From Paulownia fortunei (lineage: Eukaryota > Streptophyta > Magnoliopsida > Lamiales > Paulowniaceae), in the NCBI GenBank assembly GCA_019321725.1, contig CM033115.1, forward strand, positions 6,830,673-6,894,672: a stretch of DNA of 64,000 nt, written 5' to 3'. Below the pieces are notes generated by a model that searched no databases, was not told the DNA's origin, and saw only the letters and a program-made list of their open reading frames with translations. Of the stretch, positions 1 through 64,000 are shown piece by piece. Each line of letters starts with the position of its first letter. The first letter of the stretch is position 1. The position numbers and the translations under genes were made by a program.

Positions 1-732
1 ATCTTTATTCGATGCAGTGCACAACTCACGATACATGAAAGACAGTGCTGCACTGCCCCAACTAAAATAAACAACATTTTTAATCTACTCCATACTCTGT
101 AGATATACCAACGACACTCTATTGCCTGATGAATCAGGACGCATAATGCTACCAAGTAGAATCAATGCACAGCTGCGTGCATATCGCTCCAACTCATCGT
201 GGGGAGTGTCATCTGTCACTAGGTTAGCCTCAAGATAACCCCTGAAGGCACTCAACAATATACGCCCACCCCTAAACTGCTGTGAAGTGAGTCGAAATCC
301 TAAGTAATGGTGGCAATAATCCTGCCACTGCTCGGTAGATCTCCTCGGATCAACTCCAATAACAGGCTGACCATTTACTGGTAAACCCCAAATAACTGCA
401 ACATCTTGTAGTGTGACAGTTACCTAACCAATGCGAAAATAAAATGTATGAGTCTCAAGTCGCCATCTCTCGACTAGAGCAGTAATCAAATGAAAGTCCA
501 TATCAAAGTGTCCACATCGATAGACGTCATAGAATCCCATATCATACAGCATATGAACTACACGAGGATGTAATGCACCCTCTCCACCATGAAGACTCCA
601 AAATGGTGCGCCTGCATGCCTAACTGTAAGTGTCCTATCAACCGCACCAGCAAATACACTCTCTAAACGGTGAGTAGCCTGTCGGGATAAAACTGTTGTA
701 TCCCATGGACCATATACAGAAACAATATCCAT
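1..732 (-). pseudogene. Plant mobile domain (PMD, MAIN/MAIL-like) protein, broken and cut by the window edge
   Basis: The minus strand from the Met codon at 730-732 reads as a PMD protein of the kind often annotated as serine/threonine phosphatase 7 long form homolog. Family hallmarks visible are WRLETHTF, VTVTLQDVAVIWGLPVNG, and near the window start WGSAALSFMYRELC. Two in-frame TAG codons interrupt an otherwise collinear frame: one at 424-426, where family members usually have Gly-Glu before the TVTLQDV motif, and one at 85-87. Both look like simple substitutions, so this copy is probably dead. It lies about 300 bases downstream of a MULE transposase on the same strand. PMD genes are known both as host genes (MAIN, MAIL1) and as transposon passengers. 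The C-terminal part lies outside the window. Confidence 0.8.
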
Positions 733-1031
733 CCTGTTTACAAATGAATAACACCATGTGTTAGGGATAATTTTTTTAATAGCATCACATGAATGTTTAC
801 ATATAATATGAAATTTAACCATATGGTTAACAATAATTAAACACAAATTTTAACATATAACATGAAATTGTACATACATCATTAACAACAGTTAAATATA
901 ATATCATTACAAAATTATTTCATACAAATAAGGAGTATTACTCCCGCACAAAAGTAAATACTAATTTAACTGTAATGCCATCATCTATACTGGGAAGACG
1001 AAGCTGTTCCACGTTCTGTTGCATTGACCCT

Positions 1032-3595
1032 TTACCTTGCTTGTGCTTGTTGTCTAGCACGTGTCTGAGGCCAATCCATCTCGTTTGGAATTCGAGTAGT
1101 AGTATTCCGTCCACGACGATTCTGAATCCGCAACGTTGGATTATGTCACAACTCGAAAGGGGGCGCATCCCAATAAACTTCATCTGGCAAAGGCTCAAAC
1201 TTCCCTTTGTAAGTATCTACATAAGAAGCAGTGCTATAATACGATTTCATGAGTGTTACTGGATTAACTCCAAAATGCCGACAAGTATGCATTGCATGCG
1301 AGCAAGGTATGCCAAATTGATTTCAATTACCGTATGAACACTCCATTGACCTCAGTTTCACGACGTGTGTACAACTCTTGGATGATCCTGGACGATGTGT
1401 TATGATAGACGTGGATTGATCTGTGTAATCAAACACTTGTACCATATGCTCTATAGATAGGTTCTACCAACTCTTATACCTTTGTAATATATTATCAGGC
1501 TATGGTTGGTTATTCTTCACCATTCGACAACCTTTGGACAGTCGATCGAGAAAATGTTTAATAGCACGATGGAACGTAATCTGTACAATAGCAGTGACTG
1601 GGAGCCGTCGTGCACCTTTCAACATTCTATTAATGCATTCTGACATATTTGTTGTTAGAATGCCACATCGCCATCCTCCATCATAAGCCAGAGTCCACTG
1701 ACATTTATTTATATTCTCCAATATGCATGTGCATCCTCGTTAAAAGCCTTTATTTTTTCTATTACCTTATCAAATTGTCTGATTATCAATTGTGAACCAG
1801 TTGTATAACACAAATCCCTTAATGCAATACTCTTGAACTGCTTGTTGAAGTTAGATGACACATGTCTTAAGCAAAAATGATGCACCCTGCGAGGTGGCGT
1901 GAAATCAGGTATGTATTGAACAGCTCCAAGTAGGTCACTATGTCGGTCAGATATCAAACAAACACCCTCAACCCCGCGGACAACATACATAGACAACATA
2001 TGCAAAAACCATCTCCAAGATGTAAATATTTCTTCATCAACAATTGCAAAAGCCAGAGACAAAACCTGTTGATTTGCATCTATCCCCACAGCAATCAACA
2101 ACTTGTGTTTGTACTTTGTGTAAAGATGTGTTCCATCAACACTTATTACTTTACGATAATTTTGGAACCCATCGATACATGGCTTGAATGCCCAAAATAC
2201 ATATTTCAATATTTTTTTTTTCTGCGAATTCGGTGTCGATGTGATGCCACTCCACAATTGTGTCTGGATTCTATTTTTGCAGAGCTCCCAAATACTTAGG
2301 CAATTTTTTAACTGAACTCTCCCAAATGCCATAAATATTTTTCCTTGCGCGTTTCAAACCGTGCCAGGCCTTATAATATGAAATTTCATACTGATACTTT
2401 TTTTTCACATTTTGTTGGACATACTTAATCTCATAGGTCGGGTCACACTGAACTATACCAGTAAGCAATCTTGCGATCATGTTTTTACATAGGTTGCGAT
2501 GATCCACAGACACTAAATTCATAAGACAGGTATGAAGTCCTCCCCACTTGGTGATTTTTTATAAACCGAACTTTGCTTTCAATGATGATCGAAGCCTCCA
2601 GTTACACCACGTGATCGATGTACTATGGTTGCATTCCACTTTCTATAATTTTGGTGTACTCTCAACCACCCAATTCTCACGTCTGACAACTCGTACAGAG
2701 TAATCTTTAACTGAAGTTTGGAGATTTTTTTTATTTTTGAACACCATACCCTTTTCAAGCTCTCCAATACTAGAGTCATAAAACTTTCCTCTATTTGGAA
2801 TATCAATAGAATCAACAACTATTTTTGGGTAACATGTTGTGAAGAATGGTATAGTATGATTAGAGTCATATTCATTTGTTGTTGAGGGCAATGAGGTATA
2901 AACTGGTACTTGATGTTGGGATGAGTTACCCTCATCATGTTGCTCATACATCTATTCCAAATCATCAATTTCGACCCCATCACCATCATCTTCATCAGCA
3001 TTTTTATCGGGTTTGGAATTAATATGTTCTTCAGTACCAAAACTGTCGACAAGTGGCTCGGATAATTCATCAGTGTATGCATTATACGGCTCTGTATTTG
3101 TACCTTGAAAATGCTCTTGACTAGAGTTTAAAGCACCTGCATTAAACTCATTGATGCCAACACTTGCCATACCTTGCGTCACTGTAGTCATTTCAAACAC
3201 ACTATCATCTCTTAAAAATAATGCATACTGATAATACTCATTGCTTGTTAGTATTTCAAGCACAGTATTGTGAACATTTTGTTCTGCCTCAATATAAAAT
3301 TCTACAAATTGATTTTCTCTTCCCGGATTTAAGAAAAATTCCAATCATTCGTCATCCGTTATTGATATTAGTTGTAACATATTACCGCAACAGTACTTAC
3401 CAAATAATTTCAATAAGAACTGTTATCATTAACGTCCGTAATCTGATATACTTTCAATAGTAATTCAAAAAATCTTGTCCTACAAGACATTCTCCTCGCT
3501 CCAATTGCAGGACGATCATATGTCATTGAATTAACATCTTGTATAATTTGACCACCAAAGTATACTAGAACATTAATGTTGTTTCTATTTGCCAT
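1032..3595 (-). pseudogene. Mutator-like element (MULE/MuDR) transposase, decayed
   Basis: DNA transposase of a Mutator-like element, recognisable over its whole length but in several frames. In reading order: an N-terminal piece from 3595 (MANRNNINVLVYFGGQIIQD), an acidic linker (about 3344-2952), the MuDR domain (FKNKKNLQTSVKDYSVRVVR, with VVESTPKL), then the MULE DDE domain. Catalytic residues seen are Asp in VISVDGTHLY (near 2136), Asp in LISDRHSD (near 1947) and Glu in NMSECIN (near 1639), with the CLRH motif between the second Asp and the Glu. A SWIM-type zinc finger follows near 1280-1345 but reads CSYGN-stop-NQFGIPCSHAMH: one Cys is Tyr and a stop sits inside the finger. A further in-frame stop lies near 1147. 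The last readable frame ends at 1032. Several frame changes and stops make it non-functional. No terminal inverted repeats were identified. Confidence 0.85.
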
Positions 3596-4125
3596 AACTA
3601 CATCAAAAAAAGTATTAATATTTTAATTTTAAATGATAATTTCAAAGACATAATATTTAATTAAGATTATCATAGTTGTGAAAAAGATTCCCTAAATAGT
3701 TTAATAATTTTTAACTCACGTTTTCAAGTCAAATAACAAATAACAAATACAATATACAAAAAAAAATTTGCAAACATTAGCTTATCCACATATAAAATAT
3801 GCTATTAAAAATATACTTGCATGTATCATTATAAAAAATAATATTAATAATATTTTAATACAATAAAATATATACATTATAATTGAAATATGATACCTGT
3901 AAGTCACACTCACAATATGATCTGTATCGTATTTTAATCTATCACGTACTAACCTGAACAAAAATATATAAATATTAATTAATAATTTTTTTTTAATTAA
4001 AAAATTTTAAAAAATAATAACAATATTACTTACCGAAAAAAGTGAAAATAGACATCAAGAACGTAGGGAATTGGAGAATCCGAAAAATGAAAGAAAAAAT
4101 GATAAAAAAAAATCGACAAAGAGCT
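3596..4125. other. AT-rich stretch upstream of the MULE transposase
   Basis: Very AT-rich DNA with no coding potential. It may hold the 5' leader of the MULE, but I found no terminal inverted repeat or target duplication. Confidence 0.5.
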
Positions 4126-4310
4126 CGAGTGAAAGGCCGAAAGAGAGAGAGAGAGAGAGTAATGGGGAAAGTTGGTGGGTGGGGAAAATGGAGGAAATGA
4201 GGAGGGAGAAGGTGAAGCTTTAATGGTGGAATGGGAAGGAGGGGCGCGCGGGAGGGAAGGGGAATGGGGAGAGGAAAGGAGAGGGGAGGGGAAGAAGGGA
4301 ACGGTCGGCG
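4126..4310. repeat. Purine-rich low-complexity tract with (GA)n core
   Basis: The plus strand is almost purely G and A, including a GA microsatellite around 4143-4160 and long GGAGGG/GGAAAGG runs. Open frames on both strands here (Ser/Pro-rich on minus, Gly/Glu-rich on plus) are products of the base bias and are not called as genes. Confidence 0.8.
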
Positions 4311-4336
4311 TTAAAGCCGGTTGCGCCTTCTGCATT

Positions 4337-4365
4337 AGGAAGCGCAATCCAAGATTGTGCTTCCT
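4337..4365. repeat. Short near-perfect inverted repeat (hairpin)
   Basis: Arms of 13 bases (AGGAAGCGCAATC and GATTGTGCTTCCT) are separated by a 3-base loop, with one mismatch (G against A) that would be a wobble pair in RNA. It sits in a locally GC-richer patch beside the purine tract. Confidence 0.7.
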
Positions 4366-5834
4366 GCGAAAGTCGATTTCAAATCACGCTTTCATGTATT
4401 TTTTTCATTTCTTTCTTGATCACAGTATATTTTTTTAATTATTTTTTAAATTTATTATTTTATATTAAATTAGTCCACCATTTGACATCTATACATAACA
4501 AAACCTTTTGCACTACATTATCAATCCTTTTTATACTGAAAATGCATAAAATAACTGACAAACAAATGTAGATACGCTTTTCTATTAGTTTCATAATTTA
4601 TTTATTTTTTGGTTTTTTTGTTTTGAGAGAGCATCATTTATTATATTATCACATCAAATACTTTGATATGATTAGGTACAATCATTATAACCAATAATTT
4701 ACTATATTTAATATAAATAAATTTTTTTAGTAGTCGATTAACACTCACATATTTATTAGAACTTAAACTCAATATTTTTTTAATCTTGAGACCTCAAATT
4801 ACAATTAGTGAACGAATTATTGGAGTTTTAATAATGGTGTTGTTCATCATCAATATGATCCTCTCATTCAAACTATTTATTTTTAGTTGTTAATAATATT
4901 ATTGGACTTTGATTGTTCAAATAAATATGATTGATTATTTATAAAAGTCTATTTGTTAAAAAAATTTGATAGTTATTTTCGAATGAAATTTTAAAATAAG
5001 TCATTTTTTTAAAAAAATAAAAGTTTATTTGTAAAAAATTTTGACAACTACTTCTAATCTAAACTTTTAGAGGAAATCATTTCGTCCATTTGAAATGCAA
5101 ATTATAATTTTTAAATTTCTTTTATTGTACTTCTAATGTATGGACAATTGGCTATTATAATATTTTTATCAAACACTTAATAATTTAAAAAAAAATTATT
5201 AAAAAATTTATTATATAAATGGACTTTCATATAAAAGTGTTACTAAACATTCACTATATTTTTCCTTTGTCGTATATTTTCAATTGGCTTTTTAAATATT
5301 AAACTCTCAAAATAATTACTGTTTTTCTAATATTTGATATTTATAAAGTTCTTAGTAGGCCTGACTATTTTAGTTTCACGTTAACACGCGAGTTTTATTT
5401 CCCCTACAATCCGAAAGCGACTTTATAGTGAAGGGCTTAATCAGTATCACTACCATATTTCGGTAAGCCTTGGGCCATAATCTATTACGACCGAATCGAG
5501 TGGTGAGGTAGAAAATCGAAAGAAAGAATAAGAGGTTTGGTTGGAACTTTTTTCTTTCCCGATAAGACCTGAACAATTATTTTAGTTTAATAAAAAAAAA
5601 TAATGTATCTTTAAGAATTAAGAGTGGTTTATAAATAAAATGGGGCAAAAATTTGTAGCAAAGTTCATAAAAATATAAAGTAAAATCTTAGGGAGAAATT
5701 GAAAATAAATAAATAAATAAAAGAAGTAAAACCAAAAGTTCATAAAAGAATTTAAAGTAAAATGTTGGTGATAAACAAAAACAAAAACAAAAATAAAAGA
5801 AGCAAAACCCCTCTTCTTCCCCAAACCTCTCAAT
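4366..5834. other. AT-rich intergenic region with one less AT-rich island
   Basis: No gene is seen. Most is A/T-run DNA. About 5375-5580 is clearly less AT-biased and more complex than its surroundings, and its minus strand is open for 66 codons. The island could be an old insertion, for example of organellar DNA, but I do not recognise it. Just before the next gene, 5705-5800 is A-rich and probably promoter or 5' leader. Confidence 0.45.
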
Positions 5835-8800
5835 ATGTCGCTCTCCCGCCACCTACTCCGGCAACGGCCGCCCAAATCCGCCGTCGTCCGCCACTTCTCC
5901 ACCACTCCCACCAACTCCACTTCCGAATCTCCAGCCTCCAGTCGGAACCACCACGAATTTCTCCCTCCGAGCTCCTACATAATAAACTCGTGGAAACCCT
6001 CGCGAAACCCGAAGGAGGCCGCCGTGCAGCTGGCCTTCCTCCGTCGCGATTACGAACGAAAGGTGAAGCAAATGCGGAAGGAGTACATTAAGGAAATGGA
6101 ATTGCAGAGGATCGAGAAACTGCGCAAAGACGAGGCGAGAAAGGAAGCGTTGAGGATCGCGAACGAGGAGAGGAAAGCCGCCAAGGATGCGAAGAAGAAG
6201 GCGGAGGCGATTGAGAGACAAGCTGCTGAGGAAGAGTTCCGCCAAATGTTGGTATGGCAAATTACATTGGTGCCCTAGGAGCTGGCTTTATTTCGTTCTC
6301 CGTTTGCTTTTCATTTGATTCTTCTTCGATTGGTGATTCTTTATTTGGAATATTGTTCTATAATTTGTTCCCTTTGCGTGTGTGTGTGATTTCGTGTCCT
6401 ATGTGCTTATTGTAGAATTTGTGGAATTTGTAATGCATAAAACGCCATTTTGGAGCAGCAAATGTGCTCCAATGGAAGCGCCATATCCGTCCTATTTTGG
6501 TGTCTTGAAGATGGCGCAGAGCACTGTTCACTGCACTATCTTCCCTTTTTCTTTTATATTTAATAGATTTTATAATTGTTTGATATGTTTAAAAATATTT
6601 AAAAAATTCATATTTTATTCCAGTTGTATTTTTTGCAACAAAATTACTTTTATATCTTATATGTACTTAAATATTTTTAATATACTTTCATTATTTTAAT
6701 TATATTGTTATTATTTATATTAAACATTCATATGATCTAAAATTTATTCCTAATAATGTCATAAAAAAATAAAAGATTAAAAATAATATAATTAAATATA
6801 TTGTAGAGAAGTGCGAGAATTACACTCACATCACTTAAAATTGTTTGTTTTTGTATTTTATTTAATTTAATTTCATGTTTTTACTTTTTTGTATTATTAA
6901 TTGTTTAGTTTGTTTATGTAAATTATTTAATTCACTACCATCTTTAATTGTATTTTATTAATTATATTTTATTTTAATTAACTAAACATAAAAATACAAA
7001 TTGAATATGTAATTGTATTAATAAATTGTCAAAATAATAAATAGATATTTGATGAAATAAAATAATAATTGAAAATAGAATAACAAGGGATATTCAGGGA
7101 ATATTTTAAAATTTGAAGTAGATGGGTTTAAGATGAACTTTTAAATTTGGTGCACCATTTTGATGCAAAAGTTGTGTTAAAATAGAGTTTGTGCTAAAAC
7201 AGAATTTGTGGTTGTAGATGGCCAGGTGTCAAACTTATAAACATTTTGATTAACTTGCTTATATATATATATATATGTTTATATATATAATATATATATT
7301 CGCTTATATATTATATATGTGTACTGTGTATGCATGTGTGTGCAATTTCATGTCCTATGTACTTATATTTTGTGCATATTGTTGCAATAGAAGGTCGAGC
7401 TATCTAATCTTCTGCTTCAGAATTTGGCTTTAGCCCTTTAGTCAAATGACTGATGTGGTTTCACTAAATTCGTGCACGGCTTGAAAGCTGACGAATTCCG
7501 AACTAAGATTCGACAGAACTAGTTGATGACCCCTAAATGATCTCTATTGCTTTATATTCAAATTTTAGCAACTTATTTTCTTGCTGTGTGAATAAGATTC
7601 TCATCTGCATGAAAATCTCATAGTAGTACTAGTGATATGAACAATACCTTAGCTTGAGAACTTTACTCTACTTCAAAAGCATATGATGCCAGTTTTTTCT
7701 TTTACCATATGTAATCATATGCAACGAGAAAGATCCTGGTGTAGTTTATGTATATTTGTAATTTTACCTAGTTGCTTCTCCCATTAGTTGCAACCAGCTA
7801 TAACTACCCTTGAAAATCAAGTTATTGGCAATGTTCTTCTACATGTTAAACATTTGATTCAGTTGAACCTAATAAAATACCTATGTACTCAATCAATTGA
7901 TAGAAGAAATAGAAGCTGAAAGAAATTGGTTGACAATTGAACATGACATGCTAAGCTGGTGCAGTATGCATCCAAGGTGGATTTCCTGTGAATGGGACAC
8001 ACTAAAGCTATAAACAAAGCATTTACTTTTATTACAGTTTTGTCTTGAGCGATGAGGTGTGCCTGATAAGTTATTGAACAGAATAGATACTTGTTTTTAT
8101 ACAGACCAAAAACCAATTTTGATGTTTATGCATCCAAACACTATGTTTTTATTTATTTCAGGATGATGCCTTTAATTTCTTGTCCTCGGTTACACTAGAT
8201 TTTTGTTATATCTAACAAGAGAGGTTTTGAATTGGTGCATGATCAAAGTCTTCGTTATTTTCATAATCATCACATATTATATTATCCCTTCTTATACACG
8301 TAAGTTATTTGCAATCTTCCAGTTGTTGAAAATAGAACCAATGATGCTTGAGACGAGGCATCCCAACTGGAACCTAATTTTTTTCTCTCCAATAGGTCAT
8401 GCTCCTCCCATCCTAGAGCCTCTTTTTTTCCTTCTCTTTTTTCTTTTCCTTTTTTGGTTAATGCAGATGAGAATACGAATAAATGGTTGCCAATGCTTTA
8501 TAGCATGTTGTGTTTGGGATTCATGTACTTTCTTTTGTACTGGATGAAAGTTGTTTTCCCTAGCTGAATGCCAGCATGATAGTTTTTTATTTTGTCATTT
8601 TGCTTTGTAGATTGTGACGTACTATATATAAGACTGTGCTTGATGTGTTGTAATTCTTGTGGGTGTGGTGCAGACGAAAGAAAGAGCAGAGAAGCTTGAG
8701 TATTGGAGGATGAGAGAAAAGCAAATTGAGGATAAGAAGAAAGAGAAGAATGAGCTTCAGCGCCGACAAAGTTCTTTATGGGTTGATGAATCTGAATTAG

Positions 8801-8865
8801 AGAAGAAAATATTGGAGGCCATGGTTGATTCAACTCGACTTGAATATTTCCGCTTGCAGAACTGA
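5835..8865 (+). CDS. Probable mitochondrial coiled-coil protein (2 exons, 202 aa), function unknown
   Basis: Join 5835-6251 and 8674-8865. Exon 1 encodes 139 residues and ends in phase 0 at a GT donor (CAAATGTTG|GTATGG); exon 2 begins after GTGGTGCAG and adds 63 residues to the stop. The N-terminus (MSLSRHLLRQRPPKSAVVRH, then FSTTPTNSTSES) is rich in Arg, Ser and Thr and lacks acidic residues, as mitochondrial presequences do, with a typical RHFST cleavage context. Residues from about 60 onward are a long, highly charged Lys/Glu/Arg coiled coil (RRDYERKVKQMRKEY, EARKEALRIANEERKAAKDA). The protein ends FRLQN. It resembles small plant proteins of unknown function; a mitoribosomal or organellar structural role is possible but is inference. 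The sharp rise in GC at the start and continuity across the splice support a real gene. It converges on the ceramidase gene, with about 1 kb between the stops. Confidence 0.8.
6252..8673 (+). other. Intron 1 of the coiled-coil gene (2.4 kb)
   Basis: GT..AG intron. It contains a TA microsatellite near 7260-7315 and an AT-rich block at about 6540-7100. Flanking that block are GC-richer sequences (6435-6530 and 7135-7220) that may be the ends of an old inserted element, although I could not define terminal repeats. The open frames inside are AT-biased and judged non-coding. Confidence 0.7.
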
Positions 8866-9886
8866 TTGCATGAGCTGAATTTTTTATGCTATTGGAAGTT
8901 TCAACTTGTTAATGCTTGGACCATCGTGTCAAAAGTTTGAAAATTCTACTGGGTTCGACAGTGTATCTAAAGTTGTTGCATGATTAATTTCCTCCAGTTA
9001 TGATTCTGACACTTTCCTTTTCCATTTCCATTGTGGGTTTCTCTAGAGAGAAGCCAGAGGTTAGTTGCTGTGGCCTGGAAATAATAACAGAGTTTAGACT
9101 GACTATGTATTTATATCATCATTCATCATTCATCAATCAGGGATTCGTCCTATATGCCTTAAGCAGACAAAGTGAAAATACCATGATAAAAATTGCTTGT
9201 TCTTGCAGTTGCTGGTCCTTTTAGGCGTTCGGTGCAATCTAAACATTTCGTGTTCTCTGTGCTCCTTCAAATGAGGGTATTTTGGGCATTCAGGTGCCAC
9301 AGTATAGGGTCCAAGTACCAAAACTATAGGCAATGAATATCCAACTATAATAGCTGCTTCAGCATAAACGCACTGAAAGCAGCCTTACATATTATGAGCA
9401 CATATATAGGAGAATAAAATAGACGTGAGAATGCATTTATCCTTGCATTTCAGGTGATAAAAAATCATTGTTGCACCTCCGTCAATGTGTACAGGGCGCA
9501 TTTATGCGTTTTGGTGCACATTTCAGATTAAAACAGTAAAGTGCTAACAAATCAAACTAAATCCCTTTTTTCTCGTCAATTCATAACAGCTAACAAAATA
9601 CATATCCAGAAAGAGAATCAAAGATTAGAAATTCAACAAATTACACCTAGTTCATGTGATCTTCAGTGGGAGTGTATAAATATTATGCTACATCACCAAA
9701 ATGCTAATTTTACAGTCAAAATTTAACCACTATTGACCAACCAAAATTACTCTCAGCTATCATTTACATTACATTCTTCAAATGGAAAAGACAAAAATGA
9801 ATCATGACAACTTACGTGTGCCAACCAGCACGAAACATGTGCCCACTTTCACACAAGTGATGCTCGGTTCTGTTGGGCAGTACCTT
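8866..9886. other. Intergenic region between convergent genes
   Basis: This should contain the 3' UTRs and polyadenylation signals of the coiled-coil gene (plus) and the ceramidase gene (minus). No other gene is seen. Confidence 0.6.
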
Positions 9887-12783
9887 CTACTGCGCTTTTG
9901 GTTTTTGAATCTTCACATAGGGGAAAAACCCCAAAAAGTGCATTACTTTTGGATCCCACCCTCGTTGTTGAGCACGGCAGTACATCAGGAATGTATTGGC
10001 AAAGTATGAGTTGAAACCCATGAGAACATGCCACAAGGCATGACCCTGTGGATTGAAGTACCAGCGTGAGATGTCCTTGCATAACAGACGGTCAACTAAC
10101 CAGCAGAAACTCCCAATCGAAAGAGTGACCACATAAAACTTTGCAAGCCGCTTAGCCAATTTGTCGTCTGTGTGAATATAATACTTGTACATCCTAGGAA
10201 TGCAAAGAAGACAAAGCAGCGCATAGTGCACCTTAAAACCAATATCAAAGCGAAGTTGTGAATGTGCAACAGCAAATACTGCACCATAGAGGAACAAAAA
10301 TGTGGGCATTGTACTTCGATAATGCCAATCTGGAGAGTAGAGAATGTAGATATAAAGGAGCATTTCCCACACCATAGGTGTTTCATCCCCTTGCTGTTGC
10401 CTGAGAAAGAATTCAAAGTGATTCTAAAAGCAGGCACTATATCAGGATGTTATTTGTGCCAGATATATCATAACAGAACCTCGCTTAAACCAACTGTTTC
10501 ATCAAAGGAGCAACATTTTCACATTTTCAGTGATCTTAACAATTTGAGACATGTCATCTTGTCACTACACAAGATAATTCTTTAATTAGATAGCCTGTAC
10601 TGCACCAATGCAAACTTAACCACATCCGCGCAATAAGATATTTAAATATCATCATAATATCAAGATGCTATGTCTTACCACAAATTCATATTACACCAAC
10701 TTCATGCAAGGTAAGCAGAGGTCAGAACCAGTTTCAAAATTATCAACAGATCAATCTTCTGAAATAATCAATGTGGACACCAATCCAGCTTCTCTAGAAA
10801 GTGAAATTCCATGCCATCAAATTACTAAAACAATTTAAATCCACTTACCACTCTAGCTAAAAGTCATTCAGACATCCTAAGGTTCTTTCCTTGCTTCTCC
10901 ATTTAAAAAAAAGCTTGTGCCATGGTGTTCATGCATGTGAAATATTATGTTATAAAATTTATCAAAAAGACAACCGGGCAACTGCACAGATAGATTTTAC
11001 CTCTCATCAAGCTATATATAGCAGCAGCATCTATAGTCAACCTAAATACAAATAATTCATTCTCACATTCCCTAAGTAAAATGTTATGATTTTGCCCATC
11101 TTATTAGCATCTTAGAGAATAATAACTCAACTAATTATACTTTCCTCAAACAAATTCAACATCCCAATGCAGTATGACTTCTCATGGTAACCCTTGTTGT
11201 AGTATTACCAAAGGGGAATATAACAGGAAAATGGTACTAGTAAAAAGTTGCAAGTTCTCTATTAGCAAAAAATTATATTTCCGGCACAAAAAAGATATAT
11301 TTTTGACATAATTAGTAACATCTATTATAACTAACCAATGTTTATACATGAAACAATATAGTGAAAGATATTAATTCTCTCTGAACAGTAGAGCTCCTAA
11401 AGTAAAATGAGGTGCAGGACCATCAAGCTTATATGTTTAATAGCATATACAGATCCCTTTTGTCATCAAATAAAACCGGACAGGTGTTAGGGAGGAAAGC
11501 CTAGCTAGATCATTCCTGTCTGGAATTTGTCCTTTGACTATGTTCACTCGCATGCTTGACCTAAAAAGGGGAAGAAAAAGAGTACGCGATGAAAGCAAAA
11601 GCCTCAAATAATATAACAAAAATCTTAATTTACAATGCAGTGGATTTTCACTTAATAAACCAGCTGTCAACTGCACTTTGTGAAAATTTATAATCCAATA
11701 GTCATCATAAAGAAACTTACCAGACATACAACAAACCAGACGAAGTAAAACACTAAACAGAAATTATGACTCTAAAAGAGTCTTTACAAGCTTTCTTTTA
11801 GTTAAAACATTTCAGTGTCACCAACAATCCGATCTTCCATTTGAAATCCAAAACTGCTATGCTCTTACAGGTAGACAAATTTAAATGACCTCTCCCCTTA
11901 TGAAAAAGCATGCAAAATGTGCAAGACTGGCCACAGCAGGGAGTCACTTACTGCACTTGACATGATTGTATGGATGCAAGTGATTTAAAAGATTATGGAT
12001 CTACGAATTCGAATAGAAAGAGTAAATTCTACTTATTTTAAGAGTTTGAAAGATATAAATTAACATAAGAATGATGCCTAAAAACTATACGATTGCATGC
12101 CTTTCTCCTCTCAAATAAAGTTTGAAGAATGAAACTCAGTTTTTCCAATTTTTCTTTCAAAAACAAAAACTTTTATCATAAAGCATGTTTATTGGAAAAA
12201 TCGGTACCAGCCAAATAAGCTTGAATTATAAACTCTTGTTGGTTTATTATTAAGCGTTTGTAATGGTTTGAAAAGTTATAGAAATGTGTTTCTTTGTCTG
12301 CAATACTTTAAATTTACTTTCTTTTATTTTATTTTTTGGGACCCAGTAAGCTCCAATTTCGAAATGGTATACTAGCATCACTATGTAATTGTCTAGATAC
12401 ATTAGTAACAAATTTTGCCAAAGATTTTTTTGAAAAATAAAGAAGCAGGTCAACCAAAACCTTTATGCACATTACAGGCCCATACTCAATCAGTAAGTAG
12501 AAAGGCAAGGGCATAAAATAAAAACTTACAGCCGCTGCAACGTGGCATGATATAGCATGCTGCCAATAGCAAGTATCATATTTGATATGTGAAGGACACT
12601 AAACCTTTTCTCAAAACGCTGTCTCAGTGAATTCACTAGACCAATGAGTGCTAAAATGATGCACGGAACATTAGATATGGTGTTGAAAAATTCGGCAATA
12701 TAGGAAGAGTAGACATAATTTGGCTCACACCACTCATGCGTAGATGTGACAGGGCCCCAAAAACTTGACACTCCATCTGCCAT
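9887..12783 (-). CDS. ACER: Alkaline ceramidase (ACER/alkaline phytoceramidase family), 255 aa
   Basis: Join complement(12530-12783) and complement(9887-10400): 254 + 514 bases give 255 codons and a stop. The single coding intron splits the Leu codon of LQRL|QQQGD, with donor GTAAGT and acceptor TCTCAG. The enzyme is a multi-pass ER/Golgi membrane amidase that hydrolyses ceramide or phytoceramide to a free sphingoid base and a fatty acid. The active-site pattern of the family is complete: Ser75 and His79 in GSMLYHATL, Asp90 in QQQGDETP, and His205/His209 in GHALWH, the zinc-binding set. The N-terminal calcium-site motif is present as EWCEPNY with Glu31 in AEFFNT. Several hydrophobic helices follow (for example YALLCLLCIPRMY and FYVVTLSIGSFCWLV). 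The C-terminus is lysine-rich (KIQKPKAQ). Length agrees with plant ACER proteins and nothing is broken. The start is the Met directly before ADGVSSFWGP, the family N-terminus. Confidence 0.95.
10401..12529 (-). other. Coding intron of the ceramidase gene (2.1 kb)
   Basis: GT..AG on the minus strand. AT-rich; I see no inserted gene or clear element. The frames near 11437-11727 and 12250-12514 are not supported. Confidence 0.8.
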
Positions 12784-15700
12784 TTCTCAATACGTGGGCT
12801 TCAATGTAATTGACCTTTTGAAGATGGTGTCAGGATGTAAATGATTTCCACAAATCCTACAGATAAAAATGCAAGTGAAATCTATGTTAAAATGTGCACA
12901 TTGATTATAGATAAACTTAAGATGTATCAAACCATAAGCACCTTCATGATCATGCAGAAGCAAATTAAAAGAACAGATTGTTAAAAGCCATTCATGGGTC
13001 CAGATAGAAAAAATTCAAGTTACTCCATACAGCATTGAGGACATAGGATTTTTTTTTCCCTCTAAAAGGAGGTAGGGGAGTTTCGAGGATAGGGGGAGTG
13101 GGTCATTTATTCAACAAGACCAAGTATTAAAAACCCATATACTTCTACCCATCATAATCAAGTCCTGAACAAAATGATCGATGAAAAGTTTAACAAGATT
13201 TTAAATCTAGATACTCTTTCATTAAAAGGAATAGCTTAATTAATCTACTTTCAGAATAACACTAATTTTGACTGGAAATAGAATTCAAACACAGTTGCAC
13301 AAATAGGATATAAAACACAGAAGCATTAAACCAAATAGCAACAACAATTAATTCAAGTTCATATACGCAGGCAGACATAATGGCAAGAGACCCTCTAGGA
13401 AGTCTCAAGCTATAAGACATTCATATGAACAACAATGTATCCTTTGAACATGAGCTTGAAACTTTCACTGATCATGGCAGAATTATAGGGTGGCAGTACA
13501 ATTAGGAAATTTTCCACTTTGGAATTTATCTTGTGTAATGCGAGCATAATTCATCACACAAGCTTAAAATATGTACTCCTAACTGTATTCTTCATTTTTC
13601 AAACCCTTTCGTTTCCCTTGAGTGCTGAAAGTTAGGGCATTCTCCACTGTGATGCCACTTTTATACTTTCCATGTTCCCTTTGCAAATCCACTTCGTTTT
13701 AAAGGTTTACTTCAACAGCCTCTTCCTAATTTGTGTTGTACACATATTTGATTAATAACCATACTGTAGAGAAGGGACAAGGGAGAGAGAATCAAACGCC
13801 ACCACTTGCAGTAACATTTAAACATGAAGCATCAGTACGTATACAAAATATGCTTCATCCAGTTGTTTTTATATGACTAGAGAAGGCCCTTCTCAAAGAA
13901 ACTCAAAAAATACCTAGGAGCCATTTTTACCCCAAGTTGAGGGTATGGAAATGTGAAATGTCAAAGCTGCAAAGAATAAGACTTTTTGCCCATAAAGTTT
14001 ATACTTTCAAAACTTCCCACATAACAAAAAAAATCCGATTCTTCTACTACTCCAAAAATTGGCCACAAGCAAGAAGTTTTCTTCTTCACTTCTTCTCCAC
14101 TCAAGTTGCATGCACAAACCACCCTTCCATCCTCTGCAAACCCGAAGTTAGCATCTTTACAACCTTAGATAGGTGAGGAAGAACGTGTTTTACAGTATAT
14201 TTCAAGGTTTTTCAAAGAATTTGTGAACGACAGTGTTGGAAAGCCACTTAGTCGATAGAAATATAGTTGGTTTAGAGCTCGAAATGTAAGTAACCCCACC
14301 CTAGTTCCATACATGCAATTATGTGCCTAAGTGATGATACGTGTGTGATTATGTGTTGATGCTTTAAGTTCTGCGTGTTTATTATCCTTATCCTGTCATT
14401 GCACTTGCATATCATGTCAACAAACACAATGCAGGATTAAGTTAAGCTTAGAAGGTGACATGAGCATGCAAGTCTATTTTTGAAAGATACATTTACCCCG
14501 AATATTTTATTTCCAAAAGTTTAGTCGGGTGTACATTGATGCTGAGAAGGGTGTGAGTGGGAAATGGGATCTTAACTGGAATGCATTAAGCTGATCTTAA
14601 GAGCTACTTACGCAAGCTCTTACAAAATGCATGAGCAAAGGACTTATAAGCTTATAGGCTGTCAGATCTTATCTGGTCAATGGGATCTTAACTTGGTTGG
14701 ATAAAACATACTGTAAGCATGCTTACAAATGGATTTTAAAGGAGCATAGCTTACGAACTATTGAAGTTGAATAGAGACATTTCAATCATATTCTATCAAA
14801 CTAGAAGGCTGTATAAGATCTTCAAATTAGGTCAGAGTTTCTTTATTTTTCTTCATGTAACTTAAAGGCTACTGAGGACCTTGTTTCTTCAGTTCTTTGG
14901 TAAAGTCCCACTCTCATTTTGTTAATCACCCAGGTGTCTTTTAAAAAACTGTATCAGGAGAATATCCGTAGGAGGAAACTTCAAAAAGGAATGGGACCCA
15001 TTTCAATGAAAATCTTTTTCCTTGCATTAAATCACACATCCAAAGTGCAACCACTTATATCATGGAAAAAGCTGCCATTTAGCCATCAAATTTAAGAAAT
15101 GCTTTGTCAGGCATCTAGACTTCCTTCATTAACCAATAAAAAGTCAGAAATAGAAATTAAATAATGTACATTTCATAGTTCCCTCACCCTCCATAATTAA
15201 ATATACAATAAGCATTTGTTCCATTTATTTAGACAAACCAAGCATGCCAGAATCAGTCAAACAAATCTAGCTGAGAAACAGGATCCATGCGCTTGATCAC
15301 AAAATTGAAATTTTTTCCATCTTATCCATCTTATTGCTGCGGCCACTGAATGTTTAATTTGAGGACTACCAGTTCTGGTGTCCAGGAAAGTGCATTTCAT
15401 ATATGGTGAAACATAATTTTGCAACAAAAAATAAAAATATCTAAATATGTTAAACCAACATATTGCAATCACAAGTGAACACAGAAAGCACTCATTCAGG
15501 ATTATTTCAAATAAATATGTAAAATAACTCTAGTAAAATTGGTACATTGACATAGATTTTTAGAATAGAGCCAAATTAATATCATTCCACTGAATTAGTA
15601 ATAGAACACTCATATTCCACTGAATAAATTTCCAAATCAATATTTCGCAACAAAAATAAAAATAAAAAACCCTCTAAATTAAAAAAAAAAAAAGCAGCAA

Positions 15701-15970
15701 ACTGCAAAAGGAGCACAAATTATTAATCAAATAACAATCAATATCATTCCACTGAATAAATTTCAAAACCACAAACCTTGTTCACAAAATTAATCTTCAT
15801 ATCCAATATTATTCATCTGATAAATACATAATAAATTTCCTCAAGTAAAAGCAATTCCGCATTACTTTCGCCACCAACACACTCACATAAAAATCGTCGG
15901 TTTCACAAAGCGTACTGACCTCACAAACTCAGATCTGAGTCGCGGCCGTTGCACGCACCCAAAAAACCCT
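12784..15970 (-). other. Probable 5' UTR of the ceramidase gene, with a 3.06 kb intron (12857-15919)
   Basis: About 73 bases upstream of the start codon a good acceptor is seen on the minus strand (TTTTTATCTGTAG|GATTTG, exon from 12856). A good donor lies about 3 kb upstream (TTTGTGAG|GTCAGT, exon ending at 15920), in a GC-richer block typical of a plant 5' UTR. The proposed leader exon lies just downstream of a TATA box. The intervening DNA has no convincing coding sequence. The junction is inferred and needs a transcript. Confidence 0.5.
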
Positions 15971-15984
15971 TCGAATTTCGGCAG

Positions 15985-15994
15985 AAATATATAG
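15985..15994 (-). promoter_or_regulatory. Candidate TATA box of the ceramidase gene
   Basis: The minus strand reads CTATATATTT here, about 30 bases before the start of the GC-richer leader that ends in the donor at 15919. Spacing fits a transcription start near 15955. Confidence 0.4.
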
Positions 15995-17294
15995 ACATCA
16001 CCGCTGTATACGCGTATCTATATATGTTCGTGTGCGCGAATGAAAGTACATGGCCGGATTCCTTTTTCCTTTTTTCTCTTTTTTTCACTTTTATTTCAAG
16101 TGGGAATATTTAATTTAAATTCCGAAATAGGGATTTTATTATATTTATATGGATTTCTCCTTTTAGGTACGGAGAACTTCTTGAGTTTGAGTTTCAAAAC
16201 GGTTCCAAATGATTGACCTCACTTGGGAGTGCTTCACACGCGCTCATGGCATGTGACTAGGAGTGTCCATACGGCAAAAAACTTCTATGCGATCAATAGC
16301 ACATTATCGTATTGTAGAGTTGGTAGGGAATCGAATTTATTAAAATTTGAGGTTCATTCTGTTGAAATTATTGAATATTTAGATTCAAATCAAACATCAT
16401 CGTGTCATAGAATTGGTAATAGTTTGAATTTATCAAAATTTTGAGATTCAATCTGTTGAAATTATTGAAGATTTAGATCCAAATCAAAATCGTCCACATT
16501 TGAATTCAATTTTATTAGATTTGTTTTATAATTTTAAAATTATTAAAAAATAAATTATTAAATATTTTTAGAAAACATATTTTAAAAAAAATAACATTCA
16601 AATGAATGTATATATATTAAATATACAGAAAAAAACGACGTCGGATATTTATCATGTCAAATTTAAAAATTAAAAAAAAATAAAAAAACTAAAACCCAAC
16701 AAACACCCATTTATATAATGATAAAATCTGTTTTAGGTGGGTTGAATTTAGAATGAGAAGGGTTTAGAGTCATCCATTATCATTCCTATCATGAGGCAAT
16801 CTTAATTATATAGTTTAAAACACTTTATATAGATAAATATTTTTTTTATGAGTTTGGACAAACACAGTCTATATATTTATAATTAAAAGGAGACTGTAGT
16901 AGCTTAAAGTCCAAATCCAAAGTCCAACCCATTCTATTTAAGCTCAAAATTTTATGGTTGAGTTTGATAAAAATTTGAGAAAATTAATTATATAATAATT
17001 AATATCGATTAATTTAATTATGAAAAAAAATTGGTTCTATGAAATTGCAATTAATCAAAGGCTGCTATTTTTGTATCTTGTAAATGCTAATTATTGCATT
17101 TGGACAATTCAAAAATAATTCCATTTTAATTAGAAGAAAGGTTTATGAATCACAATAACAGTTTAGATTATCAAATGATGAATCAGTGATCACAAAAAAG
17201 GGCCCCACCTGATTTTAAGAGCTAAAAGGCTAAACGACCCTTAGCGACTCAAATCTAAATTCAAGTCAGGGCACACCGAAAAGAGCCTATGGCT

Positions 17295-17331
17295 TTTCTT
17301 TCTTTCTTTCTTTCTTTTTTTTTTTTTTTTG
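17295..17331. repeat. (CTTT)n microsatellite running into a poly-T tract
   Basis: Several CTTT units followed by an uninterrupted run of T. This may be the A-rich tail of an antisense retroposed sequence, but no body was recognised. Confidence 0.85.
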
Positions 17332-19560
17332 TGTTAAAAAACAAAATGTGAAATTTATCTCAATAAAACATAAAACAAATACTATAAAATACAAATTTGA
17401 ACATTTAACTAACAGATTAGATATCAAGATAACAATATTTAAATAATTACAACAAATGTTTATCTGCCTACATAATGGGAGACAAAATTGTTACAAAATT
17501 CGATAAATATCACATTTTGTTAGGGCTCAAATTCAAATTAATATTTTAGAAACTTTGAGACTCTTAATATAAAATATGTTGATTTTACACGAAGAGAAAT
17601 AGTGGTCACTCATAAACTCAAAACAATACTATGAACAAAGAATGTCCGTTTATTATGAAATTAAATTAATAATTTACATTATAATCAAGAAACTGATGGC
17701 ATAGAATTAAGGCACTAAAGTAAAAGTCTATACACCTCAATGTGGTCGTTTTTTTGGCTTCGTGTTTGTGTTCCACCAAGCCATAACTTGTGAAGCTTAA
17801 CCTAGTTTTTATAAAGAAAATAGCTATTTAATTATTTTGAGATTATTTTATGTTCTTTCCAAAAAAAACTGTTTTAAAAAATATCACTCCACCTTTCACT
17901 ACATCATATATATATATTTGTGTATATTTGTATTTGTGTTTTAATTAATTATTTCACAATAAGACAGGAAGAATTATTTGTAGATCTTAAAATATAATTT
18001 AACAAAAAAAAATTCAAATACATGTCGGTCGACAATACATTTGCATCTATAGTTTTAATAAGCGATGTCAGGGGCACAAAACCTGAGTTCATTAGATGAA
18101 TGAATTAAACTTAAACAAACCACCACCAATGGGGGTTCACTTGAAAAATTCCCATTAGAATCCTACCTCTTGGTTATAGCATGGTTACTTTGGTCTCCAC
18201 AACTTCATTTCGTGTGAGTAGTATGTATTCAATATTCATTTTTTTTTTTTGGGTTATATATACATGATTGCCTGATTTGTTCTACAAGTTAGTGGGCTAC
18301 TCATGTTTGATGTTTATGTTTAGAACTTCTTAAAAATATTTTATAAGATGTTTAAGAGTTTATAATTTATTTTTAAATATTTGGCAAAATTTTTAGATGA
18401 TAAACTTATATATAAACTTGTGGAATCTTATAAGTTCCTTTAAAAAAAATTAGAAAAAAATTAAGGAGTTTCTAATTATTTTTTTGAAAAAAAAATGTAA
18501 CCATATTAATTATAAATTTTTTTACTACTAATATCTAATAAGTTCCATAAATTTATTTTATCTAAACAAGAACTCATTTTTAATATAAAAATTTACATAT
18601 TATAAATTCATAAATATTTTAAAAATATAGAGCTCATAAGATCTTTAAATAAGTTTAGCATACATCTCTTAATTTAAAAAAAAAAGGTACATAAGCCACA
18701 AACACACGTGTATGAAACTATCGTTCAAGTATATTGACATGTAAAAGTACAACCTTGTATTGAAACTCATCAACATTAGAAGGAAAATGCTAAGCACTTG
18801 AGCTAACACTTACATGAAATGTTGCAACTTAGGAGCAGCATATCAATGGGCATATAAAATGCAATCAACATCCCCAAACAAGGGAATAAAGGACCAATCA
18901 TTATCAAGTATTGAGATAGCTTTCCTACACAATATGAAAATTCTCATTTGGATTAGATTTCATTCAACCCAAATCAATTACATGGATTGAATTATATTTG
19001 CTATATCATTTATAAAGAGTTCAAAGAAAATAGTCAATCATATGGCAAGCGCAATAACACTTGTCATGTGATTAGTTGAGTCTGACCAAACGTATTTTTT
19101 CAACAATATTAACATGTAGAAATCATGTCAAATGTTATAGGAAGTTGTGTTTGGATAAAAAAAAATTAATCCACTAAAAAATAGCAATAACTATAAGTAG
19201 CAACCATCCCACAAGAATAACACATTCCTACTACCATCATTGTCACCAACTTGAATAGCCTATATCACAAGCACACATAGCAAGTCATAAGTCACCATGC
19301 CATGCCATGTCAAGCATAGGCCATAGGAACAAACCCTAAGGAAAATCCAACTATGCCCGAGGGCACCCGTCGCATGCACCCACAACTTGTGTGCGTCTGC
19401 CAACACCCACAACCCACAATTGTCGTCGTACAAACTAGCTTCCCACTAAGTCATGCATAGCCCTTGAATTAAACCATATGCCTCATATGCCAACTTCGAT
19501 ATGCTACTACATACAAAGCCTTGCGTCAAATCACCAACTCTTGTTCTGTCATAAATTAAG

Positions 19561-19866
19561 TGTGAGTTTGGACCGATTGAGGCTCGCTTTTTGAATTTTA
19601 TTGTGGTTCACTAATGCTTTTGACAACTTTAGTCAAAATTATTTTTTGTTAACCGTAATTTCCAAAGGCATTTAGCAATGATCAATTTTAAGTTGTTCAA
19701 GCAAAATAATCTTTTACTTAGTAAAAACTATTTTTTGAAGTTTTTGACAGAGCACAGTTTGGCATAATCAATTATTTCAAAACTCATTTTTTGTAGGGAT
19801 TAATTATATACAAAAAACAATTCTTATATAATTAATTATTTGAAAGCTGAGCCAAGCTCACCCTTA
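19561..19866. mobile_element. Candidate MITE (PIF/Harbinger-like)
   Basis: The left end GTGTGAGTTTGG and the reverse complement of the right end, GGGTGAGCTTGG, match at 10 of 12 positions, and TTA lies at or within one base of both ends. The length of about 0.3 kb and AT-rich interior fit a MITE. The exact boundary is off by one base on the left, so the call is weak. Confidence 0.35.
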
Positions 19867-20793
19867 TAAATTCGATGATAATTGGGATTCTACTTGTTTG
19901 ACCAATCTCTTATTTTTTTTCTTTTTTTCCCTTTTTCTTTCTCTCATCAAGATTTTTCCGTTCAAGTTTCTTGTATAAAATAAAATAAAATAAAATCGTA
20001 AAAGACCCAACAACTTGTAATTTTTTTTTTCATTTTACCTTAATTATGGATAAACTGACAAGATCATATCTGAAGTAATTTTAATATGTTTTGGCCTGAT
20101 CAGGAATGACAATGTTTAGTAAATCATAAATAGATGTCATTGGCCTTCATAATACAATTTTTAGTATCATCACTGTAGACTTCTATCAATCACTAAAGTT
20201 ATGAATGATTTTTAAATTCACAAGCAAACTACAAAAGTGAGTGGAATTTGCCTGATTCTATTCTAGATATATGATAAGAGAGATTGTATAGGTGGTCTTT
20301 TTCACCTTTGTTTAATTCTTGTTTTAGGCATAGTAACAAATTCGAGGTTAAGATATAATTTGTAAGATTTTAAAAATTCATAATTAGGGTATTATTTGAA
20401 ATAGCTTGAAAAAAATTCGACAAAATCTGTTCATATAACAAAATTTATTTTAAAAATTCATAATTAATTAAAAAATGTATCAATACAAAATATTTAATTA
20501 TTTTATAAAATAATAAATTTATGTGTAAAGCTTGTCAACACAATTATATCATATAGTAAAATTACATATATACCTTGAAAAATATAAAAATAAGGTAGTA
20601 TAATGTAATCTTATTAAAATAAGAATAAAATTAAAAAATAAATTACTTTATTATGGAAAAACTCATGAGATTTTGTCATATTATTATTTATAAAAGATAT
20701 ATATGAAATTTTAATATTCTATGAAAATATCATGTTTTATTTGAATTATTTTAAAAAATTTAAAAAAATTTGTTACTTTGCTTCTAGGGAATC

Positions 20794-21133
20794 ATTGGAG
20801 ATCAAATTAATTTTGGAGGAGATCAGAGAGTCGATTCCACCAACAAATATTTAAATACAAAAAGTCAATGTTCTTGAAGTTCTAACGTTTGATTCAAAAT
20901 TAAGGTGTTAAACCTTCGACTTAATGTTATTGAGGACAAAATCAAGTTTTGGGGAGATCAAATCAGTAATTCCACCTCCAAAAGTTCAAATTTAAAAAAT
21001 TCTTGTTTTTGAAAAGAAGAATAAGAGGGTCTATAGAGATTATAACCATTGTATGTTTTTAATTCAATAAAACTCATTTTGTATTATTTGTCTTATTTTT
21101 TAATTATTGCAGACAAAAAAATTTATATTACAA
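20794..21133 (+). repeat. Partial 5' LTR of the gag-only element
   Basis: Aligns with 23609-23950: shared landmarks include GTCGATTCCACCAACAAATA, AATACAAAAAGTCAAT and AAAAGAAGAATAAGA. Similarity stops abruptly at the upstream edge. Confidence 0.8.
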
Positions 21134-21250
21134 ATTTCTAGCATGCCCGTGGGATAATCTCTATCTCTCATCTCATCTTTTCAAATCAAGTTCAAAATTT
21201 AGATGGTGATGAATGACAAGTACTCTAACTTCACAAATGTTAAATTTTCA

Positions 21251-22341
21251 ATGTCGAGACAAAATGGTGTGTTGTCAAGCCATGAAATTGCCACTCTAAA
21301 TCACAAGCATAAAGAGACAAAACAAGATGGTGTGTTGCCAAGTCACGAAATCACCACTCTAAATCACAAGGATAAGAGAGCAAAATAAGATGATGTATTG
21401 TCGAGTCACGAAGTTACCACTTCAAACCATAAGCATAAGGGGGTAAGACAAGATGATATGTTGTTGAGCCACGAAGTTGCCACTCCAAATCATAAGCATA
21501 AGAAGGCAAGACAAGATGGTGTGTTGTTGAGCCATGAAGTTCAAGACGCCACTCTAAATCACAAGCATGAGGGGGCAAGACAAGATGGTGTGTTCTTGAG
21601 CTATGAAATCACAATTCCAATTAAAGGAGTTTATCATCGAGACTATCAAAGACAAATTCGATGGAAACTTCAAATCATTTTTTACTTATACCAAACCGTA
21701 CACTAAGAGAATTGACAATTTGAAGATATCAGTTGGCTACCAACCCCCAAAATTTTAGCAATTTGATGGCAAAGGAAACCTAAAGCAACACGTGACTTAT
21801 TTTATTGAGACATGTAACAATGCTAGAATATGATAGGAACTGCCTGATTAAGCAATTTGTCTGCTCATTAATGGGGAATGTATTTGATTGATACACTGAC
21901 CTGGAGGCAAACTCAATTGATAATTGAAAGCAATTGGAACAAGAGTTGTTCAATCACTTTTATGGCACCCGTCGTACTATTAGTATGGTTGAATTTGCTA
22001 ACTTAAGACAAGAAAAAAATGAGCCTGTGTTTAAATATATCAATAATTGGAGAAATTTATTTTTAAATTATAAAGATACTTTGTTAGAAACTTCTGCGAT
22101 TGAGACATGCATCCAAGAAATATACTGGGGTATCTGCTACATATTTCAAGGAATCAAACCAAATTTTTTTGGAGAATTAGCAATTTGTGCACTTGCCATT
22201 GAGATAAGTATGAATTTTGACAAAGAAAAATGCTCAAGTGATATCAATGACAATAAAGATGAAGAAGATGCGGCTTCATATGTAATAAATGCTAACTTCG
22301 GCTTTTCAATACTCCTAGATACGAGCATAAACTATCTATAA
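21251..22341 (+). pseudogene. Retrotransposon gag, decayed
   Basis: Gag protein of a Ty3-type element. After the 21-residue repeats the frame decays (several stops between 21704 and 21930; KFQQFDGKGN-like and THFIETCNNA-like residues can still be picked out), then reads openly from 21934 through the classic retrotransposon gag region: QELFNHFYGTRRTISMVEF, LRQEKNEPVFKYINNWRNL and GIKPNFFGELAICA. No CCHC knuckle is seen before the frame ends in the downstream minisatellite. Not functional as read. Confidence 0.8.
21263..21620 (+). repeat. In-frame 63-bp (21-codon) tandem repeat at the gag N-terminus
   Basis: Units start at 21263, 21326, 21389, 21452, 21515 (this one 6 bases longer) and 21584 (partial). 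The translated unit is about GVLSSHEIATLNHKHKETKQ with Asn or Asp in front. Unit 2 ends in a stop (21386-21388), so the array is no longer open throughout. Confidence 0.85.
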
Positions 22342-22965
22342 TTATCAAATTAATTTTTGTTCAAATGCTCCTTGATAAGAGTATGAATTATTGTAAAACT
22401 CTTTGATATGAGTATAAACTATCAGCAAGTTTAAGTAAATTCAAAAGTTCATTGACATGAATATAAAAGGTTTATAAATCAAATCAAACTAAAGATTCAT
22501 TGATACGAATATAAACTATTTACCAAAATTCAAATTCAAACTCATTGATATGAGTATAAACTATTTATAAATTTTGAATTTAAATAGAGACTCCTTGATA
22601 CGAGTATAAACTATTTACAAATTTCAAATAAATTCAAATCAAAAACTCCTTGATATGAAGATAAACTGTCAATAAATTCAAATTAAGTCAAGAACTCCTT
22701 GATATGAGGATAAATTGTCCACAAATTTAAATGAAGTTAAGAACTTTTTGATATGAGGATAAATTGTTTATAAATTCAAATAAAGTTAAGAACTCTTTGA
22801 TGCGAGGATAAACAATCTATAAATCCAAATCAAATTTGAAGAAATTCTTGATATGAGAATAAACTGTTTACAAATTCAAATCAATTCAATATAAGAACTC
22901 CTCGATATGAGTTAAAAATATCTTTATATTCTAAATAAGTTCAAGTAAATTGTTATGAGTTGATC
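22306..22965 (+). repeat. Minisatellite, about 13 units of 31-57 bp (mostly 46-57)
   Basis: Units share the core CTCCTTGATATGAGTATAAA followed by CTATTTACAAATTCAAAT with variable spacers. Unit starts fall near 22306, 22367, 22398, 22447, 22494, 22540, 22590, 22645, 22694 and onward to about 22965. It lies directly downstream of gag and ends about 70 bases before the 3' LTR. Confidence 0.85.
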
Positions 22966-23036
22966 CTATTAATGAAAGAGTTCGATACTTATTCACTCTA
23001 AGACGCATTGTCCGTGAACAAGTTTCGATGGGGTAT

Positions 23037-23950
23037 TTGTAGACAAATAAATTTATCTCAACTAAGTTGTAACACATATGGAATAATATATTAAATATCA
23101 ATTTTATATTTTCTATTTATAATGGAAATTTAATGAAATTTAATTTCTAAAGTAAATAACTAATTAATTTAAAATTATAATATATATTTTATTGATCAAT
23201 CATATGTCGCCAAGTATCAAATTTTAATTATTAGAAATCAAAACTTATCTTGTAAGTTATGAAAGTGAATGCCAACACAAATTGGTGATTCAAATCATAT
23301 CTTGTGATATCAATCAAATCATGAATGACCAATCAAATTTTGTTACTTTATCAAATGACTTATCCAAGAAATCATGCCCTACAGTTATAAATATGAGTCA
23401 CATCCAAAGAGTTAAACACAACAACAATATAAGTTGTGAAGAAGAAGTTCAAATAATAAAGGTATTGGAGGAAATTCTTTCAATCCAAGACGATCAAATT
23501 CAAGGAGATTCATGGTGTTTAAGGCGAAAATCAAGACATTCATCATGGAGTATACTAAAATAATAGTATTCAATTTGAAATTAAGTTGTTAAATACTCGA
23601 ATTAACATTATTGGAGATCAAATTAATCTTGGAGAAGATCGAAGGGTCGATTCCACCAACAAATATTCAAATACAAAAAGTCAATATTTTTAAAGTTCTA
23701 ACATTTGATTTAAAATTAAAATGTTAAATTTTCGAATTAACGTTATTGAAGGATAAAATCAAGTTCGGAAGATATCAAATCAACAATTCCACCTCAAAAA
23801 GTTCAATTTTAAAAAATTCTTATTTTTAAAAAGAAGAATAAGAAGTTCCATAGAAATTATAATCATTTTATTTTTTTAATTTAATAAAAGTCAATTTGAA
23901 CTATTTTTCTTGTTTTGCTAATTTTTACATACAATAAAATTTATGTTCCA
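23037..23950 (+). repeat. 3' LTR of the gag-only element (914 bp)
   Basis: Starts TG and ends CA. Its last third contains an internal imperfect duplication: the block around 23570-23690 (ATTAAGTTGTTAAATACTCG, GGAGATCAAATTAATC, TTCCACC) recurs at about 23700-23805. The open frame at 23282-23563 lies inside the LTR and is not a gene. Confidence 0.75.
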
Positions 23951-24150
23951 GTTACCAACTTGCTTTTTGTTATTAAAAAAGTACTCTCTCTATTTGCACA
24001 TCTAGCATTCTACAATGTTATTATATATGACATTTGTAGATTGAAATTATGTAAATCTTTGACTACCATTCTTACGGTGTGGTGGTATGCTCCGGGTTTA
24101 AACCCTGCTCTTTCCCTTCTTTGCTATGTTTTAGAATTTAAATTTTAAAA

Positions 24151-24155
24151 AGAAT

Positions 24156-24210
<55 letters not shown>

Positions 24211-24211
24211 T
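24151..24211. repeat. (AC)n(AT)n compound microsatellite
   Basis: A run of alternating AC changes directly into alternating AT. Confidence 0.95.
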
Positions 24212-25665
24212 CTCTAAATCTTAGATTTGAGAAAGCAAGTGCGCATATTGCTTTGCTTTTACATGGTACCTTTTCTAGAAAGAAAATGCGCGTTCCATAA
24301 TGTGCAAGAATGATATATTCTATAGTAACGTGTCTAATTTTGCTGTTTGTGGACTTACATAAATGAGCAGCTTAATTAAATAAGTAAATTAGCTTTATGC
24401 AGCTTAATTAAATAAGTAAAGTAGCTTTATGCTACGCTGAATTTTGGATGTTTTTGAAAAAAAAATAGAAAAAGAAAAATAAGGGTGTATATAATTCCAA
24501 GGAAAGGAAACATTTTATTTAGTATTTTCCATAATAAAATTATATGTCCAAACATACCCTTAATATGAAAAGAAACTAAGAAGAAGATTTAATTAGTTTG
24601 TAACATCTATAATTGAAAAAGAAGAGTACATACTTGTAGATGCTGGTTTATTTCTTTGATTTACAATATGTTTACCAATTAAATGACTACAAAAATAGAA
24701 AAGATCAGATTTTAATTTGACGAAACATTCCGAATTTTTGCATCAACACGATTTTGAAACAAGTTTATGTTTTGAAAATATTTCTTATATTAAATATGGT
24801 AATATTTTCTGGCGTGACATTTAACACATGTTTGGGCTCAGGATTACAAAATAACATGAATGCTAACAATTTGACATTCGAGAAGTATAAAATCATTTCG
24901 ACTGTTCCCTGACTTAGATAGAGGAATTTTCCAAAGACATGACATCAAAGTTAGAATTTTTCATAAAACCTAAAAATGGCACAGATTTTTTTATACATGC
25001 GATAGATTCCATAAATCCAAATGAGCCCTTTGTGTATTAACTAATCATCATAAATGTTAGAATATTTTTGTACAAACTTTTCTCTCAAGTTTCACATGTT
25101 GGCTATGGCTTTAAAATCACTATTGATGATGCCTAATTCTAGAAGCATAATAACTGCATAATTCTTTTTATTTTTTATTTTTTATTTTTCTCTTACACCG
25201 CATTTATGCTAAGTTAGTCAAGAAAATTGAAAATACATGATAAAATTATTAAAAATTAAATCTCGTCTCTTATTTTTTTCTATATACAATAATAAGTGGT
25301 TTTATATGATTTAAATGTATTAGAATATCTTAAAAAATAAAAAAATAAAAATTTACAAATTAGTTAATATCTCTCATAATTATATCTATGCAATTTTTCA
25401 TTTGCCTTCTATTTAGAATTAAATTAAAAAAAATACTTTTTCATTTTTAAAATTTACGATGAGATAATATTCGGACCAATCTTACGTAACTAATCCACTA
25501 CACTCGAGACACATTGATTTAGGAATATATGCAAGAAAAAAGAGGAGAGAGAATATGAATATATTGCGTTGAAACTATGTGAAACCCCAAACCCAAAACC
25601 TCCCACAGCGATTGGCCCCTTCCCCCCATTTCTCTCTGTAGACGTAGGTGGCCCCGTGGCAGAAT

Positions 25666-25669
<4 letters not shown>

Positions 25670-25721
<52 letters not shown>

Positions 25722-25744
25722 GATAGATAGATGGATAGATAGAC
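25670..25744 (+). promoter_or_regulatory. (CT)n(TA)n(GATA)n compound microsatellite in the MetRS promoter or 5' UTR
   Basis: A pyrimidine CT run, then a TA run, then TAGA/GATA units, ending about 60 bases before the MetRS ATG at 25804. In plants CT-rich pyrimidine patches and TATA-like runs mark core promoters, so this repeat probably lies in or forms the core promoter. The role is inference; the repeat is direct observation. Confidence 0.6.
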
Positions 25745-25803
25745 AGCACTCCCCTTGTCCAAAGACCAATAAATTCATAGTGAAGACTATAGAAGATTGG
25801 AAG

Positions 25804-28800
25804 ATGGGCGATCATAGCGCAGCCGCAGCGGCGAAGCTGCCGATTCCTGGGAAGCGGAACATCCTCATCACCAGCGCCTTGCCTTATGTCAACAACGTTC
25901 CTCACCTCGGCAACATTATCGGATGTAATTGTTGCTATTTTGGTCTCAATTTGCATTTTTTATGATTGCGGGCAATTGGGAATTGTATAGTGATTTTGCG
26001 TTCGGAGAAATTTATTTTTCGTTTTTTATGTTTTTGCTTGCACATAATTTTTAAGTATGTAATGAATCAATGAAGAATTTGATTTTTCATTTGCATGTTT
26101 ATGCTTGCTGGTAATAGCATGTATGTAGTGAATTGCGTTCGGAGAGATTGGTGTATTCCATTTGCGTGACATATATATATATGTATGTATATGTATATAT
26201 ATGTTGTGTGTGTGTATTTATCTATATAGATAATTACGGCCGAGAAATTGATTTTGATTGCGTGTTAATGGTAGTATGAATATTGTGTTGCTTATAGTTA
26301 ATTTGTGTTTGGAGAAATGATTTTTTGGCTTTGTTTTGGTGTAGGTGTGCTGAGTGCGGATGTGTTTGCTAGGTATTGCCGGATGAGAGGGTATAACGTG
26401 ATATATATTTGTGGTACGGACGAGTATGGTACGGCAACTGAGACTAAGGCAATGGAGGAGGGGTGTTCTCCGAAGGAGATTTGTGACAAGTAATTTACTT
26501 CATTTTCTATGGATGTTTAGATAACATTTATTTGTTATAAAGTTTTGGATTACACCCTGTGATTTTGTTGTTCGGAGTAAGAATTTTGTTTTTGATTCCT
26601 TTTCTTTTGTTTTTCCCTTTTTTTAGGGTATTGATAAAATGAATACGAAAATGAATGCAAACTTTGGTTTTAGATAAAATGAACATTCTTTTCTTTTGAT
26701 ATTTTTTGGGGATAAAATGAACAAATTTTAAAAGTATTTTCACCTGCTTTTTTATTATTTTCTGGAATAAATACACAAGTTTTGAAAGTATTTGCCACAC
26801 ATGATAGTGGAGTAGGTGTTCCCTAAAGAATAGATTCTTATTCTCATGTGAGACTGCAAATTATGAATGTGCTCATCTCATGTCCTTTTCCAAAGAATTG
26901 ATTCTTGACAGTGGCATGCATTACTCTTACTCATACAAAAGCTTGGGCCTTGTATGGTTATATTTTCATTAAGAATTCTCATTTCCGGCACTTCTATTGA
27001 GAATTTGGTTTTGTGAACTTAAAAAAGAACATGTTAGTTAACTTAAAAATAAATCTTTATTTTTTCATTTTTGAGAAGATTAAATTCCTTCAAAAATTAT
27101 GCTAATGTCGTAAAAAATATAAAATTAAATAATTAGATTAACGTCAAACAATTGTTTTTTTGAATTTTTGAATTAATTACATGATATTACTTAAATTAAA
27201 TTGAATCTGAAAATACTGCTACTGTATAAAGTTTCATTAAATTGAATATTAAAAACATGCTCTAATATCTGTTAATTTTGACCAATATATACGTATAAAT
27301 ATTAAAACTTTTGTCATTTTAGGTCTTTTTTGAATAAAATGGATAAATATATAACTTATCTCAAAAAAATATAATATAACTATAACTAAAGTGAAAATTC
27401 GTGATTGAAGTGCAATTTTTTGTTTTGACCATTTTGCCCTTAATAAATGGCATGCACCTGTAATTGTTTTTTTGACAAAATACCACTGGAAAGTGAAGTG
27501 AACAATTAATGTGGAACAAAATTTAAACTTTAGGGATGGAAAAGTCACGATTTTAATTTAGGGACGAAAGTGATATTAAACCTAAATTTTATGGGCTATT
27601 AATGTGATTTGCCCCAAAATAAAATAGCAGGAAAGAGATTCAGAGCTTAAACTAGAACTAATTTTTGGTAGGCTTTTGCATTTGCATATATAAGATTTAT
27701 CTTTTTTGTTTGCATTTCCCAGAGCTGGACAAGAAGGCTCTTGAACCCATCAGAATAGTGCATGGTGGCCTTTCCATTGGCACAAATGAGTGTGTGCTTA
27801 TCTAATAACTGCCATTTTCCAAAGCAGTTAACCTTGTGATAATTTTGTGATGGCAAGTGATTAACTGACAGAGGCAGTCTGAATCCATATAAACACCTAA
27901 TGACCATTGTCATTGGAAGACCCGACCACGGTTCAGGAATCTTCGGTTCCGAGGTTCGGAACCGCTGGTTCCACGGTTTGAGATTTCCCAACCCTTAACC
28001 GTAAGGCCGGTTATGGTTTGGGTTCTGGAACCGCCGGGCCAGTTCTAGTCAACCACCGGTTCCGGTTCCGACCCTTGGATTTTTTTATTTTTTTTAAAAT
28101 TTAAAAAAATTTTGAACTTAAATTTGTTAAAAATATTGTTAATTTTTGAACTTAATGAAATTTTTTTAACTTAAATTTGAAAAAAAAGAAGCTAAAATTT
28201 AAATAATCAAATATTCTAATAATAATAAACTTAAAAAATAAAAAAAAAGATTTTCAACTTGAAGTCTTAAAGAATATATAGAATTGAAGAATGAATAATT
28301 GAAGATAAATGAAATGAAATATGAAAAATGATTTAATGAAACAATTGAAATAATTTATAATATAGAATTGAAGAATGAATAATTGAGTGTAGAGAATTAG
28401 AGAATTGATACTTGAAAATTAGAGAATTGAGAGTTGAAAAATTAGAACATTGATAGTTGAGAATGAATAATTAACTTATGTTTTGAAAAATTGTTATTTC
28501 TTAACTAACCATTAATTCTACGAAATTATAACTTTTTAAAAACAAAAAAGGACTTGAAGTCTTAAACTTAAATTTGAATGAAATTTTTTTAACTTAAATA
28601 TAAAAAAATATAGTTAATTTTTGAACTTAATGAAAAAAATTTAACTTAAGTTTGAAAAAAATTGTTATCATAAATTTAAAGTTTCAAATATTCTAATTAT
28701 AATAAACTTAAAAAATAAAAAAAAGTTGCTCAACTTGAAGTTTTAAAGAAAATGAATAATTGAAGATGAAGAAAATGAAATATGAAAAATGATTTAATAA

Positions 28801-31800
28801 AATAATTGAAATAATCTGAAATATAGAATCGAAGAATGAATAATTGAGAGTAGAGAATTGATAATTGCAAATTAGAGAATTGAGAGTTGAAAAATTAGAA
28901 AATTAAAAGTTGAAAATGTAGAAGTGTTAAAAAAAAATAAAGAGGGGAGGAGTTTTTATAGGGAAAAATGCAAGACAAAAAAAAAAAAAAAAAAACCGCC
29001 GGTTTGGGATACCTAACCTGTAACTGGCCCATGAACCCACGGGCCGGTTATGGGTTGGGCCCGAGACCCGTGGTCAACGATTTTTGAACCGTTGACCACG
29101 GAAATCGTTGACCACGGGCTGGGTTTGGTTCTGACCTAGCCTGTGGTCAGGTCTAGTCATTGGTGTTTTAAATAATTGTTTGTGGTAAGAAGTTGACTTT
29201 CCATTTGCTTTGGTGTTGCATTGTAAACTAGTGTATGAAGTTGAAGAAAGCATCACTTTGTGATTGATGAATGGGTACATTCGAAATAGTTGTTGATTGG
29301 ACTTTAGAATATATGTGGACCTGTACTAAATTTGTATCCTCCAATTTTCTTGATTTTTGTAGATACCATGCTATTCACAAAGAGGTATATAAGTGGTTCA
29401 ATATAAGCTTCGATGAGTTTGGTCGTACCTCAAGTCCGCAGCAGACCGAAGTTTGTCAAGCAATTTTCAAAAAATTGTTGGAGAATAATTGGCTTTCTGA
29501 AAACATTATGCAACAGGTATTATGGTTATCTAGTACTCTTGGTGCCTGTTCTCATTTTTCTGTTTCAATTTGCTTGTCCAACTTTTGTCGCCCTTTGGAG
29601 GTTCATCAATTAAATATTTTTCTTTATTGCAGCTCTACTGTGATACATGTAAAAGATTCTTGGCGGATCGGCTTGTGGAGGGTAATTGTCCGACATCAGG
29701 CTGTAATTATGATTCTGCACGTGGCGATCAGTGTGAAAAGTGTGGGAAGCTTTTAAATCCCACAGAATTACTGGAGCCAAAGTGCAAGGTGTGCTCATGA
29801 TCTTATAGCTACAGACATATCTTGTTGACATGATTATCTCATGTAGAGAAATTTCATGACTTTTTTGTTAAGAGTCCTTATTGGGTTAACTGGCTGCCCA
29901 TTTCATTATAGCGAAATTTGTGAATGATTCACAATTTACCTCCAACCAGGAAAAAGGCAATTGAGGAGAATACATAGAATCAAGTTTTTGATGAATTCTA
30001 GTTAAAATTGGATCTAAATTGTATGTCGACTTCATGAACAGGTTTGTGGCAATACTCCACACATCCGTGATACGAACCACATGTTTCTTGAGCTTCCTTT
30101 GCTGAAGGATAAATTAGAAGAATATATAAACAGCATGTCAGTGGCTGGAGGGTGGAGTCAGAATGCTATCCAAGCAACACATGCTTGGCTTAGAGAAGGG
30201 CTGAAACCACGATGTATCACCAGAGATTTGAAATGGGGAGTTTCTGTTCCCCATGAGAGATTTATGGATAAGGTGATTGGACTGATAAAAGTTGTGATTG
30301 AAATATCATACCAGATAGTCCCTATGTTTCTTGGAATCAATGATTTAAATGGTTATCGAATATAGAAATGCTGATTATTTATGGTTTCCTACAGTTGATG
30401 TTTTCTGTTTACAATGTGATGGTTAGGTATTCTATGTATGGTTTGATGCACCTATTGGTTATGTCTCAATCACTTCATGCCACACACCAGAATGGGAGAA
30501 ATGGTGGAAGAATCCTGAAAATGTGGAGCTGTTCCAATTCATGGGGAAGGATAATGTTCCTTTTCATACTGTAGGTCATCAAATTCAAAACTTGCATTCT
30601 AGAAATATTCGAAGCATAGAGTTGTAGGACAAGTTTGAAAAAGCATTATTTGGGACCATTGCCTTTGTGCAACTATACCATTATAAGTTCATTTAAAACT
30701 TTTACTTGGCATGAGTTCGTCTTGATTATTCCTGCAAATATTGTTAAGCATTTCTCTTCCAGTTCATAGTTAATCTCTCATAGTTTGCTTGATTGTTCTA
30801 ATTTTTTGGGGTTTTTACCAGTTGCTAGGAGAATATTTAGGAAGACTACGTTCTATGATATTGTTATTCTCTTACATCCATGAATTAATCTAGACCATTT
30901 GGTCTGAGATAAAATGTATTGATAGTGTTGTTTAACACCTAATTATAGTGGCCTAGCTTCAGTTTAGTTTTATTTACATGTTCTAACAGTATATCAGACA
31001 AGGAAATTTTATCCGAATGTAGGTAACATTTCTGTTCATTTTATAGTTTCTATAAATGTTTTCTTGTTTAGATGGTGATCATCTAATTATGCACTTTCCC
31101 GTCAACACAATGTGCCATTGCCAAAGTGAGGTTTTGAAACTGTAAAAGCCAGGTGTTAAGCTTAGTGTTCAAATACCAGGAAAATTTTAAAGTTTGTAAT
31201 CTGCCTTGGTTCACAGGGAGCTCAAGCTCGATTCAAGGCTCAATGTCTCGAGTCATTTTTGTGCTTGAGCCAATATTATGTAGCTCTTATTTCAGTTGCA
31301 TTAGTTGAGCACTTGAGCTCTCTATCTGTGCTATTCCAGCTTCATGAAGACTTGATATCAATTAAGGCTGCATATGCCTGTCAGTTTCTGGCTGCTTTTG
31401 AGGTCATGAGCGGCTCAATAAATAGAAGGATTTTATTATAATTTAAATATCTTTAGTTTAAATTGTGTTTGGAAACGTAATAAACAAAGCACACGAGTTG
31501 TCTGACAAGCATAATTAAGCTCGAGCTCTGCAATCGAGATAAACTTTAGTTCAGACATTATTCTAGTGGGATTGGTTCATTCCAGCCTTAGTAATGATGT
31601 ATTCTTTTGGGATAGAGACAAAGTTAAGATGGCTGCTAAGAAGGACCAAGTCAGAGTAGTTCAATATATCAGTCACATTGGAGTCTCAACTTTAATGGTT
31701 GACTGAGTAGATAGATTCTAATCATAAGGGATGTAGGATGGCTTTTGTATGTGGATTGCTCAATTTTGTATGCACTTAATATTGTGAATTCTCTTATCAA

Positions 31801-34800
31801 AACTATTTCAACATCATATAGGGTACTGTACAAACACATTGATCACCAAGTTGTTCGACATCATGTTTGGGTTGGTGGATGCCTAGTTGGTTTGTCCTTC
31901 ATTTTCCGTTTGAGGTGAAATGCATGTTGAGTCTTCGCAGCCTACTTTTTAGTTTAGTTTGGCAACCTGCATGTGTATCAAATTCTCTGTGTTTTCATAC
32001 TTTGTTGACAGTTTTTGTTAATGGCATTGCATAGTTATATTTGGCGTACTTTTTCAATTGGTAACTGGGATGTGATTTTTTCAGGTGATGTTCCCCTCCA
32101 CTCTTCTTGGAACAGGTGAGAACTGGACATTAATGAAAACCATCAGTGTTACAGAGTATTTGAACTATGAAGCAGGTTAGTTATGTCATAGTAGATCAAA
32201 TATAATGCTTTGCTTGCAACTTTGACAGACACCTCTCCCTTTTATAAGCTTCTTCTGGATTAATTTAGCCTTGTAAATTGTTTCTTGGTTTTGATGTGTA
32301 GGGAAATTCTCGAAGAGTAAGGGTGTTGGAGTATTTGGAAATGATGCAAAAGACACAAACATTCCTGTGGAGGTGTGGAGATACTATTTGCTGACAAATA
32401 GGCCAGAGGTAGGCTCTTTGCACTGCACCTTTCTTATCAATGTTGTATGCCACTGGATCATACACCATTCCCACACCTCCCACCCCCACACAGTGTAAAT
32501 GGATGCTTATTTTCCTTTTGACGAATATTATTATTCTCAACTTTTAGGTATCGGATACATTGTTCACATGGGTTGACTTGCAAGCAAAGCTTAACAGCGA
32601 GTTGCTGAGCAATCTAGGAAATTTTGTTAACCGAGTCTTGAGTTTCATTGCAAAAGACCCAGGTGGCTTAACATATATATGGAGTCTTTGATATAACACT
32701 TGGTCTTGGATGTGTTTCATTATTTTCTTTGCCCATAAAAATGTGGATCATATGCTGTTTGGAAGGTATTTACATAATTCTTCACAACAAGATTGGAAGC
32801 ATTTTATTGGACAGACAAATGTCTAAAGGTCACAGGGTCAGTGTTAAATTCTCGAAACCAAATTCTCAACTCATTCATGAGTAACCTAAGTAGTAGGCCT
32901 GACTTCATTACCTCTTATAAATAAAGCTCTGAAGTTTTCAATATGAACCCAGAGTCTTATTGTTGATCCAATTTTAACTTCTTAACTCCATAAGAGAGGA
33001 ACAGGACAAGAAATATAGTTTCCTATCTCTGAATGACCGAGTTGATATCTCAGGACTTCCTATCCCTTGAAATTGCCGAGTTGAAAAAGCGCTATTATTA
33101 ACAGGCTGCAGAAAATAAAATTCTTTACGCATCAGTTCTTGGTTAACTTTGCCTTACTCATCATTTGTGAATTATTTCATCTGCTGATCAGATTACTATG
33201 GAATCTGTTGTTGGTCAACTAATATTTTTGGGTATTATGTTATTATGTATAACACAAATATTGCCAAAGGAATTGCTAGTGAAAATTTCTCTCGAGGGGT
33301 CTATAACTGAAGAATCTTTTTATAATTGGCGAGCTTGGTGAAGTGAAAGCTTTGATAGATTTTCTTTAAGCTCATGAAGTACTAATATTCTTTAATGTAT
33401 AGACAATTTTAATAGCATTTATGCTTGAATTAATCTTTTAGTGTCTCTTCATTTGGAATAATACTTCCATTGAAAATTTTCAGTGCGCATCAGGTGTCTT
33501 CTGCGTAACGAATCATATCCTTTATATAGTATAGACATGTGGGTTCTTATTGTAGGATTGGAAATGGAAATTGAAAAATCTTTGATTTCTTTTCTTCTTT
33601 CAGTTTATTTTTATAATGGCCATGTTGTGGTGGTGAAAAAGGATATGTTTTATGTTGCATTCTTTGGTTAATAAACAATTTGGTTCAATTCTTTATTTGG
33701 GTCCTATTAGATTATGGATTAGGATTGTATTCAGTCCATCAACATCCATTTAGTTATTGGATCTTGTTGGATGGATGACTTTCATCCAGATCTATTAACA
33801 ACCAACTCACTAACGTCCAATGTGTCCAAATTGCCACTATTACTTTCCACCTGCAAAAGTCCTTTTGTTGGATCCTAAATAAAGAATCAAATGTGAGTTT
33901 CTCCTGGAAAAGTTTTGTATAACTAAAGCAGCCAAGAAGTTAGCAATATTTGCATGGGAAGTAGCTCATGACTTAATTCCATCAGGGGATAACTTGAGAA
34001 GAAGAGAGAATATAAATGTGATGTGCATGCTTTGCAAGCAAGCTATAGAGACCCTAACTGTTTAATATTACAGTCTGAGGCAGGTTGAGAACATTGGATA
34101 TTTTGGTTTACACTTGTGGATTGATGAGGTTGATGACAAAGAGGATAAAAGTTTTCTAACATCTGCGGAGTCTGTACAAGGAAGGGAAAAGAGGAGGAGT
34201 TGAAACAGCTCCCTTGAATTTTCTTTTTTTGAAGGAGAGAAATACAAGAGTTTTGATGCAGAAGCAGAATTTTTCTTGTGTGCTTTATTTTATTGGGCGA
34301 ACATGATGCTAATGGCTCAGTCTCTTTTAAATTTTCTTGAATATACTTATAATCATGTTGGTAGGTTATATCTATCGACATATGTTTGTCACCCCTATTT
34401 AGTGAACTTCACTTTCAAAAAGATCCTTACTTTTTCACCAACATTTTCTGATTTTTTTTTTTCACTAATTCAGGTTCAGGATATGGTTCCATCATTCCTG
34501 ATGCTCAGGGTGCAGATACTCATCCATTGACAAAATCTTTGGGAGAGAAAGTCGGTAGTTATGTGGAGCAGTATATAGAGGCAATGGAGAAGGTAATTAA
34601 TGCATAATGGCCTTTATTTTGTTCTTGAATACAATTATGCATTGGAGGCCTATGTTACCAAGAATGACATTGCAAATGACACTTGATGTAGGTGAAACTA
34701 AAGCAAGGCTTGAAGATTGCTATGGCCATATCTGGTGAAGGAAATGCTTATTTGCAAGTACGGCTGCCATGTAGTTTGCAGATTTAGAATTTGCCTATGT

Positions 34801-37800
34801 TACTGCATCTATTAAACTCAGGTTTATTAGGCCATTGCCTTTTAAACTACAAAAATATGCTTTTTAATATGAAGCATACAGACTGACTTATTCATATTTT
34901 GTCATGCAGGAAAGCCAATTCTGGAAGCTTTACAAGGAGGATCGACCTTCTTGTTCCATGGTCATGAAAACTTCTACTGGACTACTGTATCTTCTTGCAT
35001 GTCTCTTAGAACCTTTTATGCCATCCTTCTCCCTTGAGGTAATTTTACACTAGAGAGCATAGCAATTTTCATGTAAAGGGCAACATGGTACTCATAGACA
35101 TCCTCATTGAATGTTATCAAAAATTTATTTCTAATGCTATGTAGGTACTTAAGCAGCTCAATTTGCCGCTTGAAACACAAGTTTCACTTTCTGATGAAAA
35201 AAGTGATGTTGAAAGGGCTAAAAGACCCTGGGAGATTTTACCTGCAGGTCATAAAATTGGAACCCCGGCACCATTGTTCCGAGAATTGGTGTCCTTCATG
35301 TGCCCCTGTCTATTGTTTGTGCGCTATGAAAGTAATAAACTTTTTATGTTGCTTGCCTGCTTATATTTTGCACCGAATAATATGCAGAAAGATGAAGAAG
35401 TAGAGTTATTCAGAGAGAAATTTGCTGGAAGTCAAGCTGATAGGCTTGTGAAGGCAGAAGCTGAAGCAAAAAAAATAGCTGAAAAACTTAAGGAAACAAA
35501 AGTCTCAGGTTATGCTCTTTTTTTTCATGCTTTAACTTGTTTTATGAACAACTGTTGTGATCGGTGGTCTTGATGCCTTTCCATCTTAGGCATGGAAATT
35601 GTTCTGCTCAAGGTTTTCTGCCCTAAATTTCTGTTTCTTTTGAACAATATCTGTTTTTTTCTGTTTCTTATTTTTTTCTTTTTCTTCTTGTTCTAGAGAA
35701 TGTATGCTTCCCTTATTATGGTCAACTTTACATTAGGAGACATGTGCTTTTGTATATCAATGATTTTTTTGAATGCCTGGTTGTGTCTCGGTTCAGCAGA
35801 TATGTTATTTGAACTCCCTCTCTCTCTCTCTCTCTGTATTTTTTTTCTCATACATTTAAAGTTTTATTGATTTGGTTCTGTTATGGGCCAATGTCAACAC
35901 TATTGATGTCTTATAGTGCATCTTGTGGTACGGGCATCTTACTAGGAGACATAATGCAAAAAGAGGTGAACGGAATATCAACAGAGACAAAAGACAATCG
36001 TCATTTGAAATAACTTCTTCTGCCTAAAGACTGATCCATATCCTATACGATCTTTTAATTGGCTAGAACCTTTGTGATATAAACATAGTAATTCTATGTA
36101 CTTAAGTTTGATGATAAGGTGAAAACTGGATGAATAATTATCTTTTTCTGCAGTTCATGATATATTACGTTGTCCGCCTACCAAGATTGAAGTCTCATTT
36201 ACTTACAGAATCCTTGTGGTCACATGTTTTGTTTGTTTGGTGGACTATATTTTCTTTTCCCTATTCATTGGATATGTTCACTTGTCCGTTGCTCCAACTC
36301 CTCTTCCTGGTGCTCAATCAAACTTGATATAATTCTAGCTAAATCAAATTGTAGTTTAGAGACCATTTAGGATTAATACCCAACCTTATATCCATTGAAG
36401 GCAACGCCTAAGATGAGAGGTTGGTTGGAATTTTATAAACTAACTCTGAAATGTAAGCTATCTTGAAAACATTTCTTCACATAAGTTTCATCTTATTGGG
36501 GTGAAGCTTCAACCATCGTAAATCTAGCAGTGAATGAACACCTTAAAATTTTTAAAGGATGTTCCTTCTTGGTTAAAGGCTCAAATAGGATGATTAAGTT
36601 TGGTGGGTTTGTAATTGTGGTAACATAAGATTTCTCTTATTCAATTTGGAATATGATACAATACGAATTATATACAACCAAAGTGTAAACAACCCTAATT
36701 ATAATCGCTATAAATCTATGATTACAATCACTCTCAGTGACACCCAAAAATAACTCCCTGTATTCACCTATTCATAAAGTCAAAGATTCCTAAATTAACA
36801 TATTTTTCAACACTTCTCCTCAAGCTGGTGAGTGTATATCATACATTCCCAGCTTGCCAATTACCGTTTGAAACACGACATTACTTAATCCTTTGGTGAG
36901 AACATCTCTAAGTTGCCCATTTGAGGAAACATATGGTGTGCAAATGGGACTGCTATCCAACTTCTCCTTGGCAGGGGGTGTTTATTCAGTATTACCAAAT
37001 AGAATAGAATTGAATTGAAATTTCAGTAAACCAAAAATTCGGTGTGCCAAAATATCATAACGAATACCTAATTGAATGATATTTCGGTTCGGTGTTTCAG
37101 TAATGATTTTTTTTTTTTTAAAAATATAGTTAAAAAATTAAAAATTAAAATTATATTTATACTTTTTGGTTTTATTTTTTATTTTGGTAAGTAAAAAAAT
37201 TAAAAATAGTTTAAAAATTGATAATAGATATAGAATATGTTCATAAAAAAATATAAAAATTATAATTTGATATTCGGTAAGGTTTGGTAAACTTAAACCA
37301 AAACCAAAATCGAACTGAATACCAAATTTTCATAAAAATTAAAACCGAATATTATCGGTTCGGTTTTAATATGTACTGAATTTTTGATTTTGGTTCGATT
37401 CGATCAGTTTACTAAACTATTAACACCCCTAATCCTAGATGAAATATCTGTTTATTCCAGATACTTTGTGCAGTCATGTTACATAGGATTATGTGCAATT
37501 CTAATAGCCAACTTATTATTACAGTAGAGCCTTATAGGTGCCTCCCATTTTATCTTTAAATCTTCAAGAATATCTTCAGCTGCAGTTGTTTTCATATTCC
37601 GAGAGCCATTAAACTAAACTCAACTTCAACACTTGATCTTGCACCAACATTCTATTTTTTACCCCTCCATGTAACCATCTTGTTTTTTACTCCTCTATGT
37701 AACCATTTTGTTTATTACTCCTCCATGTAACCAGGTTGCCACCAAAAATGTCCTATAGCCTAATGATAATTATGTATCAACAATTAAACTAACATAATCA

Positions 37801-40800
37801 ACATCAGTATAGGCTTCAAGTGTCAAACCTGTCCCTTTTTTAAACAATCCCTTTCCCAAGTATTCCTTTTAGATAGGGTAATATTCAATACACCACTTGA
37901 AGATGGATTTCCTTAGGATTGTGCATGAATTGACTGGCTGACAACATATGCAATATCAGGCTTTGTGTGGGACATATAAATTAATCGACCAACTAATCTT
38001 TGATAGCTTTGATCATAGATAACATCTTCAGTGTTTTCTCCAAGGTTTTGATTGGATTCAATTGGCGTGTCCACAGGTTTACAAGCTAACTTCCCAGTTT
38101 CTGTCAATAAGTTAAGAACATACTGTTGGGAAATGATTCCTGGCTTTGACTGAGACACGTTAATGCCTAGGAAGTACTTTAATTTATCAAGTTCTTTAAT
38201 TTCAAACTCTCTTGCCAAACATCTCTTCAAACTATCTATTTCTTTTTCATCATTTCCAGATATAATTATATCATCCACATAAACAAGCAATACAACCACT
38301 CCCTTTGAACTTGAGTGTTTTTGTTGAATAAAGTGTGATCACCTTGACTTTGCTTATATCTATTAGTGTTCATAACTTTTTGTAAATCTCTTGAACTATG
38401 CACGAGGAGATTGTTTTAATCCATACATGGCCTTCTTCAACTTACAAACTCTTTTACCTTCGAGATTCTTATCAAATGCAGAAGGGATTTCCATGTAAAT
38501 TTCCTCTTCAAGATCACCATGGAAAAATCATTATTAACATCAAATTGTTGCAAGTTCTAATAAGATTCACTGCTAAGGATACCAACACTGTTGTATTCAT
38601 TTTGGCTACCAGTGTAAATCTCTCCAAGTAATCCACCCATATGTCTGTATATATCCCTTGACTACAAGCTTCGTCTTATACCTTTCAATTGACCCATTTG
38701 CCTTATACTTCACCTTAAAAACCCATTTACAAACCCACTAGATTTTTCCTCTCGGTAACTCCATATGTTCTATTCTTTTCCAGTGCTTCAGCTCCATGCT
38801 CCATGCTCATAGCTTGTCTCCACCTCTCATTTCTTAATGCCTTGGATAAGGTTTTGGGAATGGTCACAACATTCAGTTAGGTGAGAAAAGTTCGATGAGA
38901 GGATGATGTCTATCATAGGTTAAGAAGGAGCAAGTGGATATAAAGGGCATTTGGTACATTCTTTGTGCCTTTTCTAAGAGCAATAGGAAGGTTAAGATTA
39001 TCATTCTCAATAGTAATAACAACATTATCATGGGAAAAATCAGTTGGAGAAATTACCTCATTACCAGGAGTTTGTTCTAACTTTTGGACTTGCATAGGAT
39101 CATATGCTTTCTTCCTTGAGTATACCTGCATTGGTCTAGTGGAATTATGAATATTGTTGCCAGACTTGGAGATTAGGCTCAAGCTCAAGCTCAGTTGAAG
39201 GGGTTGATTCAATCATAGGTTGGGTTGGGGAAGAACTAGGTTTGAAGGAGAAGGGATGGAAGGCAAATCAAGTGGAAAATGATCCAAGTCTTTATCTTCC
39301 ATGAGTAATGTCTCCCCCTAAGATAAAAACTAGAAAAATAACCCTCATTTTCAACAAAGATAACATCATCATCAACAAAGAGAATATTTTTTAGAGAGTA
39401 GATGATAATACTTGTAACCTTTCTATATGGAAGAATACCCAATGAAAATGCATTTAAGTGCCCGTGGGTCAAAGCTTTCCCCTATCTTGAGCTTGAATGC
39501 AAACAAAGAAACTGCAACCAAAGATTCTAGGGACAAGATTATTTGATTTAGGAAATTGAAGGAAAAAATGAGTCTTGAACCCCAAAACCTGAGAGGGTAA
39601 TTTGTTAATAAGATGGGTGACTGATAGTACGGCCTCCCTCAATATTATTTTGGAACATTCTTATGGAATAAGACGGGATAGGTAACAACAAGTAGGTGAC
39701 TATTGTTGAGGAATACTAGCTCAAGATGATTCACGGATTATTCCTTCGTTTTTGAAAAATAAAGAGAATTTGATTAAAATAATCTTTGGTAATGTCACAT
39801 TTGAATCGTTTTATTTCCACTCCACATGTAGTGTTGATTATCTTATCAAAATTTGGAAAAACATGGCTCACATTAAACTTTTGTTTAAGGAGAAAGATCC
39901 ATTACACTCGAGTCTAATCATCAATGAATGAAACAAAACATCTAGCCCCAGAAATATTAGGAACTATAGAAGGATTCCATATATCACTATGAATAAGAGT
40001 AAAAGGAACTGAAACTCTTTGATTGCTAATACAAAATGAAACACGATGATGTTTTGTAAGTTTAGAGATTTCACAATGAAAAATTTCTACACCCAATCCT
40101 TTGAACAACGTGGGAAACAAGAATTTAAGAGTAGTAAATAAAGGATGACCTATGTGTAGATGGTAAAGTCGGGTTTTGCCTTTATTTGAGAGAGTGCTTT
40201 CTTTGATAGAATTCTAGTCGTCTTCCTCGAACCCTAGTCTTGAAAAATACAATGAGAAGGGTGAAAAACAACACTGCAATTCAAGTCTTCCAAGTCTTTG
40301 GTAAGTCGGTATATGGAAATTAAATTCGTTGAAGGCTCAAGAACATAAAGGACATCAGTAAGGATAAGTGGGGTTTACATGTATTTCTCCTTAACCTGCC
40401 ATCGTGGTCAAAGAACCATCTGCCATATAGATCTTTTTGTTACTTGGACATGGTGTGTAGGAGATAAATTTGTTAGAAGAATTGGTCATGTGACCAATAG
40501 CTCCTGTGTCAGGAACCAAAAGAATTGGAATCCGAGATTTTCAAAGTATGAGAATAAAATACTTACTTGAGATTGCTAAGGAGGAGTAAGCATCAAGAGA
40601 TCCCGATAAATTTTTCAGCCTTCCAATATCTTCTTTCTTCCACTCCACCTGTTGCTGAGTCTCATTCTCATTGTTGGTGGATCACTGACCTTTTCGCTGC
40701 TGTCTACTGTTAAGCTTTGAGTTTTTATTGTTGTTTGCTGGTCCGCCATTCAACTTGTAACATATCTCCCTGATGTGATATTGTTTCTTACGGTAACTGC

Positions 40801-43800
40801 ATCATGTACTCCTATCAACAGACTGAATCTGCTCTATGTTCCATATTTGTATTCTTCCCCGTCTTGTCGACATGTGATGATTATTCTGGAGCTCTCTTGC
40901 GGGTGGATTCAGTATGGTTTTTACTTCGACCATTTGTGTAGCGGAAGTGTTCATGGTTTCAGAACTTTTTTTTGGGGCACCCAAAAACAGAACAGAAATC
41001 TGTAATGCAAATCTGGAAAAAATCTGCAATGAAGGCTAGAAATTGATGAAGCTCAAGGAGCCAAACCGGGCTTTGATACCATGTGGTAAAAGAAGATTTC
41101 TCTTATTCAATTTGGAATGATACAATAGAGATTATTTACAACCAGAGACAAGAAAGAAAAATGGAAACAAACCTAATTACAATCCCTATAAATCAGGAAT
41201 TACGATCACTCTCAATAACACCCTAAAATGACTCCCTATATTCACCTATTTATAAAGTCAAACATTTCTAAATTAACATATTTTTCCACAGAAATAAAGC
41301 CGGCCTTTGAACAAATCTTTGTTGCAGGAGAGGAGGAAAAATGCAAAAAGTCAGGACGCTTGTTTAGATCAGGAAGGAGAAGAGAATCTTAGTCTGTGAC
41401 TTACTGAGCAGTGTGTGGAGATAGTTGTAGAGAATTTTAAGTAGGCAGTGACCTCTTTTAGGGTGTCAATGGCAAAGGATCCTCCTTGGTGTCAGTTGGG
41501 AGTACCTATAAAGCAGCATTACAGTTCTCTGCCTTTTTCTCCCTGTGCCACATTCATTATCTGATGTTTCCTAATTAACAGTCCTATTAGAATAGTTTTG
41601 GAAGGAATTATTAGAAACAACTTTTACTCATTGTAAAGACAGAAAAAAGTGCTGTTAACCCCTAAAAGTTGATTCCCATCAAAACATGCTTTACTTAATC
41701 GTTCATCACAAAGATATGTAAAATCTTGATTACTAAAGGTAAATATATTCATGCACCAGGACTCGTATTTCCTCATAACACTTAACATTAAGCGAAAACC
41801 TATGAGCATTAGAACTATGTAGAAGCAACATTAAATTTTCCAACATTTATGCCTGTAATTTCTACTCATGCATACACACAACCATCATCTCTGTATAATT
41901 TTGAGCTTCAGCTCGTGTTCCCCAGGCTTTGTGAGAGAAGACAAGAAAAATATAGAATTTATATGAGACGTCAAGTATATTTGAAATTATTGTAAGCAAG
42001 CGAGAAATACCATCTTGCTTTTGGTTTCCTTTGGAATTTAATGGTCAAATTGATTCTGTTGAGTGAAAGTCAAACTTCCAGATGTATAAAAGGGGACCAG
42101 TTTTGCTCGCTCTCAACTGATGTTTGTTCTTTCTCCAGATGGGAATACAGCAAAGAGGGATCGGCCAAAAAATTTTGCTGAAGCAAAATCCAAGGTTTCG
42201 GCTCCTGCTGAAGCTGAAATTTCCATTAGCAGACTAGATATTCGTGTTGGTCTCATTACAAAGGCTCAGAAACATCCAGATGCTGATTCGTTGTATGTGG
42301 AAGAGATTGATGTTGGTGAACCACTGCCTCGCACTGTTGTTAGTGGCCTGGTCAATTATATCCCCCTTGAAGAAATGCAGGTTTCACCTTTCACTTTGAT
42401 AGATTAGTATGTGTGTTAGTATGTGATACAGACTACATAAAATGCTTTCAGAAGTTGCCTTCTAGTGGACTTACTATTGCAACAATGTTCTGTGTGTCAG
42501 AACCGGAAGGTATGTGTTCTTTGTAACCTGAAGCCAGCAACCATGAGGGGTATAAAGTCTCAAGCAATGATCCTTGCGGCTTCTAAAAGCGATCACACGA
42601 AGGTAAGAAACTATGTAATATGACCTCTATGGTTAGCTCTGCATATTTATTATATGAAGGCTTTATCTTTACGTGACACTTTTGTAGTTTATCGTTATTT
42701 CATCTTTTTTATGCTTATGAATTTTATTTATTTGTTATTAATTTTCTTCTTTGAAGTAATCTAATAATATTAATGATCCCCTCAAGAAAGGTTTGATTGT
42801 AGTTTTTCCATTTTAGGATTTCGTGGCCAGTTCATTATCTTCTTGAAATCTGTATGTCACCATTGCAATCCTTTTCTTTTTATCATTGTTCTCTTTTCCT
42901 CCATTCCGTATCATTGTCCTGGTTGAAATGGCTTTCAGACCACTTGCCTGTCCTTCCATTAACATCCGAATAATAATATTTGCCCTGTCCTCCCTTTCAT
43001 GATTCAGTTGTCGCCATCACCAGTCACCTCTCAATATATTTTCAAGCTCTCAAGCTCCCACCCATTTCAGAGCTGCCCTCGAGCTTTGATCACCATCACT
43101 ACTGGCCTCAATCTAGGAGTACCATCATTGAAGCCTCCATCTCCAACTACCTCTTGTACCACTGCTCCATGGTCAAACCACTAGCCTCAAGCCCCAATAC
43201 CAAGTTACAGAAAAGAATGCATAATTCTAGATTGTGTTTCTGTGCACATTTTTAGTTTTAATGTTTCTGGGATTTTGTTGCTCAAGCGTATGCCTATTTT
43301 TTTTTTTTTTAATGTTGTATGATAGATTTTGTTACTTTGTTATCAGTTTTTGAAAGTAATTTTGGAGAAGATGATACTTGTCAAAAATCATATATGGTTT
43401 TTAATTATATATGGAGGTTGACAATGAATTAGTGTGGTGTTTTAGTGGAAAATGTCTTGGTGGTAAGATTGTTTTGCTGGATAGTTTGCCTATTTTTGAT
43501 CTTGATGGTTTTGTATGCTCAGTTGCAAATATTGGTCTATTGTTGCCAATGTGGAATGGATATCTTGGAAATACAGCTCACATGTTGATACTTGATTTGA
43601 GGTGGAATTCATCTGCAAGACCTTGAAGTTTGCGATAGGCATGTCGGGTGGTTCCTGGGGATATAAAAAATAGACATGGGACTATGAGAGACAGGTGTGC
43701 TTTGGCTTAAGGAATAAAAGAGAACAAATTAAAAAAAAATAAAAAAATTGAAGCAAGTTCTCATTATAAAATTGGTCTATGAAAACATGCCATTCCCTTG

Positions 43801-44734
43801 TAGCCTGGTGGTTCTAAAATATGGGACACCTTTTAGATTAAAGTAAAGATGTGTTTTACTAATGCAAATTTTCTGTTTATTACCAAATTATTTTTTTTTA
43901 AAGTTTTCCCTTGTTCCGTTGAACAATCTAAGCTCTAGCTGATAATGTTAATATTTTGGTTGCTATCAAATACTATATACAAGAATTTATAAGAACCAAT
44001 TTAAATGGGAGAAGAAATTAATAAATTCCTTGATTGCTATCTAATAATTCATGCAAGAATTGATAAGAACCAATTTGAATGGGAGAAGAAATTCATAAAT
44101 TCCTTGAGGACTGAGGTTAAAAATATGAGATTAAAAATTTGTCCTCGAAGTGAATTTCTACAAACAATATCCAACAGTCAAGGACAGTTAGAGAAGAGAA
44201 CAAGGACGGTTCAACTGCAGCAAAACAGAATGCCTTCATTGATGGAAGTTAGTTCACTATTTATGCAGGATAGGTGCAACTAATCTATAACTAGTCCTAA
44301 CTGTATAAATGTTGTACACTTCATGGAAATTGCTATTGATTCCTATACACATCTTTTGCCTAGGTGATAAGTTGTGTTTCTTCCTTGCTATTCTTTTTAC
44401 CTTGATGACTTCTTTCTTTGAGTTGATATTTTGGGTCTGTATCAAGAATGAACTATATTTGTACATTACTAGAGAAAATTTCATGATATTACTTTGTTGC
44501 CAGGTTGAGTTGATTGAACCTCCTGAAGGAGCCGCCATTGGGGAAAGGGTGACATTCCCAGGGTTTGAAGGATTGCCAGATGATGTTCTAAATCCTAAGA
44601 AGAAGGTTTGGGAAACAGTTCAAGTGGATTTGCGTACTGATAAGGAGTTGGTGGCCTACTACAAAGAATTGCCATTTACAACATCAGCAGGTGTCTGCAA
44701 GGTCTCATCAATTGCTGAAGGGTCAATAAGGTAG
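25804..44734 (+). CDS. MetRS: Methionyl-tRNA synthetase, cytosolic, with C-terminal tRNA-binding OB domain (17 exons, 805 aa)
   Basis: Charges tRNA-Met with methionine in the cytosol (class I synthetase). Coding exons: 25804-25924, 26345-26489, 29363-29516, 29633-29788, 30042-30272, 30427-30570, 32085-32175, 32302-32408, 32548-32662, 34474-34592, 34692-34757, 34910-35038, 35145-35288, 35388-35508, 42139-42380, 42501-42602, 44504-44734. All junctions are GT..AG and keep frame (2418 bases). HIGH motif is PHLGNIIG (HLGN, residues 34-37). Zinc-knuckle cysteines fall at 143, 146, 159, 164, 174, 177, 191 and 194. The KMSKS loop is KFSKSKG (349-353). The anticodon-binding helical domain ([20 protein letters not shown]) follows, then a Lys/Glu linker encoded by exon 14. 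From about residue 642 comes an EMAP-II/Trbp111-type domain ([27 protein letters not shown]), ending EGSIR. There is no transit peptide, and length fits plant cytosolic MetRS. The upstream in-frame codon at 25780 is GTG, so 25804 is the first ATG. Confidence 0.97.
26490..29362 (+). other. MetRS intron 2 (2.9 kb)
   Basis: Holds the hAT-type element at 27917-29155. The part before it (26490-27908) is AT-rich; around 27280-27620 it carries TE-like sequence (TTTAGGGATGGAAAAGTC, ATTTAGGGACGAAAGTGAT) that I could not classify. Confidence 0.75.
27917..29155. mobile_element. Non-autonomous hAT-type element (1239 bp) in MetRS intron 2
   Basis: Flanked by an exact 8-bp direct repeat GTCATTGG (27909-27916 and 29156-29163), the target duplication length of hAT elements. 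Ends form an imperfect inverted repeat: left AAGACCCGACCACGG, right (reverse complement) TAGACCTGACCACAGG. GC-rich ends with CCGGTT and CCACGG motifs surround an AT-rich core without coding capacity. The core holds a direct duplication of about 0.3 kb (about 28140-28460 and 28615-28915; shared TATGAAAAATGATTTAAT and AGAATTGAGAGTTGAAAAAT). Confidence 0.85.
36616..36812 (-). repeat. Copia 3' LTR
   Basis: Shares with the other LTR the landmarks AGATTTCTCTTATTCAATTT, ACTCCCT followed by ATTCACCTATT, and TTAACATATTTTTC (plus-strand reading). Confidence 0.85.
36820..40760 (-). pseudogene. Copia gag-pol polyprotein, decayed
   Basis: In element order on the minus strand: gag remnant with Gln/Asn-rich residues near 40600-40760; GAG-pre-integrase and integrase start at 39914-40120 ([38 protein letters not shown]); reverse transcriptase remnants at 38360-38640 ([18 protein letters not shown]); RT core at 37913-38299 with YVDDIIISG (catalytic Asp-Asp codons at 38270-38275) and [13 protein letters not shown]; RNase H remnants at 37440-37900 ([12 protein letters not shown]); and the pol C-terminus at 36840-36960 ([20 protein letters not shown]). 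Multiple stops and frame changes make it dead. Confidence 0.85.
36972..37431. mobile_element. MITE (hAT-like) nested in the copia element
   Basis: Splits the copia pol between the RNase H region and the C-terminus. Ends are GGGGGTGTTTATTCAGTATT on the left and, as reverse complement, AGGGGTGTTAATAGTTTAGT on the right. The interior has CGGTTCGGT and poly-T typical of common plant hAT MITEs. The flanking sequences (CTCCTTGG, ATCCTAGA) are at best a decayed 8-bp target duplication. Confidence 0.65.
41082..41290 (-). repeat. Copia 5' LTR with adjacent primer-binding site (41071-41081)
   Basis: The plus strand reads CTTTGATACCA immediately to the left, the complement of the tRNA-Met-type primer-binding site. 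Confidence 0.85.
42603..44503 (+). other. MetRS intron 16 (1.9 kb)
   Basis: Contains a GC-richer block at 42960-43240 whose open frames (CCTCCC, CATCACC repeats) I do not support as a gene, and the 74-bp tandem duplication listed next. Confidence 0.75.
43960..44107. repeat. 74-bp tandem duplication inside MetRS intron 16
   Basis: Two adjacent copies, 43960-44033 and 44034-44107, each starting TTGCTATC and ending AATTCCTTGA, with about nine differences. Confidence 0.9.
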
Positions 44735-46454
44735 AACCCTCTGAAAACATTTCAAATATCTGACATTTTGTCAGATTGATATGTTGATATTTAAAGCAAA
44801 AAGGATGTGAAGGCCCAAAAGGAACATTTCGTGTGTCTGATTAATGAGAATAGAGTATTGTAATTTTCCTTGCATACAAGCTGTATATTTTTTAAGTATC
44901 CGTACTGTAAAGTGTAAATTCCTTTGAATTCATTATATGCTAAACTTTTTCGTCGATGGTATGAAGCTTCATGCAACCTTTGGAATTGCTAGATGAAAAG
45001 TTTTGTTGCTTTTGTAAGATCTTTGTGAATTATAGTTGCTCTAGATTTTGTTTTTCTAATTTTTCTGAATGAGTATTTTCATGCTTCGATATGATGTGTG
45101 CCACAGGCACACATATAATAAAGCAAACTATCAATGGTGAAGTACAAGTTTTACTAGCTAGGCTTAAAGGCTAATAAAGCAACACAGAAATGGGATTTGA
45201 TATTGAGCCAAAGTCTTTATATTGAATAGAGTGTCGCCCCAAAATCCGCACACGATATGGCCACGCCATGCCACTACACAGCGGGAAAAATCAAATCAAT
45301 TAACAAACCCTAAGTGGAAGCATTAAATTTTAAATTAGCCTTTCGCAGGTACAAATCATCTAAAATTCCACGAACAAAATATTCGAGTAAATAGAAAATA
45401 TCATCAACGAGTTGCATAATAAAATCCTCCAAATCCTAAAAAAAATTAATGAAACAAATAACTATAAGTCTCTAGAGATTATGAAATTAAACTCTTAAAG
45501 CTCAAATAAAATCCTTTAACTAATTTTCCTTGGCTCTAAAGTAGACTAACCATCTGAAAGAAAAATATTAGCAAGTGGTGATTCAAAAAAATATTAACAA
45601 AGAGTGGACTGTATACTCAATAAGTAATTCTCAATACTCTTGTACTGGATCAAATATAAGTTTCAAAGATAATACAATAATACATTCAATAAAATGATAT
45701 TAGTGAACAAATCAATTTTCATGGAGACAAGTAATCAATAATCAAATTTAAAAATAAAAATAATTTTGGTTCGTTAGCTCATGTACAAACAATATGATCA
45801 CTATTATAGCCTATGGCATGGGATTCGGCTAATGGATATCCATGGTCCAAGACAAAAGTCCTAGCTATAATCTTGTTGGTGGCCACAATAAATATATTCA
45901 GAACTAATTTCTAACGCCAACAAAATTCCCCAAAGGGGCCCAGAATAAACGCAGGCTAATCTGAGAGCTAAACAAAAATAATATTTATCTCCATGTAATT
46001 ATACAATCAAATTTCAAAACTTCAATCTCTCTTGTGCAATCACAAAGAATTTCACCGATATGCTTGATCCAAGTTATTTAAAATTGTTCAATGTCTTTCA
46101 AAAAATAAAAGTAATTTCTTTTCTATTGTTTTAAAAATAAAAAAATATTCGAGACAAGGAGCAAGCTTTGTCAAATCATTAACGATATCATATTATATAA
46201 TAACGGCAGCAAAAATAAAGGTAGAAAAGTATCAAGAACTACTTACCTCAAATTCCAAAATTTACAATATCTCGGGATCCTAATGCACTATCTAAGCCTT
46301 CTGAGATGAATCTAAATTATGAAATAGATTGCAAAACATAATTAAAATATACGACTAAAATACTAAAATGAAGCTGGAAGTTTTCCTATCTATGAAACTA
46401 CATTTTCCATCTTTTTTTTTAACATGTTAAATCTCAATCCAATCAAATATTAAT
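44735..46454. other. Downstream region of MetRS, no gene seen
   Basis: Begins with the MetRS 3' UTR. From about 45100 the sequence changes character (TGTGCCACAGGCACACA, then GTCGCCCCAAAATCCGCACA) and looks like an old LTR or other repeat, but I could not find paired ends. Confidence 0.45.
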
Positions 46455-46459
46455 ATTAT

Positions 46460-47128
46460 TGTTGGGAATTGATTTACTAAGTGTAACCCAGAAGCTAATT
46501 GGTACAATTTAATATTCTTGATTAATATAATTAGCTTGCTTAACACAATACTAGACAAAGGCAAGGATTATGTCCCAAGTAGTCATGCAAGTGGGCCAAC
46601 TAAATAGTCTTAGCTCTGTTAGCTTGGGTTTATGGGTCGAATATGGGCAATTTTTATTCATATTTGACCTATTAATCTGTTTGATTCTCTCACTTGGGGT
46701 CCACTATAAAGTCCAAATCCATCATGGAATTAAGCTTGGTTTAGGATTTTGCATCCCACTTGGGTGGTGTAACTCATAATTTGATCCAATTCAAGAGCCC
46801 ATAATAATTTGTGAAAAGAAGAAAATAACCCTCCATTATAAATAAGAAGAACGAAGCCCTAGCTGATTCAAATTTCAGTTGCTCCATCCACATTCTATCT
46901 CTCACTCGACTTATTGAGACTGGTGGATTCATGGTGACGGCGGAGGCAGGCTGAGAAGCAACAGTACTAAGGGATTATTGGATGGAAATCTTGGTTGGAC
47001 AAACTGACATAAGAAGTTATGGATAACTCCTCTTCTTCTTTGATTTATTCCATATTTTTTAATTCTTGAACAAATAAATATGGTTCTCTTATCTTGATGT
47101 GCTTACCCATAAAAGTTTTTATCTTGCA
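46460..47128 (+). mobile_element. Solo LTR (669 bp) with exact 5-bp target duplication
   Basis: Starts TGTTGGGAATTGATTTAC, ends TTTTATCTTGCA, and is flanked by ATTAT on both sides (46455-46459 and 47129-47133). Inside, CCATTATAAATAAGAAGAAC looks like the TATA region of an LTR promoter. The TGTTGGGA start and short length suggest a copia-type LTR; the family is inference. Confidence 0.75.
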
Positions 47129-47133
47129 ATTAT

Positions 47134-48050
47134 TTGGGTTGAAGGTTCTATAGGTATTTGGGTGGAGGTAAGTGAAATTTTTAATTATTAATTTGAAATT
47201 AGTGATGATAGAATTGAAATTGTTTTGGGTAGAATTTAAATTATATTTTTTTTGAAGTTTTTGAATTTTTATTTGTCACTATAAAATGGTAAATTTCACC
47301 ATGATTTTTAAATTTTTGAAGTTCATTTTCATATCTGCTGTGATTTATGATGTGCAATAATGCAATTATCCAATCACAACAATAAATGAGTGCATCATCA
47401 TCAGGTTTCACTTGTGTCTTATTTTCACTATTATTTATGCTGAAAGGATGCAAAAGTAGAATAATACGGATGCCATATAATCTTTTTACCTTGCTTGTAC
47501 CAGGCGTTCATCATTGTCCTTTATACCGCCTAGATTTTAAGCTCAACACTATAGTGGTTGCTTCTTAAATTGTATAAGCTTCTGCGCCAAATGCATATAC
47601 ATCTGCATGTCATTGTCTTTTTGCTTTTTAAGATTTTATACTAATGGAGGAACTAGGAAGTTGTATGTGGGAAGTTTAGATGGAAGGTCTAAATAGAATA
47701 TATTGACCAAACTTTTTTTTGTTTTATTTAGTGTTATGTCTTTTATGTTATTGCTTATATAAAAAAGGTGGATACATCAGCATGATAATTTGAAGTCAAA
47801 ATATCATGATTTTGAGTGTAGTAAACTAAACGAAAGTTGTTTATTGAATGTTTTTAAACTAAACCTTCTCATTAGTTAGCATTGTATGTGCATCTTTTAT
47901 TGTGCTTGTTTGATTTGTATGTGGAAAAAAATAAATCAATTATCTTCTGTCACATACAACTTTGATGGTTGAAATTGCAAGGAGAAGGGCATAGATATTT
48001 CTATTTATTGAGAAAATTACGCTTGAAAGTTTTTTTCCTATTAAACCTAT
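47134..48050. other. Region before the Harbinger pseudogene
   Basis: AT-rich; probably the 5' part of the PIF/Harbinger element, but no terminal inverted repeat was identified. Nothing else is seen. Confidence 0.4.
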
Positions 48051-50880
48051 TTGTGAGGTGAATTCACAATAAATACCAAAATCGACGGTGTTATCATGAT
48101 CGAGGAATTAGATATGTTATGGCAGACAAGATACCGAAATAAGTAGAACATTTGCAAGATCTTATTGCACTTAGTGATGTCGATTATCTAGACAATTTGA
48201 GGATAATGCGTGGTGTTTTTCTAGGCTCTATTACCTCTTAAAGCATGTTGAAGGGCTTGTAAATTCTAGGCATGTCTCAATTAGTGAAAAGCTACCCTGT
48301 TTCTATCTGTGTTGGCCCATGATAAAAAAATAGGGTTGCGCAATTTGATTTTAAATGATCTGGTCAAATAGTTAGCAAATATTTTCATTCTATCTTAAAT
48401 GCAGTATTGAGGCTCCACACTTTACTTGTTGTTACTCCTGAACTAGTTGATGATGACTGCACAAATGCTAGATGGAAATGGTTTAAGGTAAATCTTTTAA
48501 GATGTTGCGCATAAGTAATGATAACTAAATTTACCTAATTACACTTTAATGTGCTCTGCTTATTTATGATGACTCAAAACTAAGTTTTGAGTTTGAACAT
48601 AATCTTATAAATTATAGGGTTGTTTAGGCACTTTAGATGGTACTTATATCAAAGTGAAGGTGGATAGGCTGATAAGGTAAGATATAAAACAATAAAATGT
48701 GATATAGCCGTTAATGTACTTAGTGTATGTGATCGAAATACAAAATTGATTTATGTGTAAACTGGTTGGGAAGGTTCAACTGTGCATGATAAGTTGATTT
48801 TATACCAATAATTCATATGCCTTTTTATTAACATTTGGTTTATTTTTAAGTATTTTGATTACTTTTTATGTATTTAGTTTGAAATCTTGTAGGTAATGAC
48901 AAAAAGGAAAGAAACCAAACACTTGGTTGAAATATTGAAGAATTTGAATTGTGGTGCAACTGATGACTGTTTTTGTATTTCAACCATAACTCTTTGCTAA
49001 AATATGATTTTGACTTAATTCTTGAACTAATAGAAAGACAACAGATATGTATATAACTTTTATGTTTACCACAAAATCCAATTCTATCGATCTCAATAGG
49101 AAAAATGGAGTTCAAGAGTCAGCACTGAGTTGCAATTTTTAGCTATGGCATATCTTGGTATTTTAGGCATAACTATCTCCAAAGATGTCATATTTAGTTG
49201 ATTCAAGTGCATGCGAAAAGCCAAGATACAGAGTTACAATTTATATGCAGATAACCAGAGCTGTTTTGGGATAGAAAGTGGTCTAAAATGGGTTTAAAAA
49301 GGCTAAAGATGCTGAAGATAGTGCTTAGCTGTGCCAGGCTGTCCAGTCAGCACCTACAAGTTGCCACACGGATAAAAGGGGCAAAATAGGTTTTTTACCC
49401 TCTTTAGGGCTTCTCCCATATGATTTTAAGGACTTCAAAGAGCCTCTAAAGGAAGGAGGGACATGAGGAGTTGTTCTTGGATAGAAGAAGGCTGCTGGAT
49501 AGTGAGAGCTTGCTACTGGACAAAGAGCTATTATTGGAGAGAAAAGTGAGCCATTCTTGGAGATAAGAAAAGTTTCAACCATTTCTTCCATTTTACAAAT
49601 TGGTGAACAATTTCCATGTTCTTTCTTATGTATTTCTTGATGTTATTTTCATATATGATGAACTAAACATTTCTTTCTAGAGGATAATGTAACCTTATTT
49701 GATCCTATGTTTTAAATTCCAAACATTATTAGTTCAAATTATTCATTTTATTTGTGTTATCTTGTTTAGTATTGTATCTTGATTATTTGGCCATAATTGA
49801 AAGTGTTTGATGTATGAAATTTGATATTCGAGAGAGGAAAGATTATACATGATCATAAAGATAACATAACCTAAGAATCATAGAGTTGAGAAACTTATGA
49901 AACCTTTGAAGTTTTGAAAAAGAATTCATTGAACCTTTGTAGAGTTTTATTCTTGAGTTTTTATAGAGATATTGAAATTCATATTAGAACTCATAATCAA
50001 TTTGACACTCGAGAGAGAGAATTGATTAGCTTAGAAATTCTTAACTTACATGTGTTATTGACTTGAATTGGTATATTTTGGAAGGAAGAATATATGTGAT
50101 AATTAGGTGACTCATTCATCTTGAATTTCTTATTCATAAGGTATTTGTTGTATTACTTCTAAGAACTCTAGTTTTATTTTTGCAATTTTTATCTTATTCT
50201 ACTTTGTTTACCAATCATCACTTGATTTTTTAGATAAAATTAGGACTATTTGAACTACAATACTTGCTGTAATTTTTGATTACAATCCTTGTGAATACGA
50301 TACTCAACTCACCATTGTTTTAAAACTCAACACTGTGCACTTGCGGTTTGAAAAATATTTCACAAACAGTGCACTCTACAGTTTTGTGTGATGTAGTTAG
50401 TAGGCCTAATGGGTTGAAAGTCGCCTAAAGTATTATTTCATAAAATACAAATTCCTATTTTATTAGTGTACCCATTTTTTTTTTCTTTCAACCTATTAAA
50501 CCATCTTTCAAAACTTGATATTGACAGGTAAGTTTTACTTGTGTGACAATGGCTACACAAATGTGGAAGATTCCTAACTCTATACCATCTAGATGATTGG
50601 GGTAAGAGATCCTCGATTCCATAAAATTATCAAGAATTTCTCAATATGAATCACTCCAAAGCTCGCAATGTTATTGAATGAACATTTGGACTATTATATA
50701 ACTTCATCTTGTCTAAGATGCCTGTTGATCCATTAGAGCACTTGTTAAATGATGACCTAGAACTTAACCACGAAGAAGACGATGCTATGGAATTCATACA
50801 CTATCAAGTCATCATAAGAATGGTCTAGTTGCAGAGATACTTTAGCTCGTTCTATGTTTAATGAGTGAAGAGGTTTTATG
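48050..50880 (+). pseudogene. PIF/Harbinger transposase, split by a solo LTR
   Basis: Remnant of a Harbinger-type DDE nuclease. Before the insertion: N-terminal region near 48240-48480 (LKHVEGLVNSRHVSISEKL), then GCLGTLDGTYIKVKV with the first catalytic Asp near 48630, then YKTIKCDIAVNVLSVCDRN and V-stop-TGWEGSTVHD ending at the LTR (48787). After it: STVLCDVVSRPNGLKVA at about 50375-50427, an intron-like gap, then GKFYLCDNGYTN from about 50528 (second Asp region), MNHSKARNVIE-stop-TFGLLYN (Glu region) and WSSCRDTLARSMFNE at about 50820-50868. Stops and frameshifts are common. It pairs with the Myb/SANT pseudogene downstream. Confidence 0.8.
48787..50368 (+). mobile_element. Ty3-type solo LTR (1582 bp) inside the Harbinger transposase
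   Basis: Starts TGATAAGTTG, ends TTTCACAAACA, and is flanked by GTGCA on both sides (48782-48786 and 50369-50373). Removing it and one GTGCA restores continuity of the Harbinger reading frame. The end region (GTGAATACGATACTCAACTC, ACTGTGCACTTGCGGTTTG) and the TGATAAG start are typical of long plant Ty3 LTRs. The element at the right end of the window has an LTR with the same TGATAAG start. Confidence 0.8.
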
Positions 50881-51352
50881 ATTAGTTAGGATTTTATGAA
50901 ATGCATGAATGTAATTTTTTTCATTCGGAACATTAGTGTACTATTGTCCACTTAAATTATGTTTCTTATCTATTTTTACTTTAATATGAACTTGTAATTT
51001 GGTTGGTTGTACCTTCGGAAATAGATAAACACATGTTTTTGAATTAGATATTATTTACATGGTTCAATGAAGTACTGTACATTCGTATTCTGTAATTGAA
51101 AGATGTTTGTTTCATTTGACGTAATAGTTTTTTTTTGTTGGTCTTATGTTAAGTTGGTATTGCATTAGCTATAATTCATCCTTAAATAATTTGCTAGAAT
51201 GTGAAAATTATTAATGAGATTTCACTAAAGTTCACATGTTAATTTTTGTCATGTGCTCTTATGGATAAATTTTTGTCAAATATATGTTAAAATTTGTTTC
51301 TAATTTTCATGTGTCTGGTATTGAAGAGTTAGGTTGGTATATCTGATCAGTA

Positions 51353-52375
51353 ATGGTAGCATCAGGTAACAAATTTACATGTGCTAGCCACAAAAGAAAT
51401 GACAAAGGTAAGAGGAGTTGGAGTCAACGAGAGGAAGAGGTGTTGATTGTAGCTTTGAGGATATTATGGCTAAAGGGTGGAAATTTAAAAATGGTTTTAA
51501 AATTGGTTATTTCCAAGTATTGGAATAAGAAATGGGAAAAATATTTTCGGGCACAGATCTTAGAGCAATTCCACACATCAACTCCAAGATTCATATATGG
51601 AAAAAGAATTACAATAGTCTTCTTTCCATGTTGTCATGCAGAGGGATAGGCTGGAATGACATCACAAAATTGATAGAGGTGCATGATGATGTGTGAGATT
51701 TCTATTTGAAGGTAAACCTATATTTAATGTTGACATTTTAATATACATTTTCTTCTTCACTTGATTGAAATACAATGTTGGATTATTCTTTAGTTTTAGT
51801 GTGCCTTTCAAGTAGATGCAAATGCTCATCTTATGAGGTTTAAGTTGTGGCCCCATTACCATGATTGGCGTGAGATTCTTCAAAAAGATATGTCCACAGG
51901 AGATCATGCTGAAATTTTATGGAGTTAATCAACCAAGTGATCAATGGAATTGTTGTAAAGGATACCAAAATTCATCAAGAGTTTGACAACATGTTTGAGG
52001 GTTTGATGATGAAATAAAGACAATGTCTACGTACCAACTTAAAAGCATTGCTCAGGGAAGAAGAGTAATGGGAAAAAAATAAAATATGTGGATACTCTAG
52101 ATCCTATTTACGAGCTCTTTGGCAACTTCTATCAAAATACCAATGCTAGATTAGGTGATATTGCAAAGAGAATTGGATATGGGTGTGAAGTGGTTGGGAA
52201 TATAAATGGGTGGAGTCTATAAGAAAAGTTGTTGGTTTTCAAGCTTTTGGTGAAGAACATTGAAGATTAGGAACTATTCTTTAGCTTGCCGAGCGAGGCT
52301 AGAGTTGAAGTTGCTAGGATAAAGCTGGCTGGCAGTTTGCAAAAGTATACATCCTTCCCATCCTTCTGTTGGATG
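51353..52375 (+). pseudogene. Myb/SANT-like DNA-binding protein of the PIF/Harbinger element, decayed
   Basis: Second protein of Harbinger elements, which works with the transposase in DNA binding. The N-terminal frame (51353-51649) contains KGKRSWSQREEEVLIVALRI, the Myb/SANT-like trihelix start. In other frames the conserved blocks continue: GWNDITKLIEVHDDV near 51650, DANAHLMRFKLWPHYHDWRE near 51810, LQKDMSTGDHAEI near 51875, and the C-terminal LFFSLPSEARVEVARIKLAG near 52275-52335. Order and spacing match the family; frameshifts and stops show it is dead. Same strand as the transposase. Confidence 0.75.
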
Positions 52376-54990
52376 GAGGGAAACCCTTTTTTGGATTGCA
52401 CATATGTAATATTGTGTAGGAGGCTTTTATATGTTGCTGTAATTTACAACTTTTCAAACTAAAATTATATAATTAGCAGCTTGTAGTTACGGTTTGATCC
52501 TGTTTTGTTTACAAACTTGAAGGAAAGGGGTTGTATTGTGGTTTTTTATTAGGATAAATCCAAAAACACCCTTGTATTTTACCAAAATTGCTAAAACAAC
52601 CTCGTGTTAAAAAAATAACTCTTAAACCCCTTGTGTAATTTTTAATTCTGCACACTCTCCCTGCCCATCTTGTATAATTAATGACATCAAATTTTACATT
52701 GAAATCTGTTACAGTAGTGCTCGGCGTGCCAATTATTCTGGCTGTTCTTATACTCTTGCGAATCATTCTTATTTATATTAATATTATTTAAATAATAATC
52801 TTTATCTTAAATTCATCATAAGAATTAGATAAAGTCCTTAGACCATACATAGCTATAGGGCATGATTGCACATATAATGGTGATCGTGGAATATGCCTCT
52901 AAGGCTGTGATCTTAAAATGTTCAAAGTTAAGGATCAATGAGATGAAACATCATTGATCCTACTGAGACTTGCGCATATGAAGCAGACTCGAAAAGAGGA
53001 TGCCTCATTTTATAAGTATTGGTATGGAGACACTAGTGCATGTATGCGGGTGCTTGTTGGGAACAAGTACACTGAACAACCCCACCTGAAAATTCCTAAT
53101 TGAAAATATTTTATTGTCAAATGGGAATTTTCTCGTTATGATAGTGCAAGAATTAGTACTTGGACTTGGAAGCACCATGGTAACCTTGTGCATGACATGT
53201 TGTACTTTGATGTATTTCTTGATTGCATGACAATCACAAGGGGTTTATATTGGGTGTAACATCTTTATGTATGGAGATTAATGAGTGGCCAACAAAGGAT
53301 CCATCACCTATCTAGATGAATAGGTGAATCTCCTATGTATTCAACTGTACTTGACCCTAAAATTCTTGGCCAAGGTTGGATGGAAATTAGACATAGGGTT
53401 TTTTAATTGTTAATCATCGAGTCAAACTACTAGAAATGGAAACATAGTTATTGAGTTAATGGGGTTTCGACTCAACATCCATGCCCTAGGCTCAATCGGG
53501 AGATTAGACAATGAAAGGATTGTAATTGAAATAGGTTCGCACATTCACCTTAGATTAGGAGTCATGATGCATTGCCAAGTGCTTCCCATGTCTTGTGGGT
53601 TTTTGGAATTAATAAGTTAATTCCAAGAGAATTAATTAATTGAATTAATTAATTAGAACAATTAATTGTTCAACTAAGTCACAAGAGTTGTGAACCTACG
53701 GCTAGTTTAAACTGAACCTAAGGGGTCACACACAAAACTTGGACAAGTCCATTTCTAGCCTAGAAATTAATCCAAGTGTTGGATTAAATTAATTAATGTG
53801 ATTAATTAATGGGGATTAGATTAATTTAATTATAGAATTAATTTAATTAATTAATTGGATTAATTGATTGGACCTAATTGGATTAGGGAGCCCAATTGGA
53901 ATATTTAATTAATTAATTTGATCAATTAAGTAAGATGAGCCTAGTTAATTAAATGAATTAATTAATTGATTGAATCAATTAAAATAAGGGTCTAATTGAT
54001 TACTTAGGTCTAGGCCCATTAGGTGTGGACTTGTAGGAAACTCATTAGTAAATTGGATTGGAAATCCAATTCCTAGATGAAGTTGAATTGAGAATTCAAT
54101 TTCTATGAGGTAATAAGGAAAAAGGAAAGTCCTTATGTGATAAGAAAACTTACTAAAAGAGTTGGAGATAAGAAATGAAGAAGAGTCCTACATGGAAAGG
54201 ACTTGTGGTAGCCTTTATTGGCAATCTTCTTGGATGTTTTTTATGGAGATTTTATTGTAGATTTTTGTTAAGAAAAATAGTTTTCTTTCATCCCTAAAAA
54301 TTCATCCATTTTCCTTTCAATCTCCAAAAGTTCACCAACCTTTTATCTAGTTTAATTCTTAATTTAATTGTTGAATTAAAAATTAAATTAAACACCTAAA
54401 ATACTAATTGTTAGTGTGTTCTTGTTTCAAATAAAATTATTTTGGGATAGAATTATCGAATCAAAATCACTAGCATATGATTCGGTTGCGAGTGGGCATC
54501 CAAGGTGTGGATATCATTAGAGGGATAATATTTGGGATCCTAGAAACGAATCAGATTTCAATTAAAGGGTTTTGAATTGAAGAACATGGAGATACTTTTA
54601 TGCAAGGATAATGATTTGAATAGTGTCAATCCCTATATCAGCCGGAGTGCAAATCAAGGTAAAAGTTTTTGAAACTTTCTTACTTTAACTATCAGAAAAC
54701 GAACAACTGAGTAATCGTGAAAGGGTTCCGGAATTCATTTTAATTACATGTGATGTAATGTATATTTATATTTTTAAAAAATTTTAAATTCCGCCGCGTA
54801 TACATTTCGCGGGATAGCGCGAACCCAATAAAATCAAATCAGTGGTTCATATTATTCTTTTATTTTATTAGTTATGTTTTTTTCTTTTCAAATATGTATG
54901 TATGTTATTTATATATATACATGTATACATATTATACATATATATATATATATATAAATATATACACATTCACATATCGATTCAAAAGAT
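52376..54990. other. Repeat-like, AT-rich region, possible decayed LTR
   Basis: No gene is supported. 53620-54000 is packed with AATTAATT motifs (see next entry). 54560-54830 ends in a GC-richer segment (AAATTCCGCCGCGTATACAT, TTTCGCGGGATAGCGCGAAC) resembling the 3' end of copia-type LTRs. I could not find a matching start or target duplication, so a solo LTR is only a suggestion. 54900-54970 is a TA-rich microsatellite. Confidence 0.4.
53622..54000. repeat. AATTAATT-rich cluster
   Basis: TAATTAATT and GAATTAATTAATT recur every 10-40 bases, separated by sequences such as TTGGATTAA and GCCCAATTGG, giving many short palindromes. Confidence 0.75.
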
Positions 54991-55059
54991 AAAGAAAGGG
55001 TTCATGGATTGAATTTGGGCTTTTTGGAAGGTTTTGGGAAGAAGAAATTGGGGACTTGA

Positions 55060-55400
55060 AGATTGATGATTGAAAAAGAAGAACAAAAGGATTTGGGATT
55101 GAATTTGGGTTTTCTAAAAAGGGAATTAAATCTGGGTTTTTGGGAAGAAGAAGAAGAAAAAGAAGAAGAAGAAGGAAGGAAGAAATATAAGGGCGGTAGC
55201 GGTGGGCTAACGCTGGTAGCAGCAGGCTTGCTCGGCGATCTTGGATCTGGTTTGAATCTCTTTGAATCTATTAGTTTTGAATCTATTGGGTTTGAATGGG
55301 ATTTGAATTTAAAATGTTTAGTGTTTGAATGTGGAGAAGGTGGCGGGCTGGTGGTGGTGGTGGTTGTAGCGACTTTGGCGATAGGATAAGGAGGATGAAG
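55060..55400. repeat. Low-complexity GAA/GGT-rich tract
   Basis: Repeats of GAAGAA, TTTGAAT/TTGGGTTT and GGTGGTGGT. Both strands are open (Glu/Gly-rich on plus, Ser/Pro/Thr-rich on minus) because of base composition; no recognisable protein. Confidence 0.65.
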
Positions 55401-55850
55401 GGGAGAAGGAAAAATTAAAAAAAAAAAGCAAAATAACAAATATTTTTGAATTAATTAAATTTAAAAAAAACTTATTTTAATTAGAATTGAATTACATTAA
55501 AAATGTTAATTAAAATTGAAAGTGTAAAAACTAAGTAATAAATTTTTTTAAATTAATTAAATTTAAAAATTGATTTTAATTAAATTGAAAGTTCTTTTTT
55601 TGTATTTATAAATGTGCTACAACTTTAAGATTGCAAATCCAAGTGTAGGTTGTGTTAAGTAATAAATTTCTCGTAAGTTCAAGGTCGATTTACAGGAAAG
55701 TTGTTTGAAGATTTCATTATTATATTTCTAAAAAAAATAGGCTTATGTGGTTTAGAATATATAAAAAATATAATGTATGATATAACTAAAAAAATAACAA
55801 AATAATAAAAATATTAAGAATTAGAGATCCGCTCTTGAGTTTTGGATGAA
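55401..55850. other. AT-rich spacer before the Athila-like element
   Basis: Poly-A/T runs and AATTAAATT motifs; nothing coding is seen. Confidence 0.5.
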
Positions 55851-57419
55851 TGAATGGTTATTTATTCTTTTTTCCTCTTTAAATGCCACAATTGGTATCC
55901 ATGCATAATGATGGTTCTAATGGGAAGATGTTATCAAATAACTCATGCATTAAGATAATCATGGTATTATCTTACTGTTTGTAAATTATCTCTTAATGCC
56001 AATACTTGTTTATGTGGTCAAATATTTATGCACACTTTTGTCTACAACAAATCAAAATTTCACATTAGCAGTCGATGGGGCAGTACAATAAGCTAAATGA
56101 ACCAAAGTATTTGTTGTGCCATTAGAGATACATAAATCAAGAATCACCACAAAACAAGAAAGGTTTTAACACCAATACTTATTTATGGGATCAAGTATTT
56201 ATGCACACCTTTGTCTATAACAAATCAAGGTTTCACATTAGCAGTCGGTGGGGTAGAACCATACAATAAGCTAAATGAACCAAAGTATTTGTTGTATCAT
56301 TGGTGATACATAAATCAAGAATCATCACTAAACAAGGAGGGTTTCAATCAAAAACCAAAACAATAAAACAACACACTTGAACATTATGGAGGGTTTCAAT
56401 CAAAAACCAAAATAATAAAACAATTATGTACCGTTATAACCATTCCTATTCCTTCATCAAGAGCTCCACCCTTTCCCTTCAACTTAAATGAAATTTAGAA
56501 AGATATAATGAAAGTAAAAAAAAACTAAAAATAGAAGAGAAATTAGAGAATACATTTCTATTACAACTAGAAAATTTACATTACTACTAGAAAACTTAGT
56601 CTAAAAAAAGACAATAAGGAAATTTTCTTTTTCCATCTAAGAGTTTGTTGTGTGTTGAATACCATCCAAGAGCTCCTATTTATAATAGAAGAGTGCCTAA
56701 TTGGAATCTCCAAATTCACTCTAAATGCACTCTAAATTAACTTTAAATGTGATCTAAATTCAAATGTCTTTTTCAAATTTGAATTTTTAATCCATTTTTT
56801 TCTATGCAATTAGCTGATTTTAGATTTGCCCTTTAGCTTCATTTTTCAACTTGAATCACCTAATACCAACCACTAGGGAGAAAGTTATGTTTGATTTAAA
56901 AAAATGTGTCAGTATAGATAGATTCTTTCTAACGCTCTCACTTGGATAATTTTTTTTCTATAATCAAGACTAAATTGGGTTTGATCTTCCAACAGAAAAG
57001 TTGTAGTTAACTCTTGGATTTCAAATGAAGTAAGATTAAGGTCCATAGGATTTTTGAGCATGAAGGTATGCCTAAAATATCAAAACTACAGAAGTTTGGA
57101 AACATGCTGATTTTGAGCCCAACAATTACTTGGAAAGTTCAAGTGATTTTTTTCATATATTTTGATCTACATATGATAAACTTAGGTAAAAAGGGCCATT
57201 TTCTTCTAATTGTGATGCTTATTTGATCCAATGAAATATTATCTCTAATTTGTTCACGAAACGTGTTGTCTTCTTCAGTTTTATTTTGGCTCTTTTTGAT
57301 ATCTTTTTATTCATTGATTCCCTAACACAAAATATTAATAAAACTATAATATTAACAAGAATAAAACAAGTAAAGTATAAATGATTTGATACAAAATATA
57401 TCAAAATATGCACTTATCA
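55850..57419 (-). repeat. 3' LTR of the Athila-like element, with an internal tandem duplication
   Basis: Starts (minus strand) TGATAAGTGC directly after the polypurine tract. A block of about 175 bases is repeated at about 55993-56150 and 56170-56335 (shared CACATTAGCAGTCG, AATAAGCTAAATGAACCAAA, GTATTTGTTGT). A shorter repeat, AGGGTTTCAATCAAAAACCA, occurs at 56338 and 56391. The far end is not fixed. Confidence 0.6.
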
Positions 57420-59130
57420 AATTCCCCACACTTAACCATTGCTCGTCCTTGAGCAAGCCTAAAACAAACCTAAACTAATCCACTTTCGTAGGAAATTACA
57501 ATTGTGTTTAGCATATGCAACAAGCCTTTAAACCTCTAGATAGTCCATAGAGGATGAGTTATAGTCTCGTAAGGGTTTTCCGTGGTGATACCCACAAATA
57601 CCTATAGTAACTAACTTTTAACAATTATTATGAGGAAGCAACAAAGTAATATGGAAATGAAATCAAATAAGTGTTGAATTTAACCCTTAGTCATTTAAAA
57701 GTTAATACATTTCCACAATAAGCATACTCCAATGTGTGTGTGAATAGTTAATGTCAATAGTGATGAAATCATACATGCTTCACATAAGTGAATTCCTATA
57801 GAATCTCACAAAAACCATCACCTAATCACTAATGGAAGAGTTAAATATCATAGGCTCTTCATTTAGTACAAATCTCCACTATACTGAAGGCACAACACAA
57901 AATCAAAAGGTTTTCAACAAAGGTTCTAATGGGGCCAACAAAGTCTTTAAAAATTTCATGGGATTAGAGACATAGAGTTTATCATTGAAGAATTTTCATA
58001 CTCCACGAATTTCAACACTGGGGCCTATTGTTATTGAATTAGACTCATCTTCATCATTCTTATTGATTTTACAACATCCCATTTTTAGTTGCAACTTATA
58101 ATATCTTTTACACTTTATATTTTTTTAGAAAAAAAACTTCCCCACACTTATATTCTATTCCAACCCAAATTTCTTTTGCAAGTTCACCTTGTCAATGGAA
58201 TGTCTGTTAAATTCAAAATTATTTTTAGAACAAGGGTAGGAAAATAGTGTATTTAGCCTAGGTAAGAAGATACGATTACAAAAAAAAAATGCTTGTTTAT
58301 TGAAAGGCTCAAAGTGGCTTACTATGGGGGATGTTCTCTTGGAATCACATGGCGAATAAAGCTGATTTGGCCATGGTACTAGAAAGCCTAATGCTTTAAT
58401 TATTTTTCAAGTGATGCTCAATCAGCCATTCGCAAAAGTTCTAACACTCAACCCTTTCATGTCGAAATTCAAGTGATGATTAAAACGAGAGCATAAGAAC
58501 TACCTATTTTGACATATTTGTCTCCACACCGAATAACATAACTATTTATGCAAAATATTTTGATTATAATTATTACAAAAATATATTAACCAAAGAACAA
58601 CATCAAAGTCCAAAACAATACCAATCATCAATCAAACTACATTATCCGTGCTTAATTTTAATCATTGAAGTTGGAAGAATATCTACAATTTAAAAAAAAA
58701 TTGACAATTCAAAAACTTTTATTAAAAACTTCACACACTTGCCATGTTATGTAAAAAATAAAAATAAAAAATAGGGGTGCGTCTCAATAGTGTTACAATT
58801 ACCCTTTATTTTGCCACCTTTTTTTATGGTTTCAATGGACCCAAAAGAAAATACGCTTGAATTTTTTTTTTAAAAAAAACTAGAAAAAACACATTAAACA
58901 CACTATCAATTATCCATTCCCCAAACCTAATGGAGACATTGTCTCTAATATCGAAAATAGATAGGAAAATAGAGTTTAGAAGATATTATTTGAAATGTGA
59001 CTTATTGAAAAATAAAGCTGAAACAACATAATATATACACTATTAGTTGAAACCATTAAAGATAAATTTCACAGGCTGAGAATCAAATTCATTTTATGTT
59101 TTTGACCATTGTCTTTGTTGGACTAATCCA
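57420..59130 (-). other. 3' untranslated part of the Athila-like element
   Basis: Between the LOG-like remnant and the LTR. No convincing coding sequence in either strand. Confidence 0.5.
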
Positions 59131-59692
59131 CATAACCTAATACTGGATCAAGTTTTAGCATATATGCTAGAAATTGATCAATCGGTTGGTCAGGTGTTGG
59201 AATAGAAATGTCACAGATGGTGAAATAAAACTTTTTTTACAGCATGATCTACAAAAGATAGCGAACTATCAAAGAAATCATTAATATTAAGAATACCTAC
59301 AGGTTTCTGGTGAATGTTGAGTTGTGCCCAAGAGAGATAACTTGGAATAATCCCTCCAGTGTACTAAAACCTCCATGTAAAGTGATAAATGGATCAGTAA
59401 TATTTAACATGTTAGACATTCTATCATGAATATGTGACACTTTTAGCTCATATCTAATAGTCATACTTGTGATATTCTATACTATTAAAAATTTTGGGAT
59501 AACTCCTAAAACTTTGACTCCTCCTACATGAGAAGAAGTAGCAACACTCCCTATTAATCCCATACTACCTCTCCCATATACTAAACGAATTTTTCTTTTT
59601 GCTAAGATTCTATCAAGGTTATTGGCTGCCCCTATAAACTCACATTTTTTTCTTGAATCGATTCCGCAAAAGATAAAAATACAGTTGAACTT
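59130..59692 (-). pseudogene. LOG-type gene copy (cytokinin riboside 5'-monophosphate phosphoribohydrolase family), intronless and broken
   Basis: The minus strand carries the LOG fold in order: FNCIFIFCGIDSRKK (family FkrvCVFCGSSsGkk) near 59690, GAANNLDRILAKRKIRLVYG, GRGSMGLIGSVA (family GGGSxGLMG), GGVKVLGVIPK near 59480-59520, VSHIHDRMSNMLNITDPFIT, HGGFSTLEGLFQVI near 59340-59372 (family PGGxGTxEE), SWAQLNIHQKPVGILNI and SLSFVDHAVKK. LOG enzymes release active cytokinin bases from their nucleotides. Here the PGGxGTxxE motif is damaged, there is a stop after VIPKFLIV and at least one frameshift after FQVI. The copy reads across without introns, whereas plant LOG genes have several, so a retrocopy is likely. 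It lies between pol and the 3' LTR of the retroelement, in the same orientation. Confidence 0.75.
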
Positions 59693-59889
59693 GCGAGTGG
59701 AAGACCCTTCTATTTTTTTTCTTTTTTTTTTTGAAAGTGAGTTGTGAAAGAATAGAGTAAGTACAGTGCCATTTATTAGGGTGTGAATAGAGGAAATATT
59801 TATTGCACGTCTTTTTTTGTTGTTAGAAAGGTTGAAAATAAGGACACAAAATTTGAAAATTTGCTACTTACCCATGAATGTACATGTAG

Positions 59890-60440
59890 TTGTGACTATG
59901 ACTCACATCTTCCTTTGGTTTTACGTCCAGTAATAGCTTAAATACCCTATGGGTCGAGGATATGGTTCCCATCCACTTTTCTTATAAACTGGCAAATAAG
60001 GTCTTTTAATATCAGATTTCTAAGACTATAATGCTCATATTCATCCCAAAAATGATTCCATAAATCAAGAATTACATGTTAGACTAATCCACATGAATGC
60101 ATCTTAATAGTCAATATAATGTCATCTAAATACTCCTTACTCAGTCCATCCATAATGAATTGAATTTTATCTTCTCGATTTTGAGAAACCATTCCTATAG
60201 AATGACACTTTGTGTTGCAAGTCCATCTAACACATTTGTGACAAACTTTTATTTTTTCCACTTTTATTTTTTTAAATATGTGCTTTTGCCAAAACCAGGC
60301 ATGTATCTAGTTAGCAAATTTGGAAACTCATGTAAAAATTCACCTGCTCTTACCTTTGCTTCAATTATTCATCGTATGTCCTCTGGGATGCCCTTGTGTA
60401 TAAGCATCCTTAACCTTTTAATTCTGGTTTTATAAATTTT
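59890..60440 (-). pseudogene. Unidentified coding remnant between pol and the LOG-like copy
   Basis: The minus strand shows protein-like sequence over about 0.5 kb in at least two frames: LRMLIHKGIPEDIR-stop-IIEAKV, GEFLHEFPNLLTRYMPGFGK, VCHKCVRWTCNTKCHSIGMV (CxxC and CxxxC spacing, possible zinc site), NREDKIQFIMDGLSKEYLDD, LWNHFWDEYEHYSLRNLIL and GWEPYPRPIGYLSYYW. I do not recognise the family. It could be an accessory or env-position ORF of the element, or a second captured host fragment. Composition and continuity argue against chance. Confidence 0.5.
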
Positions 60441-60959
60441 TAAAATTGTATTTTTAGGAAGAAAAGGAAATCACTTCTTGAGAGTTAGAAGAATGTTATC
60501 CATTTTGATAAGAACAAGAAAAAAATGAGAAAAAAAGAGAAAATTTGTACAAAGATTTTAGTTATTTGGGAAACTGATAAATTCAACTTTAATAGTAACA
60601 CAGTACCATTATCCACCACTTAATCGGGAAAAGAAAAAAAACAAAAGAAAGAAGCCTACAAAATAAACAAAGTTAGAGAAAATATGTATAGATATACACA
60701 TACTAATCATAACGAGGGTTAGAAAGAAAAAAATTTCTTATGAAAATTGATTCTCTAGATACAGTTTAAGTCTTTGTCTATTTATTTTGAATACATTATT
60801 ATTTTTGAGGATTCTCAATATCGATTGCCCCATAGGAATATACATCTTTTACAACAAAAGGACTACTCCACATTGATCTCAAATTTTTAGGAAATAAATG
60901 CAATTGAACCAACCTCAAATGGTTTTCTTGAAATTTTATTATCATGAAATTCTTTGATT

Positions 60960-63333
60960 CTTACTTTATGAATTTTAGAATTCTCATATGCATCATTTCT
61001 CAATTCTTGAAGTTCATTGATTTACAATTTGTGCAATTTTGAAGCTTTATCAAAGTTGAAGTTAAATATTTTGATTGCCCAATAAGCTTTATGTTCAAGT
61101 TCAAGAGGTAAATGACAAGGTTTTCATAAACTATCCTATAAGGAGACATGTCTAATGATATTTTAAAAGAAGTTCTATATGCCCAAAGTGTATCGATAAG
61201 TCTAAGAGACCAATCTTTATGATCTGGGTTAACTGTTTTTTCCAAAATTTATTTTATGCCCCTATTTGCAAGTTCAGCTTGTCCATTTGTCTGAAGGTGA
61301 TAAGAGATTGCAACTTTATATATGATTCCATATTTCGTCATTAAAGTTCCAAAAATATTTTCCCCCATCACTGATAATTGATTGATGAATTCCAAATCAA
61401 CTTAAAATATTTTCTTTCAAAAATTTTATCACTATTTTGTGATCATTATTTTGATAGGAAATTGCTTTGATCTATTTTGAGACATAATCTATGTCAACAA
61501 ATATGTAAATAAAATTAAATGATAATGAAAATGGTCCAATAAAGTCAATACCCCGATAATCAAAGATTTCAATCATTAGGAAGGGGTGTAGGGGATCATG
61601 TTTCTCTTTGAAATTGATCCTAATGTTTAACAATTTTCACAACTTTTGCACAACCTGTATGTGTCTTTGAAAACAGTTGTCCAATAAAATTCACATTACA
61701 AGATCTTTGCAACATTTTTTTTTTGCTGAAAAGTGACCGCTACATGATTCTAAATAATTAAATTTAAGAATATTACCTTTCTCATTGTCAGGTACACATC
61801 TCCAAAAGATTTGATCAGGATAATATTTGAATAGGTATGTGTCATCCTAATAAAAGTTTTTCACCTCAGTCAAAAACTTCTTTTTATCTTGGAAATTTTA
61901 ATGCATTGACATCTTTTCTGTCACAAGAAAATTAACAATGTCCACAAATCAAGGTAAAATAGAAACATTAAATAGTTGTTCATCAGGGAAAGTATCATTA
62001 ATGAGTGTGGTTTGAAATGAGTCATCACAAACGAGTCCCGATAAATGATTAACCACCACATTCTCTATTACTTTTTTATCTTGAATCGTAATGTTGAATT
62101 CTTGGAGTAAGAGAATCCACCTAATCAGTTTAGGTTTGACATTTTTTTTGACAAAAATTATTTCAAGGCTGCATGATTACTGAAAAGAACAATTGGTGAG
62201 CCAATAAGATAAGATTTAAATTTATCCAATGCAAAAACTACAACAAGTAATTCTTTTTCAGTTGTTGAATAATTCAATTGAGCACTATTCAAAGTTTTAC
62301 TTGCATAGTAAATGACATATGGTTTCTTATATTTTCTTTGTCCTAAGACAGCCACGACAGTATAGTCACTAGCATTACATATTATTTCAAAAGATAAAGT
62401 CCAATTTGGAGGCTGCATGATTGGAGTAGAGATAAGCATGCTTTTAAACTTAAAAAAATCATTTTCATAATTTTTAGTCATTCAAAAATAGTGTCTTTTG
62501 TTAGCAGGTTTATATATTATACTAAATTTTTTGATAAATCATCAGTAAAAACTAGTATATCCTAAAATGATCTTACCTCCTTCATAGACTTTGATATTGA
62601 AAAATTGGCAATTAACTCGACTTTAGATTTGTCTACTTCATTACCTTTTGATGAAATAATGTGTCTAAGAACAATACCAGTTATTACCATGAAATGACAT
62701 TTCTCCCAATTGAGTATAAGGCTCTTTTCTTCACACTTGATCAAAGCCTTTTTTAAATTAGACAAGCAATTATCAAATGAATTACCAAAAACAGAAAAAT
62801 CATCCATGATGACTTCAAGAAAATGTTCTATCATATTACTAAAAATACTAAGCATGCATCATTGGAATGCAGCTGATGTATTGCATAATCCAAAAGGCAT
62901 AATTCGATATGTAAAAATACCAAAAAGAGATACAAAAGTAGTTTTTTTCTTGATCTTCGAATGCAATTGCATTTTGATTATACCCAAAATATCCATCTAA
63001 AAAGTAGTAAAATTCATGTCCCGCAACTCTTTCTAAGATTTGATCTACGAAAGATAATGGAATGATCTTTTCTAGTAAGTGAATTGAGTTTCCTATAGTC
63101 AACGCACATTGCCAACCAGTAATAGTTCTAGTTGAAATTAATTCATCATTCTCATTCTTGACTATAGTAACTCTAGATTTCTTTGGTACAACTTGAGTAG
63201 GACTTACCCATTTACTGTCAAAAATAGGATAGATGATTCCATTATCTAAGAGTTTAATGACTTCATTTCTCACTACTTCTTTTATATCTAAGAGTTTACT
63301 GCCTTCGTTGCATTTCTCTAGAAGGTTTAGCAT
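60960..63333 (-). pseudogene. Ty3-type pol: reverse transcriptase, RNase H, integrase (decayed)
   Basis: In reading order on the minus strand: RT from 63333 (VVRNEVIKLLDNGIIYPI, WVSPTQVVPKKS, FLDGYFGYNQ), RT palm at 62562-62855 with VIMDDFSVFGNSFDNCL (catalytic Asp-Asp codons near 62799-62804) and NWEKCHFMV; RNase H at 62158-62481 (PNWTLSFEIICNASDYTV, YYASKTLNSAQLNYSTTEKE); integrase from about 61860 with zinc-finger remnants (CVPDNEKGNILKF, GHFSAKK), GIDFIGPF and IISDGG catalytic Asp regions; and the C-terminal DWSLRLIDTLWAYRTSFKIS, MSPYRIVYENL at 61000-61245. Several frameshifts and stops interrupt it. Confidence 0.88.
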
Positions 63334-63699
63334 TTTTCTTTGGATAGATGTTATGTGGTCAAATTAAAGGACTAATATCTTTAATGTCAGTAATGATCAA
63401 TTCTAAAGCATTCTTATGCATTTTCAAAATTTTGATAAACTTATCTTCTTAGGATGCATCAAGTTTGAAAGAAATTATTACTGGAAAAGTTTGTTTCTCA
63501 CTCAAATAAGAGTATTTCAAATCAAATGAAAAAGTTTCAAATAAATCACAAGAGCTTTAATAGTTGATGGAACAAATTGTACAGTTGATGATGAAATTTC
63601 TTCAAACCTTGGCTTTCAAAAATATTTTTCTTATACCTGCAAAAATTCAGAGAGAGTATTAGAGTGTATTTTTATAAATATTTTTACTTTCAAAACAAG

Positions 63700-64000
63700 T
63701 TTCCAGATGGTCAAATGAATTAGTGAAAGTAAAATATATATGAACAAGTTCCTCATTTGAATCCAGTTCATGTACTTCGACATCTTCTATAGGTTGTTTA
63801 CAAACATTAAACACATTTAGTTCTAAATTCATATTTTCAAAGATAATATTAAAATACCATTCCTATAATTAATCAGAGCATTTGAAGTTGCAAGAAAAGA
63901 ACAACCCAAAATGATAAGAATTTGTCTATGTGTATGTGCAATAGACTATGTATCCAAAATAATGAAATCTATTCAAAAGTATAATTTATCAATTTGTACC
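63700..64000 (-). pseudogene. Retroelement protease region (partial)
   Basis: The minus strand reads ILGCSFLATSNALINYRNG and then NMNLELNVFNVCKQP, the C-terminal part of the aspartic protease segment in Athila-like polyproteins (family PIILGRPFLATSNALI). The catalytic Asp region would lie past the window edge. Confidence 0.7.

Follow-up and report, generated by a model that had tools for sequence, protein, structure and literature searches.

A stretch of 64,000 nucleotides of the Paulownia fortunei genome (the window, G000:C11:6830673-6894672 of a 509-Mb assembly) holds a sequence related to LOG, a family of cytokinin-activating enzymes, within a Ty3-type retrotransposon. We asked whether this sequence is carried by the element or arrived there independently of it, and how a plant hormone gene could have entered such an element. 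The window LOG is very probably the dead cargo gene of an old Athila-like Ty3/gypsy insertion in Paulownia fortunei, carried with the element.

Identity and decay of the LOG remnant

A first-pass annotation made from the sequence had proposed a LOG-family sequence at 59130..59692, and the translation was searched against plant LOG proteins. The open piece at 59863-59477 matched Arabidopsis LOG3 (2a33; phmmer, E 9.2e-13) and, as second Arabidopsis match, LOG8 (1ydh; phmmer, E 4.2e-12), and a tblastn search using the open sibling LOG protein P0003 as a query covered 59713-59090 of the window (E 5e-65). The proposal was thus borne out with a slightly wider extent, 59713-59069, the frame ending at a stop at 59071-59069. 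P0003 itself matched PF03641 (E 1.3e-37). Because Pfam profiles gave no LOG match on the open piece 59863-59477 by itself, the LOG assignment of the window copy rests on phmmer and tblastn. The best Pfam match of that piece, TMEM70 (E 0.0077), was discarded as not credible.

The copy had been described as a gene; it is a LOG by homology and is not intact. An in-frame TAG stands directly behind VLGVIPKFLIV, the remainder of the protein past the open piece is spread over two frames, with one frame change at about 59300-59360 and a second near 59236-59214, and the LOG catalytic motif PGGxGTxxE (described in the available text of PMC11593424) reads HGGFSTLEG. Judged by its frame, the window copy is a pseudogene, a dead member of its family.

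The element that carries it

As had been noted, the LOG remnant runs in the sense of the element, between pol (63999-60706) and the 3' LTR (57419-55615), all on the minus strand. The parts of the element are as follows, in element order, with the partner 5' LTR given last:

62709..63999, minus strand: protease and reverse transcriptase remnant, continuing beyond the window (tblastn; RVT_1 in the sibling locus L014)
61700..62705, minus strand: end of the reverse transcriptase and RNase H remnant (PF17919, E 3.1e-25; tblastn)
60706..61695, minus strand: integrase remnant (tblastn with the L014 integrase ORF; rve in L014)
59950..60503, minus strand: remnant of an NABP / Carla_C4-like ORF (182-185 aa) in the interval between pol and LOG (tblastn with the open ORF of the sibling locus L012, 73-83% identity, E 2e-74; Pfam of relatives)
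59069..59713, minus strand: LOG pseudogene, the remnant of the cargo ORF, intronless, with a stop and frameshifts and the tail MNLILSL
57420..57433, minus strand: purine-rich tract AAGTGTGGGGAATT adjoining the 3' LTR (read from sequence)
55615..57419, minus strand: 3' LTR, 1805 bp, TGATAAGTG...GTTGTAGCA
55993..56347, minus strand: tandem duplication within the 3' LTR, spacing 173-178 bp
55610..55614, minus strand: target duplication CATTT, with CGTTT at the other side of the element
G000:C11:6898385-6896774, outside the window: partner 5' LTR, 1612 bp

We infer that the purine-rich tract is the polypurine tract of the element. A search within window positions 50-64 kb found no LTR pair, the 5' LTR being located beyond the window; measured from LTR to LTR, the whole element is about 12.1 kb long. 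It is flanked by CGTTT/CATTT, a target duplication with 4 of 5 bp identical, whose single mismatch is a change of the kind made by CpG decay. The two LTRs differ by a K2P distance of 0.159 (153 transitions and 68 transversions over 1564 sites), which at a substitution rate of 1.3e-8 per site and year places the insertion roughly 6 million years ago; the window copy of LOG would have landed at that time and decayed since.

Sibling copies in the Paulownia genome

A search of the Paulownia genome with the LOG piece gave 4060 first-look candidates, the best 150 of which were scored, all with E <= 7e-36, yielding a predicted LOG copy number of at least 150. From the top of this match list we retrieved 20 stretches of 9.9 kb around LOG copies, including L012 and the window's own; as these loci were chosen via LOG, LOG-free elements fall outside the count. 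In the 19 other loci, homology to L012 continued without a break across LOG, taking in at least 0.5 kb on its upstream side and about 0.2 kb on its downstream side, and collinearity extended as far as the 3' LTR, which starts about 2.4 kb beyond, with a small gap behind LOG in L024, L025 and L026. LOG was still open in 14 of the 19. The C-terminus of the integrase was located 1.2-1.6 kb ahead of LOG in 17 of the 20 stretches, the remaining three (L013, L024 and L026) having no integrase C-terminus and homology that starts about 0.9-1.1 kb before LOG.

Two of these loci complete the description of the element. L014 has gag, protease, reverse transcriptase, RNase H and integrase in this order in separate open frames, with about 100 residues between RT_RNaseH and Integrase_H2C2, an interval in which no match to a second RNase H was found. 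An additional RNase H between RH and integrase marks the angiosperm Tat lineage and is absent from Athila, according to the available text of PMC6317226. The element fits Athila and not angiosperm Tat, as judged from its domains, although a single RNase H alone does not prove Athila. Its gag and PR-RT-RH-INT order (L014), together with LTR pairs and target duplications (L012 and the window element), are those of Ty3/gypsy elements. L012 (G000:C12) has lost gag and most of pol and retains both LTRs, which differ at 19 of 1612 sites, as well as an open LOG whose motif reads PGGFGTLEE; GAGGT on either side forms a perfect 5-bp target duplication. Going by these parts, L012 is a young, non-autonomous LOG carrier, in which even a deleted element bears an open LOG. 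Behind the 5' LTR of a further copy, L011, we read AGTTTTTGGCGCCGTTGCCG, a primer-binding-site-like sequence.

The first-pass annotation had held a chance landing of an independent retrogene to be the alternative. A processed LOG copy made by a LINE and inserted in this one element would account for the intronless LOG and for the A-rich run near it, but this run is located on the 5' side of the window LOG and is therefore not a retrogene tail. No target duplication of its own was seen around the window LOG, whereas the duplications of L012 and of the window element enclose whole elements, and LOG occupies the same junction in 19 other loci, with homology that extends past both of its ends. For these reasons we reject an independent retrogene, to which we give next to no chance. 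LOG belongs to the unit that transposes and is copied along with it. The layout of the family, as assembled from these loci, is gag, protease, reverse transcriptase, RNase H, integrase, NABP-like ORF and LOG, all in sense, and LOG has been copied within the element RNA at every transposition since its capture.

Introns and mode of capture

We searched for host LOG exons using pieces of 81 aa and 44 aa from LOG3; element copies dominated the best-150 lists, and two host exons were found in the second. Two host LOG genes were then read in the Paulownia genome, L090 and, in part, L091. L090 has seven exons and six introns (traced by eye and with tblastn, from genomic DNA alone), with exon breaks behind LGQEL, VLG, GKE, ALPG, DKP and KLE, and L091 shares the ALPG/GYGT and KP/VGLL breaks. 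In peanut, LOG genes mostly have 7 exons and 6 introns (available text of PMC13257298). The cargo ORF of L012 runs unbroken across all six host intron sites, and the window LOG has no intron at any of the six, which confirms that it is intronless.

Compared with the host gene structure, the missing introns show that LOG went through an RNA stage, and they do not tell a spliced from an unspliced first captured piece. The capture of a spliced host mRNA, as first proposed, is plausible for a cargo without introns, but another route would give the same outcome: LOG may have been taken up as genomic DNA, by recombination or by a template switch with an unspliced transcript, and its introns later spliced from the element RNA. 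Since copying includes an RNA stage, the present copies cannot tell how the first one lost its introns. Nothing decisive speaks against uptake as genomic DNA, although capture of a spliced mRNA takes fewer steps; we consider the genomic route somewhat unlikely.

Relatives and descent of the cargo LOG

Using a read-through of the window LOG remnant as a query, we retrieved 35 proteins with E <= 0.001 among 59 candidates; the twelve best are LOGs of 217 aa with 68-72% identity, four of them from Paulownia fortunei. With P0003 as a query, 455 proteins had E <= 1e-60 among 5373 candidates, and the best 120 were listed, with Paulownia, Rehmannia, Orobanche, Reevesia, Diplodiscus, Populus and Xanthoceras among their hosts. 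Orobanche LOGs formed clusters of 244 and 328 members, and cargo-type LOGs of Reevesia came from many separate loci. Among the matches listed, PGGxGTxxE is kept in 98 of the 116 full-length relatives and missing in 18. No LOG was found in viral contigs. Three LOG proteins of Xanthoceras (P0036, P0037 and P0074) measure 290-359 aa and contain parts of LOG more than once.

We built two trees from rows hand-picked from those listed, one of 56 rows and one of 33 rows to which the two Paulownia host LOGs were added, the latter including only four plant host LOGs. In the 33-row tree, cargo-type LOGs of several eudicots formed one clade of 26 rows (99/96) as against bacterial, algal and host LOGs, and the Arabidopsis and Paulownia host LOGs formed a separate clade (100/98). 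The Paulownia, Rehmannia and Orobanche rows, all Lamiales, grouped together inside the cargo clade (100/98), and the window copy adjoined P0003. The 56-row tree likewise contained one clade of cargo-type LOGs. These groupings suggest, as the simplest reading, one old capture of LOG followed by mostly vertical inheritance, with host-to-host transfer possible too. Together with the shared junctions, the tree points to a probable single capture of a plant LOG that predates the divergence of the Lamiales cargo lineages. Portions of P0036 and P0074 were sister to the remaining cargo-type LOGs.

It could be objected that the multi-copy LOGs of the 217-aa type in other plants are an ordinary host LOG subfamily, located in an element in Paulownia only. 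The cargo-type LOGs of other species are known here from protein sequences, and one Populus member of the cargo clade, P0093, bears the host-gene name LOGL10 at NCBI. Against this stand the Orobanche clusters of 244 and 328 members and the many separate Reevesia loci, the placement of every row tested within one clade apart from host LOGs, and the Citrus and Populus Ty3 consensus sequences that contain the domain (available text of PMC9289625). We regard a host subfamily as very improbable and retain a probable cargo lineage shared by several eudicots. As cargo-clade LOGs are named LOGL10 (P0093) or plainly hypothetical, gene counts of plant LOGs could be inflated.

Cargo-type LOGs often end in KLxLxLSL (tails of P0001-P0141; window 59122-59072). 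LxLxL was present within the last 16 residues of 88 of the 116 full-length relatives among the matches listed, and in none of the 16 Orobanche rows. We take the LxLxL tail of the cargo LOG to be EAR-like. The tail of the host LOG L090, the only complete host tail compared, has no LxLxL, and an EAR-like tail specific to the cargo is for now a lead.

A neighbouring ORF that resembles viral nucleic-acid-binding proteins

Between pol and LOG, the element family has an ORF of 182-185 aa, which is open in L012. This open ORF scored 25.4 bits against PF01623 (Carla_C4; cutoff 20.9) and 18.8 bits against PF05515 (Viral_NABP), under the cutoff of 23 for that profile. Over 25 aligned members, at E up to 1, PF05515 was detected in 25 of 25 (best 2.9e-8) and PF01623 in 24 of 25 (best 1.2e-6), a match of the ORF to the Pfam families of carlavirus-type nucleic-acid-binding, or cysteine-rich, proteins (PF01623 / PF05515). 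A search with this ORF yielded 435 relatives with E <= 0.01 among 482 candidates. All of the best 120, which were listed, carry PF01623 in the precomputed annotation; 119 of them are 56-72% identical to the query and one is 95% identical, and their hosts include Xanthoceras, Populus, Rhamnella, Acer and Orobanche. One relative, P0258 from Rhamnella rubrinervis, starts with C-terminal integrase sequence, which over 111 residues shares 74% identity with the integrase of L014, and continues into the NABP-like ORF, and therefore has the same order in another plant family.

No relatives of the ORF were found in viral contigs, and the PDB gave no convincing match (best E 0.3). Its structure model (mean pLDDT 64, pTM 0.30) did not reach the quality that a fold search needs. 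Among plant viruses, cysteine-rich proteins can act as suppressors of RNA silencing, one example being given in the available text of PMC555535. A search of mainly open-access literature found no report of the PF05515/PF01623 viral domain in Gypsy retrotransposons.

Selection on the cargo LOG

From the upper part of the LOG match list (best 150 of 4060) we read 79 copies and grouped them by LOG identity to L012 into 42 young (at least 94%), 9 in between and 28 old (below 87%). The LOG frame has neither stop nor gap in 21 of the 79 copies, ignoring insertions relative to L012, or in 26 by a coarser criterion, and has a stop or gap in 58. Nearly fixed differences between the 42 young and the 28 old copies comprised 12 amino-acid changing and 13 silent changes, as against 107 amino-acid changing (3 of them stops) and 33 silent changes among singletons of the young group (Fisher p 0.0066; binomial p 0.013 against a mutational expectation of 2.44:1). 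Variants shared by at least 3 copies numbered 96, 82 and 67 at codon positions 1, 2 and 3 in the old group and 118, 102 and 96 in all 79 copies, with no third-position excess in either, and 14, 10 and 18 in the young group, with a slight one.

We repeated the comparison on long loci (13 young and 5 old, leaving out L022 and L027). Amino-acid changing to silent changes in LOG were 18:14 versus 65:17 for singletons (Fisher p 0.019; binomial p 0.055 against the mutational expectation alone), those in the integrase 1:5 over 409 columns and those in RT-RH 4:8 over 506 columns (11 young, 3 old). The NABP-like ORF had N11:S7 between young and old (Fisher p 0.41), which gives no clear constraint. Rough omega values were 0.4-0.5 for LOG, 0.07 for the integrase and 0.19 for RT-RH. 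LOG has thus probably been under some constraint, weaker than that on pol, the evidence being modest.

LOG may also be neutral baggage, copied for its position between pol and the LTR with no selection for it. The constraint on LOG that is weaker than on pol, the stop or gap in 58 of 79 frames, the lack of a third-position excess among shared variants in the old group and overall, and the 18 of 116 full-length relatives without PGGxGTxxE all agree with this. On the trunk separating old from young copies, amino-acid changes nevertheless make up a smaller share than among singletons (p 0.0066), and full-length frames and 98 of 116 catalytic motifs are found across rosid and asterid hosts, in predicted proteins, which favour survivors. 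We hold neutral baggage to be unlikely and retain a LOG that has probably been under some constraint.

What such constraint would serve can be put forward tentatively. The LOG of live copies may release active cytokinin in cells that transcribe the element, which would favour dividing cells, for instance in meristems, and so new insertions that are inherited; we see this as a possibility, well short of a probable role. A broader proposal, which we find doubtful, is that a lineage of Athila-like elements has carried, since before the rosid-asterid split, a 3' module made of a viral-type nucleic-acid-binding protein and a cytokinin-activating LOG with an LxLxL tail that could recruit host corepressors; the module would be kept for shifting the host cell to meristem states, from which new copies are passed on, by means of the hormone and perhaps with blunted silencing.

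Relation to known elements

The first-pass annotation considered a mobile LOG cargo unusual, which is partly wrong. A LOG/YgdH domain has been published in Ty3 consensus sequences of Citrus sinensis and C. clementina and, with a filter off, of Populus trichocarpa (Alvarado-Marchena et al. 2022, available text of PMC9289625), and this paper calls its finding in line with Steinbauerova et al. 2011. LOG cargo in Ty3 elements is a known kind, and the Paulownia element is a further case. Steinbauerova et al. 2011 reportedly described two Athila-like elements with similarity to a LOGL4 gene. The Citrus and Populus elements resemble the present one in having an extra LOG domain in a Ty3 element; compared with what the available text of PMC9289625 gives for them, the Paulownia case lies in Lamiales and adds high copy number, open copies, a dated insertion, a comparison with host genes and a conserved neighbour ORF with an NABP domain.

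The same source describes Ty3 elements of Phalaenopsis with an ORF for an AlkB-type m6A demethylase, likewise an enzyme of host type that a Ty3 lineage has fixed as an extra ORF; according to its available text these are Tat/Ogre relatives from orchids, with an RNA demethylase active in vitro. In plant LTR elements, the interval from pol to the 3' LTR can hold env-like and other ORFs (available texts of PMC7264820 and PMC6317226), which have the same position and sense, but mostly have no conserved domains common to a lineage, in contrast to the enzyme of known family in Paulownia. Bs1 of maize, a case of gene transduction, also has host sequence on an LTR element (available text of PMC7264820).

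A retroelement here spreads the gene of a hormone-activating enzyme at high copy number, and a single old capture seems to persist across eudicots. Nature here provides a test case for the question why a selfish element should hold on to a hormone gene. Bs1 is said to be low in copy number and to carry gene fragments, unlike the Paulownia cargo, which is a whole ORF at high copy number. Worthy of note in the Paulownia cargo are its likely great age, its high copy number and its virus-like neighbour gene, the less familiar features being this neighbour ORF and the LxLxL tail. In a search of mainly open-access literature we recognised no published account of a viral domain in the neighbour ORF, of this range of hosts or of selection acting on the cargo.

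Three further pieces in the window, all on the minus strand and recognised by eye only, resemble a Ty1/copia reverse transcriptase (37913-38338), a MULE transposase (1709-2353) and a plant mobile domain (85-849).
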